From contig JAHEEE010000020.1 in the NCBI GenBank assembly GCA_024640845.1, forward strand, positions 1-53,943: 53,943 nucleotides of DNA, given 5' to 3'. Source of the stretch: Myxococcales bacterium (GTDB taxonomy: Bacteria > Myxococcota_A > Polyangia > Polyangiales > Houyiibacteriaceae). Shown piece by piece: positions 1 through 53,943 of this stretch. Every line of letters starts with the position of its first letter. Positions within the stretch are counted from its first letter, which is position 1. Under the pieces are notes generated by a model. The model was given only the letters and a program-made list of their open reading frames with translations. It did not search any database and had not been told where the DNA came from. The position numbers and the translations under genes were made by a program.

Positions 1-594
1 GCTGAGCTCGAGCGGCTGGATGTGAAGCGCTTGTACGTAGCCGGGGACCTGCTCCTCGGCGGCGAGGAGCCGCTGCAGGTGTGGCAACGCTTGCAGGCGG
101 CCGGCGCGATCTGTACCCGAGGCCCTTCGGACATGGCGCTCGCTTCGGTCGATCCAAAGAGCCTGCTCCCCATCGACGATACCCAACGGCGCCAAGCGCG
201 CGCGTTCGCGGAAACGCGAGCCGCCATTGGGGACCTCGTCGCGGAGCGTCTTCGGCGGTTGCCCGAGCAGCATCGCATTCCGTTGATCGACGGACGTGAG
301 GTCCTGATGGTTCACGGCTCGCCCGCCGACAGCAGTCAGGAGATCAGTCACGATCTCGACGACGAGGAAATCCTCGCGCTGCTCGATGACGATCCGGCGG
401 ACATCATCATTTGCGGCGCGACACATGTGCCGTTTCAACGCACCGTCGAAGAGTACCACGTCGTGAACGTCGGTTCCGTGGGAGCAGCCCCCGAAGGACA
501 GGTCGCCCACTACACGGTGCTGACCCCGAACATGAGCGGCGCCGACATCCTGCAGGACTGGGTCAGCTACGAAGAGCAGCCCGAAGCGTCTTAG
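1..594 (+). CDS. Metallophosphoesterase, 5' end outside the window
   Basis: The reading frame is open from base 1, so the gene is cut by the window edge. The GTG at 22 lies inside the fold, because the residues before it (AELERLDVKRLYVAGD) are the usual helix-strand leading into the GD motif of calcineurin-like phosphoesterases of the YfcE/MJ0936 type. The missing N-terminus should carry the first DxH metal ligands. Further motifs are MVHGSP and GATHVPF, the latter in the place of the usual GHTHxPF with Ala for His, followed by NVGSVG. Substrate unknown; members of this family hydrolyse phosphodiesters or nucleotides. The gene converges on the CorC-like gene and their stop codons overlap by four bases. 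Confidence 0.85.
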   Translation, partial: AELERLDVKRLYVAGDLLLGGEEPLQVWQRLQAAGAICTRGPSDMALASVDPKSLLPIDDTQRRQARAFAETRAAIGDLVAERLRRLPEQHRIPLIDGREVLMVHGSPADSSQEISHDLDDEEILALLDDDPADIIICGATHVPFQRTVEEYHVVNVGSVGAAPEGQVAHYTVLTPNMSGADILQDWVSYEEQPEAS

Positions 595-1892
595 CCGGAG
601 GCTGCCTTGGGCTCGTCGGGTTGCTCGGTGCTCACGCGGAGCATCTCGACTCGGGACACACGCCGCTCGTCGGCGTCCAGCACGACCACGCGGTAAGGTC
701 CGGCGCGCAGCGTCTCGCCGATGACGGGAACCTGACCGGCCAGGTGCACGAGGAGCCCGCCGAGCGAGTCGAAATCACTCTTGTCCTCGCAGATCGACTC
801 GCCAAGTTGCTCCTCGAGATCGTAGACCGAAATGCTGGTGTCGACGAAGTAATGCCCGGGCGCCCGCTCGTACACGAGGGGCGCCTCCTCATCGTGCTCG
901 TCCTGGATCTCGCCGACGATTTCCTCGACGATGTCTTCGAGCGTGACGATACCCGCTGCACCGCCGAACTCGTCGACGACCACGGCCATGTGGGAGCGCC
1001 GCCGCTGCATCTCCCGCAGCAGCACGCCGATCTTCTGGCTCTCCGCGGCGAAGAAGACGGGCTTGCGGACCACGCTTGCAAGCGAAATCGTCGATGAATC
1101 GGAGCTGTTCCGAAGCACCTGAAACAAGTCCTTCGCGTAGAGCACACCTTCTACATGGTCGATGTGACCCCGATAAACCGGATACCGGCTGTGGCCGGAC
1201 TCCATGATGCTCGCGAGAACCTCGTCGATCGACTTCTCGAGCTCGAACGCGACGACCTGCGTGCGGGGCACCATGATCTCACGAGCCACGGTGTTCTTGA
1301 ATTCGAGCACGCTGCGGAGCATCTGGGCGTGGTCCTCGGCTATGGTGCCCTCCTCTTCGCCTTGCTCGATGACATGCTCAACCGTGAGCTCGGCAACGCG
1401 GCTCGGGTCCTCCATTCGGACCTCGGGCACGACTCGCTCGACGAACGCACTGAGCCATGTGAGCGGCGCGGCAATCGGCGTCAGCAGCAGCTCCACCGGC
1501 CGAAGCCATTTCAACAGCCGAAGGGTAGCTTGCCCCGACCGCCGCTGAACCACCGCGGCCGCAATCGTCGCAACGACTGCGTATCCGATGGCGATGCCGA
1601 GCACACCGAGAAGAGCCGCGCCGGTTCCGTACGCCTGAAGCAGCGAGTAGGCCACGAACGCCGCAGCAAGGGCCACACAGACCACACGACCCATCAGCAG
1701 CCTGGTCTGTACGGCCGGGAGCTCATGGAGCACGCGCTTGGCGACGTTGGCGTTGCCCTTGCCCTCCTCGGAGAGCGCCTGGAGGCCCGCCTCGCCGAGC
1801 GAGTGGATGCCAGCGCTGACGGCTGCAAGCAGCGCGCCTAAACCGACGCCGCCGATGATCGCGGCGGCCAACTGTGTACTTGGAACGTCCAA
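591..1892 (-). CDS. HlyC/CorC-family membrane protein (CNNM-CBS-CorC_HlyC)
   Basis: A 433-residue inner-membrane protein. Residues ~8-28, 67-87, 90-115 and 133-152 are hydrophobic and form the CNNM (DUF21) domain. A linker with EEEGTIAEDHAQML and IMVPR follows, then a paired CBS module (~residues 205-335, ending in VTLEDIVEEIVGEI) and a C-terminal CorC/HlyC domain (~345-425). The family is linked to Mg/Co resistance or divalent-cation efflux, not to haemolysis. The start is a TTG, chosen because the first membrane segment begins right after it and no ATG lies nearby. It lies 55 bases downstream of argG on the same strand and may be read through from it. Confidence 0.88.
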   Translation of the reverse strand: MDVPSTQLAAAIIGGVGLGALLAAVSAGIHSLGEAGLQALSEEGKGNANVAKRVLHELPAVQTRLLMGRVVCVALAAAFVAYSLLQAYGTGAALLGVLGIAIGYAVVATIAAAVVQRRSGQATLRLLKWLRPVELLLTPIAAPLTWLSAFVERVVPEVRMEDPSRVAELTVEHVIEQGEEEGTIAEDHAQMLRSVLEFKNTVAREIMVPRTQVVAFELEKSIDEVLASIMESGHSRYPVYRGHIDHVEGVLYAKDLFQVLRNSSDSSTISLASVVRKPVFFAAESQKIGVLLREMQRRRSHMAVVVDEFGGAAGIVTLEDIVEEIVGEIQDEHDEEAPLVYERAPGHYFVDTSISVYDLEEQLGESICEDKSDFDSLGGLLVHLAGQVPVIGETLRAGPYRVVVLDADERRVSRVEMLRVSTEQPDEPKAASG

Positions 1893-1947
1893 GACCTTAT
1901 TGCTCTTCTAGAGTACCGAGGAGGCCAATGCCTCGCAACAGCCGGGG

Positions 1948-3162
1948 TTAATCCCCACGGCGTTGGTCCCGAAGGGCGCGAATTCGCAGGCGAAGGGCGT
2001 TGAGGCGGATGAATCCTGTCGCGTCTTGCTGATCGTACACCTCGTCCGCTTCAAACGTCGCGAACTCCGGGTCGTAGAGGGTGTTGGGGCTGCGCCGACC
2101 GACGACGTCAGCGTTGCCTTTGTAGAGCTTGATCCGCGCCTCGCCGGTGACGTCTTTTTGTGCGTCGTCGATGAGCGACTGCAGCATTTCGCGCTCGGGC
2201 GCGAACCAGAAGCCACGGTAGACCAGCGAGGCGTACTCGGGAATGAGACCGTCACGGATGCGAAGCACCTCGCGGTCGACGGTGATCGACTCGACCGCGC
2301 GGTGCGCCTTGTGAAGGATCGTGCCTCCAGGCGTCTCGTAGACACCGCGTGACTTCATGCCGACAAAACGATTCTCTACGATGTCGACGCGGCCGACGCC
2401 GTGCTTGGCGCCAATCTCATTCAGGCGAGTGATCAGCGAGGCTGGCGAGAGGCGCTCGCCGTTGACGCTTATCGGGTCCCCTTTTTCATAGCCCACGATG
2501 ACATATTCCGGCTCGTCCGGCGCGTCCTCTGGGGCAGTCGTCCAGCGGAACATGTCCTTGAGGGGCTCGTTCCAGGTGTCCTCGAGAATCCCGCCCTCAT
2601 AGCTGATGTGGAAGAGATTTGCGTCCATCGAGTAGGGCTTTTCGGCCGTCACCTCGATCGGGATCTTGCGTTCCTTGCAGTACGCGACGCAATCGCTTCG
2701 AGATCGTAGATTCCACGTTCGCCAAGGCGCGATGACCTGAATGCGAGGATCGATCGCCATGGCCGTGAGCTCGAAGCGGACCTGGTCGTTGCCTTTGCCG
2801 GTCGCGCCGTGCGAGATGGCGTCGGCGCCTTCGGCCTTGGCAACGTCCATCATGGCCTTGGCGATGAGAGGACGTGCGATCGACGTGCCGAGCAAGTAGT
2901 CCCCCTCGTAGAGCGCGTTGGCGCGCAACATCGGGAAGCAGAAGTCGCGGGCAAACTCTTCCTTGAGGTCGGCGATGACACACTTCGATGCGCCGGTTGA
3001 CTTGGCTTTTTCGTCGAGACCTCCGAGATCTTCACCCTGCCCCACGTCCGCACAGAACGCGATGACCTCGGCGTCATACGTCTCTTTGAGCCACGTCAGA
3101 ATGACGGATGTATCGAGGCCGCCGCTGTAGGCGAGCACAATCTTCTTGGGGGTCGCTGCCAT
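1948..3162 (-). CDS. argG: Argininosuccinate synthase
   Basis: Converts citrulline, aspartate and ATP to argininosuccinate, the penultimate step of arginine synthesis. The 404 residues match the family's usual ~400. The N-terminal P-loop-like AYSGGLDTS (residues 11-19) binds [16 protein letters not shown] and the [10 protein letters not shown] segment are also family signatures. I place the start at the ATG at 3162 (MAATPKK), because the 17 residues an upstream start would add look non-coding and SGGLDTS should sit near residue 15. It is separated from argF by the chaperone module, so the cluster is argB-D-F-(J protein)-(dnaK)-(helper)-argG. argC, argJ/argA and argH are not in the window. Confidence 0.96.
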
Positions 3163-3209
3163 GAAGCCGGATGGTAGTGGTCGGCCCGGTCGGTGCAAGC
3201 AGCCAGGCG

Positions 3210-3812
3210 TCAAGCCACGCGGATGATGGCTTTCGCGTCCAATAGCTCCGTGAATACGCGCAGCGCCTCGAGCCGCTTCATCTGGCAGGCCTCCAGCACC
3301 TCAACAACGGTGGATTGGCCGTCGACCAGGGACAGCAGGAACGCCGCCTGGGGGTCGAGTCCGAGCCATTTCACTTTCGCGACGGGGACCGCGAGGTTGA
3401 AAATGTAGTCGAGCGAGCCGATGCGGGTGGTGTACCGGGCCTCGAGCCGCTGCCGACTCGTCTCGGCGTATTGACGAGCGCCTTCATCGCTCGGGTCGAC
3501 ACCGAGCTGAAGCTCTGCCGCGGTCAACGCAGCGACGTAATCACCGAGGGCGAACCGATCGGCGATCTCCTGATGAATGTCGTCAGGGAGCTCGACTTCA
3601 GACTCGCCCTCACCGCCGACCGACGGCGCAGGCGGTAAGGGAAGCAGGGTGCGCCGATCCCGGTCGACGATCCAAGCGTCGCCCGATGGGCGTAGCGTCG
3701 ACCGCTCGCCCGAACTTTGGGCAAGCGCCCCGCCGCTCAGATCGATGCGGCCGTCAGCCCCGAGCACTCCTGGGTGTTTGGACTCGCGCGAACCGGGCTT
3801 CGTGGTCGCCAT
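3210..3812 (-). CDS. Chaperone-module helper with C-terminal winged-helix-like domain
   Basis: A 200-residue soluble protein with no signal peptide. Residues ~80-130 look like a short helical (TPR-like) segment. The C-terminal ~60 residues ([17 protein letters not shown] ... [15 protein letters not shown]) follow the helix-turn-helix-like pattern common in myxobacterial regulatory and J-domain proteins. The same pattern occurs at the N-terminus of the J protein at 5684-7159, on the other side of dnaK. It starts three bases after the dnaK stop, so the two are almost certainly co-translated. I cannot assign a biochemical activity; a client-binding or adaptor role for the DnaK paralogue is inferred from this context. 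Confidence 0.75.
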
Positions 3813-3815
3813 CGC

Positions 3816-5648
3816 TTATGCAGACTTGCCGACGACGCCCTTAAACATGCGCTGCGTTCGGCCGAGCGACTCGAGCTCCTCTTCGAGGCCGTCGATGTCA
3901 CTCTGCTCGAGCAACGTTCTAGCCTTGTCGACCACGCCCTTGGCCTTGTCGATGGCGTCGCGCCCGAAATCGCTGCCAGCCACGATCGACTCGACCTCGG
4001 GGAACAGCCGCTCGATCTCGGCGATGAGCGTCTCGGCCTGTTGGCGGATCTTTTCGGCTGCTTCGTCTTCACGGCGTGTGACCGCGAAGTCCGAGGCATC
4101 TGTCATCATCTCGTTGATCTCGTCCTCGGTCAGACCGCTCGTCGCGGTGACCGTGATCGACTGCTCTTTGCCCGTCTCGACGTCCTTGGCGTGCACGCTG
4201 ACGATACCGTCCGCGTTGATCTCGAAAGTGACCTCGACTTCCACTTGACCGGCCGGCGCGCGCCGAAGCCCAGTCAGGATGAACTCGCCGAGAAGCTCGT
4301 TATCCTCCGCGCGGCGCGACTCGCCTTGGAGCACGAGGATTTTCACCGCGGTCTGGTTGTCTCGTACCGTCGTGAATGGCTTGCTGCGCGAAGTCGGCAC
4401 CGTCGTGTTTTGCGGGATGAGCTCTTCGAAATAGCCTCCGACGACCATGATACCGAGGGTATGCGGTGTGACGTCGAGGAGAACCATGTCGAGCTCCGGC
4501 GAGTCGTCGACGAGCGCGGCGCCCTGAATCGATGCTCCTAGCCCGACCACTTCGTCCGGATGGACGCCCTTGCAAGGTTCGCGCTGGAAGAACTTGCTCA
4601 CGCGCTCCTGCACCTTCGGCATGCGCGTCATGCCGCCGACGAGAATGATGTCTTCGATCTCGTCCTTGCCGAGACCGGCCTCGCCAAGCGTGAGCTCGCA
4701 AATCTGAATCGTTCGGTCGACGAGGTCGGCCGTGAGCTCTTCGAGGGTTGAGCGCGTGAGGAGGCGCTGTAGATGAAGTGCCTCGTTTCGCGCGCTCGAA
4801 ATGATGAAAGGCAGGTTCACTTCGGTCTCGGTGACCGCGGAAAGCTCGCACTTGGCCTTTTCGGCTGCGTCTTTCAGGCGCTGAAGGGCCATCCGATCCT
4901 GCCGGAGGTCGATGCCGTGCTCGTGCTGGAAACCCTCGACCAACCAGTCGATGACGCGCTGGTCGAAATCCTCGCCGCCAAGGAACGTGTCGCCTGCAGT
5001 GCTGATGACCTTGAACACGCCGGAGCTCGAAATCTCTAGAATCGAGATGTCGAAGGTGCCGCCACCAAGATCGAAGACCGCCACGGTGCGATCGATGTTC
5101 TTGCCGAATCCGTAGGCGAGCGCAGCCGAGGTGGGCTCGTTGATGATGCGAATGACGTCGAGCCCGGAAATGGCGCCAGCGTCTTTCGTCGCCTGGCGCT
5201 GATTGTCGTTGAAATATGCGGGAACGGTGACGACGACCTTGTTCACCTCTTCGCCGAGGTAGTCCTCGGCGACCATCTTCATCTCCTGCAGCACCATCGC
5301 GCTGATCTCGGGAATGGAGTAGACCTTGTCGCGCATCTTGATGCGGCAGTCGCCATGTGGCCCCTCCACGATGTGGAACGGCGTCGTCTGAATGGCGTTC
5401 TTCACCTGTGGGGTATCCCACTTGCGGCCGATCAACCGCTTGCAGGCATATACGGTGTTCTCCGCGTTCGTCACGGCCTGCCGCTTGGCGATGTGGCCCA
5501 CCAAGCGTTTGCCGCCTTCCGTCACGGCCACCATCGATGGGGTGACCTTGTAGCCCCCTCGATTAGCGATGACCACGGGCGTGCCGCTCTCGACTACGGC
5601 AACGCACGAGTTGAAAGTACCTAGGTCAATCCCGATGACTCTTTCCAT
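3816..5648 (-). CDS. DnaK/Hsp70 paralogue
   Basis: A 610-residue Hsp70. The nucleotide-binding domain has the phosphate-1 motif DLGTFNSC (residues 8-15), [23 protein letters not shown] and GGMTRMPKV. The substrate-binding domain starts with [10 protein letters not shown] and a helical lid follows. Two features mark it as a paralogue, not the housekeeping DnaK. The second Thr of GTTNS is Phe (residue 12), and the C-terminus ends in GVVGKSA without the acidic EEVKDD-type tail. It lies between a J-domain protein and a small helper, inside an arginine gene cluster. No HrcA/CIRCE-like inverted repeat was seen upstream. ATP-driven folding of a dedicated client set is inferred. Confidence 0.92.
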
Positions 5649-5683
5649 GCCCCACTTCCAAGCGCTCAGATGCGTTCGTCACA

Positions 5684-7159
5684 TCATCCCCCGAGCTGCT
5701 TTCTAAGATTTTTCACCATCTCGTGCCGCGGGTCCAGCTTTGCAGCCTCATCGAGCTCTTTTGCGGCGCTCGCATCCATCCCAGCCTCGATGTAGATGCG
5801 CGCCAGGAGAAGGCGGGTTTCCAGCGAGTCCGGCTTCAATTCCAAGCTCCGGAGCGCGTAATCTCGTGATTTTCGGAGATCGCCACCGGCAGCCAGCAGG
5901 GCCTTGGCGGCTCTCCGAGGCGCCACCGGGTCTTCTGGAGCAGCATCGGCGACCTTGGCCCACGAAATACTGGCCGCGGACCACATGTTGTTGTCTTCCT
6001 CGTACTTTGCCTGCTCTCGGTGGATGTCGAGAAGCTGCACACGGAGCCGGGAGTTCACCCGGTCGTAGTGCTCCTGGAGCGATCGATCGGTGGAATCGAG
6101 CGCAATCGCCATGCGAAGCGCCGTGGCGGCGGCGGCGAGATCGCCCTCGGCCTCCGCGATCCTCGCGTTCTGAATGTGGTTCTGCGCCCGATCGACACCG
6201 CCAGTGAGCACCGCGGTCTGTTTCAGCGAGCGCGTCAGGTCGCGTAGTGCGGTCTTGTGACCGACGCGTGCGGTCGGCGCAGGAATCGAACGGGCCGGAC
6301 GCGACGATGATGGGCGCCTGCCCCGGCCGCGAAGCCGGCGCTCGAGCAGCTCCCGCTTGCGCAACATGCGCTCGTGCTCTGGGGTTCCCGGAACCACGGA
6401 AGGCGGTGACTTCGAGGGGGCGGGTCTCGAAGGGCTCGTTTGTTCGGGCGCCGCGGTGGGGCGCCACTTGGGCGCTGCTTGGGCTTCTTCGACCGCCTGC
6501 GCATGGCGTTCCACGACGGGCGTCTTGGTGAGCGCCTTAGCCATCGCTTGTGCACGCTCTTCCACGCGGTCGATCGTCTGCTCGGCGGTAGACACGGCGA
6601 TACTCTGCCGCAGGTAACGATCATACGCTTCGCGCTTCTTCGGTCTTCCCACGGCTTCATAGGCGTCAGTCACCCTACGGAAGATCACCTCCATCTGAGC
6701 CTTGTAGGGTCCGAGCCGCTTCCCGAAGTACGCGTCCGGATGAAAGGTCTTCGAGAGTGCGAAGTACGCTTTGCGAATCTCGGCCCGGTCCGCGTCGATG
6801 GGGACGCCGAGGAGCTGATAGTGGTTGAGCTTGTCGGCGCGATGAAACACCTCGTGAATGCGCTTCTGAAGCTCCTCGCCGATCTCGACGTCTTGAACGA
6901 CCTCGGTCTCGGGTGGGGCACTCGACGCCTTGGGCGTGATCCACTCGACGAGCTCGAGTGAGATGAGGCGCTCGATCGACTTCCGAACTTCTTCGGGCGA
7001 CAGTACGGTCACGTCGGCGATGTCCTCGACATTGAGCACACCATCGATGCACGAATGCACGAACGCTTCCTGCCCCGAGATCTCGTGCGCCCTCACATCG
7101 GCGTCGTCCACTAGACGCGGGATCTGTTCCTCAGGCAGTGACTGCCCAGCTTCCCCCAT
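5684..7159 (-). CDS. J-domain protein with N-terminal winged-helix-like domain and C-terminal TPRs
   Basis: 491 residues in three parts. Residues ~20-75 form a small helical domain (SGQEAFVHSCIDG ... EVRKSIERLISLELVEW) like that in the helper at 3210-3812. Residues ~112-185 are a J domain (HYQLLGV ... FHPDAYFG, with HPD at 140-142) that should stimulate an Hsp70 ATPase. Then comes a Pro/Arg-rich linker, and TPR-like repeats from ~335 to the end (AEGDLAAAATALRMAI; LLAAGGDLRKSRDYALRSLELKPDS). There is no signal peptide. It precedes dnaK by 35 bases on the same strand and is the obvious cochaperone. This J-first, TPR-last layout is not that of DnaJ, CbpA or DjlA. Confidence 0.88.
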   Translation of the reverse strand: MGEAGQSLPEEQIPRLVDDADVRAHEISGQEAFVHSCIDGVLNVEDIADVTVLSPEEVRKSIERLISLELVEWITPKASSAPPETEVVQDVEIGEELQKRIHEVFHRADKLNHYQLLGVPIDADRAEIRKAYFALSKTFHPDAYFGKRLGPYKAQMEVIFRRVTDAYEAVGRPKKREAYDRYLRQSIAVSTAEQTIDRVEERAQAMAKALTKTPVVERHAQAVEEAQAAPKWRPTAAPEQTSPSRPAPSKSPPSVVPGTPEHERMLRKRELLERRLRGRGRRPSSSRPARSIPAPTARVGHKTALRDLTRSLKQTAVLTGGVDRAQNHIQNARIAEAEGDLAAAATALRMAIALDSTDRSLQEHYDRVNSRLRVQLLDIHREQAKYEEDNNMWSAASISWAKVADAAPEDPVAPRRAAKALLAAGGDLRKSRDYALRSLELKPDSLETRLLLARIYIEAGMDASAAKELDEAAKLDPRHEMVKNLRKQLGG

Positions 7160-7178
7160 GCTCGTAGCTTAGCGCGTC

Positions 7179-8117
7179 CTACCCGAATCCAGCCACTTCG
7201 CGAGGCTGAGCGAGCAGCCACTCCAACAGCGCCTTCTGGGTGTGCAGCCGGTTCTCGGCCTCGTCCCAGACTCGGGACCGCGGACCATCGATGACCGACG
7301 CGCTCACCTCTTCGCCGCGGTGAGCGGGCAGACAATGGAGGAATATCGCGTCGCGGTGGGCGCGCTTCATCGCAGCGTCGTCAATGATGAAACCGGCGAA
7401 CGCGCGCTCTCGCTCGGCCGCCTCGGCTTCCTGGCCCATGCTGGCCCAGACGTCGGTCGTGACGACCGTCGCGCCATCGAGGGCCTCCTCCGGTCGCTCG
7501 ACGACCTCGACCCTTGCCCCTCGAGACCGAGCGTCTGACAAGACTCCCGGGTCTGGCTGGTACCCCGGCGGGCAGGCGAGGACGAGCTCGAAACCCGCAA
7601 TCGCAGAAGACACGATCCACGAGTGCGCCATGTTGTTTCCGTCGCCGACCCAGGCAACGCGCGCCCCCTCGAGCGACGGACCGAAGCTTTGGCGGATCGT
7701 CATCATGTCCGCGAGCAGCTGTACGGGGTGGAACTTGTCAGAGAGCCCGTTGACCACTGGAATCGTAGCGGCGCGCGCGAGCGCCTCGAGCCGCTCGTGA
7801 CCAAAGGTTCGATAGACCACGCCGTGCACGTACCGGCTCAGCATGCGCGCGGTGTCTTCAATGGGCTCGCCGCGGCCGAGCTGAGTATCTTTGGAAATGA
7901 GCGTGACGGGCTGCGCCCCGAGCTCGTGGATGCCCACCTCGAACGAAAGCCGCGTCCGCGTGGACGCCTTCTCGAATACGATCGCGATCGACTTGCCCCG
8001 AAGAGGCTCTGGATGTGCGGATGTACCACGGACCGCCTTCAGCTCCGCAGCGCGATCGAGCACCCCGAAGAGCTCGTCGCGGCTTAGATCGGAAATTGTC
8101 AGGAAATGGCGGGTCAT
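7179..8117 (-). CDS. argF: Ornithine carbamoyltransferase
   Basis: Makes citrulline from ornithine and carbamoyl phosphate. 312 residues, the usual size. Carbamoyl-phosphate binding residues lie in FEKASTRTR (residues 49-57); HPVQLLAD and the C-terminal HCLPAHRGEEV (ornithine and carbamoyl-phosphate site) are intact. The ATG at 8117 is used because it gives the standard N-terminus ([12 protein letters not shown]), and its first bases overlap the argD stop as ATGA, which indicates translational coupling. An upstream extension would run antiparallel through argD without any family similarity. The J-protein gene begins 19 bases downstream. Confidence 0.96.
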   Translation of the reverse strand: MTRHFLTISDLSRDELFGVLDRAAELKAVRGTSAHPEPLRGKSIAIVFEKASTRTRLSFEVGIHELGAQPVTLISKDTQLGRGEPIEDTARMLSRYVHGVVYRTFGHERLEALARAATIPVVNGLSDKFHPVQLLADMMTIRQSFGPSLEGARVAWVGDGNNMAHSWIVSSAIAGFELVLACPPGYQPDPGVLSDARSRGARVEVVERPEEALDGATVVTTDVWASMGQEAEAAERERAFAGFIIDDAAMKRAHRDAIFLHCLPAHRGEEVSASVIDGPRSRVWDEAENRLHTQKALLEWLLAQPREVAGFG

Positions 8118-9325
8118 GGCTTTGTCGGTGCCTCTGCGACCACTCTTTCGAGGATCGACAGCCCTTCGTCGAGCTCGTCCCGAGTCACGTTGAGCGCGGG
8201 CGAGATGCGGATGACGTCGCCGCCTGCGAGGGTCAGCAACAAACCCGCTGCGTGAAGCGCCGCGATGGTCGCGCCAGGATCGATCTCGTCGGCCAAGACC
8301 AGCCCTTGGAGCAAGCCGAGGCCTCGAACGCCCGCCGTCGTCGAGAGGCGCGCGTCGATCTCTGCGAGCCGGGCGGCGAGATACTCGCCTTGGGCACGAG
8401 CGTTCTCGATGAGCCCCTCTTCGTCGATGATGCGGAGGACGGCTAACCCGGCGGCGCACGCAAGCGGGTTTCCGCCGAAGGTGCTCGCGTGGCTGCCCGG
8501 CGGTAGGCCGCCGGCGAACCGCTCGGTGACCGCCATCGCGCCAAGCGGGAAACCACCGCCGATGCCCTTGGCCAACGAGCACGCGTCCGGCGCGATGCCG
8601 TAGTGCTCCTGCGCGAGGAAGGCGCCGGTTCGACCGTAGCCGGTTTGGATCTCGTCGAACAAGAGGAGCGCGCCACGCTCGTCGCAGATCCGGCGCGCGC
8701 CCTCGACGAACTCCGCCGTAGCGACGATGATGCCGCCTTCGGCTTGTATCGGCTCGAAGATCACGGCCGCGATCTCGTCGGTCACGGCCCGGTCGAGCGC
8801 GGAGAGGTCGTTGAAGTCGATGAAGCGCACGCCTTCGATCAAAGGCGCCATACCCTTGTGATACTTCGGCTGTCCGGTGAGGGAGAGGGAGCCCATGGTC
8901 CGGCCATGGAAGCTATTGAAAGTCGATACGAAGCCAGTGCGCTTCGTTTCGCCTCGGTCGTGGTGATAGCGGCGCGCGAGCTTCAGCAGCGATTCGTTGG
9001 CCTCGGAGCCGCTGTTGCAAAAGTAGACCCGGTCGAACGGCGTCCGGGCGCAGATCGCCTCGGCGAGCTCGATGGCGCGGTCGTTATAGAAGACGTTCGA
9101 TACGTGCATCAGGCGCCCGGCCTGCTCGGCGATCGCGGCGGCCAAGGTCGGATGGCTGTGCCCTACCGACAGCACGGAGATTCCACCCGACAAGTCGAGG
9201 TACTCCCGCCCCGCGGCGTCGGTCACACGGCGGCCGTGCCCATGCGTCAGAACGAATGGCGCGGGCGCGTAGTTGCCGAGCTGAACCTCTTTCGCGGTGC
9301 GAAGCATGTCATCCTGCCTGGTCAT
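8114..9325 (-). CDS. argD: Acetylornithine aminotransferase
   Basis: A PLP enzyme of aminotransferase class III (403 residues) that transfers the amino group between glutamate and N-acetylglutamate semialdehyde. It may also serve lysine synthesis as succinyl-diaminopimelate aminotransferase. Visible motifs are SGSEANE (105-111), the PLP-phosphate region NSFHGRT (137-143), DEIQTG (224-229) and the Schiff-base Lys253 in SLAKGIGGG. The start at 9325 has an AAAGG seven bases upstream. It is coupled to argF by an ATGA overlap and lies 69 bases from argB. Confidence 0.95.
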
Positions 9326-9394
9326 CGTATGCCTTTTGGGGAAGCCCGCGGCATACCACCATTGCGCGGAAGCGTCGACCCTGGTTCGGCCGGA

Positions 9395-10297
<903 letters not shown>

Positions 10298-10420
10298 TTA
10301 CTGCGCGTCACCGATGGGTATCACCGACTGGCCCCGTGCTACCGACCAACCACCGCAGAGTTCCAACGACTCGCCCGATGGCCCCGTTCCGTTGCGGGCA
10401 TTCGTGGTAGCCCGAGCCTC

Positions 10421-11455
10421 ATGCCGCAAGCTCAAGCCGTCAATCCCACGACCTTCTACACCGACAGTAACAAGCGCAAGCGCATCGGGAGCACCATCCG
10501 TGACTACATGGGGTTCTTCGACGAGGCCACCGGAGGCGGCGTCGAAGCGCGCAAAGCGCACTACGCCAAGATGATCAACAGCTACTACGACGTCGTGACT
10601 GACTTCTACGAGCACGGTTGGGGGCAGTCGTTTCACTTCGCGGCTCGTGCCAGGGGAGAGTCGTTCGAAGCTTCGCTTGCTCGCGCGGAGCACTATATGG
10701 CGCTTCGCCTCGGTCTTCAGGCGGGAATGAGGGTGCTCGATGTCGGCTGTGGGGTTGGCGGCCCCATGCGTTCGATTGCGCGTTTCTCGGGTGCGGCGGT
10801 CGAAGGTGTCAACAACAACGACTACCAGCTCGAGAAGGTGCGAAGTCACAACGAAGAGGCGGGCTTGAGCCACCTCTGCTCCGCATTCAAAGGCGACTTC
10901 ATGAACCTCCAGGTTCCGGACGGCTCTTACGACGCGGCCTACGAGATCGAAGCGACCTGCCATGCGCCCGACAAGGCAGCCGCGTTTTCGGAGATCCATC
11001 GCGTGCTCAAGCCCGGGGCCCTCTTCGCCGGATACGAGTGGTGCATGACCAGCGCGTTCGACCCGGAAGATCCCCGGCATCAATGGATCAAGAGCGAGAT
11101 CGAGACGGGTGACGGGCTCCCCGACATCTACACCATTCCCGATACCCTCGAGGCGCTTCGTACCGCCGGATTCGAGGTGCTCGACAACTTCGACGCTGCG
11201 CTTTGCAGCGACCCAGAAACCCCGTGGTACCTCCCGTTGCGCGGCGAGCTCGCGAGTCTCTCGACGATTCGCCGCGGGCGGCTCGGCCGACGCCTCGCAC
11301 GACGCACGATCGGCGCCCTCGAGACTCTCGGGATCGCTCCCAAGGGATCGAAGGAAGTCAGTCTCATGCTCGGCCGAGCCGCCGAGGGCCTCATCGCGGG
11401 CGGAGAAATCGGCATCTTCACACCGAGCTTTTTCTTTCTCGCCAAGCGTCGATGA
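10421..11455 (+). CDS. Sterol 24-C-methyltransferase (Erg6/SMT family)
   Basis: A 344-residue SAM-dependent methyltransferase expected to methylate C-24 of a sterol side chain. The diagnostic SMT motifs are all present: YEHGWGQSFHF (residues 63-73, the sterol-binding YExGWG region), SAM motif I LDVGCGVGGP (106-115), VNNNDYQ (130-136), IEATCHAP (176-183) and GYEW (204-207). The C-terminal ~60 residues (GIAPKGSKEV ... AAEGLIAGGEIGIFTP) follow the Sterol_MT_C domain of fungal and plant enzymes. Generic class I methyltransferases lack these motifs. The ATG at 10421 is the only good start; it lacks a clear Shine-Dalgarno. Its stop overlaps the next start (ATGA). Whether the preferred substrate is zymosterol-, cycloartenol- or lanosterol-like cannot be decided here. 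Confidence 0.9.
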   Translation: MPQAQAVNPTTFYTDSNKRKRIGSTIRDYMGFFDEATGGGVEARKAHYAKMINSYYDVVTDFYEHGWGQSFHFAARARGESFEASLARAEHYMALRLGLQAGMRVLDVGCGVGGPMRSIARFSGAAVEGVNNNDYQLEKVRSHNEEAGLSHLCSAFKGDFMNLQVPDGSYDAAYEIEATCHAPDKAAAFSEIHRVLKPGALFAGYEWCMTSAFDPEDPRHQWIKSEIETGDGLPDIYTIPDTLEALRTAGFEVLDNFDAALCSDPETPWYLPLRGELASLSTIRRGRLGRRLARRTIGALETLGIAPKGSKEVSLMLGRAAEGLIAGGEIGIFTPSFFFLAKRR

Positions 11456-12507
11456 ACCTCGCCAACGCAGCGGAAGCCTCGGAGATCGAGGAAGCCCGCC
11501 TGGCGACCTATCCCGCTCCCTACCCCGAGGGATGGTACGTCGTCGCACGCGACAAAGACCTTGCGACGGAGCCGACCCAGGTCCGCGTCGCAGGCAACGA
11601 CGTCGTCTTGTTTCGAGACAACGAGGGGCAAGTCCGCGCGATCGAAGCGTACTGCCCTCACATGGGCGCGAATCTTTCTGACGGCGTAGTGCGCAACGGA
11701 TGCATCGAGTGCCCGTTTCACAAGTGGCGAATCGACGGGCAAGGACGCGTGGTGCGGATCCCCAAAGGTCAGAGCTCCGAGCCGGTGCACCGAACTTCGT
11801 CGTGGCCCGTCATCGACCTGCACGGTTGGATTTGCATCTTCCATCGGCACGGCGAGCTCACTCCCGGTCCAGCGCCGGCGCCGCCCTACTACCTCGAACG
11901 CGTTCGCGAGATCGACGACGGGGAGCTTCGCTATCGTGGTGAATACGATGCCGGCGCGATCCACATGCACTTGCTCGAGTTCGTCGAAAACAGCGTCGAC
12001 TACCAGCACTTCGAGCCGATCCATGGAGAGCTTCGGATCCCTTGGACCAACATCCCGGTGCCCGGCATGCGGATCGAGCACGAGGCGAGTTGGAGGCGTG
12101 ACGCGAGCGAACCGCAGGTTTCTTGGTTCGAAAACGAAGCCCAGCTCGCGTTCCGCGGCAAAGTGATTCCGCGTTCTGGAGCGACCGCCAAGGTCCGCCT
12201 GGAAGGCCCAGGCGGCATCATTCGCTTCGATTTCCGCATCGCAGCCAACGGCGGCCGCGTCGTGATGTTTCAAAGCCACACTCCGACGGGACCGCTCACC
12301 CAACGGGTCCGGTTCCGTTGGTTCAGCGACCGAAGCGTATCCAAGCTTCAAGCGGCGTTCATCGTCGGCCACTGGGTGTCGCAGTGGCGCCAAGACCTAG
12401 GCATTTGGTCGCGAAAGATCTACCGAAAGCGCCCCCTCCTCTCGCGAGCCGACGGCCCGGTGCATCAACTCCGACGCTGGTACGCGCAGTTTTACCCGGC
12501 GCGCTGA
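11452..12507 (+). CDS. Rieske non-haem iron oxygenase, DAF-36/Neverland-like, probable sterol oxygenase
   Basis: 351 residues. The Rieske [2Fe-2S] ligands are C68-P-H70 and C87-PF-H90 in AYCPHMGANL and GCIECPFHKW. The CPHxGANL and GCIxCPFHxW forms are those of cholesterol 7-desaturases (DAF-36/Neverland). The mononuclear iron site is N180-xx-D183-xx-H186-xxxx-H191 (VENSVDYQHFEPIH), as in ring-hydroxylating and KshA-type oxygenases. There are no obvious transmembrane segments. It starts inside the stop of the sterol methyltransferase (ATGA), so the two are made together. Bacterial sterol Rieske enzymes are known to act at C-4 (SdmA), and animal ones at C-7; the position attacked here is unknown. 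No reductase is adjacent. A Rieske ferredoxin lies at 35208-35555. Confidence 0.85.
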   Translation: MNLANAAEASEIEEARLATYPAPYPEGWYVVARDKDLATEPTQVRVAGNDVVLFRDNEGQVRAIEAYCPHMGANLSDGVVRNGCIECPFHKWRIDGQGRVVRIPKGQSSEPVHRTSSWPVIDLHGWICIFHRHGELTPGPAPAPPYYLERVREIDDGELRYRGEYDAGAIHMHLLEFVENSVDYQHFEPIHGELRIPWTNIPVPGMRIEHEASWRRDASEPQVSWFENEAQLAFRGKVIPRSGATAKVRLEGPGGIIRFDFRIAANGGRVVMFQSHTPTGPLTQRVRFRWFSDRSVSKLQAAFIVGHWVSQWRQDLGIWSRKIYRKRPLLSRADGPVHQLRRWYAQFYPAR

Positions 12508-12527
12508 CGCTGACGTCGACGTCAGCG
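12508..12527. terminator. 20-bp perfect palindrome immediately after the Rieske stop
   Basis: The twenty bases following the TGA are perfectly self-complementary around a central TCGA. They could form a cruciform or hairpin between the convergent Rieske and hslU genes. No T-tract follows, so it is not a canonical Rho-independent terminator. A protein-binding site is an alternative. Confidence 0.4.
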
Positions 12528-12542
12528 CGGGAGCCGTCACGC

Positions 12543-12806
12543 TCAGGGAGAGACCTCGAGCGTGAGCGGTGCGCCTTGCCAGCACCAGTCATCGATCGAG
12601 AGCTCGATGAGGTGTACGCGATCACATGGTGCTTGAGCCGCAAGCGCTAGCTCCGCGCCCGCCTCCAAAACATGCGCGGCAGCGCGAGCCGGGACGGCGA
12701 AGCCCGGCGCAAGTGCGCCGCCAAGCGCGAGCGAAGCAAAGCGCGCGGAGGGAGGATTACGCGGTGGGGGTGGGCGGGTGGATGCTACCAAACCAAACCA
12801 GGTCAC
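12543..12806 (-). CDS. Doubtful small ORF in the hslU-Rieske gap
   Basis: The 309 bases between the palindrome and the hslU stop hold no recognised gene. One minus-strand frame of 87 codons starts 31 bases downstream of hslU, begins MTWFGLVAST and ends DDWCWQGAPLTLEVSP. The N-terminal half is low-complexity Pro/Ala/Arg and looks like GC-driven noise; the last 30 residues look more protein-like. No ribosome binding site or homologue is recognised. It could be a degraded C-terminal fragment of another gene. Confidence 0.22.
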   Translation of the reverse strand: MTWFGLVASTRPPPPRNPPSARFASLALGGALAPGFAVPARAAAHVLEAGAELALAAQAPCDRVHLIELSIDDWCWQGAPLTLEVSP

Positions 12807-12836
12807 AAGCCCAGCAACGCCAACCTCAAGCCACCC

Positions 12837-14242
<1,406 letters not shown>

Positions 14243-14246
<4 letters not shown>

Positions 14247-14797
14247 TCGCCCATCTCCTCAACGACGATTTCCTGATTCGTATAAACGCAGATCTCGCCC
14301 GCGATCTCGAGCGAACGGCGAGCGATTTCCGCCGCCGACAGATCGCTGTTACGTAGGAGCGCGCGCGCCGCGGCCAATGCATACGAGCCGCCCGACCCAA
14401 TCGCGATGACGCCCTCGTCGGGCTCGATGACATCGCCGGTACCGCTGATCAGGAGCGTCGCTTTGGCATCCATCACGATCAGCATCGCCTCCAGGCGGCG
14501 CAGGTATCGATCGGTCCGCCAGTCCTTGGCGAGCTCGACGGCGGCGCGCTGAAGGCTGCCGCGGTACTCCTTGAGCTTGGCCTCGAAGCGGTCGAGCAAC
14601 GTGAACGCGTCGGCGGTGGCGCCAGCGAACCCCGCGACGACCTTGCCGTCAGCGATCCGCCGGACTTTGCGCGCCTGCCCTTTCATCACGGTCTGGCCGA
14701 GCGAGACTTGACCGTCTCCTGCCATGGCGGCTTTGCCGTCTCGACGTACGGCAACGATGGTCGTGGAGCGAAAGATAGGCGGCTCAGGATTACGCAT
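14243..14797 (-). CDS. hslV: HslV, peptidase subunit of the HslUV protease
   Basis: Proteasome-like threonine peptidase, 184 residues. The mature N-terminus is expected at Thr12 (STTIVAVRR), so an 11-residue propeptide ([11 protein letters not shown]) must be removed to expose the nucleophile. [15 protein letters not shown] and the [14 protein letters not shown] segment are typical. It forms a hexameric ring stacked on HslU. Translational coupling to hslU (ATGA) is as in other bacteria; xerC lies 36 bases upstream on the same strand. Confidence 0.97.
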
Positions 14798-14833
14798 CTC
14801 GGTCGAAGGAACGTAAGTCGGCCTTTTGGGCTG

Positions 14834-15778
14834 TCAACTGCCGTCCGCTTTGTCCCGTGCCAGAGGGTGCGCCCGGTCGTAAACCTCCATCAAACGGTCG
14901 ACGCTGACGTGTGTATATCGCTGTGTCGTCGACAAGCTCGAATGCCCCAACAACTCTTGAATCGACCGAAGATCGGCACCGGCATCGAGCAAATGGGTCG
15001 CGCAGGTGTGCCGCATCGCATGCGGGTGAAGGTCGCCGCGGCCGGCCCCGAGCGTGCCGTGGCGCCGAACGATATTCTGGACCTGGCGGATGCTGAGCCG
15101 GCCGCCGCCCCGCGCAAGCCAGAGCGCATCCCCGTCGCCCTCTTTGGCCTCTGAGCGCATCCCCAACCTCTCTGGCAGATAGTCCTGTAGAGCTTCTAGC
15201 GCCGATTGGCCGAGCGGCACGACGCGCTCCTTCCCGCCCTTGCCAAGCACGCGAACGGACGCTTCGGTGAAATCACAATCGCCGACGTTCATCGAAGCGA
15301 GCTCGCCGACGCGAACACCGGTTCCGTAGAGTGTCTCCAGCAGCGCGCGGTCACGCGCCTTCAGGGGCTTCGCGCGCATGTCCTCTTTCGGCGGCGCCTC
15401 CATCACCCGAAACGCTTGGTCTACGGTCAGAAAACGCGGGAGGCCTTTCGGTACTTTCGGCGTCCGAAGCGCCGACGCAGGATTCCGTTCGATGATCTGA
15501 CGCTTGAGGAGAAACTTGAAGAACGACCGAACAGCGCTCACCTTTTTCTTCATCGTGCTTGCTTGGTTCGAGCGAAACAGAGTCGACAGGAAACCGCGAA
15601 GCGCGACGATGTCGAGCTCGCGCGCGTCCGCGGGCAACCCCTCTTCACGAACCCAGCCCGCGAAGCTCCGAAGGTCGCGAATGTAGGTCTCGACGGTGCG
15701 CGGAGAGCTCCTCCGCTCATCCGCGAGGTACTGAGCGAAGGCGTCGATCTGCTGGTCGAGCGGATCCGAGGCGCGCAT
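14834..15778 (-). CDS. xerC: Tyrosine recombinase XerC
   Basis: 314 residues with a SAM-like N-terminal core-binding domain (~1-100) and a catalytic domain. The full active-site set is visible: Arg156 (GTGVRVGEL), Lys180 (GKGGKER), His253 and Arg256 (HAMRH), His279 (LLGHSS) and Tyr288 (TTQRYTH). Its position between trmFO and hslV matches the codV/xerC gene of the widespread dprA-topA-trmFO-xerC-hslVU order, which points to chromosome dimer resolution and not a phage integrase. Its 5' end overlaps trmFO by 62 bases; an internal start would lose part of the first helix. Confidence 0.93.
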
Positions 15779-17093
15779 CGTTCGATGCTACCACGTTGCT
15801 GAGCCACGCCTCGATATCCTGCAAGGCACGCTCGGACTGCGCGTCGCGGCGTGCGCGCTTGTTCATACGACGCCCCTCCATCGGCGGGACCATGCTCCAC
15901 ATCACGTTCGAGGGCTGGAAGTCTTCGTTCGGGTCTCTGAGATGCCCGATCATGCCGCCGAGCATCGTCGTGCGGGGCGGGAACGAGCACGACAGCTCGG
16001 AAAGCTCGTGCGCGAGCTTGATGCCGACCAACATCCCGCATGCAGCGCTCTCGACATACCCCTCGACGCCACAGATTTGCCCGGCCAGGTAAACCCCCGG
16101 GCGGGTCGTCAGCGCCAGATCCTCGTTGAGCACCTTCGGCGAATCGACGAACGTATTTCGATGCACGCTCCCGAGCCGCTCGAACTCGGCGTTCTCCAGG
16201 CCGGGAATCATCCGGAAGACGCGCTTCTGCTCCGGCCACTTCATGCGCGTCTGGAAGCCCACCATGTTGAACGCGGTGCCTGCCTCGTCTTCTTGGCGAA
16301 GCTGAACGACCGCGTGCGGCCAGCGGCCCGTGCGCGGGTCGGTGAGACCGACCGGCTTCATGCATCCGAACGAAAGCGTCTTCGGCCCGCGCGCTGCCAT
16401 GACCTCGATGGGAAGGCACCCCTCGAAGTAGCGAACGTTCTCGAACTCTCGTGGGGCGACTTTTTCGGCATCGAGAAGCGCGTGGACGAAGGCTTCGTAC
16501 TCTTCCTGGTTGAGCGGGCAATTCACGTACGCCGCGTCGCCACCCTTGTCGTAGCGGGACGCGCGAAACGCGCGGTCGAAATCGATCGAGTCAGCGGCGA
16601 CGATCGGTGCGATCGCATCGTAGTAGGCCAGGTGCTCCGCCCCGACCGCCGAAGCGATTTCATCGGCCAGGCCCCCCGAGGTGAGCGGCCCCGTCGCGAT
16701 GACCACTGGTCGCTCGTCGGGAATCCGATCGACCACTTCATTAACTACTTCGATGAGTGGATGCGCCTGGATGCGCCTCGTGATTTCAGCGCTGAACTGC
16801 TCGCGGTCTACGGCGAATGCGCCGCCCGCGGGCACTCGATGGAGCTCCCCTACTTCCATCGCGAGCGAGCCCGCCCGGCGCATTTCTTCTTTGAGCTGGC
16901 CGACTGCGTTGTGAAGCGCCGCCCCGCGAAACGAGTTGGAACACACGAGCTCCGCCATCTGGTCGGAATGCTGTGCCGGCGTCCGCGCGGCGGGCTTCTG
17001 CTCGATCAGACGCACGGAGACGCCGCGCTGCGCAAGCTGCCACGCGCACTCGGTGCCGGCCAAACCCGCACCAATGACGACCACATCTCCCAC
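15717..17093 (-). CDS. trmFO: TrmFO, folate/FAD-dependent tRNA (uracil-54-C5)-methyltransferase
   Basis: Makes ribothymidine at position 54 of tRNA using methylene-tetrahydrofolate and FADH2. 458 residues. The FAD-binding [17 protein letters not shown] is at the N-terminus; [29 protein letters not shown], and [21 protein letters not shown] are family signatures. The start is a GTG nine bases after the topA stop. The last ~25 residues after AWLSN are beyond the usual end and overlap xerC, so they may be non-conserved. Confidence 0.95.
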
Positions 17094-17102
17094 GGCGAGA
17101 CT

Positions 17103-19496
17103 CTAGCCCCGAGCTGAGCGGGCCGCAGGCGGGGCGTCTTGCGCCTCTTCCTCGTCGCCGAGCTCGTCCGGATCGTACGGCCGTTCGAAGTCGCAGGTTT
17201 CGTTGACGCACTCGAGCTTGGGGTTCTTCTTGCCGCCCTTCGCGACCAGGAACTCGGTACCGCACTTCGGGCACGCCTGCCCGATGGGTTTCTGCCAAAC
17301 CCGGAAATCGCATGGCTCGTCCGAGCGATAGTTCGTGCAACCGTAGAACGGACGGCCGCGACCCTTGGGCTTGATCGGAATGATGTCTCCGGTCTTGCAC
17401 TTCGGGCACTTGTAGCCGAGCGGGACGGGACGGGTGTGCTTGCACTCCGGGTAGCGCGAGCAACCGAGGAACCAGCCATTGCGGCCCCAACGCTTGGTCA
17501 TCTTCGCGCCGCACTCGTGGCAGTCGTATTCGGTGAGCTCTGGTTCTTTGGGCTCTTCGATCTCACCGTCGGGACCGATGTTGAGCGTGTAGCGACACTC
17601 GGGGTACTTCGTACAGCCGATGAATGGACCGTTGCGGCCCCAGCGCCTCACGAGCGGATCGCCGGATTCGGGACAGTTCTCACCGATCTCGACGGGCTCG
17701 GGCCACCACTTGTCCTTCTGCTCGTTGGCATGCGCAATCTGGGCTTGCAGTCGCTCGTGGAAGGGCTGCAACACGTCGAGGCGCTTCGCCCGCGCTTCAG
17801 CAACTGCGTCGAGGTCGTCCTCGAGCTTGCGTGTGAACCCGATGTCCGCCAGGTCGAAGTTGTCCGCGACCAGCTTGTCGATCACCAAGGTCCCGAGCGG
17901 CGTCGGAATTAGCTTATTGCCGTCCTTTTCGACGTAGGCGCGCGCCTCGACCTTGCTGATGATCTCGGCGTAGGTGCTCGGACGGCCGATGCCTTCTTCT
18001 TCGAGCTTCTTCACCAACGTGGCTTCGGTGAATAGCGGGGGCGGCTCGGTCTGTTTGTGGTGCATCTCGGCGCCGGGGGGAATCACGAGATGAAGCGTTT
18101 CACCCTCGGCGAGCTCGGGAAGCGAGTCGTCCTCGGTGCCGTCTGAAGGGCTCGGCTCCTCGCCGGCAAGCTCTGCGGTCGCTCCGTAGACCGCGCGCCA
18201 TCCCGGAACTTTGAGTACGCTGCCGCTCGCGCGAAGCCCGTACGAACGCGTGCCCGTGGTCGCCTCGATCTCGACACCCGTCTGATCGAACACGGCGGGA
18301 GTCATCTGCGAAGCGATGAATCGATCCCAGATCAACTTGTAGAGCCTTCGCTGCGGGTCCTTGAGATACTTGCTGACCTCTTCAGGCGGGAGATCCAGGC
18401 GCGTCGGACGAATCGCCTCGTGAGCATCCTGCACGTTTTGCTTCTTGGTCTTGAAGACGTTGGGCTTCTCCGGCACGAAGTCCTTGCCAAACTTCTTGCC
18501 GATGTAGTTGCGCGCCTCGTTCACGGCGTCTGGCGAAAGGCGCACGCTGTCGGTACGCATATAGGTAATCAGGCCAACCGTTTCGGAGTTCTTGCCGCGG
18601 CCGAGCGTGATGCCTTCATAGAGCTGCTGCGCAATACGCATGGTGCGCTTGGGGGGCATGCTCAGCCGGTTGGCGGCATCCTGCTGAAGCTTCGAGGTGG
18701 TATAGGGGGCAGGCGCTTTTCGTGACGCCTTGCGTTTGGTGATTGCTTTGACGCTGTAGTCCGCGACTTTGAGGTCAGCGAGGTAGCTCGTCGCGTCTTT
18801 CTCGGTGAGCGCGGCCAAACGGGAGCCGACTTTGTCTAGCTTCTTGCCGTCGACACTTTGCAGCGCGGCCATGAACGAATGAGGCTTTTCACCCTTGAGA
18901 CGCGCGTCGACGAGCCAGTAATCAGTTGCGACGAACGCATCGCGCTCGTGCTGACGCTCGACGATGATGCGAAGCGCCGGAGTCTGCACGCGCCCAGCGG
19001 AAAGGCCGAACGCGAGTTTCTTCCAAAGCAGGCTCGAAAGCGGGTAGCCGCCGATACGGTCGAGCACGCGCCGCGTGCGCTGCGCTTCATAGAGGTTTGC
19101 GTCGAGGTCCCGTGGATGCTCGAGGCCCTCCTTGACGCCGCGCTTGGTGATCTCCTCGAAGAGCACGCGCTTGATCTCGGCGTCCTTGTTCGCCTGGGCG
19201 GCCACCTCCATCAGGTGATACGCGATCGCTTCGCCCTCCCTGTCGGGGTCGGTGGCGAGCAGCACCTTGTCGGCCTTCTTCGCAGCCGCGCGAATGGCCT
19301 TGACGACCTCGGGCTTGCCTTTTTCCTCCAGGAGCTCGTAGGTCTCCTGGAAGCCGTTGTCGATGTCGACGCCGCCCTTCTTCGGGAGGTCCTTGATGTG
19401 GCCCTTGGACGCAAGGACCTCGTAGCCGGCGCCGACGTACTTCTTAATCGTCTTCGCCTTTGCAGGGGACTCCACGATGAGGAGGGTTTTGGACAT
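17103..19496 (-). CDS. topA: DNA topoisomerase I
   Basis: Type IA topoisomerase of 797 residues that relaxes negative supercoils. It has the Toprim domain (LLIVESPAKAKTIKKYVG; ATDPDREGEAIAYHL with the acidic metal site), the active-site Tyr in GLITYMRTDSVRLS, and the core TEATLVKKLEEEGIGRPSTYAEII. The C-terminal ~200 residues carry four CxxC zinc-finger modules (GENCPESGDPLVRRWG, CHECGAKMTKRWG, YKCPKCKTGDI, ACPKCGTEFL) and a final acidic tail. The first finger has changed spacing. It lies between dprA and trmFO. Confidence 0.97.
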   Translation of the reverse strand: MSKTLLIVESPAKAKTIKKYVGAGYEVLASKGHIKDLPKKGGVDIDNGFQETYELLEEKGKPEVVKAIRAAAKKADKVLLATDPDREGEAIAYHLMEVAAQANKDAEIKRVLFEEITKRGVKEGLEHPRDLDANLYEAQRTRRVLDRIGGYPLSSLLWKKLAFGLSAGRVQTPALRIIVERQHERDAFVATDYWLVDARLKGEKPHSFMAALQSVDGKKLDKVGSRLAALTEKDATSYLADLKVADYSVKAITKRKASRKAPAPYTTSKLQQDAANRLSMPPKRTMRIAQQLYEGITLGRGKNSETVGLITYMRTDSVRLSPDAVNEARNYIGKKFGKDFVPEKPNVFKTKKQNVQDAHEAIRPTRLDLPPEEVSKYLKDPQRRLYKLIWDRFIASQMTPAVFDQTGVEIEATTGTRSYGLRASGSVLKVPGWRAVYGATAELAGEEPSPSDGTEDDSLPELAEGETLHLVIPPGAEMHHKQTEPPPLFTEATLVKKLEEEGIGRPSTYAEIISKVEARAYVEKDGNKLIPTPLGTLVIDKLVADNFDLADIGFTRKLEDDLDAVAEARAKRLDVLQPFHERLQAQIAHANEQKDKWWPEPVEIGENCPESGDPLVRRWGRNGPFIGCTKYPECRYTLNIGPDGEIEEPKEPELTEYDCHECGAKMTKRWGRNGWFLGCSRYPECKHTRPVPLGYKCPKCKTGDIIPIKPKGRGRPFYGCTNYRSDEPCDFRVWQKPIGQACPKCGTEFLVAKGGKKNPKLECVNETCDFERPYDPDELGDEEEAQDAPPAARSARG

Positions 19497-19506
19497 CGAA
19501 TTCTTT

Positions 19507-20442
19507 CTAGTAAGGCTTCCTATCAGCTCGGCAACTTTGGTACCGGCCCCCCGGCCGCTCCTCGATCAACCCACTCACGAGCAGCCGCAGAATAGACTGC
19601 TGCACCTGGAACGCTGGAATTCCAGTTCGCCGGCAAAGATCGTCCGGATGGCGTGCCCGGCCGGCGAGACTCTGGAGGATCTTTTGCTCGGATTGATTTA
19701 ACCTTTTGAAATCATTTGGTTCTTCGTTTTTCTTGGAGCCGGGGCGCTTTCGTCGGCCGCCGGGCGGCGCCGGGTCGGATAGGACATCGGCCGGCCTGAC
19801 GCAAACCTGCGCCCCGCTGCGGAGGAGCCTGAGGTTGCCGGATCCGCGCGGATCCCAAGGGGAAGCCGGCACCGCAAAGACCGATCGGCCGAGCTCCCGG
19901 GCGACCCGCGCCGTCGACAGCGCGCCCGAACGCGCCGGCGCCTGAACGACGAGCGTCGATCGACCAAGAGCGGCGATCAGCCGATTCCGAGTCAGGAAGC
20001 GGCCGGGCTGGGCCGCAGCGCCATCTTCGACTTCCGTTAATAGACAGCCCGAGTCGACGACTCGCGCGAAGAGCCCGTGGTTGGCTACCGGATACGGGGC
20101 ATCCAGCCCCGTTGGCAGCACCACCACGGTTCGCCCTCCCCCATCGATCGCGCCCTCGTGTGCGGCACGATCGATGCCCACGGCGCCTCCGGACACGACG
20201 ACGACTCCCTGAAGCGCCGCATGGCGTGCAAGATCATACGCGAAGTCGAGCGCCTCTTCGTCTGCACGACGAGTGCCCACGATCGAGATCGACCGATCGA
20301 GACCGGGCAGCTCGCCCACGACGCGAAACAGGCAAGGCGCATCGGCCAAGTCACAGAGCTGCGGCGGATAATTAGGGCAAAGAGCGCTCACGGGGCGAGC
20401 GCGCGCGGCTAGATCGCGAAGCACCCGAATGGTATCGGCCAA
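19507..20442 (-). CDS. dprA: DprA/Smf DNA-processing protein
   Basis: Loads RecA on incoming single-stranded DNA during transformation. The Rossmann-like core is clear: ISIVGTRRA, VVVSGGAVGIDRAAHEGA, VVVLPTGLDAPYP, FLTRNRLIAAL, ARSGALSTARVARELGR and FAVPASPWDPRGSGN. The C-terminal ~60 residues resemble the winged-helix DprA_WH (LQSLAGRARHPDDLCRRTG). No SAM-like N-terminal domain precedes it, so at 311 residues it is a short form. The start is uncertain: TTG at 20442 or GTG at 20424; an in-frame stop lies just upstream, so no longer form is possible. First gene of the minus-strand housekeeping run. Confidence 0.93.
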   Translation of the reverse strand: MADTIRVLRDLAARARPVSALCPNYPPQLCDLADAPCLFRVVGELPGLDRSISIVGTRRADEEALDFAYDLARHAALQGVVVVSGGAVGIDRAAHEGAIDGGGRTVVVLPTGLDAPYPVANHGLFARVVDSGCLLTEVEDGAAAQPGRFLTRNRLIAALGRSTLVVQAPARSGALSTARVARELGRSVFAVPASPWDPRGSGNLRLLRSGAQVCVRPADVLSDPAPPGGRRKRPGSKKNEEPNDFKRLNQSEQKILQSLAGRARHPDDLCRRTGIPAFQVQQSILRLLVSGLIEERPGGRYQSCRADRKPY

Positions 20443-20502
20443 CGGTCGTGCGAGTTGCCTAGCCTCTCAGATGCATCCGAAGGCATGGTAGCCTCCCAAA
20501 CC

Positions 20503-20883
20503 ATGAACGCCGTCACCACCGCGCTTATCGTCTACGTCATCGTTTTCCACGTTTGGGCGATGGTGCTCGAGATGTTCCTGTGGACGAAGCCACTGGGCCG
20601 AAAGACATTCGGGCTCTCGAAAGAGGACGCCGAAACATCCAAGACCCTCGCGGCCAACCAAGGCCTCTACAACGGCTTTCTCGCCGCCGGACTGGTCCTG
20701 AGCCTGCTCGTCGCGAGCCCGAACACGGCATTCACGCTGAAGGTGTTCTTTCTGGCCTGTGTATCCCTCGCAGGCCTTTACGGCGGAGCCACAGCGAAGA
20801 TTCAGATCCTGTTCATGCAGGGTGTACCGGCACTCATCGCCCTAGCGCTGCTGCTGCTCGGCGGACACGGGCACTGGCACTGA
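20503..20883 (+). CDS. DUF1304 membrane protein
   Basis: 126 residues with four predicted membrane helices (~6-26, ~52-72, ~74-94 and ~100-118). It carries the family's hallmark ANQGLYNGFLAAGL (residues ~53-66) and an EMFLWTKPLGRKTFGL segment between helices 1 and 2. The His-rich end GGHGHWH might bind metal. The biochemical function of DUF1304 is unknown. The ATG at 20503 is chosen because the first helix starts there; the preceding 16 codons are not conserved-looking. It is divergent from dprA, with a 60-base gap that must hold both promoters. Confidence 0.85.
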   Translation: MNAVTTALIVYVIVFHVWAMVLEMFLWTKPLGRKTFGLSKEDAETSKTLAANQGLYNGFLAAGLVLSLLVASPNTAFTLKVFFLACVSLAGLYGGATAKIQILFMQGVPALIALALLLLGGHGHWH

Positions 20884-20953
20884 CGCTGTTCTCACTGGCC
20901 CGACTCGCCTCTTGAGCCATCATGATGCGACGGCCATCACCGGTCTGGGCCGC

Positions 20954-21181
20954 TTATTCGGGATACGGCTCGTTCGCCATCTCGATGTCTTCTTCGGCGT
21001 TCGGCGACGCCAGGTAGCCACCAACCTCGCCTCCCTCTTCGGATTGGACCATCGCGCGCTCGTTCCCCATCGTCCACTCTGCATCTTCCGCCGCCTCGAT
21101 GTTCGCGACTTCCTCCGGAGTGCCGCAAGCACTCGCGATTCCCAAAAGCAACAATCCTGCGACCACTAACGTTCTATTCAT
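20954..21181 (-). CDS. Small lipoprotein, unknown function
   Basis: 75 residues. A lipoprotein signal peptide (LVVAGLLLLGIASAC) ends in a Cys at about residue 19; the rest is very acidic (AEDAEWTMGNERAMVQSEEGGEV). The second of two closely spaced ATGs (21181) is preferred, because an AAGGAG lies six bases before it and none before the first. No family recognised. Confidence 0.6.
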   Translation of the reverse strand: MNRTLVVAGLLLLGIASACGTPEEVANIEAAEDAEWTMGNERAMVQSEEGGEVGGYLASPNAEEDIEMANEPYPE

Positions 21182-21250
21182 CGGCATCTCCTTGAGTGAG
21201 GAACTCTCCTACGGGCCCGATACGAGGCAGTCAATGGGCTGCCTCGGCGC

Positions 21251-21784
21251 CTAGTTGCTAGTTCCCGCCACGGGCGGTGGATACTTCGCCATCACAGCAT
21301 CAACCGCCTTGAAGAGCAGCTCCTCTTCTCCGCCCTGCGAGAAGATGTTCTCGGTGCCATAGCCGTGCCAGACGAGCCGTTTCTGCTCGCGATCGACGAT
21401 ATCGATCACCAAGCTCCCCTGAACGTAGTTCGTCGTCTCCACCGTTCCGGGTCCGTACCAACCCCATCCGCCCCAGTACTCGGTGTCTTGCCGCGGCTGA
21501 CCACCAAGTGAGAAAGTCACTTGGAGATCTGCCTCCTCCACGCTCGTCGGCGCGAGGCCTTTTTGTTCGAGGTCGTAAGCGATACGCTGCTGGATTTTGC
21601 GTCCAGTGATCTCGCTGTATCCAGGCATGTTGTCCGCGTACGTCGGGGCGAGCGCTTGTGCGAACGTCTTGTAGGTGGCGAAGTTGACGGTGTTGTCATA
21701 CGTCATGTTCGTCGTCACTTGGCTGACACAGCCGACCACCAACGCGGTACCAACCAAACAAACAATTCTTGCCGTCTTTCGCAT
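21251..21784 (-). CDS. DUF4136-type lipoprotein
   Basis: 177 residues. The signal peptide MRKTARIVCLVGTALVVGC is lipidated at Cys19. The mature part follows the DUF4136 layout: an N-terminal strand-rich segment (VTTNMTYDNTVNFATYKTFAQA), a central helix with IQQRIAYDLEQKGL, then a glycine/tryptophan turn (YWGGWGWYGPG) and strands ending in RLVWHGYGTE. Members are outer-membrane-associated proteins of unknown role. The start at 21784 is set by the signal peptide; only a weak AAGAAG precedes it. Confidence 0.78.
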   Translation of the reverse strand: MRKTARIVCLVGTALVVGCVSQVTTNMTYDNTVNFATYKTFAQALAPTYADNMPGYSEITGRKIQQRIAYDLEQKGLAPTSVEEADLQVTFSLGGQPRQDTEYWGGWGWYGPGTVETTNYVQGSLVIDIVDREQKRLVWHGYGTENIFSQGGEEELLFKAVDAVMAKYPPPVAGTSN

Positions 21785-21870
21785 GTGATCTACTTCTTGC
21801 GGCGGTGTTAACCCGCGCGACGATCCCGGTCCAGCGGAGAGCCTATCTCGCGCCTGTTGCGCTAGCGCGA

Positions 21871-21908
21871 GCGCGAGCCGGATGCGAGATTCCACATCCG
21901 GCTGGCGC
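21871..21908 (-). terminator. Hairpin just downstream of the cyclic-nucleotide-binding gene
   Basis: A perfect 9-bp stem (AGCCGGATG/CATCCGGCT, 10-base loop) extends by four more GCGC pairs after one mismatch. It touches the stop codon of the minus-strand gene at 21908. There is no long T-run, so termination strength is uncertain. Confidence 0.55.
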
Positions 21909-22417
21909 TACACCCCGACCGCCGAGGGGTTCCGTGACGGTCGCGTCGACTCGGACACGTCGTAAATGTCCATCAACTGCATGCGCGTAGCCTCCAGCCG
22001 GTTGAGCATGATCGCCGAGAAGCGTTTCATCAGCTCGTAGCCTAGCTCGGAGTCACGCTCGATCCTGGCGCGCAGGCAATCGGCGTCTAGCGCGATGGCC
22101 TTCGTGTCCTGGACCGCGCGTGCGTTGTAATGCCACTCGTATGGTGGGAACAGCCATGACCAACCGAGCACCTCGCCGGGGCTGACCGTCTGCACCGTCA
22201 ACACCCCTCGATGCGGCGTTTCCATGTCGATGGCCACACGCCCCTCTCGCACGATCATGAATTGATCGGCGGGATCGCCTTCGGCGTAGATCTTGTCCTT
22301 CGCGTTGAAGCGCATGTCTTTGGCGCACTCCGCGATTCTGTGAATGTGGTCATCACTCAGATCGGAGAAGAGCGGGGTCGCCTTGAGCACCGTTTGAAAG
22401 AATTCGGTCGATGACAT
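21908..22417 (-). CDS. Stand-alone cyclic-nucleotide-binding-domain protein
   Basis: 169 residues with one cNMP-binding (CAP_ED) domain at ~12-130: DKIYAEGDPADQFMIVREGRV, GEVLGWSWLFPP, and NARAVQDTKAIALDADCLRARI. The usual phosphate-binding GE-R-A-A motif is partly replaced (GWSWLFPPYEWHYNARA), so cAMP binding is uncertain. The C-terminal helix (ELGYELMKRFSAIMLNRLEATRMQLMD) is the CRP dimerisation helix, but no HTH DNA-binding domain follows. The start at 22417 has a strong GGAGGGAGG. It is divergent from rex and the hydrogenase operon, with which it shares the control region, so a role in signalling redox or carbon state to that system is inferred. Confidence 0.82.
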   Translation of the reverse strand: MSSTEFFQTVLKATPLFSDLSDDHIHRIAECAKDMRFNAKDKIYAEGDPADQFMIVREGRVAIDMETPHRGVLTVQTVSPGEVLGWSWLFPPYEWHYNARAVQDTKAIALDADCLRARIERDSELGYELMKRFSAIMLNRLEATRMQLMDIYDVSESTRPSRNPSAVGV

Positions 22418-22448
22418 GCGTTCCTCCCTCCGTCCGGGGGTCGAATCG

Positions 22449-22477
22449 AGCATAAAGGCGGGGTTGACCAGAATCAA
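22449..22477 (-). promoter_or_regulatory. Candidate promoter for the cyclic-nucleotide-binding gene
   Basis: Read on the minus strand, TTGATT (22472-22477) and TATGCT (22449-22454) are separated by 17 bases and lie ~32 bases before the start codon. The FNR-like box overlaps this -35, so a bound regulator could block it or act as a class II activator. Confidence 0.45.
22464..22477. promoter_or_regulatory. FNR/CRP-like box
   Basis: TTGACCAGAATCAA matches nine of the ten fixed bases of the FNR consensus TTGAT-N4-ATCAA and is flanked by a further symmetric G/C pair. It lies between the divergent cNMP-binding gene and rex. Oxygen-responsive control of hydrogenase genes by FNR-type regulators is well known. 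No FNR gene lies in the window. Confidence 0.5.
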
Positions 22478-22482
22478 CAAAA

Positions 22483-22496
22483 ATTTAACGTTAAAT
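22483..22496. promoter_or_regulatory. Perfect AT-rich palindrome, candidate Rex operator
   Basis: ATTTAACGTTAAAT is a perfect 14-bp palindrome just upstream of the rightward -35 hexamer, standing out in a GC-rich sequence. Rex proteins bind AT-rich inverted repeats with TTAA-type half sites and often autoregulate. The spacing differs from the well-known TTGTGAA...TTCACAA sites, so the assignment to Rex is inferred from position. Confidence 0.45.
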
Positions 22497-22498
22497 CC

Positions 22499-22528
22499 TT
22501 GACGAATAATCCAAGCCGGCGCTAGAGT
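22499..22528 (+). promoter_or_regulatory. Candidate promoter of rex-hydBGDA
   Basis: TTGACG (22499-22504) and TAGAGT (22523-22528) are 18 bases apart, with the palindrome abutting the -35 side. The rex start codon lies 30 bases downstream of the -10. Confidence 0.45.
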
Positions 22529-22557
22529 CCAGAAGGCAAGGAAAAGAGGCCCCTTCC

Positions 22558-23232
22558 ATGACCGAGCCCCTTGAACACCGACCGCAGACGAAGCTGCCCG
22601 ATCCCGTCGTCCGGCGCCTGCCTCGGTACTTGATCGGAGCGCAGGAGCTCCGGGCCGCGGGAGCGACCTGGGTGTCGTCCGTCGAGCTCGGTCGAGCGCT
22701 CGGCCTGACCAGCTCGACGGTGCGCCAAGACCTCTCGCATCTCGATGTCGAAGGCGTCGCGAAGCGCGGCTACGAGATCGCCAAGCTGGCGTCAGCACTG
22801 ACGCGCACTCTCCGAGCGGACCGCGAGCACAGAGTGGTGCTCGTCGGCGCCGGGTTCCTCGGGAGGGCAATCGCGCTCCACGGTGATCTCATGCGCTATG
22901 GGTTCGAGGTCGCGGCCGTCATGGATGTGAATCCCGAGGTCATCGGGACTTCCGTCGGCAGGTTGACGGTCCAACCAATGAGCGCGCTGTCGAACGCGGT
23001 GAAGCGCGAGAACATCGACATTGGCGTGATCGCGGTGCCGGCCGAAGAAGCGCAAGCGGTCGCCGACGCGTTGGTCGCGACGGGCGTCTCTGCACTGCTG
23101 AACCTCGCCCTCGTACAGCTCAGGGTTCCGGAGACGGTGCAGGTCGTCGAGGAACGAATCGTCGTCAGCCTGCAAGAGCTTGCGTATCGACTGTGTGCCA
23201 CTGGCAGCAGAGGGCAGGTTCAGGTCGGCTAG
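22558..23232 (+). CDS. rex: Redox-sensing transcriptional repressor Rex
   Basis: 224 residues. The N-terminal winged helix (~15-85) has LPRYLIGAQEL, WVSSVELGRALGLTSSTVRQDLSHL and KRGYEIAKL. A Rossmann domain follows with the dinucleotide loop VVLVGAGFLGRAI, then DVNPEVIGTSVG and VPAEEAQAVADALVATGVSALLNLA, all standard for Rex. Rex senses the NADH/NAD ratio and leaves DNA when NADH is high. Only 24 bases separate it from hydB, so it is the first gene of the hydrogenase operon and probably controls it. This fits a hydrogenase whose partner is a pyridine nucleotide. Confidence 0.92.
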   Translation: MTEPLEHRPQTKLPDPVVRRLPRYLIGAQELRAAGATWVSSVELGRALGLTSSTVRQDLSHLDVEGVAKRGYEIAKLASALTRTLRADREHRVVLVGAGFLGRAIALHGDLMRYGFEVAAVMDVNPEVIGTSVGRLTVQPMSALSNAVKRENIDIGVIAVPAEEAQAVADALVATGVSALLNLALVQLRVPETVQVVEERIVVSLQELAYRLCATGSRGQVQVG

Positions 23233-23256
23233 ATCCGAACCGCGGAGGGACATCTC

Positions 23257-24297
23257 ATGGGCATCAAACTCGTCGCGCGCGCCAGGCTGGATGCTTGGGT
23301 CGACAGTCTGGTCCAGCAGCAGACGGTGTACGGAGCGCAGGCGAAAGGGGACCGATTCGCGTTCGATCGCCTGGAACGCGCGTCCGCGCTTCGTTTGGAC
23401 TACGACGTGACGATTCTTCCTCCGAAGAAGTACTTCCAACCTCAGCGGGAAGTGATCATGCGCTTCAACCGTAAGACGGTGGAGTTCGAGTCGGTCATCG
23501 ACGAAGAACCGTTCGTGCTGTTTGGCGTCCACCCCTACGACATGGTCGCCATTTCGCAGATGGACAAAGTCTTCACGATGAACCAGTTCGACAAGCACTA
23601 CATGGCGCGTCGAGCCAATGCGACCATCGTCGTGAGTAGCGTGGAGACCGCTTCGTCGTCTGTTTTCGCGGCCTGCATGAACAACGCGACCATGCGTGGC
23701 AAGAGTGGTCACGACGTGCTGATCACCAAGCTGCCGAGCGGGCACTACGTAGTCGATCCGAGGACGGAGAAAGGCGACAACCTCTGCGAGGGTCTCGCGG
23801 AAGCCCCGGAGGCGAATGCCGAGGCACTCGACGCGCGCGAGAAGGTCCTGAACCAGAACGAGAAGAGTCTTCGGAAATACGAGCTCCGCGTTCTACCCGA
23901 GGATCTCCCCGCGCTCCTCGATCGCTCTCGCTCCCATCCGGTCTGGCAAGAGAAGGCAGAGCTCTGCTACTCGTGCGGCTCTTGCAACTTCGTGTGCCCC
24001 ACTTGCTATTGCTTCGACGTCGAGGACGAGATGGGCTGGGACATGGAGACTGGACACCGCGTGCGCAAGTGGGACGGCTGCATGCTGGTCGATTTTGCGG
24101 CCGTTGCGGGCGGCCACAACTTCCGTTCGAAGCGGTCCGCGCGCTACAGCCACCGGTACTACCGCAAGGGGAAGTACTCGTGGGACACCTACGGTGAGAT
24201 TTCCTGCGTGGGTTGCGGTCGTTGCATCACTGCGTGCACGGCGAACATCGCCAATCCTGTCGAGATCTTCAACACGCTCGCGGAGGCGCCACAATGA
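23257..24297 (+). CDS. hydB: Group 3b NiFe hydrogenase, beta (iron-sulfur) subunit
   Basis: 346 residues. Two ferredoxin-type cysteine clusters lie near the C-terminus: CYSCGSCNFVCPTCYC (237-252) and CVGCGRCITAC (317-327). They should hold [4Fe-4S] centres that pass electrons between the NiFe small subunit and the flavin subunit. The N-terminal half (LPPKKYFQPQREVIMRF, VLFGVHPYDMVAI) matches the beta subunit of archaeal sulfhydrogenases and bacterial bidirectional 3b enzymes. AGGG lies upstream of the ATG. Overlaps hydG by ATGA. Confidence 0.92.
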   Translation: MGIKLVARARLDAWVDSLVQQQTVYGAQAKGDRFAFDRLERASALRLDYDVTILPPKKYFQPQREVIMRFNRKTVEFESVIDEEPFVLFGVHPYDMVAISQMDKVFTMNQFDKHYMARRANATIVVSSVETASSSVFAACMNNATMRGKSGHDVLITKLPSGHYVVDPRTEKGDNLCEGLAEAPEANAEALDAREKVLNQNEKSLRKYELRVLPEDLPALLDRSRSHPVWQEKAELCYSCGSCNFVCPTCYCFDVEDEMGWDMETGHRVRKWDGCMLVDFAAVAGGHNFRSKRSARYSHRYYRKGKYSWDTYGEISCVGCGRCITACTANIANPVEIFNTLAEAPQ

Positions 24298-25166
24298 TTG
24301 CACGCAGCCAACTGGCTTCGCCCGAGGCTGTCCGCGCGGAGCCGGACATCTACCTCCCGAGCGGAGCCACCGTCACGGACGTGAAGCGACTCACTCCATG
24401 GGAGAAGTACTTCAAGTTCAAGATGGACGACGAACGGGACCTTCACTACATGCCGGGACAGTTCATGAAGGTGTCGTTGCCCGGTGTAGGGGAATGCCCA
24501 ATCTCGATCACTTCTTCGCCCACACGCAATAGCGGCGATCGCCTCGAGATGGTCGTTCGAGCGGTTGGAAGCATGACCAACGCGCTTCACGCGCTTCGAC
24601 CTGGGGACCGCGTCGGGCTTCGCGGCCCGTTTGGCACGTCGTTCCCGGTAACAGGGAAGATGAGGCACAAGGATCTCCTCATCATCTGTGGCGGTCTCGG
24701 GCACGTGCCGCTCAAGTCGGTGATTGAGTACGTTCTCGACGAGCGCCACCACTACGGCCAGATAACGATCCTGATCGGCAACCGGTCCCCCAACAACCGC
24801 CTGTTCATCGAACAGATCCTCGAATGGAAACAAAGGGACGACATCACCTGCATGGAGACGGTCGACGTCGCCGATCCGAATTGGGGCGGCAACGTAGGAC
24901 CGATCACTACGTTACTGCCACGAGTGCGACTGTTCTCCCCCGACACGGTGTGCATCATCTGCGGCCCACCGGTCATGTACAAGTATGTGCTTCGCGGCCT
25001 CGAGAGCCTGAAGCTCGACAAGTCCAACGTTTACATGTCGCTCGAGCGGCGCATGCGCTGCGGGGTCGGCAAGTGCGGGCATTGTCAGATCAACAACGTC
25101 TACGGATGCCAACAGGGCCCCGTGTTCACCTACAAAGACATCCTCGAGATGGGAGAGGCCATCTGA
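24294..25166 (+). CDS. hydG: Group 3b hydrogenase, gamma (FAD/NAD(P)) subunit
   Basis: 290 residues of the ferredoxin-NADP reductase superfamily. The order is an FAD-binding barrel (MPGQFMKVSLPGVGECPISITS, GDRVGLRGPFGTSFP), then an NAD(P)-binding domain (LLIICGGLGHVPLKSVIEYV, VCIICGPPVMYKYVLRGL). The C-terminal [2Fe-2S] cluster is at Cys256, Cys261, Cys264 and Cys272 (CGVGKCGHC ... GC). It reduces NADP or NAD with electrons from H2, or the reverse. The ATGA overlap with hydB fixes the start at 24294. Confidence 0.92.
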   Translation: MIARSQLASPEAVRAEPDIYLPSGATVTDVKRLTPWEKYFKFKMDDERDLHYMPGQFMKVSLPGVGECPISITSSPTRNSGDRLEMVVRAVGSMTNALHALRPGDRVGLRGPFGTSFPVTGKMRHKDLLIICGGLGHVPLKSVIEYVLDERHHYGQITILIGNRSPNNRLFIEQILEWKQRDDITCMETVDVADPNWGGNVGPITTLLPRVRLFSPDTVCIICGPPVMYKYVLRGLESLKLDKSNVYMSLERRMRCGVGKCGHCQINNVYGCQQGPVFTYKDILEMGEAI

Positions 25167-25897
25167 TGATCAAGCCACGCATCGCGATCTTCGATTTTGC
25201 ATGCTGCGAGGGGTGCCAGCTTCAAATCGTCAACATGGAGGAAGAGCTGTTGTCGCTGCTCGAGCACGTACAACCCGTCGAGTGGCGTGAAGCCATGTCG
25301 GATCAGAGCGACGACTACGACATCGCCATCGTGGAGGGGTCGATCACGCGCGAAGAGGACGCGAATCGACTGCGCGAAATCAGAAAGCGCGCCAAGACTC
25401 TGATCGCCCTCGGCGCATGCGCGACTCTCGGCGGCGTGAACAAGCTCAAGAATCTATTCGACCTCGAGGAGGTCAAGACGGCGGTCTACGCCGAGAGCGC
25501 GAGTCTGCCGATTCTGGAGACCGCAACGGTGCAAGCCCTCCACGAGGTCGTCGACGTGGACTACCGAATCGAGGGGTGTCCCATCGACGCGGCCGAGCTG
25601 ACATACGTCATCAAGTGCCTGCTGATCGGGCGCGCGCCAGCACCGCCCAATTATCCCGTTTGCGTCGAATGCAAGCTCGCTGAAAACGTGTGCCGCTACG
25701 ACTACGACGAAATCTGTCTCGGTCCGATTACGCGCGCTGGCTGTCGGGCGCGATGCCCCTCCAACGCATTCTGGTGCTTCGGCTGTCGCGGCCCGGTGGA
25801 CGATCCCAACGTCCACGCCGCGACGCAAGTCATGGAGCAATACGGGAAGACCGTCGAGGACCTCAAGGTCAAGCTCACGCTTTTTGGGACGCAATAG
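25166..25897 (+). CDS. hydD: Group 3b NiFe hydrogenase, delta (small) subunit
   Basis: 243 residues, the short form of NiFe small subunit without a Tat signal, as expected for a cytoplasmic enzyme. The proximal [4Fe-4S] ligands are in CCEGCQ (Cys14 and Cys17), ALGACATLGG and EGCPID. Further cysteines in CVECKLAENVC, GCRARCP and CFGCRGP should hold the medial and distal clusters. The start overlaps the hydG stop by one base (TGATG). It passes electrons from the NiFe centre of hydA to hydB. Confidence 0.93.
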   Translation: MIKPRIAIFDFACCEGCQLQIVNMEEELLSLLEHVQPVEWREAMSDQSDDYDIAIVEGSITREEDANRLREIRKRAKTLIALGACATLGGVNKLKNLFDLEEVKTAVYAESASLPILETATVQALHEVVDVDYRIEGCPIDAAELTYVIKCLLIGRAPAPPNYPVCVECKLAENVCRYDYDEICLGPITRAGCRARCPSNAFWCFGCRGPVDDPNVHAATQVMEQYGKTVEDLKVKLTLFGTQ

Positions 25898-25907
25898 GAG
25901 CCTTGCC

Positions 25908-27230
25908 ATGTCTACTGCAGCCCCCACGATCAAGACCAAAACCATCGACATCAACGTGAGGCACGTGACGCGCCTCGAGGGTCACGGGAACATCGTCGTT
26001 CGCGCCAAGGACGGTGTGATCGAAAAGAACGAATGGCAGGTCCCCGAAGCGCCGCGCTTCTTCGAAGCGATGGTCCGCGGACGTAGCTTCGAGGACATCC
26101 AGACCGTCGTCAGCCGCATCTGCGGAATTTGCTCGGTCACCCATTCGTTTGGCGCGCTAAAGGCGATCGAAGACGCCATGGACATCAAGGTGTCGGCGCA
26201 AACGAGCATGTTGCGCCTGCTCACCCACTACGGAGAGCAACTCGAAAGTCATGCGCTCCACGTCGGCTATCTCGTGGCTCCCGACCTGCTGAACCAGAAA
26301 TCGGTGGTGCCGCTCGCAGCAAGTCATGAGGACCTCGTGAAGACGGTCGTCGCGATTCACCGCGTCGGCAACCTAGTCATGGAAAAGATCGGCGGACGCA
26401 AGACGCACCCCATCCGTTTGCTGCCCGGAGGCTTCTCGATGCTCCCAAGCGAGGCCGATCTCCGCGAGCTGATGCACGAGTTGGAAGACACGATACCCAG
26501 GCTCGAGACCCTCGCCGCGGCCATCGCAGATCTAGCCGGTGGACTGCCGTCGTTCGAACGCGAGACCGAGTACGTCGCACTCGTCAATCCGCCAACCTAT
26601 CCATTCTATGAAGGCCAAATCGGCAGCACCGATCTCAATACGCCGACGCCCGTTGCCGATTTCGAGAGTGTGGTGAACGAGTACATGCATCCGCAATCCA
26701 CTGCGAAGTGGTGCAAGTGGCACCGCGAATCATACGCGGTCGGCGCGCTCGCGCGCTACAACCTGAACGCCGATTACCTCCAACCGCTCGCGGCCGGAGC
26801 GGCCCATTCCTTTGGGCTGAAAAAGGGCGTCTGCAACCCGTTCCTCAACAACGTCGCCCAGGTGGTCGAGTGCTTTCAAGTCGTCGAGCGCTCTCTTCAA
26901 CTCATCGACGTGCTGCTTTCGACGGGTATCACGCAGGAACGGCCTCGAGTAAGCCCCAAAGCGGGCGTCGGCGTCGGCGCAGTCGAGGCACCGCGCGGCA
27001 TCCTTTTCCACAAGTACGAGTTCGACGAAGACGGCATTTGCACACGCGCCAATCTGTGTATCCCGACCAACCAGAACCACGCGAACATCCAGCTCGACTT
27101 CGAAGCGTTCGTTCCCCAGATCATCGACAGAGACCAGGACGAGGTCCGACACCTGATGGAGATGCTGGTGCGCTCGTACGACCCGTGCATCTCGTGCTCC
27201 ACGCACTACCTGAACGTCGAGTTCGTCTGA
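25908..27230 (+). CDS. hydA: Group 3b NiFe hydrogenase, alpha (large) subunit
   Basis: 440 residues. Both NiFe ligand motifs are intact: RICGICSVTH (Cys72, Cys75) near the N-terminus and DPCISCSTH (Cys427, Cys430) at the C-terminus. Only seven residues (YLNVEFV) follow the last His; such a tail is removed by a maturation protease after Ni insertion. The start at 25908 has AGGAG eight bases upstream. The beta-gamma-delta-alpha order is the same as in Pyrococcus hydBGDA. The partner is probably NADP(H). Cytoplasmic. Confidence 0.95.
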   Translation: MSTAAPTIKTKTIDINVRHVTRLEGHGNIVVRAKDGVIEKNEWQVPEAPRFFEAMVRGRSFEDIQTVVSRICGICSVTHSFGALKAIEDAMDIKVSAQTSMLRLLTHYGEQLESHALHVGYLVAPDLLNQKSVVPLAASHEDLVKTVVAIHRVGNLVMEKIGGRKTHPIRLLPGGFSMLPSEADLRELMHELEDTIPRLETLAAAIADLAGGLPSFERETEYVALVNPPTYPFYEGQIGSTDLNTPTPVADFESVVNEYMHPQSTAKWCKWHRESYAVGALARYNLNADYLQPLAAGAAHSFGLKKGVCNPFLNNVAQVVECFQVVERSLQLIDVLLSTGITQERPRVSPKAGVGVGAVEAPRGILFHKYEFDEDGICTRANLCIPTNQNHANIQLDFEAFVPQIIDRDQDEVRHLMEMLVRSYDPCISCSTHYLNVEFV

Positions 27231-27246
27231 GGCGGAGGGTGGCCGC

Positions 27247-27702
27247 ATGAAGCCAACCGCGATCATCGGCATGGGCAATCCGTTGATGTCCGATGAAGGA
27301 ATCGGTATCCACGTCATCGCCCGGCTTCAACAAACGATACTTGCAGACCGCACCGACATCCTCGACCTCGGCACTTCCGGCATGCGCGCGCTACACGAGC
27401 TCGAGGGACGCGACGTGGTCGTATTCGTCGACTGCGCCCTGATGGGCACGGAGCCAGGAACCATCCGCCGATTCACTCCCGAGGACGTCGAAACAAAGAA
27501 GATCCAGCCAAGACTCTCGCTTCATGAGGGGGACCTACTCAATACGATCGCTCTTGCAAAGCGTCTTGGAACGGCCCCAGAGCGGATCGTGATCTTCGGA
27601 ATCGAGCCCAAGACAATCGATCCCGGCGAGACCCTCTCCCCTGCGCTCGCCGCGCGCCTCGACCAGTACGTCGCCACCGTTCGCGAGGAAGTCGCCCTGT
27701 GA
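27247..27702 (+). CDS. Hydrogenase maturation endopeptidase (HycI/HyaD family)
   Basis: 151 residues. GMGNPLMSDEGIGIHVI (residues 8-24) includes the acidic residue that senses nickel. Later come DLGTSGMRALHELEG, VVFVDCALMG, and LSLHEGDLL with the His that completes the metal site. It should cut the C-terminal tail of HydA. It starts 16 bases after hydA and ends the operon; no hypABCDEF genes are present here, so they must lie elsewhere. A weak hairpin (27702-27715) follows the stop. Confidence 0.9.
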   Translation: MKPTAIIGMGNPLMSDEGIGIHVIARLQQTILADRTDILDLGTSGMRALHELEGRDVVVFVDCALMGTEPGTIRRFTPEDVETKKIQPRLSLHEGDLLNTIALAKRLGTAPERIVIFGIEPKTIDPGETLSPALAARLDQYVATVREEVAL

Positions 27703-27794
27703 GACCGGTGGGTCTTCTCATTCCCGTATCCCCCCGGTAGTCGGTTGCGGTCCTTCGCGAACACGGTCGCTACGAGGGATGCTAGCCTCCGGCC

Positions 27795-28451
27795 ATGACC
27801 ATCAAAGTTCACCATCTCAACTACTCACGCTCCTTACGTGTCCTGTGGCTGCTCGAGGAGCTCGAGCTCGACTACACCATTCAACTTTGGGAGCGCGACA
27901 AGAACTTTCGCGCTCCCGCAGCGGCCGCTGAGATTCACCCACTCGGACGCTTTCCGATGGTCGAAGTCGATGGGCGCGTGCTGGTCGAATCGGGCGCGGT
28001 GCTCGAGTACTTCGCGAAGCGCGAGGGAAAGCTCGAGCCGACCGACGAAGCCGAGAAGCTCGAGTGCACGATGTTTTTGCACTACGCCGAGGGATCGCTC
28101 ATGCCACCGCTTCTGGTCAGCCTGATTTTCGCGAGGCTGCGAGCCGCACCGATGCCCTTCTTCATCAAGCCGATCGCGCGGGGCATCGCAGACAAGATCG
28201 ACGAGAGCTATACCCACCCTGCCCTGGACCTGCATCTGGGGTTCGTGGAGAAGACGCTCTCCGAACGTTCGTATTTCGCTGGAGAAAATTTTTCAATCGC
28301 AGACATTCAGATGTTCTACGGAGTCGAGGCCGCGCTCTCTAGAGCGTCGAGCAAGCGCCCCAACATGGTCGGGTGGCGCGACCGCATGACCAGCCGCCCA
28401 GCGTATCAACGGGCAGAAGCCAAAGGTGGCAAGGCGGTTCCCGAGCGCTGA
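27795..28451 (+). CDS. Glutathione S-transferase family protein
   Basis: 218 residues. The N-terminal thioredoxin-like domain (~1-80) has HHLNYSRSLRVLWLLEELELDY, where Ser10 occupies the catalytic position, and the glutathione-binding GRFPMVEVDGRVLVESGAVLEYFA with its VES motif. An all-helical C-terminal domain ends in FSIADIQMFYGVEAA, the N-capping box. Substrate unknown. Its own promoter is likely within the 92 bases after the hydrogenase protease. Confidence 0.9.
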   Translation: MTIKVHHLNYSRSLRVLWLLEELELDYTIQLWERDKNFRAPAAAAEIHPLGRFPMVEVDGRVLVESGAVLEYFAKREGKLEPTDEAEKLECTMFLHYAEGSLMPPLLVSLIFARLRAAPMPFFIKPIARGIADKIDESYTHPALDLHLGFVEKTLSERSYFAGENFSIADIQMFYGVEAALSRASSKRPNMVGWRDRMTSRPAYQRAEAKGGKAVPER

Positions 28452-28548
28452 CTGCGTAGCTCTTTCGGCGACAGGCAGCGGTAGTGAGCTAGGACGCTGA
28501 TCGAGACGCGGGTGCGGAAGGCATCAACTGCGTGCATAGACAGGACAA

Positions 28549-29403
28549 GTGGCGAAGATCGCGCTGATAGGAGATCTCCACGGGAGCTGGGACGATGCGG
28601 ACGTACGCGCCTTCAACGCCTCCGACTATGACCTCCTGCTTTTCACGGGCGATCTAGGCAGCGGCACCGGGCAAAACGGCGTGAAAATCGCCCGCTCGAT
28701 CGCGCGCCTCACCAAACAGACGATCGTGATGCCTGGCAACAACGACGCAAACTTCCTTCCCGAGATCTCGGCCGAGTTTGGCCACCAGCGCGGCATCGCC
28801 GAGCTCATGAAGCTCGCCGCGCGGGAGAAGTTCGAGCGCGCAAGGATCGTGCTCTGCGGATATCGGTTGCATCGCCTCGAGATTAGGGGGCACGACCTCA
28901 CACTCCTCACCGCGCGACCGTGTGCGATGGGTGGTGGCGAGTTCAGCTTTCCAGAACAGCTTGCTCGGAACTACGGCATCCACGACATGCAAGAGTCCGC
29001 CGAAGCATTGCTGGGGCTCATGGATCGCGTGCAGACGAAAACGCTTCTCATCCTCGCGCACAACGGACCGTGCGGCTTGGGCGCGAGAGCCCCGGACATC
29101 TGGGGCTGCGATTTCCGAGATGAAGAGGGCGACTGGGGCGACCCCGACCTGCAGCTCGCCGTCGCGCGAGCGCGGGAGCGAGGCCACTCGACGACCGTGA
29201 TTGCCGGGCACATGCACCACCGGCTCCGCAATCGCGGACGGCGAACCTGGCAGATGCGTCGCGACGGCGTCCTCTACGTCAACCCAGCGCGAGTGCCACG
29301 CATCTACGCAGGGGCCGATGCGGAGCTTCGCCACCATGCGGTTCTCGAGCTTGGCAGCCCCGGCACAGACCCCGAGCTCCGGGAGGTCGAGTGGCCTAGC
29401 TGA
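28549..29403 (+). CDS. Metallophosphoesterase, TIGR04168-like
   Basis: 284 residues. It has the complete calcineurin-like metal site: IGDLHGSWDD (Asp9, His11), TGDLGSG, PGNNDANFL, LILAHNGPCG and AGHMHH. The RPCAMGGGEFSFPEQLARNYGI insert resembles the TIGR04168 family, seen mostly in cyanobacteria and plants. Substrate unknown. The start is a GTG at 28549. It converges on the TerB-like gene and the two stop codons fall in one hairpin. Confidence 0.85.
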   Translation: MAKIALIGDLHGSWDDADVRAFNASDYDLLLFTGDLGSGTGQNGVKIARSIARLTKQTIVMPGNNDANFLPEISAEFGHQRGIAELMKLAAREKFERARIVLCGYRLHRLEIRGHDLTLLTARPCAMGGGEFSFPEQLARNYGIHDMQESAEALLGLMDRVQTKTLLILAHNGPCGLGARAPDIWGCDFRDEEGDWGDPDLQLAVARARERGHSTTVIAGHMHHRLRNRGRRTWQMRRDGVLYVNPARVPRIYAGADAELRHHAVLELGSPGTDPELREVEWPS

Positions 29404-29423
29404 GGCAGTTTTCTTTGCCTCAG
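29400..29423. terminator. Shared bidirectional hairpin between convergent genes
   Basis: CTGAGGCA and TGCCTCAG form a perfect 8-bp stem around a T-rich eight-base loop. The left arm covers the stop of the phosphoesterase and the right arm the stop of the TerB-like gene, so both 3' ends would be in the stem. Confidence 0.5.
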
Positions 29424-29929
29424 TCGAGGATGGCGACTGCCGCGTCCGGGTCTACTCCGACCTCTTCAGCGAGCAGCTCGAGCGCGGCGCGTTCGCGATC
29501 GCTCGCTTCGCCATCCGCGAGGATCGCCGCCGCTGCCAGCTCGACGGTCACTTCGCTATCCGCGCGGTCGGCGGCGATCTGACTTGCGACGTACGCAATT
29601 CGCCCCTCCAAGCCTTCGCGGCCTAGCGCATCGCCAAAGCTGGCCAGCATCGAGTCGATGGTCGTGTCGTCGAGAGAGTCATTGGTGAGCGTGCGAATCG
29701 CACCCCGCAGAGCGCGGTGCTCACGCTCATCACAAAGACCATCAGCGCTGACCATCAAGAAAATCGCCTCGGCCATCGGCGCCACTCGATGAAGAATCGC
29801 CCGTAGCTCGGGGGTGCAGCCAGGCGGCTCGACGACGGCGATTGGATTGCCCCGTCGGGGAGGCTTGGCGCCGCCGCGTTCGAGGATGAGGTCGCGCACA
29901 CGCGTGACGAGGTCATGACTGAATCGCAT
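29420..29929 (-). CDS. TerB-like domain protein
   Basis: 169 residues, cytoplasmic. The region from ~45 to the end is helical and has the TerB pattern of two repeated acidic motifs: LMVSADGLCDEREHRAL and AAAILADGEASDRERAALELLAEEVGVD. The DG-x-x-x-x-E motifs bind metal in tellurite-resistance TerB; the role here is unknown. I prefer the ATG at 29929 because AAGG lies seven bases upstream; an ATG ten codons earlier (29959) is possible. The 217 bases between it and the SDR gene hold nothing recognisable. Confidence 0.7.
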   Translation of the reverse strand: MRFSHDLVTRVRDLILERGGAKPPRRGNPIAVVEPPGCTPELRAILHRVAPMAEAIFLMVSADGLCDEREHRALRGAIRTLTNDSLDDTTIDSMLASFGDALGREGLEGRIAYVASQIAADRADSEVTVELAAAAILADGEASDRERAALELLAEEVGVDPDAAVAILD

Positions 29930-30146
29930 GGATGCCTTGTGCCCAACGGTATCGTCCATGCGGGCGGTGGCAAGGATCGGCGTGTGAGCTGGTCTGTCAG
30001 CCCTAGGAAGAGACGCTCTGAAAGCAGAGGGGGTAGCCTCCGCTCCCTCGATCGTGTTAGCGTTTTGGGCCTCACCTCGTGCACCGGCGTCGCTTCTCCC
30101 GCCGTCCAGCCCCAGCTGATTCTGTAGCGTCGAAGCACCACGGCCC

Positions 30147-31127
30147 TCAGAGCAGGCCCTCCTCGACCAGCCAATCGTAGGTATCCCGCACGCTGACCGA
30201 CATCGGCTGAATCTGATAGCCCAGCTCGCGGATTGCCTTGTCGCTCCGAAAGGTCGCTCCTTTGGAGGCGGCGGCTTCTGCGAGCTCCGGAGTGATCTCG
30301 GGCTCCTTCCCGGTGAGCGCGGCCACCATGACCGAGAGTCGACCAAAGGCCTTTAGAACCCACATGGGGGCTTTGCGAGGCACTTTGGCGCCCGAGAGCG
30401 CAGCCATCTCGGCGGCTAGCTCGACGAGCTCGTGCTCATCGCCTGCGAGGAGATACCTCTCGCCGTTTCGTCCCCTGTCGACGGCGGCAAGATGCGCGCG
30501 AACGACGTCGCGAACGTGGGTCGGCGAGACGGTCGAAGGCCCGACGGCAGGCAGTGCCCTGTCCCGCAGAAGAAAGAAGAGTCGGCCCCAGTTATTCGAG
30601 TCGTAGGGGCCGAGAACTTCGGCTGGGTTGAGCACGACGACCTTCATCCCGAGCTCTACGCCCTTCAGGGCTTCGATTTCGCCGAGGTGCTTGCTTCGTT
30701 CATAGTTGATCCACGAGCTCTTTCCGTGTGACGGCGTGTCTTCGGTGACGACGCCCTTCGCGCGTCCCCAGACGGAGTTGCTCGACGTGTGAATGAAAGT
30801 CGCAACGCCCTTGGCCGCCGACACCTCCACCATGTTGCGGGTGCCGTCGATGTTGATCGCGTTCTGCTGCGCGTTCTTCTTCGACCAAAAGCTCGTGTCC
30901 CCGGCGACGTGAAACACGACCTCCGTGCCCGCCGGGATTGCGCGCTCGAGCGACGCGCGATCGGTGATCGAGCCTTCGACGAGCTTGATCGGGAATCGCT
31001 TCAGATAGCTGAGGTTCGAGGTCGGCCGGTGGAGGGCCGTCACGTCCCATCCTTCGCTCACGAGAAGCTCGATGAGATTGATGCCGATGAAGCCCGTGCC
31101 GCCGGTCAGGAATGCAGTTCTTCCCAT
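30147..31127 (-). CDS. Extended SDR / NAD-dependent epimerase-dehydratase family protein
   Basis: 326 residues. The Rossmann loop is TGGTGFIGINLIELL (residues 8-22), the catalytic motif is YERSK (Tyr and Lys four apart, preceded by TSSNSVWG), and LNPAEVLGPYDSNNWG follows. The form resembles dihydroflavonol-reductase-like and 3-beta-hydroxysteroid-dehydrogenase-like SDRs (HpnA-type). A sterol substrate is conceivable given the sterol methyltransferase in this genome, but nothing in the context supports it. Divergent from the acyl-ACP-reductase-like gene across 260 bases. Confidence 0.85.
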   Translation of the reverse strand: MGRTAFLTGGTGFIGINLIELLVSEGWDVTALHRPTSNLSYLKRFPIKLVEGSITDRASLERAIPAGTEVVFHVAGDTSFWSKKNAQQNAINIDGTRNMVEVSAAKGVATFIHTSSNSVWGRAKGVVTEDTPSHGKSSWINYERSKHLGEIEALKGVELGMKVVVLNPAEVLGPYDSNNWGRLFFLLRDRALPAVGPSTVSPTHVRDVVRAHLAAVDRGRNGERYLLAGDEHELVELAAEMAALSGAKVPRKAPMWVLKAFGRLSVMVAALTGKEPEITPELAEAAASKGATFRSDKAIRELGYQIQPMSVSVRDTYDWLVEEGLL

Positions 31128-31387
31128 GGGTGTCCCGAGTATAGACCTCAGGGGCTCGAACCGCGCCATCGCATGGATGACCCGACTAGGCGCATACGCG
31201 GCAGACCCGGGGCGAGGACGAATGAACCAGGTGGAGCGGCTCCTCGTATGGGCGATCGGCCCGGTGGTGAGTGAAGTCGCCGATTTCTTCGTCGAGCTGG
31301 GCCGGATGCGAGCATCCGCACCTGTAGCATTTGGAGCCCATCCCTTGTACTTTACACCCCTGTTTTCACAAAGCGGGAAATGCTCCT

Positions 31388-33481
31388 ATGAAACGCGTCG
31401 CCAGTATCAGCCTGGGTCCCCTCAGTCTCGACTGTAACTTCTCGACTCAATTCCTCGGCCACGACTTCGAAGTCGTGCGCATCGGGACCAACAAAGATTT
31501 CAAGGCAGCCGAAAAGCTCGTCGTCGAATGGCGAGACAAGGTCGATGCCATCGGGCTTGGGTTAGTGCACGATCACTACTGGGTGGGAACCCATCATTTT
31601 CATCAGCGCGACACGGCCAAGCTCGAAAAGCTTGCGGGCGATACCCTCGTGAGTACCGGCGCGCGCCTACGGGGGATTGTGCAGGAGTGGTCGTTGCGCT
31701 CGGCTCAGCACGAGCTCGGGAATTTCTTCAACAACGCCAAGGTATTGTTTCTCTCGGGGACGACCAACTACCGCTTGGCGTCTGTCATGGCGGAATACAC
31801 CGAAAACCTGTCCTTCGCCGATCCCGTTCTTCAGTTCGGCGCGCCGAACCTCCTGCATTCATTGAGCGCGCTGGAGCTCTACGCGGCGGCCAGTAACCGG
31901 ATGCTGCGATTCGGTCCGGAAAACGGCTTGCTGCCGTCCTTGGCGCCAGGGAAGCAGCTCAACCGATTGCTTCTGAAGAAGGCGGTACGGGACGCGGATG
32001 TCATCGTCGCGTCCTACCACCAGCTGGAGCGCTATGGTCCTGACGAGCTGGAAGGGAAGGTGGTGCTGACCTCGACGATTTCCCCCGACCGGCAGCAGGC
32101 CCTGAAGGAGCGTGGGGTTCGGGTCGTGATCGACTGCAGCATCCAGCTATTCGAGCAGACCGTAGGCCTCAACCTCATAGAGGCGATGATCCTGGCTGCC
32201 TTGGGCAAACCTGCGAAAGAGATCGCGCACGACGACTACCTAGAGATCTTCACCGACCTCGATCTCAAACCGAGGATTCTCTATCCGATCGAGGGCAAGA
32301 AGCAGATCAATCGCTTTGCGTTCGTCATCCACCCGCTCTCGCAAAAATACCTGACGAACCTGAAGCCCCTCGAGATTCTTTCGAAAGTATCACCGCCAGC
32401 GGTGATGGATGTGGTCGAGAAGGCGATCGCCTACACGCCGCCCATGGTGTACTCGAAAGTAGAGGGCATTCGGTCGCCCTCTGGGGTGGAGGCCAAAGGT
32501 TGGCTGATTACTGTTGGGGGCACGCCCAAACAGATCATGTCTCACAGCCCGGAGTTCACGTATCGCCAACTGCTGGCGGCCGCGGACATGGCCAAGAAAA
32601 TGGGAGCCCAGATCATGGGTCTTGGGGCCTTCACCAAAGTGGTCGGAGACGCGGGGGTCACCGTGGCCAAACGCGCCCCCCTACCCATCACGACTGGGAA
32701 TAGCTACAGCGCCTCCGGCGCCCTGTGGGCAGCCCATGACGCCGCCGCGAGACTCGGCCTGGTCGAGCTGGAGAAGGGCAAGAAGATCAAGGGCAAGGCG
32801 ATGGTGGTGGGTGCCACCGGTGCGATCGGCTCGGCCTGCGCCAGGTTACTGGCCCGGACCGCAGAGGAGGTTCACCTGGTGTCGCCCGAGTCAGCAAAGC
32901 TGCTGGTACTGGAGAAGTCCATACTGAGAGAATCGCCAGATGCGAAACTGGTCCTGGCGTCCTACGCGGACGGTGACCGCAGCATTGGCGACATGGATAT
33001 GATCGTCACGGCAACCTCCGGGGCTGGCAAGAAGATTCTCGACATCATGAAAGTGAAGCCGGGCTGTGTGATCACCGATGTGGCACGGCCGCTCGACCTG
33101 CCCGCCGAAGAGGTGGCCAAGCGTCCCGATGTGTTGGTCATCGAGTCAGGTGAGGTGTACCTGCCCGGCAAGGTGAGCATGAAAAAAATCGGTTTCGATG
33201 ACCCGAATGTGGTGTACGCATGCCTCGCGGAGACCATCGTGCTCACGCTCGAAGGTCGGTTCGAAAACTTCACCCTGGGTCGGACGATCGAGTGGGAAAA
33301 GGTGCATGAAATCTACAAGCTGGGGTTGAAGCACGGCATGCGGCTGGCGGCGATTTCGGGTGTGAACGGCGTTTTCTCCGACGAAGACATTGCCAGGGTG
33401 CGGGAGTTGGCCTTGCAAGCCCGCGAGAAAGCAAAGCAACCCTCGGCCGCGCAAGCTGCTGCAAGCAGCAAGCCTTCCTAG
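31388..33481 (+). CDS. Large fused dehydrogenase: quinate-5-dehydrogenase-like domain plus acyl-ACP reductase-like domain
   Basis: 697 residues in two parts. Residues ~1-310 start RVASISLGPLSLD, with RIGTNKD and VDAIGLGL, and resemble the predicted quinate 5-dehydrogenase family. Residues ~320-690 follow cyanobacterial long-chain acyl-ACP reductase: FVIHPLSQKYL, MGAQIMGLGAFTKVVGDAGV, the NADPH loop VVGATGAIGSACARLLAR (GATGAIG at 475-481), and VYACLAET with Cys612 where the acyl-enzyme cysteine is expected. AAR enzymes reduce fatty acyl-ACP to aldehyde and are usually ~340 residues. No aldehyde-deformylating oxygenase is in the window. Codons look CTG/GTG-richer than the neighbours, hinting at transfer; I did not quantify this. 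Start set by MKRVASIS at 31388. Confidence 0.75.
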   Translation: MKRVASISLGPLSLDCNFSTQFLGHDFEVVRIGTNKDFKAAEKLVVEWRDKVDAIGLGLVHDHYWVGTHHFHQRDTAKLEKLAGDTLVSTGARLRGIVQEWSLRSAQHELGNFFNNAKVLFLSGTTNYRLASVMAEYTENLSFADPVLQFGAPNLLHSLSALELYAAASNRMLRFGPENGLLPSLAPGKQLNRLLLKKAVRDADVIVASYHQLERYGPDELEGKVVLTSTISPDRQQALKERGVRVVIDCSIQLFEQTVGLNLIEAMILAALGKPAKEIAHDDYLEIFTDLDLKPRILYPIEGKKQINRFAFVIHPLSQKYLTNLKPLEILSKVSPPAVMDVVEKAIAYTPPMVYSKVEGIRSPSGVEAKGWLITVGGTPKQIMSHSPEFTYRQLLAAADMAKKMGAQIMGLGAFTKVVGDAGVTVAKRAPLPITTGNSYSASGALWAAHDAAARLGLVELEKGKKIKGKAMVVGATGAIGSACARLLARTAEEVHLVSPESAKLLVLEKSILRESPDAKLVLASYADGDRSIGDMDMIVTATSGAGKKILDIMKVKPGCVITDVARPLDLPAEEVAKRPDVLVIESGEVYLPGKVSMKKIGFDDPNVVYACLAETIVLTLEGRFENFTLGRTIEWEKVHEIYKLGLKHGMRLAAISGVNGVFSDEDIARVRELALQAREKAKQPSAAQAAASSKPS

Positions 33482-33572
33482 TCACTCCTGCCAATCTCTC
33501 GCCGGCCGCGGACACACGCTGTCCAGTCGCATCAGAGTGATCCTCAAATCGCGGGGAGAGCTGCGGTTGCAG

Positions 33573-35081
33573 CTAGGCGGACCCGGAGGCGCGCCTGGCC
33601 GGGCGTTTGCGGCTTCCGTGCTTTGCGTACACCCGCTCGGACTCCTCCCGGACTTCGGGCCGCCGCCGTGCGGCGGAGATGCGTCGGCGCGCGCTCGCGT
33701 ACGCGGGACCGTGCTCGACGACGGGCGCCGGATAGTCTTTGCCGATGATGCAGCCAAGCTTCCGTTGGAGCGCGCTTGGCATGCGGTGGGGCTCGGCGAT
33801 GTGCTCGGGCGGCACCGCTTCGAGCTCTGGCACGAAACGCTTGATGAACTGTCCCTCGGGATCTTGATCCTTGACTTGTTTGATCGGTGAGTAGATCCGA
33901 ACGGCGTTGATTCCGGTGACCCCGGACTGCATCTGCGCTTGACTGAAGTGAATGCCGGGCTCGAAGTCGAGGAATTGGCTGCCGAGATGCTGCGCCGTCG
34001 GCCTCCACGGGAGCCAGAGCTGGTAGCTCGCGAACGACATGAGCATCGCCCGCATCCGGAAATTGATCCAACCGGCGTGATGCAGCGCCCGCATGCATGC
34101 GTCGACCATCGGGTAGCCGGTGTGCCCGTTCGCCCAGGCCTCGAAGTAGTGGTTGCGAAGGTTCCCATCGCGCAGGCCATCCAGTTGTCGGTTGAGCGCC
34201 CTGAACTCGAGCTCGGGCTCGTCCTCGAGCTTCTGGATGAAGTGGCAGTGCCAACGGAGTCTCGATTGAAACGAGCTCAGCGACTGCAGCCATCTCGGGT
34301 CGAGGTCCACCTTCTGTTTGCGAAGCTCTTTCACTTCCGCAGAGCGTGCGCGTGTTCGCTGGAAGACCGTTCGCATCGAGACGTTGCCCCATGCGAGGTA
34401 TGGGCTGAGGCGGCTGCAGGAATCCCAGGCTTGCAGCGGGCTCGACATCTCGTACCGATATCCCGCGCCGCGCTCCGCGAGAAACGAGTCGAGGGTCTCG
34501 AGGCCCAGCTTCTCGCCTCCGTGTTGGACGTCGCGCTGTGAAGGCGGGGTCAAACCGAGGTCGTTGGCGCTCCGGAGGCCTTCGGGCTCGATTCCCGGCT
34601 GGGCGCGGAGCGCGCCGGGCTCCTCGAGAATCGGGCGCGACATGAATTTCGACCAGCGAGCCGCCCAACCGTCGCGCGTGCCGAGCTTCCGAATCACGCC
34701 AAACTGATTGCGCTCGTACCAAGGCACACCGTGCTGGCGCGCCCAGCCGGCAACGCGGAGATCGCGCTCGTAGCTAACGCGATTGCCGGTCTCGCGATGG
34801 CTGTGGAGCGCAGTAATCCCATGCTGGCGTCGGATGGCATCGAGCACGTCGGGCATGCGGCCGACGCGAATGACTAGATCGGCCCCAAGCTCTCGGAGGC
34901 GGACACGTAGCTCTGCGAGGGACTCGTTGATGAAGCCAAGGTGGAGCGCCCCGAGCTCTGGAGTGGCGAGAAGCTCGGGCTCGTAGACGTAGAGGCACAG
35001 CACTTTCCCCTGCGCTGCGGCATCGAGCAGAGGGCGGTGGTCGTGGATGCGAAGATCGCGTTTGAACCAGACTACGTGCAT
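33573..35081 (-). CDS. Photolyase/cryptochrome family flavoprotein
   Basis: 502 residues. The N-terminal alpha/beta antenna domain (~1-130) starts MHVVWFKRDLRIHDHRPL. The C-terminal FAD domain includes SRLSPYLAWGNVS, RWHCHFIQKLEDEP, GHTGYPMVDACMRAL, GWINFRMRAMLMSF and SGVTGINAVRIYSPIKQ. The NFRMRAMLMSFASY and GINAVRIYSP forms place it in a less-studied proteobacterial branch distinct from class I CPD photolyases, so the lesion repaired (CPD, 6-4 or ssDNA) or a light-sensing role is open. The last ~60 residues are basic. Start fixed by the FKRDLR motif. Convergent with the fused dehydrogenase. Confidence 0.88.
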   Translation of the reverse strand: MHVVWFKRDLRIHDHRPLLDAAAQGKVLCLYVYEPELLATPELGALHLGFINESLAELRVRLRELGADLVIRVGRMPDVLDAIRRQHGITALHSHRETGNRVSYERDLRVAGWARQHGVPWYERNQFGVIRKLGTRDGWAARWSKFMSRPILEEPGALRAQPGIEPEGLRSANDLGLTPPSQRDVQHGGEKLGLETLDSFLAERGAGYRYEMSSPLQAWDSCSRLSPYLAWGNVSMRTVFQRTRARSAEVKELRKQKVDLDPRWLQSLSSFQSRLRWHCHFIQKLEDEPELEFRALNRQLDGLRDGNLRNHYFEAWANGHTGYPMVDACMRALHHAGWINFRMRAMLMSFASYQLWLPWRPTAQHLGSQFLDFEPGIHFSQAQMQSGVTGINAVRIYSPIKQVKDQDPEGQFIKRFVPELEAVPPEHIAEPHRMPSALQRKLGCIIGKDYPAPVVEHGPAYASARRRISAARRRPEVREESERVYAKHGSRKRPARRASGSA

Positions 35082-35207
35082 GCTTGCCGATTGGCTCGCT
35101 GAACGTAGCGTTGTGGTCGATGGCGTCAACGCCGACCAAGACCTCTGCCAAGTGCGGCCGCTGAGGTTCAGGACGCTGTCCTCGACAGGACGCGAACCGT
35201 CCCGCGC

Positions 35208-35555
35208 TCAGATATCCACGACGACGTTTCCGTCTTCTACCAAGACGGGATAGGTCTTGAGTGCTTTCTCGCCGCGGAGCGCATTCAGAAGCTGAATCCC
35301 CGGCGGGAAGTTCGCCCACTTGCACACCTCTCCGGTACGAATGTCGAACTCTGCGCGGTGAAGGGGGCAACGAATCCGTTCACCATCGACGATCTTTCCT
35401 CTCGTCAATGGGGCAAACACATGCGTGCAGCTGTTCTGGGTGGCGTAAACACCGTCCTCTAGACGATAGACGAGCACGCTCGTGTCCCCGACCTTGAACG
35501 CCTTCTTGTGACCCACCGAAAGGTCCGACTCTTTGCAGACCACGTGTCGCGCCAT
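35208..35555 (-). CDS. Rieske-type [2Fe-2S] ferredoxin
   Basis: 115 residues, one Rieske domain. The cluster ligands are in SCTHVFAPL (Cys-x-His) and CPLHRAEFD (Cys-x-x-His). The overall layout (VYRLEDGVYATQNSCTH ... RTGEVCKWANFPP) is that of ferredoxin components of Rieske oxygenases and of NirD-like proteins. GGAGG seven bases before the ATG at 35555 decides the start. No oxygenase or reductase is adjacent. It could donate electrons to the sterol Rieske oxygenase at 11452-12507, but that is only inference. Confidence 0.88.
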   Translation of the reverse strand: MARHVVCKESDLSVGHKKAFKVGDTSVLVYRLEDGVYATQNSCTHVFAPLTRGKIVDGERIRCPLHRAEFDIRTGEVCKWANFPPGIQLLNALRGEKALKTYPVLVEDGNVVVDI

Positions 35556-35767
35556 GCCGACCTCCAATCCTGCGCTTCATATAGCAGAGCATAGGAGAAA
35601 GGGTCGACGCCGCAGTCCGGTATTCGATCGGGACGTCGAGGCTCGGCGATCGATCGGCGCGAATCATTCCCGGACGGGCTTGCGCTTCTGGGGACGAGGC
35701 TACAGTGAAGAAGCTCCTGACTGTTTCCACGGATTCCTCCTCTGCAGTGAAGACCAACGGCAACAAC

Positions 35768-36634
35768 ATGAAGTTCGGGTTTGGACACGAGACTATCTCG
35801 CTTCGTGCGTGCGACCCTGCCCAAAGGCTTGCGGAGTTCATCGCGCAGCACCCGCGGATGACAATTCTCACCGGAGCTGGCTGCAGCACCGCCTCCGGGA
35901 TTCCCGACTACCGGGATGATGACGGAAAATGGAAGCACAGGGAGCCGATGCGGTACGCGCAGTTCGTGCGCGAGCTCGGCAATCGTCAACGCTACTGGGC
36001 CCAAAGCTTCAGCGGGTGGCAGCGAATCTCCCGCGCCAAGCCCAACGCGGCCCACCGCGCGCTCAGCGCAATGGAGAATCGGGGCCATGTCTCCTGCCTC
36101 GTCACACAGAACGTGGACGGGCTTCATCAACGGGCCGGTAGCCGTCAGGTCATCGACCTTCACGGAGTCCTTCACCGGGTCCGCTGCCTCGGCTGCGGAC
36201 GGATCATGCCCCGCGATGCGTTTCAGCAGCAGCTTCAGGATGCCAACCGGGACTGGCGGGCAGAAGTGCGCGGGCACGCACCCGACGGGGACACAAAGCT
36301 TTCACGGCAGGATTTCGAATCGTTCGTCGTTCCGGACTGCCCGAGCTGCGGAGGCGTGCTCAAGCCAGATGTGGTCTTCTTCGGCGAGTCGGTACCGAAG
36401 GACAGGGTCGACGCGGTACACCAGCACGTTCAGGAATCCGACGCGCTCCTCGTGATCGGCTCTTCGCTCATGGTCTACTCCGGCTATCGTTTCGCCGTTG
36501 CCGCGCGCGGTGCCCGCAAGCCACTCGTCATCGTCAATCGCGGGACGACTCGGGCCGATGACCTCGCCACGCACAAGCTCTCCGGCGATTGCGCAGACAT
36601 CCTGCCACGAGCCATCGCTCTCATGGCGAGCTGA
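35768..36634 (+). CDS. Sir2-family NAD-dependent protein deacylase
   Basis: 288 residues. Motifs in order: TGAGCSTASGIPDYRD (NAD binding), LVTQNVDGLHQRAGS, the catalytic His in IDLHG, two zinc pairs (CLGCG and CPSCG), PDVVFFGESVP, IGSSLMVYSGY and IVNRGTTRADDLA. The long insert between the zinc pairs and the GAGCST form resemble the SIRT4-like (class II) sirtuins; target unknown. The ATG at 35768 gives a typical N-terminus. A GTG 21 codons earlier is possible. Weak ribosome binding site. Confidence 0.92.
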   Translation: MKFGFGHETISLRACDPAQRLAEFIAQHPRMTILTGAGCSTASGIPDYRDDDGKWKHREPMRYAQFVRELGNRQRYWAQSFSGWQRISRAKPNAAHRALSAMENRGHVSCLVTQNVDGLHQRAGSRQVIDLHGVLHRVRCLGCGRIMPRDAFQQQLQDANRDWRAEVRGHAPDGDTKLSRQDFESFVVPDCPSCGGVLKPDVVFFGESVPKDRVDAVHQHVQESDALLVIGSSLMVYSGYRFAVAARGARKPLVIVNRGTTRADDLATHKLSGDCADILPRAIALMAS

Positions 36635-36742
36635 GTCTGTAAATCGCCCAGGTGACGACGGCGGGTCGTTGAAGTCTTCACCAAAGAAGCCGACATCGGC
36701 CGAGCTTCGTCCGGCCTTGCGTTCAACGAGGGTGTCTTCGAG

Positions 36743-37477
36743 TCAATCGAGCGCGTATCGAACCGGAAGCGAGATCTCGCGTGCTCGCCAGCCGAGGGCC
36801 TCGGGCGGCGGCGGGATGTCGAGGGCGGTCACCGAGGCCGTGGCCGACTCGTCGAGCACGGTGTGACCCGAAGACGAAAGCACTCGAACTCCGAGAATCT
36901 TTCCGTCGGGGCCGATCGTCACGCCGAGGCGCAGCCTGCCTTCCAATCGCATGCGAAGGGCTGAGCGCGGATAGTTCCGCGAGGCGATCTTGTTGACCTC
37001 GCGTTGAACCTCGCTGAGCCAGGCGCGGAGTGCGGAACGTCGATCGACACCTTCCGCGCCGCTGCCTATGCCTGATCGCGTCGCGCTTGGGTCGGTGCCT
37101 GCAGAGCCTTTCGCCGTGGCGACGCCCGTTGCGTCGCTCCCGTCGTCCGCTGTCCCTTCGCTTTGCGCAGCGGGCTCGATCGGTTTCGACGGCCCCGAAG
37201 GTTGCGGGGCGACCGCCGCTACTGGACGTGAGCGTTTCGGTTTCGGCTGCACCTTTTGGAAAAGCTGTTCGGGTGGCGTCTCCGGAACCTTCGCCGCGTC
37301 GCCGATGGTTTCGTCGTTCCCGAGACGTCCACCGCCGTCCTCGGTGATCGTGGTGAACTCGATTGTTCGGCTCACCGGGCTCGGCTCGACCTCGGTGGGC
37401 GCAGCCGCTAGCGCGCTAAAAAACGCACCGTGGACCACGATCGAGGAGAGGAAAAAGCTCGGGGAGCGAGGATTCAT
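36743..37477 (-). CDS. TonB-family energy transducer
   Basis: 244 residues. A single N-terminal membrane helix (FFLSSIVVHGAFFSALAAAP) is followed by a Pro/Lys-rich spacer spanning the periplasm and a C-terminal TonB domain (~165-240: NYPRSALRMRLEGRLRLGVTIGPDGKI ... LPVRYAL). It should pass proton-motive energy to the receptor encoded just upstream. ATG at 37477 is used; the TTG three codons earlier is less likely. A Fur-like box ends 15 bases upstream of the start, so it can probably be transcribed alone as well as from the operon. No exbB/exbD in the window. Confidence 0.86.
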   Translation of the reverse strand: MNPRSPSFFLSSIVVHGAFFSALAAAPTEVEPSPVSRTIEFTTITEDGGGRLGNDETIGDAAKVPETPPEQLFQKVQPKPKRSRPVAAVAPQPSGPSKPIEPAAQSEGTADDGSDATGVATAKGSAGTDPSATRSGIGSGAEGVDRRSALRAWLSEVQREVNKIASRNYPRSALRMRLEGRLRLGVTIGPDGKILGVRVLSSSGHTVLDESATASVTALDIPPPPEALGWRAREISLPVRYALD

Positions 37478-37491
37478 CGACGTCAAACTCT

Positions 37492-37510
37492 GACATTGAT
37501 AATCATCTTC
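37492..37510 (-). promoter_or_regulatory. Fur-like box upstream of the tonB gene
   Basis: The 19 bases from 37492 match 15 of 19 positions of the Fur consensus, with an exact GATAATCAT core. It lies in the 101-base gap between the receptor stop and the tonB start. Repression by Fe-Fur is inferred. Confidence 0.65.
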
Positions 37511-37578
37511 AACAACCCCGCTCGTATTCTGGAGGTCACGCCTCCTCGACTGGCTGGAACCTCTGAAAATTCAAGGTC

Positions 37579-40020
37579 TTAGAAGGTGACTTGCACTCCC
37601 ACCTGCACGAACAGGGGCGCGTTGGGTCTGGCGCCGTACGGTCGGCGGGACACGATCGGGCGGGTGTTCGTGATGTTCTGAAGCCGGAGATACGCTTCCA
37701 CCGGTTCGAAGCGAACGCGGCCCACGACGTCCAACACGAAGTAAGCGTCGGTGTCGGGCAGCCGCTGCAACCCGACGAAGCCCTCGCTCATCTTTCCGAA
37801 GTAGTTCCCGATCAAATAGGCGCCCCAGAAGCTTTTCTCGAACCCGAGCCGAGCGTTGAGGACGTGTGCGGGAACGTATGGGATTGCATCTCCCTTTTCG
37901 ACGTTGCCAATGGTCGGATCCGACGACTCGAACGTCGTTCGGTACGTTGCTTTGGTGTACGTGTACGCGAGTCGAAGCGGCATCGACAACTCGCGCGGAA
38001 GCGGGACGGTGTAGCCTCCCAACACCTCGAGGCCGCCGATGAAGGCTCGCCCGTTGTTGAACTGCTGGTTGACGAGGTCGGGATCGCATCCTGCAGACTG
38101 AGTGCACTCACTCGTGATGTTGTTGTAGTCGTTGAAGAACCCGATCACTTCTCCAAAGCCCAATCCGTCGTTCGTCGCGTAACGAAAGCCGGCCTCGGTG
38201 TTGATCGATAGCTCGGGGTCGGCGCTCAGGCGGTTGCCCGGGGTGACGGGGCTGAACCCGCGGTGCACGCCGCCGAGCACCGCGAAACCTTCGAAGATGG
38301 TGTATTGCAGGCCGATGCCCGGGAGAAACACGAGCTGGGGGTCTTCGCTCACCCTGCCGAGCTCGGGCGCATTCTTCTCGTCCTCGAAGAAGGTGCGAAT
38401 GTATTCTACGCGTAGACCGGGTTTGATGACGAGATCCTCGATCTCGAGGCCATAGATGAGATAGCCGGCAAGCGCCTGCGCCTCGCCCTTGTTGTCGTCG
38501 ATCAACAAATCCGGATCGTCGACGTATGTGAGACCATCCCAAACGAGCTGCGTGTTTTGCATCGCGTAGCCCTGCTCGGGTTGAAAGCGGTCCACGGAGT
38601 CGTAGTGGAAGCGCAGGCCGGACTCGATTTCGTGCTGAACCTTTCCCGTCTTGAAATCCGCCCGAAGACGCGTCTGGATTCCCATCACCACGAATTCTCG
38701 TTGATTGCGGATGACCATCAGGTCCTGGGCGTCGGTACCGCCGCCCACCGAGGGTGAGTTCTGCTCGCCGGTGAGCACGAGATAGTACGAGTCGAGTGGC
38801 GGGGTCGTCGGCTGGGTCAGCACCTCGAGGAGTTGAGTTCCATCCCGAAACTGGTTGAGCCGCTCCCACGTACGGTTGAAGTTGCGCCAGTAGCCGGTGG
38901 TTTCGAGAAGGATGTGATCGCCGACCGCCAAGTTGTGGGTCAAATCGATCGCCGTACGCCACCACTCCATGTTGTCGAGCTGGCTCGAGGTGTAACGGCG
39001 GTTCGGATTGGCAGCGAAGTCCTCGTCGGTCAGGCCGAGATAGGTTTCATTCGAGGTCTCTCGAGAGCCGACGAACTTGACCGACAGTCGGTTGAACGCG
39101 TGCGATGCGAGATCGTTGTTGACGAAGCCACTGACCATGAGCTCGCCCCGTTGGAAGCCGGTGTTCCCGCGCCCGTAGTCGCCATCGAGCTCTTTGAAAC
39201 CCTGCGTCGAGAGGTAGATCCCCTCGACGATGAACCCGCCCCAGTCGTTCTTTCGGCCGTAGTGCAGGTGACCGCGGAAGGTTTGAAATCGTCCGTAGGA
39301 GAGATCGACCTGCCCGCGTGGCTTTTCGGGCACGGGTCGGCTCAGGTAGTTGATCGCGCCAGCCACGGATTGTGGACCGTAGAGAATCGCGGCGGGACCT
39401 TTGAACACTTCGACACCCGTGATGCGAGCCATCATCGGAAAGTAGTACGCTGCCGGAGCGGAATAGGGCGCTGGGCCGAAGAGCACTCCGTCTTCCATCA
39501 GCGTGACCTTCGAGCTTCGGTTGGGATTGGTTCCACGAAGACCGATATTGGGGCGAAGACCGAAACCGTCTTCCTGCCGAATGTAGACACCCGGAACCTG
39601 AAGCAGCACCGCGTTGGGGTCATCATACTGGATGGTTTGGAGCTGTTTCTGGTCGAGCGCCTGCACCGAGCCGCCCATCCGAAAAATGTCCTGAGGCCGA
39701 TACCGAACCGTCACCTCGCGAAGCTCGGGCATCGGAGCGCTCGGCTCTGGTTTCGCGCTCGGGGGCGAGGGCTCCTTCTCGCCCTCGGGCGGCGGCGCGA
39801 CTTCCTCGCCTTCGTAGACTTGCTCATCGAGGAGCTGCAGCTCTTCCTCGAGCATTGCCTCGTCGAAGGCATCAGGCTCGGCGCTGATACCAGCATCCGT
39901 TTCGGAGTCTGGCTCGGGCTCTTCGGCGTGCGCTGCCCTCGGGGTGATGCCCAGGGCCAGAAGAACGAACAGCCGCGCCACCAACACTGCCGGGGCGCGC
40001 TCGAATCGCCGCGTGTTCAC
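37579..40020 (-). CDS. TonB-dependent outer-membrane receptor, FecA-like
   Basis: 813 residues. Signal peptide 1-32 (ends RAAHA). Residues 33-99 are an unusual acidic extension with 18 Glu and 5 Asp. A TonB-box-like ELREVTVRYR (~98-107) comes next, then the plug (VPGVYIRQEDGFGLRPNIGLRGTNP ... EVFKGPAAILYGPQSVAGAINYLSRP) and the 22-strand barrel ending in FVQVGVQVTF with a terminal Phe. The plug resembles FecA-type ferric-citrate receptors; the ligand is not established. It overlaps the carboxylase-like gene by ATGA. Fur-like boxes flank the operon, which supports iron uptake. Confidence 0.9.
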   Translation of the reverse strand: MNTRRFERAPAVLVARLFVLLALGITPRAAHAEEPEPDSETDAGISAEPDAFDEAMLEEELQLLDEQVYEGEEVAPPPEGEKEPSPPSAKPEPSAPMPELREVTVRYRPQDIFRMGGSVQALDQKQLQTIQYDDPNAVLLQVPGVYIRQEDGFGLRPNIGLRGTNPNRSSKVTLMEDGVLFGPAPYSAPAAYYFPMMARITGVEVFKGPAAILYGPQSVAGAINYLSRPVPEKPRGQVDLSYGRFQTFRGHLHYGRKNDWGGFIVEGIYLSTQGFKELDGDYGRGNTGFQRGELMVSGFVNNDLASHAFNRLSVKFVGSRETSNETYLGLTDEDFAANPNRRYTSSQLDNMEWWRTAIDLTHNLAVGDHILLETTGYWRNFNRTWERLNQFRDGTQLLEVLTQPTTPPLDSYYLVLTGEQNSPSVGGGTDAQDLMVIRNQREFVVMGIQTRLRADFKTGKVQHEIESGLRFHYDSVDRFQPEQGYAMQNTQLVWDGLTYVDDPDLLIDDNKGEAQALAGYLIYGLEIEDLVIKPGLRVEYIRTFFEDEKNAPELGRVSEDPQLVFLPGIGLQYTIFEGFAVLGGVHRGFSPVTPGNRLSADPELSINTEAGFRYATNDGLGFGEVIGFFNDYNNITSECTQSAGCDPDLVNQQFNNGRAFIGGLEVLGGYTVPLPRELSMPLRLAYTYTKATYRTTFESSDPTIGNVEKGDAIPYVPAHVLNARLGFEKSFWGAYLIGNYFGKMSEGFVGLQRLPDTDAYFVLDVVGRVRFEPVEAYLRLQNITNTRPIVSRRPYGARPNAPLFVQVGVQVTF

Positions 40021-41444
40021 CTTGCGGCCCGCTTCGACTCGGCCACGAGCCTGCGTGCTTCAGGATAAGCAGGCAGGGGCTCGCCCGGAGGAGAGGGTGC
40101 GATCCAATGCATGACGGCGAGCGTGTCGGGCTCGTGCGCGAGATCGGCGTCTGGGTCGATGATGGGTACGGCGCGCCGGCCGTTCAGCGACACGAGGGCA
40201 TCGACACGCACCTCGACGTCTTCGTGACCGAGGCTCTCGTAGTCGCCGGCGATGCGGCGTGCGAGCTGAAGGATCAAGTCCGGCTGCCCGGACATCTCCC
40301 GTTCCTGGTGGCTCGTGAGGTACCGGCTCGGCGGAACCTGAACCTCGCGTTCCGCCCCGCGCCAACGGACGCGATAGCGGATGCTTCCGTTCTTCTCGCG
40401 AACCATCACGCGCCACGAGTAGCGCATCCCCTGCTCGTGCCAGAGCACGTCACCAGGGTAGAGGTACGCGCGGAGCGGCATCAGGGCTTGAATCACGCAA
40501 TACGTGCCGACGAGCGCCGCCCCGAGCGTGGACCAGCGGCCGGCCGTCGCAGTGCTTGCGGCAGGAGTCGCGTCATGGCGCCCCGCTGCCGCCGCCCCCG
40601 ATCCAGCTCGGAATCGCGCAAGAAGCCGGCGGGGCCAATCCGGTTCGAAGAAGAGGGTCGCCCCGCTCACCATCAAGAACGGAAACACGCCGATGACGAA
40701 GAGAAGGTGTGTGCAGAAGTGGAAGAAAACCACCGTTGCGAATGCGTACGGTCGCGTCTTGCGCCAGAGAAGAAACGGGACGACCAAGGTGTCGTTCAAG
40801 AAACCCGCCCAGCTCATGATGTGGGGCATTGCGGGCCACGTCAGAAGCGCTCCGATGAGCGGGGCCTCCGTTCGCGCAGCGAGCCAAATCCCGAGCGGCT
40901 GCGCATGCAGCAGCCAGTCCGGCTGCAGCTTTGCGATCCCCGCGTAGAAGTAGACGACACCGATCTGAAAGCGCATCAGGTAGAGCACCCAGGCCGGCAC
41001 CACGGGCGCGAAACGATCGGGTCGGAGCCACGCGTCGACAGAATAGGCGCGGTGCAGCGGCAAGAAGCACATCAGAAACGCAAGGAGACTGACGAGGTAG
41101 TAGTGGTTCAGGTAGTTGGTGACGTCGATGAGCTCCACGTATGTGAACAACAGGAACAGCGCGACGATCGAGAAGCGATACAGGAACCCGATTGCGACGA
41201 ATGCGGCGAGCACCGCCATTGCGACGCAGGCGGCGGTCATCCAGGGCTCAGGGAGCACGCGAACCCATTCGAAGCCCCAGTACTTGAAGAAAAACGTCGG
41301 CTGCGTGTAGAACCGTTCGACCCAGCCATTCAAGAGAAAACGAACCGAGCTCAACGAGAGAATCGCGCCGAAGAGAAAACGGAACGCCGCCAACGAGGCA
41401 GCATCGCGAGGTTCGAGCAGCCTTCCTTGGAGCGAGCGAAGCAT
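40017..41444 (-). CDS. Vitamin K-dependent gamma-carboxylase-like (HTTM) membrane protein
   Basis: 475 residues with several membrane helices in the first ~270. The motif NHYYLVSLLAFLMCFLPLHRAYSVDAWL and YFYAGIAKLQPDWL align with human gamma-glutamyl carboxylase around its His160 and Lys218; the equivalents here are His114 and Lys172. Lys218 is the base that deprotonates vitamin K hydroquinone in the human enzyme. The C-terminal ~160 residues (GMRYSWRVMVREKNGSIRYRV ... PPSRYLTSHQEREMSGQPD) form the soluble domain also present in VKGC. Whether bacterial homologues carboxylate Glu is not generally established. Here it lies between an imelysin and a TonB receptor and is coupled to both (TGATG and ATGA). 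Confidence 0.85.
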   Translation of the reverse strand: MLRSLQGRLLEPRDAASLAAFRFLFGAILSLSSVRFLLNGWVERFYTQPTFFFKYWGFEWVRVLPEPWMTAACVAMAVLAAFVAIGFLYRFSIVALFLLFTYVELIDVTNYLNHYYLVSLLAFLMCFLPLHRAYSVDAWLRPDRFAPVVPAWVLYLMRFQIGVVYFYAGIAKLQPDWLLHAQPLGIWLAARTEAPLIGALLTWPAMPHIMSWAGFLNDTLVVPFLLWRKTRPYAFATVVFFHFCTHLLFVIGVFPFLMVSGATLFFEPDWPRRLLARFRAGSGAAAAGRHDATPAASTATAGRWSTLGAALVGTYCVIQALMPLRAYLYPGDVLWHEQGMRYSWRVMVREKNGSIRYRVRWRGAEREVQVPPSRYLTSHQEREMSGQPDLILQLARRIAGDYESLGHEDVEVRVDALVSLNGRRAVPIIDPDADLAHEPDTLAVMHWIAPSPPGEPLPAYPEARRLVAESKRAAR

Positions 41445-42643
41445 CAGTCGTTGTCGCCCGCGGCCCGGTCCGGTGCCTCGAGGTCGAGCACCGACAGGAA
41501 GTCGGACTTCAGAATGTCCGTCACGGAGATCAGCGCGGTATGCACCGCTACCATCGCCGCTTCGTCTTGTGTCAGGGCGTCACGAAACGTTCCAGGCACC
41601 GCCTCGGTCGCGCTGATCGCTGCCGTGATCGCGTTCGCCATGTCGTCCGCGACGTCGTTTGCGCCCATGTCCCGAAGTAAGTCGTCGAAGCCTAAATCGT
41701 CACCACCTGGTTCGCCTCCGAGAAACAAGAGCTCGAACCCGAGGAGGTTGGCGATCACGTGCTCTTTGGATCGCAGCGCCCACTGCGACTCGAGCGCTTC
41801 TGGGCATTGCTCGGCTGAGCAACCAGTGATGCCCAATGGCGTTCCAAGCTTCATGTCCTCGGTTTCCTTGGAGAGATAGAACATCGCGTCCGAGATCGCG
41901 TTCAGCCCCTCTTGCGCCGTGTCATAGACCGAGCCGCTGCGCGCCGGATTCGTGAGCTCTTCGATGAAGTTGTCGCCAGCGGGCGACCAGGCATCGACGA
42001 GCTCTTCGGCTCGACGGCGGACTAGAGTGGACAGCGAAGCGGCGTATGTGAGTCGCCGCTGCGGAATCATCTCGGCCATCGATTCCCAGGTGCCGTCTTG
42101 GTTGATCGGGTCAAAGGGGGCGCAGTTGTTGCCGGGGTCGTCGGTGAACAACAAATACTCGACGGCCCAGAGGCCGATCGGGGCTCCCGCGGTCTGCGCG
42201 AGCGCATCGGGGTCGTCGTAGCTCTCGCCGATCGTTTGCCGATCGACCTCGCAGCGATTGAGAAGCGGCCACGAGTAGATGCGCGCCCGCAGATCCTGAC
42301 CGCCCATCACGCTCAGGCTCGCGCCGAGCGGCCCGAACTGCATGACCTCGAGCTCTTGCCAGATGCTCATCGCTTCTCGCCATGCGCTCTGCGCGGCGTC
42401 TCGGCCTCCTGCGTTCGGCGTAGCGCTCGAAAGCGCCGTTTCGAGAGCTGCCGCCTCCGTTGCAAACCGCTCGATCAGTGGCACCACGACGTCCTCGCCG
42501 AGCGCTGCCAACACCTCGCCGCGTCGTCCCAGGTCACCACCGCTACCGCCGCCGCCGGTCGAGCCGTCGCTGCTGCAACTCACGACCCCTGTGCCGAGCG
42601 CGAGTAAGATCGATGCCCTACCAAGAAGTGATGTTCGCTTCAT
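41444..42643 (-). CDS. Imelysin (peptidase M75-like) lipoprotein
   Basis: 399 residues. Signal peptide with lipobox ends at Cys23 (GTGVVSC); a Gly/Ser spacer follows. The helical imelysin domain (~45-370) has AWREAMSIWQELEVMQFGP and YSWPLLNRCEVD. The GxHxxE motif of the family, proposed to bind metal, is GLWAVE here (157-162), so the His is Trp. Imelysins are iron-regulated and linked to iron uptake, with no proven protease activity. ATG at 42643 gives the clean signal peptide and overlaps the DUF4856 gene by 26 bases. Confidence 0.88.
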   Translation of the reverse strand: MKRTSLLGRASILLALGTGVVSCSSDGSTGGGGSGGDLGRRGEVLAALGEDVVVPLIERFATEAAALETALSSATPNAGGRDAAQSAWREAMSIWQELEVMQFGPLGASLSVMGGQDLRARIYSWPLLNRCEVDRQTIGESYDDPDALAQTAGAPIGLWAVEYLLFTDDPGNNCAPFDPINQDGTWESMAEMIPQRRLTYAASLSTLVRRRAEELVDAWSPAGDNFIEELTNPARSGSVYDTAQEGLNAISDAMFYLSKETEDMKLGTPLGITGCSAEQCPEALESQWALRSKEHVIANLLGFELLFLGGEPGGDDLGFDDLLRDMGANDVADDMANAITAAISATEAVPGTFRDALTQDEAAMVAVHTALISVTDILKSDFLSVLDLEAPDRAAGDND

Positions 42644-44081
42644 CGAAACCATAAGCCTCTCCAATTCGGTTTCGCGCATCGAGGAGCTGCGCTCGATACA
42701 CTTGATCGTTGACGGGATCGCTCGGCGAGGCGCCGCCGGGTGCCTCTCCCACCGCTGCGTGAAGGGCGGCGAAATCTTCGTCGCCCATCGGTGACCGCGG
42801 ATTGAACTGAAAGCCGAGCGCGAAGCCCTTGAGCTCCGACCAGTGCTTCGCGTGGTCAGCAAAGCTGTAGTCGTCGCCTCCGATGGCATCCATATCACCC
42901 AACACTTCGTTGATGTAGTGGATGGCGGTTGCCGCGTAGGCCTTTTCCCATGCGAGGACCGCAGTGTCGCGCTGCACCTTGAGTGCGCTCAAGTCCACTT
43001 CCGTGCCTGCCTGGTACGCGGCGGTGATGAGGGCGCGTCCAGCTCGAAACGCGAGGTCTGCTTCCCCCGTGAAGTCAGTGGGCGCTTCGGGCGCGCTACC
43101 GAGGTCGCGTTTCGCCGCATTGACCGAGGCACCGAAGTTGAGCTCGCTCAGAAGGTCGATCAGGCCGTCGCCATTCGTGTCGTAGTAGCCGTTTTGGAAG
43201 TCGGGCCGACCAGCAGAGCCCGCAATCTCTTCGTCGGTGTACTCACTGTAGTCGCGTGCGCCTCCCCAATAGCCATAGGCTTCGTCCCAGCTATGCTCGA
43301 GCGTGGTGTAGACGTTGTCCGCATCGAGCTCGTTTGCCGAAAGCAAGCCCTTGCCGTCGACGTCATCGTCGAGGTAGTCGTCCGTGCCCTGGCTGAAGTT
43401 GACCGCGCCAAGGAGAAACTTCTCGACGAGCTGAGTGAGATCGAGCCCATCCGGGGTCAGGTAGAGCGGAGTTGCTGCGTCGATCGGGAAGCTACCCGTC
43501 GCGGCACTCGAGGCTTGGGTTGCGAAGGTCCAAAACAACGCCAGCAAGAGCGACTCTGGAGTCTGCGGAGCAGCGCGGCTGCCCTCCCCGTCGATCACCA
43601 GGTTGGCGGTCTCCCATCCGACGAAATCTCCACCCTTCCAATCTGCGTGGTCGGTGACGGCATCGTTGCCGGCCAGCTTCTCCTGCAAGTTGGCGTCGTT
43701 GAAGTCGGCATAGGTGCTCTGCAGGGTCGAGTCGCCGTCGGCGAGGAGGTCGGGAATCGTGCGACTCGGGTCGGCGAGACCGCCCTGCTCGTAGAGCGGT
43801 GTTAGAAACGAGACCACCTCTTCGGGCGTGTCGTAGCGCTCGAGGTTCTGGCCGCCGAGCACGTCGGCACTGATCGCCTGCATCAGCCCGACCAGGTCTT
43901 CGATCAGCAGCTGTCGCGTGCTCTGACCGAGGTACGCGACGCTTGATTCGCCGTTGCGTTCGAAGGTGTAGGTCATCGGCGTCGCGGTCTCTCCGCCGCC
44001 GTCGCCGTTCTCTCCGCAGCCGGCGAAGACCGCCGAAATTCCCAAGAAAAGCAGGCCAAAGCACTGCCCTGAGCGACTCAT
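42618..44081 (-). CDS. DUF4856 lipoprotein
   Basis: 487 residues. The lipobox is at Cys22 (SAVFAGC). The mature part begins TYTFERNGESSVAYLGQSTRQLLIEDLVGLM, typical of DUF4856, a family commonly found next to imelysin in iron-uptake loci. Two Asp-rich loops (DDDVDGKG and DTNGDGLID) resemble calcium-binding loops without the final Glu. The C-terminal half is helical. It is the first gene of the operon and has a Fur-like box 17 bases upstream of its ATG. Probably surface- or outer-membrane-anchored; exact role unknown. Confidence 0.87.
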   Translation of the reverse strand: MSRSGQCFGLLFLGISAVFAGCGENGDGGGETATPMTYTFERNGESSVAYLGQSTRQLLIEDLVGLMQAISADVLGGQNLERYDTPEEVVSFLTPLYEQGGLADPSRTIPDLLADGDSTLQSTYADFNDANLQEKLAGNDAVTDHADWKGGDFVGWETANLVIDGEGSRAAPQTPESLLLALFWTFATQASSAATGSFPIDAATPLYLTPDGLDLTQLVEKFLLGAVNFSQGTDDYLDDDVDGKGLLSANELDADNVYTTLEHSWDEAYGYWGGARDYSEYTDEEIAGSAGRPDFQNGYYDTNGDGLIDLLSELNFGASVNAAKRDLGSAPEAPTDFTGEADLAFRAGRALITAAYQAGTEVDLSALKVQRDTAVLAWEKAYAATAIHYINEVLGDMDAIGGDDYSFADHAKHWSELKGFALGFQFNPRSPMGDEDFAALHAAVGEAPGGASPSDPVNDQVYRAQLLDARNRIGEAYGFDEANITSW

Positions 44082-44097
44082 AGTGTGGGTCCTTATT

Positions 44098-44116
44098 GAA
44101 AGTGAAAATCAATTGC
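44098..44116 (-). promoter_or_regulatory. Fur-like box before the DUF4856-imelysin-HTTM-receptor operon
   Basis: 13 of 19 positions match the Fur consensus, with a GA-AATCA core. It lies just upstream of the first gene, in AT-rich sequence unlike its surroundings. Weaker than the box at 37492-37510. Confidence 0.5.
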
Positions 44117-44599
44117 GAATTCGATACCATCCGGGCGTGCGATGCGCAAGCGAAAAGGCCTGAACGAGTAGCGAAGCGAAGAGGCCGAATCCATGGGGTG
44201 GTTCGCAGGGCCGCACGGCGCCTTGCAACTCAGGTCTACGCGGCCGTCTTGGGGTGCAGCCGGACGAGGTCTCCAGGTCGGATGATCCAGATGACGAAGC
44301 GGTTCGAGGTTTGCGGGACTTCAGCGCTCAGTACGACAAGGCGCTTGCCGCATGGACTGCGGGCAAACGCAGCGTTCGCTTTCCCGTCGGCACTTGCGGC
44401 GAGTTGCATCCATGCATGTCGTATCCGGGATCAAGCGCAGACTTTGCGCCTCCTCGATCTTCGTTCGCATGCGACACGCCGGAACCAGCGTGTTTCGTAA
44501 ACATTGGCTTATGGGTATCGAATAGGGTCGTTGGCCCAGTTGTTGCTTAATCGAGTGAGTGCACCACGCGCCTTGAAGCGCCAGAAAGGGGAAGAAGCC
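44117..44599. other. Non-coding gap before hsp20, with a possible transposase scrap
   Basis: 483 bases without a convincing gene. On the plus strand from about 44254 to 44420 one frame reads FSAQYDKALAAWTAGKRSVRFPVGT. This weakly recalls the C-terminal W-x-AG-x-R-V-FP-x-GT pattern of transposases common in myxobacteria. There are no terminal repeats and no start. No CIRCE element was seen upstream of hsp20. Confidence 0.4.
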
Positions 44600-45049
44600 A
44601 TGACACTCATGAAGAAGAGCCGCGACCCGCTCGCGGGCTTCGGAAGCTTGCAAGAAGCGGTGCGTGACATGCTGGCAACCTGGCCGTTCGGCGAGCGCGA
44701 GGCCCTCTCCATCGCGGATTGGACGCCTTCGTGCAACGTTTCCGAGACCGCTGAGGAGTATCGGATCGAGGCGGAGCTGCCCGGCGTCAAACAAGAAGAC
44801 CTCGAAGTCAACGTCGAGGACCGAGTGCTGACGCTTCGCGGTGAGCGCCGCGAAGAAAGGGAACATAAGGGGAAGAAAGTCCACCGCGTGGAGAGCTCGT
44901 ATGGGAGCTTCATGCGAAGCTTCACGCTGCCCAACGATGCGGACGAAGACAAGGTCTCCGCGGAGTACAAGGATGGGCTGCTGAGCCTGCGGATTCCGCG
45001 CACGGCCCCGCAGGAAACCAAGGCGCGCACCGTCCAAATCAAGTCGTAG
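44600..45049 (+). CDS. Small heat-shock protein, Hsp20 family
   Basis: 149 residues. The alpha-crystallin domain (~42-135) includes WTPSCNVSETAEEYRIEAELPGVKQEDLEV, VLTLRGERREE, and the final A-x-x-x-GLL motif as AEYKDGLLSLRIPRT. The RVESSYGSFMRSFTLP strand is typical of bacterial Hsp20. Oligomeric ATP-independent holdase. AGGGGAAG upstream of the ATG at 44600. The Pcm fusion gene starts six bases after its stop, so they are one transcript. Confidence 0.94.
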   Translation: MTLMKKSRDPLAGFGSLQEAVRDMLATWPFGEREALSIADWTPSCNVSETAEEYRIEAELPGVKQEDLEVNVEDRVLTLRGERREEREHKGKKVHRVESSYGSFMRSFTLPNDADEDKVSAEYKDGLLSLRIPRTAPQETKARTVQIKS

Positions 45050-45055
45050 GACGAG

Positions 45056-47038
45056 ATGGACACGGCAGAGCAGCGTCGTCGTATGGTGGAACGGCACGTG
45101 GAGGCCCGGGGCGTCCACCATGCGGGGGTGCTCAAGGCGATGCGTCACGTGCCGCGCGAAGCGTTTCTCCCCGCACATCTCGCGGAGTTCGCCTACGAAG
45201 ACACGCCGCTTCCAATCGAAGAAGGGCAAACCATCTCGCAGCCTTTCATCGTTGCCGCCATGGCCGAGGCGCTCGAGCTCGGCCCCGAGGACCGGGTGTT
45301 GGAGATCGGGACAGGCTCCGGCTACGCAGCGGCGGTCCTTGGTGAAGTGGCCCGTGAGGTCTACACCGTCGAGCGCCATCGCTCGCTCGCCGAGCAAGCC
45401 GAGAGCAGGCTCAAGTCGCTCGGATACCGCAACGTGCACGTTCTATGTGGGGACGGGACCCTCGGGTGGCCGGAACAAGCGCCCTTCGATGCTATTTTGG
45501 TTTCCGCTGGGGGGCCCAACGTACCGAGTCTCCTTCTCGAGCAGCTCGCCCCCGGAGGCCGAATCGTCATTCCAGTGGGAAGCGACTTGCGAGACCAGCG
45601 CCTACTTCGGGTGACCAAGAAGCCAGACGGCACCACGAGCACCGAAGACCTCGGCGGCGTTCGCTTCGTGCCACTCATCGGCGCCGGCGGGTTTCCGGAG
45701 GGTGTTGGTGCGCCCAAGCCGACGACTCCTGCAGGACCGGCGTCCCCCATTGCGCATCTGATTCGAGAGGCCTGTCAGCCGATCACCGGCATCGATGACC
45801 TCGATCTCGGTCCGCTGCTCGATCAGATCGGCGATGCGCGGGTCGTGCTTCTCGGCGAGGCGACGCACGGGACTTCGGAATTCTATCGCATGAGGACCCG
45901 CATCACGGCCGAGCTCGTGATGCGGCGCGGCTTCAACATGGTCGCGATCGAAGGAGACTGGCCAGACGCAGCCCGAGTCGATCACCACGTTCGTGGCTTG
46001 AAGTTTCCGCTTCGCGACGATCTGACATTCACTCGCTTCCCTGCTTGGATGTGGCGTAATCGAGAGGTCGTCGAGCTGATCACTTGGCTCAAGTCACACA
46101 ACGAGGTGGTGGAAGATCCACGACGCCGCGTCGGATTTCATGGTCTCGACCTCTACAGCCTCTACAAATCGCTCGATGCGGTTCTTCACTATCTGGACGA
46201 TGTCGATCCCAAAGCCGCGAAGATCGCGAGGGAGCGCTACGCTTGTCTTTCGCCGTGGGAGCGCGACCCTGCGCTTTATGGGCGCGCCGCGATCACGGAG
46301 GGCTACGCGCGGTGTGAACGCCCCGTGGTCGACGTTCTTCGCGATCTCTTGGAGCATCGGCTCGACTACGCGAAGGCGGATGGCGATCGGTTCTTCGACG
46401 CAGCCTCCAACGCCCACTTGGTGGCTGCCGCCGAAGAGTACTATCGCGTGATGTACTACGGAGGCCCGGCTTCTTGGAATCTCCGCGACCAACACATGTT
46501 TGACACGCTCGAGCGGCTGCTCTCGTTTCGTGGACCCGACTCCAAGGCGGTCGTTTGGGCTCACAACTCGCATGTGGGCGATGCGCGTGCGACCGAAATG
46601 GGTGCCGCGCGCGGCGAGCACAACATCGGCCAATTGTGCCGCCAGGCGTTTGGTGATGAGGCCTTCTCCATCGGGTTCGGAACTCACACGGGCACGGTGG
46701 CTGCTGCAACCGACTGGGATGGTCCCATGCAAATCAAGAGAGTGAGACCCTCCCATCCGGCGAGTTACGAGCGCCTCTGCCACGATGCGGGCGTTGCGGC
46801 ATTTCTGCTCGCTCTTCGGTATCCTGCGCGCGACTCCGTGCGCGAAGAGCTGGGGTCTCCTCGGCTAGAGCGGGCCATCGGCGTAATCTATCGACCAGAA
46901 ACCGAGCTTCAGAGCCATTACTTTCAGGCTGCCTTGCCTTGGCAGTTCGACGCGTACGTTTGGTTCAACGAGACCCGCGCGGTAGAGGCGTTGGAGCTCG
47001 ACGTCGCACGTGCCGAGATCCCGCATGTCTACGGATGA
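45056..47038 (+). CDS. Fusion of protein-L-isoaspartate O-methyltransferase and erythromycin-esterase-like domain
   Basis: 660 residues. Residues 1-~215 are Pcm: GQTISQPFIVAAMAEAL, SAM motif VLEIGTGSGYAAAVL (~81-95), ILVSAGGPNVP and GRIVIPVG. It should repair isoaspartyl residues in aged proteins. After a Pro-rich linker, residues ~230-655 are an EreA/DUF-type esterase domain: LLGEATHGTSEFYRMR, IEGDWPDA, VVWAHNSHVGDA and SIGFGTHTGTVAA, with the catalytic His and Glu in place. The same fusion exists in other bacteria. The esterase substrate is unknown; true erythromycin resistance is not implied. Six bases after hsp20. Confidence 0.9.
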   Translation: MDTAEQRRRMVERHVEARGVHHAGVLKAMRHVPREAFLPAHLAEFAYEDTPLPIEEGQTISQPFIVAAMAEALELGPEDRVLEIGTGSGYAAAVLGEVAREVYTVERHRSLAEQAESRLKSLGYRNVHVLCGDGTLGWPEQAPFDAILVSAGGPNVPSLLLEQLAPGGRIVIPVGSDLRDQRLLRVTKKPDGTTSTEDLGGVRFVPLIGAGGFPEGVGAPKPTTPAGPASPIAHLIREACQPITGIDDLDLGPLLDQIGDARVVLLGEATHGTSEFYRMRTRITAELVMRRGFNMVAIEGDWPDAARVDHHVRGLKFPLRDDLTFTRFPAWMWRNREVVELITWLKSHNEVVEDPRRRVGFHGLDLYSLYKSLDAVLHYLDDVDPKAAKIARERYACLSPWERDPALYGRAAITEGYARCERPVVDVLRDLLEHRLDYAKADGDRFFDAASNAHLVAAAEEYYRVMYYGGPASWNLRDQHMFDTLERLLSFRGPDSKAVVWAHNSHVGDARATEMGAARGEHNIGQLCRQAFGDEAFSIGFGTHTGTVAAATDWDGPMQIKRVRPSHPASYERLCHDAGVAAFLLALRYPARDSVREELGSPRLERAIGVIYRPETELQSHYFQAALPWQFDAYVWFNETRAVEALELDVARAEIPHVYG

Positions 47039-47062
47039 AGCGCATCTACGAGAGGAAGTGTC

Positions 47063-47206
47063 ATGCCAAAGCAAACAGAGAAAGATGAGCCTACGCTGGA
47101 TCAGGAAGTGGCCCATCTCAAGAAGCGGGTCGAGGCGCTCGAGGCACGCGTCACCGAGCTCGAAAAGGAGCTTCGAGAAACACAGGAGGCCGCCTTGGCG
47201 GACTAG
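47063..47206 (+). CDS. Small coiled-coil protein (47 residues)
   Basis: A short gene with AGAGGAAG upstream of its ATG, 24 bases after the Pcm fusion. The product begins MPKQTEKDEP and then has continuous heptads of Leu/Val (VAHLKKRVEALEARVTEL), i.e. a leucine-zipper-like coiled coil with alternating Lys/Arg and Glu. It most resembles tiny SlyX-like or zipper proteins. Likely third member of the hsp20 transcript; function unknown. Confidence 0.6.
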   Translation: MPKQTEKDEPTLDQEVAHLKKRVEALEARVTELEKELRETQEAALAD

Positions 47207-47969
47207 CGCGCGATCAATAGGTAAAAGCCTCGTGGTGCGGCGGGGCGTGCATGGATGCGTTGAGAGCGCAAGATCTGCGCGTCGTTTTGATCTCTCGCAG
47301 CGATTGCGGGTGCGGCGACTCCGAGGATTGACCGGTCGGCAAACGCGACTGGCGACCTTGCGACAATCTCGAAACCTGCTGGTCAGGTGGGCGCCGCGGG
47401 CTTGGTGTCCGCGATACGGACCCTCTTGCGCAGAGGCGGTTGCGCCCAGGCCTGGGTGTCGCCCTACCGGCACGACTCCATCGCATTTCTGATCGACGCC
47501 GTGAGCACGCCGCATTGGAGCGGTTGCTTCGATGGATGGCAAGCACCGAAGTCGGAAAGAGCGTTTGCTCGGCGGCTCACGTTCACGCTGTCGAGATCGA
47601 TGGTGCATTTCGATGGCAGGGGCATGGACCCGAAGGTGCGGCTGACGGCTGCGGGGTAGGTTCCATGGTCGAGCGTTAGTTTGAGCTCGACGGGTGCAGG
47701 CCTAACGACAGATGGACTGATCGGCGCCATCGTCTCGGGCATCGCGAGAAGCGACAGCGAAACGGCCCGGGCGACGGCACCAAGGCACCGCACCGCACGC
47801 CGCGTGAAATGGGATCCTGGAGCCTCCCGACTCGTGTTCTGAGAGCCAACTAAGAACGAACGCCCTCTTTGCGCAATTCGGCTCTCTGCTGTCCGGCCGG
47901 GTTTCCCAAGAGCGGTACTCCGGTGCGATCATTCGCCCGGCTCTTGGCTGGAACTCCGAGGAGGAAGCT
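47207..47969. other. 763-base region with no confident gene
   Basis: No family is recognised in any frame. The best candidate is a minus-strand frame 47464-47793 (109 codons, GTG start), with a signal-peptide-like N-terminus (VARAVSLSLLAMPETMA) and a strand-like ELKLTLDHGTYPA; it lacks a ribosome binding site. An inverted repeat GAGAGCC/GGCTCTC (47841-47847 and 47880-47886) precedes the aquaporin remnant. The region looks decayed. Confidence 0.4.
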
Positions 47970-48071
47970 ATGGCCCTAGGCAACGAGGTTGCGGCTGAGT
48001 TCATCGGTACGTGCTGGCTCGTGTTTGGCGGCTGCGGCAGCGCGGCGCTCGCGGCGGGCAACGCCGATTGA
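47970..48071 (+). pseudogene. Aquaporin (AqpZ-like) 5' remnant
   Basis: Starts with ATG after a strong GAGGAGGAAGCT and encodes 33 residues: EVAAEFIGTCWLVFGGCGSAA is the first transmembrane helix of AqpZ (AEFIGTFWLVFGGCGSA). The frame then stops at 48069-48071, and no later aquaporin helix or NPA box is found downstream in any frame. The gene is a truncated remnant that still has a working-looking translation start. Confidence 0.85.
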
Positions 48072-48100
48072 GTCAGCAGATCGTGTGCGCCGCCGAGTTG

Positions 48101-48514
48101 CTAGTGGACTACGATTCCACCTGCGCCGCCTGCACCGCCCGTGCCGCCGCAGCTGTCCGCCGGTGCGTCGAAGCGTTCGCCATAGCCTGGGCCGTCACCG
48201 CTCGCATTGTTGCCTGCCTCCACCCAGGCGCCGGTGATCTCTTTGTCACCCGCGCCGAACGTTCCGTAGTGGCCTTTGAGGCCGTCGTACTTGTAGACCT
48301 CAGCATCAGCGAATTCCAAGACGACGTTGGAGAGCTGTTTGCACGAAACTACGTGGAGCGCATGGCATTCGAAACGCCAAGCGGCGGGTGCCGTGGGTCC
48401 GCCGCTCGAGCAGTCCAACATGCAACCCTCGCCATCGCCGTCGCCTCCAGTCGGACACGCGACGAGCGAAACGAGGCTGAGCATTGAACTGATGTTCAGT
48501 TTCTGACGAATCAT
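48101..48514 (-). CDS. Small secreted lipoprotein, unknown function
   Basis: 137 residues. Signal peptide MIRQKLNISSMLSLVSLVAC has a lipobox-like LVAC. The mature part has four or five cysteines (CMLDCSS, FECHALHVVSC, DSCGG) and a Gly-rich end (GGTGGAGGAGG), a style common in myxobacterial exported proteins. No domain recognised. It lies next to the aquaporin remnant on the opposite strand. Confidence 0.5.
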   Translation of the reverse strand: MIRQKLNISSMLSLVSLVACPTGGDGDGEGCMLDCSSGGPTAPAAWRFECHALHVVSCKQLSNVVLEFADAEVYKYDGLKGHYGTFGAGDKEITGAWVEAGNNASGDGPGYGERFDAPADSCGGTGGAGGAGGIVVH

Positions 48515-48800
48515 GCCGTGGAGGTTAGGCGCAACACTCGACTGAGAGAAGCGACGCCAGCGACGTTCTGCGGTTCATTTGAGTCAGCTCACAACTCGAG
48601 ACAAGAACGCAGCGTTGCAGCGTGGGTGCAGCAAGCTTGCTCGGCGCAAAAACCGTTCGCTCATCATGCAGCTCGCGCAAGCTTTGCACGAGCTGTAACG
48701 CGTTGTCGCTGCGCGGCTCAAGTTGTCATTTTCTTGGTTACAGATGTCGACTTTTGTGGTTTTGATCGCGTTGGCCCGTTGGAAAGTCGAGGGAGGTGTC

Positions 48801-50993
48801 ATGTCGAAGAAGAGCCGCAATCGAAAACCCGAGCGCCCGCACCTAGCATCATTTTCAAGCGTCGATCGACGAAGCTTCTTGAAGATCACGGGAGCTGCAG
48901 GCGTGAGCGCCACTATCCCGTTTGCAGCGTGGAACAATCGTGCGCGCGCCATCGTCCTCGCGCCAGGGCTTTCCGATCCGGCGATTCAACCAAAGTTCAC
49001 CTCGGCGCAAATCGTCCCCAACGCGCTCGACCCGGGTTTCATCTACAACCTCAAGGGCAACAAGATCAAAGTCGCCGTTGGACAGTCGGTCCAAATGACC
49101 GGCTTGGTTGAAACGCTTGCCGACGGTAGCGCCGGTGCGCCCGTGCCGACTACGGTCTGGGGCTACGGTGACAATCAATTCTATACCTGGCCCGGCCGAA
49201 CGTTCGAGGCGCGCAGCGGCGTGCCCATCGAAGTGAAGTGGGAGAACCGCCTCATCGATGCGCTCGGCGCACCTCTCCCCATGCCCGTTACGAGCTTCGG
49301 TCGATCGGTGATCGACACGAGCCTGCACTGGGCGTACAGCCTGCAGGGCTACGAGGCATTTTCAGCCGCGGCGGACGGCGTGCCGATCGTTCCCCATGTG
49401 CATGGTGGGCATACGGACGACATCTTCGACGGCAACCCCGAATACTTCTTCAGCCCCGGCTACGCGATCCGCGGCCCCAAGTGGGTGGAGAAGAAGTACA
49501 TCTACAAAAACGATCAGCCCGCCGGCACCGTTTGGTACCACGACCATGCGCTCGGTATCACTCGGCTCAATGTCTATGCGGGGATGGCAGGCTTCTTCAT
49601 CATCCGGGATGACATGGATACGGGACGACCCGACAACCCGCTCGGTCTGCCCGCCTATCCGTATGAGGCAGCGTTCGCGATCCAGGACCGCATGTTCCAC
49701 GCCGACGGAAGCCTTTTCTACCCGGCGTATCCGGGCGATCCCTTCTACGACGACTTCATCACCGGCGAAGGCGCAGTGCTTCCCACGTCGCAGTTCCCTG
49801 GCGGCGGCCCCACGGGGCTAGCGGAGTTCTTCGGCGATCACATGCTCGTCAACGGAATCATCTGGCCCAAGATGGACGTCGAGCCGCGCAACTATCGGCT
49901 TCGATTCCTCAACGGCTGTGACAGCCGTTTCTTGGTCGTGCGCTTCCGCGCGGTATCCGCGGGCGAGACCACACTCGCAAACGCGGGAGCGCCGCTTCAG
50001 TTCCAAGTCATCGGCAGCGATCAGGGCTTGGCCTCGCAGGCGACTGCCGTCGACACGCTCGTCATGGAGACCGGCTCTCGATACGATCTGATCTTCGACT
50101 TCTCGGGGCTTCAAGGTCAGCGCATCATCATGGAGAACATCGCTGGCGACACGCCGTTCGGCTTCTCGTTCGGAGACGATCTGGACCCCGTCGAGGACGT
50201 CTTCGAGAACCGACAGACCGACCGTGTCATGGCCTTCGACGTCGGGGGCGGCCCCTCGGTGATGGATGGATTCAATGCGGCGCTCATCAACCAGTACGCC
50301 GTGAACGCAAACGAAGTCGACCGCGTTCGAAAGGTCGCCTTGTTCGAGGGCACGGACGAGTATGGACGTCTCCAGCCATTGCTCGGCACTGCAGAGCCGG
50401 CGACCGACTACCTCGGCAACCCGGTCAACTGGCCCAACACGCCTGCCTATGTGAATGCAGGCCTCGTCGGCCAGATGGACGGCAGCATCGCCTGGCACAG
50501 CCCGACCACCGAAAACCCAGCCCTCGAATCCACCGAAGAATGGCATGTCGCGAACGTCACCGGCGATGCACACCCCGTGCATTTGCATCTGGTGCATTTC
50601 GACGTTCTCGGTCGACACGCGATCGTCTGGGACAGCGCAACGAACGAAGACGACCGCGTCCTCGATCCCGAAGGCCTCACAACGCCTGCGCCGAATGGCG
50701 ACGGAACCTATTTGGTGACGCAGCCCGTGGTCCAGCACAACGGCCTGCTCGGCAGTGGCTTTCGCATCGTCAATCTAACGTACGATGAGAACGCAACCGT
50801 CGATCCGAACGATGGAGCCGCCGGGCCCTACGTAGAGAACGCCCCGAAGGACATGGTCGCCGCCCTTCCCGGCCAAGTCACTCGCATCAAAGCGACCTTC
50901 GACAAGCCTGGGCGCTATGTCTGGCACTGTCACATCTTGTCCCACGAGGACCACGAGATGATGCGCGTGCTGCACGTGGGCCCGGGCGCCTGA
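48801..50993 (+). CDS. Tat-exported multicopper oxidase
   Basis: 730 residues. The Tat signal has RRSFLK (23-28) followed by a hydrophobic stretch. Copper ligands are in HVHGGH, WYHDHALGITRLNVYAG (type 2/3 sites), HPVHLHLVHFDVLG (type 1 and 3) and the C-terminal HCHILSHEDHEMM, with Cys and an axial Met. The layout resembles CotA/bilirubin-oxidase-type laccases, with an insert region in domain 2. Oxidises phenols, bilirubin-like compounds or metals; substrate unknown. Start at 48801 has GAGGGAGG upstream. The 286 bases upstream hold no gene. Confidence 0.9.
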   Translation: MSKKSRNRKPERPHLASFSSVDRRSFLKITGAAGVSATIPFAAWNNRARAIVLAPGLSDPAIQPKFTSAQIVPNALDPGFIYNLKGNKIKVAVGQSVQMTGLVETLADGSAGAPVPTTVWGYGDNQFYTWPGRTFEARSGVPIEVKWENRLIDALGAPLPMPVTSFGRSVIDTSLHWAYSLQGYEAFSAAADGVPIVPHVHGGHTDDIFDGNPEYFFSPGYAIRGPKWVEKKYIYKNDQPAGTVWYHDHALGITRLNVYAGMAGFFIIRDDMDTGRPDNPLGLPAYPYEAAFAIQDRMFHADGSLFYPAYPGDPFYDDFITGEGAVLPTSQFPGGGPTGLAEFFGDHMLVNGIIWPKMDVEPRNYRLRFLNGCDSRFLVVRFRAVSAGETTLANAGAPLQFQVIGSDQGLASQATAVDTLVMETGSRYDLIFDFSGLQGQRIIMENIAGDTPFGFSFGDDLDPVEDVFENRQTDRVMAFDVGGGPSVMDGFNAALINQYAVNANEVDRVRKVALFEGTDEYGRLQPLLGTAEPATDYLGNPVNWPNTPAYVNAGLVGQMDGSIAWHSPTTENPALESTEEWHVANVTGDAHPVHLHLVHFDVLGRHAIVWDSATNEDDRVLDPEGLTTPAPNGDGTYLVTQPVVQHNGLLGSGFRIVNLTYDENATVDPNDGAAGPYVENAPKDMVAALPGQVTRIKATFDKPGRYVWHCHILSHEDHEMMRVLHVGPGA

Positions 50994-51071
50994 TGTACGT
51001 AGTCAGAAAGCTGCTGCGGAAGAACCCGCCAAGCCCCGAGCGGCGCGAACGGAGACTTCCGGGCGCTGAGA

Positions 51072-51460
51072 CTAGTTGATGCGCAAGAAGAGAAACCGGC
51101 TGCGGTTCGAGATCGCTCCACCGAGCTCGCCGTGCACGGAGGTCGTCGCGGAGAACCCGGCGCCGCCTTCGGCGCGCGCGATTTCGCGGCCATCGGAGAG
51201 TGACAAGGCGAGCAGCGAACCCTGGGTTTCGCCATAGATGACCGCCCCGTCTCCGTCACGATGGGCGGGGTCGGCACACCGCGTTCGGGTGCCTTCTCCC
51301 ACTGCACTTCACGGGTGCGCAGTTCCATCAACGAGATGCCGCGGCGTGCCGAGGAGATGGCCAGCATGCGCCCCGCAGCCGCCAGACCCGTGAAACTCAA
51401 TCCAACCAGGGCGCCACGACGGCTGCAACAGCCCGAAGCCACAACCCAATCGCCCTTGCC
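51072..51460 (-). pseudogene. Frameshifted, truncated PQQ/beta-propeller protein remnant
   Basis: Two minus-strand frames join into one propeller-like sequence. Upstream: GDWVVASGCCSRRGALVGLS ... VQWEKAPERGVPTPPIV. Downstream: DGDGAVIYGETQGSLLALSLSDGREI ... NRSRFLFLRIN, then a stop. The switch is a one-base shift near 51250. The repeat at 51445-51506 cuts off the 5' part. It resembles the last blades of a BamB/PQQ-like protein; a sequencing error could explain the shift but not the truncation. Confidence 0.55.
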
Positions 51461-51506
51461 CCAATTAGAAAAGGGGCGCCCCGGCACGGGACGCCCCTTT
51501 TGGAAG
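51445..51506. repeat. Terminator-containing dispersed repeat, copy 1
   Basis: Runs from CCCAATCGC to TTTTGGAAG. The core 51469-51501 is a strong hairpin with 10-bp outer arms (AAAAGGGGCG/CGCCCCTTTT), one mismatch and an inner CCCG/CGGG, with T-runs both ways: a bidirectional Rho-independent terminator. A second copy is at 53791-53849 in the same orientation. Confidence 0.85.
51469..51501. terminator. Bidirectional Rho-independent terminator
   Basis: AAAAGGGGCG pairs with CGCCCCTTTT, and CCCG with CGGG inside. It could end both the remnant or multicopper oxidase transcript and the beta-helix gene (stop at 51623). Confidence 0.75.
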
Positions 51507-51622
51507 GCGGCATTCAGAAGCGATAAGCCACCCGGCTTCGGCGCGGCCTATCGCCCTCGACATTGAGTGTCGCATGGCCAGGCGGCGCTTGTACGGTGCG
51601 CGTCGCTTGGCACGGTTTCAGC

Positions 51623-53515
<1,893 letters not shown>

Positions 53516-53790
53516 GATCCCTCCGCTGCGCAGGGGGTAGCGGGTCGGGGGCTGCTTGCCGACGATCCATCTGCGCGGGCCAATCCAGTACCACGGCCTG
53601 GCTGATACGATCAATGGCCAAATTCGGGCGCTCGCGAACGAAGCTGGCCTCGCCAGAGCGTTACTGCCAGTTGGTTGTGGCGCTTTCGCCAGCCGCGCCG
53701 TCGGCGCCGCTGCCGAGCGTAGGAAGAACAAACGCCCTGTCCGCGTGGCGTCCCAGGCGACGTAACAAGTTACTCCTGCGCGATTAGGCA

Positions 53791-53849
53791 CCCAATCGCG
53801 GAACCAATTAGAAAAGGGGCGACCCGGCACGGGACGCCCCTTTTGGAAG
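53791..53849. repeat. Terminator-containing dispersed repeat, copy 2
   Basis: Matches copy 1 from CCCAATCGC to TTTTGGAAG except for a shorter spacer (GGAA for CCTTGCC) and a substitution in the stem (GA for GC). Same orientation as copy 1. The two copies bracket the beta-helix gene. Confidence 0.85.
53812..53844. terminator. Bidirectional Rho-independent terminator
   Basis: AAAAGGGGCG pairs with CGCCCCTTTT around CCCGGCACGGG. It separates the beta-helix gene from whatever lies to the right of the window. Confidence 0.7.
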
Positions 53850-53857
53850 TTCGCTAG

Positions 53858-53911
53858 CCACGCGACGATTGCTCGTCGCGTGGTTGTGTGTGCGCGAATA
53901 CGTCGCGCACA
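53858..53911. repeat. Two tandem perfect hairpins
   Basis: 53858-53883: an 11-bp stem (CCACGCGACGA/TCGTCGCGTGG) with a 4-base loop. 53889-53911: a 9-bp stem (TGTGCGCGA/TCGCGCACA) with a 5-base loop. They follow directly on the terminator hairpin and could be part of a structured RNA or protein-binding site. Confidence 0.65.
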
Positions 53912-53943
53912 TCACGACCGCCTTTGTCTGGATTTCGAGCTCG

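Follow-up and report, generated by a model that had tools for sequence, protein, structure and literature searches.

A two-gene operon in the genome of an uncultured myxobacterium encodes what is, by its sequence, a bona fide bacterial member of the SMT/Erg6 family of sterol C-24 methyltransferases (SMT), translationally coupled to a Rieske non-haem iron oxygenase. The same genome has no detectable means of building a sterol, and from the gene content we lean towards a role for the operon in tailoring acquired sterols, by C-24 methylation and ring oxidation, in a host that would not make sterols itself. The window, meaning the whole stretch of 53,943 nucleotides that was analysed, is contig 106 of a draft assembly (G000) of 4.14 Mb in 145 contigs, estimated as 95.6% complete with 0.5% contamination. 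Named relatives of this genome are uncultured Myxococcota, and its GTDB family includes the genome of Sandaracinus sp. NAT131, the source of PABA01000070.1.

The SMT gene runs on the forward strand from an ATG at 10421 to a TGA at 11455 and encodes 344 amino acids. The original prediction held that the protein carries motifs specific to sterol methyltransferases beyond a SAM fold, and all of these were found. Region I reads YEHGWG (residues 63-68; 10607-10624, + strand) and keeps the Y and W of Erg6 YEYGWG; the SAM-binding motif is LDVGCGVGGP (residues 106-115; 10736-10765, +), in which D107, G109, C110, G111, G113, G114 and P115 are invariant in 23 family members; YEIEATCHAP follows (residues 174-183; 10940-10969, +), with Y174, E177, A178 and C180-P183 invariant in 23 family members, and then YEW (residues 205-207) and the Sterol_MT_C domain (residues 281-342; 11261-11446, +). 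Pfam gives Sterol_MT_C a score of 68.4 bits, where the curated cut-off is 21.7, alongside general methyltransferase domains in the same protein. It is the sole such match in the genome (E 2e-19), and the domain was detected in none of 14 control genomes. At the threshold used, Sterol_MT_C did not match either of two plasmid methyltransferases found by similarity, one of which bears the label "delta(24)-sterol C-methyltransferase". The aromatic residues of Erg6 YEYGWG are described as required for 24-SMT catalysis and as missing from the nematode 4-SMT (PMC6997595); this aromatic signature, lost in 4-SMT, is present in the window SMT as YEHGWG.

In a maximum-likelihood tree of 67 proteins, made up of bacterial SMTs and outgroup methyltransferases, the window protein lies well inside the bacterial SMT group, as the bacterial part of the originally proposed tree required, and is bracketed by the tandem SMTs of the Sandaracinus MAG NAT131 (PABA01000070.1), to which it is 57% and 49% identical. 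The split between the SMT group (61 rows) and the plasmid outgroup methyltransferases is supported at 91/83, which is good if not decisive; several outgroup branches are long. A Foldseek search with a model of the SMT was uninformative, returning the small-molecule methyltransferases AtmM, SpnF and MitM and no sterol methyltransferase among the best 50 matches. Given the family membership and the retained catalytic motifs, we infer that the enzyme would use SAM to methylate a delta24 sterol at C-24.

The second gene (ATG 11452 to TGA 12507, + strand) encodes a 351-residue Rieske non-haem iron oxygenase, which Pfam, an AlphaFold2 model and a tree place in the KshA/DAF-36 superfamily. Both its Rieske domain (84.5 bits) and its KshA_C domain (78.8 bits) exceed the Pfam cut-offs, and the metal ligands are intact. 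The predicted [2Fe-2S] ligands, C68-X-H70-X16-C87-X2-H90, lie in the motif CPHMGANLSDGVVRNGCIECPFH (11653-11721, +) and the mononuclear iron motif, E179-X3-D183-X2-H186-X4-H191, reads ENSVDYQHFEPIH (11986-12024, +). The third iron ligand, D315 (12394-12396, +), is likewise intact, and these ligands are all invariant in 28 homologues. The model has a mean pLDDT of 91.8 and its best structural matches are to KshA, the 3-ketosteroid 9alpha-hydroxylase oxygenase (Z 30.0-31.5, rmsd 2.5-2.9, 300-311 residues aligned; next family Z 24.9), which also provides the nearest solved relatives by sequence. The Pfam domains, metal ligands and steroid-oxygenase-type fold thus bear out the expectation of a Rieske oxygenase at this position, and a steroid is its probable substrate.

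Which steroid oxygenase it most resembles is a separate matter. The likeness to KshA extends from the fold (Z 31.5) to the X16 spacing, the iron ligands, KshA_C and a C-terminal DGPV-QLRRWY-QFY motif, but identity is about 25% and the window protein is linked to an SMT. In a quick tree it belongs to its own clade of 14 (SH-aLRT 100), apart both from KshA and from the SdmA-like proteins that cyclase clusters encode, whereas the KshA sequences (4QDF, Nocardia and Rhodococcus) form a clade of their own at 100; assignment as KshA was therefore rejected. SdmA, the 4beta-methylsterol monooxygenase that acts as a sterol C-4 methyl oxidase, is comparable as a bacterial Rieske sterol oxygenase, and cyclase clusters within the same family include SdmA-like proteins. 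This assignment was also rejected, because the NCBIfam model NF052579, which has a cut-off of 600, gives the window protein 63.5 bits, and because in the tree the protein falls outside the CAHRQLKL-type clade that comes from these clusters. Nowhere in the genus does a genome reach that cut-off. The original prediction had likened the cluster motifs to those of the sterol C7-desaturase DAF-36/Neverland. The published metal-binding pattern of that enzyme, C-X-H-X16-17-C-X2-H with E/D-X3-D-X2-H-X4-H, does match, but KshA fits it equally, and the DAF-36/Neverland label is weak because the motifs do not discriminate. The printed numbering of the worm enzyme (H124, C143) implies a spacing of 18 residues from the Rieske His to the second Cys, versus 16 here. 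By analogy with DAF-36/Neverland, C-7 desaturation is one candidate reaction for the window protein.

The Rieske alignment has 18 matches in this genome, an expansion of which L189 (8935-10864), L190, L191, L192 and L193 are examples. Several of the matches carry a CPH-x-GAHLG-x-GG motif with X17 spacing, including two adjacent genes in L189. A separate SMT-linked Rieske clade with a longer Rieske spacing was also seen (L110, L121, L139, L141, L155, L160 and L161), in MAGs labelled Nitrospira, Nitrospinae, Dadabacteria, Chloroflexi and Gammaproteobacteria, and linkage of an SMT to a Rieske gene therefore seems to have more than one origin.

The two genes share an ATGA stop-start overlap at 11452-11455 (+), as had been claimed, consistent with translational coupling; the same ATGA is found in the related loci L057, L058 and L059. 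A GC-rich inverted repeat at 12501-12530, directly past the Rieske stop, is possibly a terminator for the pair, and no Rfam match was found within the window. The pair was also correctly described as opposed to its neighbours: argD (8114-9325), argB (9395-10282), hslU (12837-14246) and hslV (14243-14797) are all on the reverse strand, their names being taken from sequence reading and from copies in relatives that are 83-92% identical. Elsewhere in the window, a single forward frame at 45056-47038 has a protein-L-isoaspartate methyltransferase domain (216 bits) ahead of an erythromycin-esterase family domain (449 bits).

The interval between argB and hslU is a syntenic variable site. On its left, argB adjoins the SMT gene in G014, G020, G022, G028 and G029, and on its right hslU shares a contig with the SMT gene in G014, G020 and G022. 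In the window the Rieske gene stands beside the SMT gene and the site is intact on one contig. In G022 the whole sterol synthesis cluster lies between hslU and the SMT gene, in G014 hslU comes almost directly after the SMT gene, and in G020 the site holds unrelated oxidoreductase and ketosynthase-type genes. In the other SMT subclade of the genus, the SMT-Rieske pair is sited elsewhere in the genome. The partners at the argB-hslU site therefore range from a Rieske gene, or none, to a mevalonate-to-cyclase cluster or unrelated genes, and the SMT gene is its constant part. The original impression that the pair was inserted as a unit is right in pointing to a variable site, but the SMT gene is constant there and it is the partner genes that differ between relatives. 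The GC content of the pair (0.629) is close to that of the window (0.625); its GC3 of 0.76-0.77, versus 0.83-0.85 in argB, argD and hslU, is at most weak evidence of recent arrival.

Sterol_MT_C is found above its cut-off in 23 of the 34 genomes of the family, and an SMT is present in 11 of the 19 genomes of the genus. More widely, a search with the SMT alignment recovered at least 515 related stretches in species-representative genomes, and many of the SMT-bearing MAGs would be sponge symbionts, to go by their isolate names. Adjacent SMT and Rieske genes occur in eight genomes of the genus, G000 counted. Among the matches listed, the pair spreads beyond the genus to a second genus and to two MAGs filed under other phyla; the examples outside the genus are L094, L074 (with the order reversed) and L102 of Gemmatimonadota (with the Rieske gene upstream). 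When the window genes are compared with those of nearest relatives, Nei-Gojobori dN/dS is about 0.11 (SMT) and about 0.145 (Rieske gene), and between G016 and G025, both without the synthesis cluster, it is 0.07 and 0.08; in wider comparisons synonymous sites are near saturation and the values are rough. These ratios point to purifying selection on the pair and give no indication of relaxed or absent constraint. Because gene order and coding constraint are both kept across the genus, the pairing is not due to chance. A decayed remnant of the pair is found at a conserved site in G026 (C48; L196, 9544-10338), where alignment to the intact locus of G024 reveals two internal deletions, by which the SMT gene has lost most of its length and the Rieske gene its N-terminal third. 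This remnant, and several congeners without the pair, indicate that it is not essential.

Two SMT-bearing loci came from records unmarked as MAGs. Locus L146 (7517-14211; NZ_JAGGOG010000028.1, titled Pseudomonas fluorescens strain ISL-62) contains an oxidosqualene-cyclase homologue, an SMT (Sterol_MT_C, 66 bits) and a CYP51 homologue, its sterol genes mostly having a lower GC3 than their neighbours; if this is not contamination, it offers a cultured strain for an in vivo test of a bacterial SMT. Locus L118 (10001-12131; JARACJ010000010.1, titled Proteobacteria bacterium DTSAM18) has two tandem SMT genes.

The original prediction proposed a search of the rest of the genome for sterol synthesis genes, and this search returned a CYP51, no cyclase, no real squalene epoxidase and no SdmA above the cut-off. 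As judged by family-profile and protein searches, on which all absence calls in G000 rest, neither SQHop_cyclase_C nor SQHop_cyclase_N, two independent domains, has a match in the genome, which speaks against an oxidosqualene cyclase and also against a hopene cyclase. For squalene epoxidase the search gave at best 25.5 bits over 79 positions, a score typical of generic FAD proteins; for the squalene synthase of the synthesis cluster nothing exceeds 28.6 bits, and an orthologue of the cluster HMG-CoA synthase is absent. The combination of cyclase and squalene epoxidase that marks a complete bacterial sterol pathway was thus not found in G000. In contrast, a CYP51 orthologue lies at C79:47764-49137 and is 81% identical to its G029 homologue, which scores 446 bits against 6MCW, a solved structure that we take to be Methylococcus CYP51. 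NCBIfam names for the cluster P450 all fall under their cut-offs, and its CYP51 identity was confirmed by the PDB search. Two ERG4/ERG24 proteins are also present (447 and 430 bits), one matching 4QUV, a bacterial delta14-sterol reductase of solved structure, at 432 bits and the other at 234. A TetR regulator gene and a 4Fe-4S-type ferredoxin gene adjoin CYP51, and its neighbourhood (L226, G000 C79:38001-58000; 2636-12078) also has genes for a LipL-like esterase and for ring-cleavage enzymes resembling HsaC and HsaD, none of which reaches its cut-off. Congeners have comparable CYP51 loci, the cyclase-less G014 and G025 among them.

Elsewhere in the genus, the synthesis cluster comprises mevalonate genes, squalene synthase, squalene epoxidase and a cyclase with a VSDCTAE motif. 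It occurs together with an SMT in G017, G022, G024, G027 and G029, although in G027 the cluster contig is short and the cyclase itself was not seen; G030 has the cyclase and no detected SMT. The cluster is missing from six of the 11 SMT-bearing genomes (G000, G014, G016, G020, G025 and G028). Among these six, the listed completeness is 100% for G016 and G025 and only 81% for G020, whose assembly is a single contig. The cluster-less genomes fall in both SMT subclades, and so this arrangement probably arose more than once. Tailoring genes without synthesis genes are, on sequence evidence, a repeated pattern in the genus.

Sterol genes of this kind have precedents. Two functional SMTs, active in vitro, were reported from the sterol cluster of a North Atlantic Sandaracinus MAG, and in Chlamydiae there is an earlier case of an SMT unaccompanied by other sterol genes (PMC10070321). 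The tandem SMTs of PABA01000070.1 are apparently the assayed pair, as the description fits. They share with the window SMT the protein family, GTDB host family, motifs and Sterol_MT_C, but belong to a complete sterol cluster that includes a cyclase, whereas the window SMT is coupled to a Rieske gene in a genome in which a cyclase was not found. In the eukaryote Capsaspora owczarzaki, imported cholesterol is converted by an SMT, a Rieske C7-desaturase and a C22-desaturase (PMC4967820). As is proposed for the window pair, a sterol from outside is there modified by an SMT together with a Rieske oxygenase; however, Capsaspora also has a full pathway and the C22-desaturase, and no two-gene operon was described (PMC4967820).

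Since G000 lacks the squalene-to-cyclase part of the pathway and has a CYP51, two delta14-sterol-reductase-type proteins, the SMT and the Rieske protein, remodelling of acquired sterols is the most likely function. Alkylated sterols in this organism would need an imported substrate, and the original idea of a locus making them de novo is not upheld for a genome without a cyclase or a real squalene epoxidase. Sterols or early intermediates would be taken up from prey, from neighbouring sterol-making organisms or from the environment; the SMT would methylate C-24 of an acquired delta24 sterol with SAM as donor; and the Rieske protein would oxidise or desaturate the steroid nucleus through its [2Fe-2S] cluster and mononuclear iron, with electrons from a ferredoxin-reductase coded elsewhere. 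Enzymes of the Rieske type depend on electron partners, and the pair itself encodes none. In related species that have the synthesis cluster, alkylated sterols would be products of de novo synthesis instead. A more specific proposal, which we put forward tentatively and at somewhat less than even chances, is a "headless" pathway in this uncultured genus, in which uptake is followed by trimming by CYP51 and delta14-reductase and by C-24 alkylation and ring modification by the SMT-Rieske operon. CYP51 without a cyclase has a precedent in Mycobacterium tuberculosis. Counting against acquired sterols, the delta24 bond on which SMTs depend is absent from most finished environmental sterols, and the retention of CYP51 and delta14-reductases would imply use of 14-methyl sterols of the lanosterol or cycloartenol type, which are rarer in the environment than finished sterols.

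Were an oxidosqualene cyclase cluster present in the organism and missing from the draft, the pair could finish an endogenous pathway, and an assembly of 145 contigs always leaves some chance that a cluster was missed. The cluster or parts of it in six congeners, its position in G022 at the very site of the window pair, and the persistence of CYP51 and sterol reductases in G000 are all in keeping with de novo synthesis. However, every tested cluster gene is absent at 95.6% completeness, one contig spans the intact argB-hslU site and has no cluster there, and five further SMT-bearing congeners lack it, including the single-contig chromosome and both genomes listed as fully complete, making synthesis by this organism unlikely. 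Degradation of steroids by the Rieske protein in the manner of KshA, with many other Rieske proteins of the genome, and with the SMT modifying an intermediate or having a side activity, would fit KshA as the nearest solved relative by sequence and fold, the 18 Rieske matches, and the HsaC-like and HsaD-like genes near CYP51. Yet the window protein lies outside the KshA clade, the scores for HsaC (235 against a cut-off of 450), HsaD (187 against 400) and cholesterol oxidase (54 against 850) are all far too low, and C-24 methylation, the activity expected of its tight partner, is no help to degradation; we consider a catabolic role rather improbable. The failure to find a cyclase in G000, and hence any obvious endogenous sterol, together with the ability of SMT-family members to shift position specificity (PMC6997595), could also mean that the SMT acts on a non-sterol isoprenoid or at another position, such as C-4 in the manner of the nematode 4-SMT, and that the Rieske protein finishes a specialised metabolite. 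This is very doubtful, as the Region I aromatic signature is kept, the protein nests among SMTs of which many lie beside cyclases, and CYP51 and the two sterol-reductase-type proteins point to sterols.

The original prediction saw novelty in a bacterial locus for C-24 alkylation, given its bearing on sterane records, but bacterial SMTs and their consequences for sterane biomarkers had already been reported (Brown et al. 2023, PMC10070321). The present analysis adds a Rieske partner coupled to the SMT, kept in the genus and seen outside it, and the repeated occurrence of tailoring genes without synthesis genes. Steranes alkylated at C-24 are taken as evidence of eukaryotes, a reading that the known bacterial SMTs already weaken. 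If bacteria do re-alkylate foreign sterols, this reading would be weakened in a second way, since one could no longer judge from a cyclase gene, present or absent, which genomes can leave C28 and C29 sterols, and if the "headless" pathway is real, some bacterial C28 and C29 sterols would be remodelled skeletons from other organisms. For a ring-modifying step on sterols in bacteria, the coupled Rieske protein offers a concrete candidate, and the genus, with the pair kept both in genomes that have the synthesis cluster and in genomes that do not, offers a natural experiment on the loss or gain of sterol synthesis.
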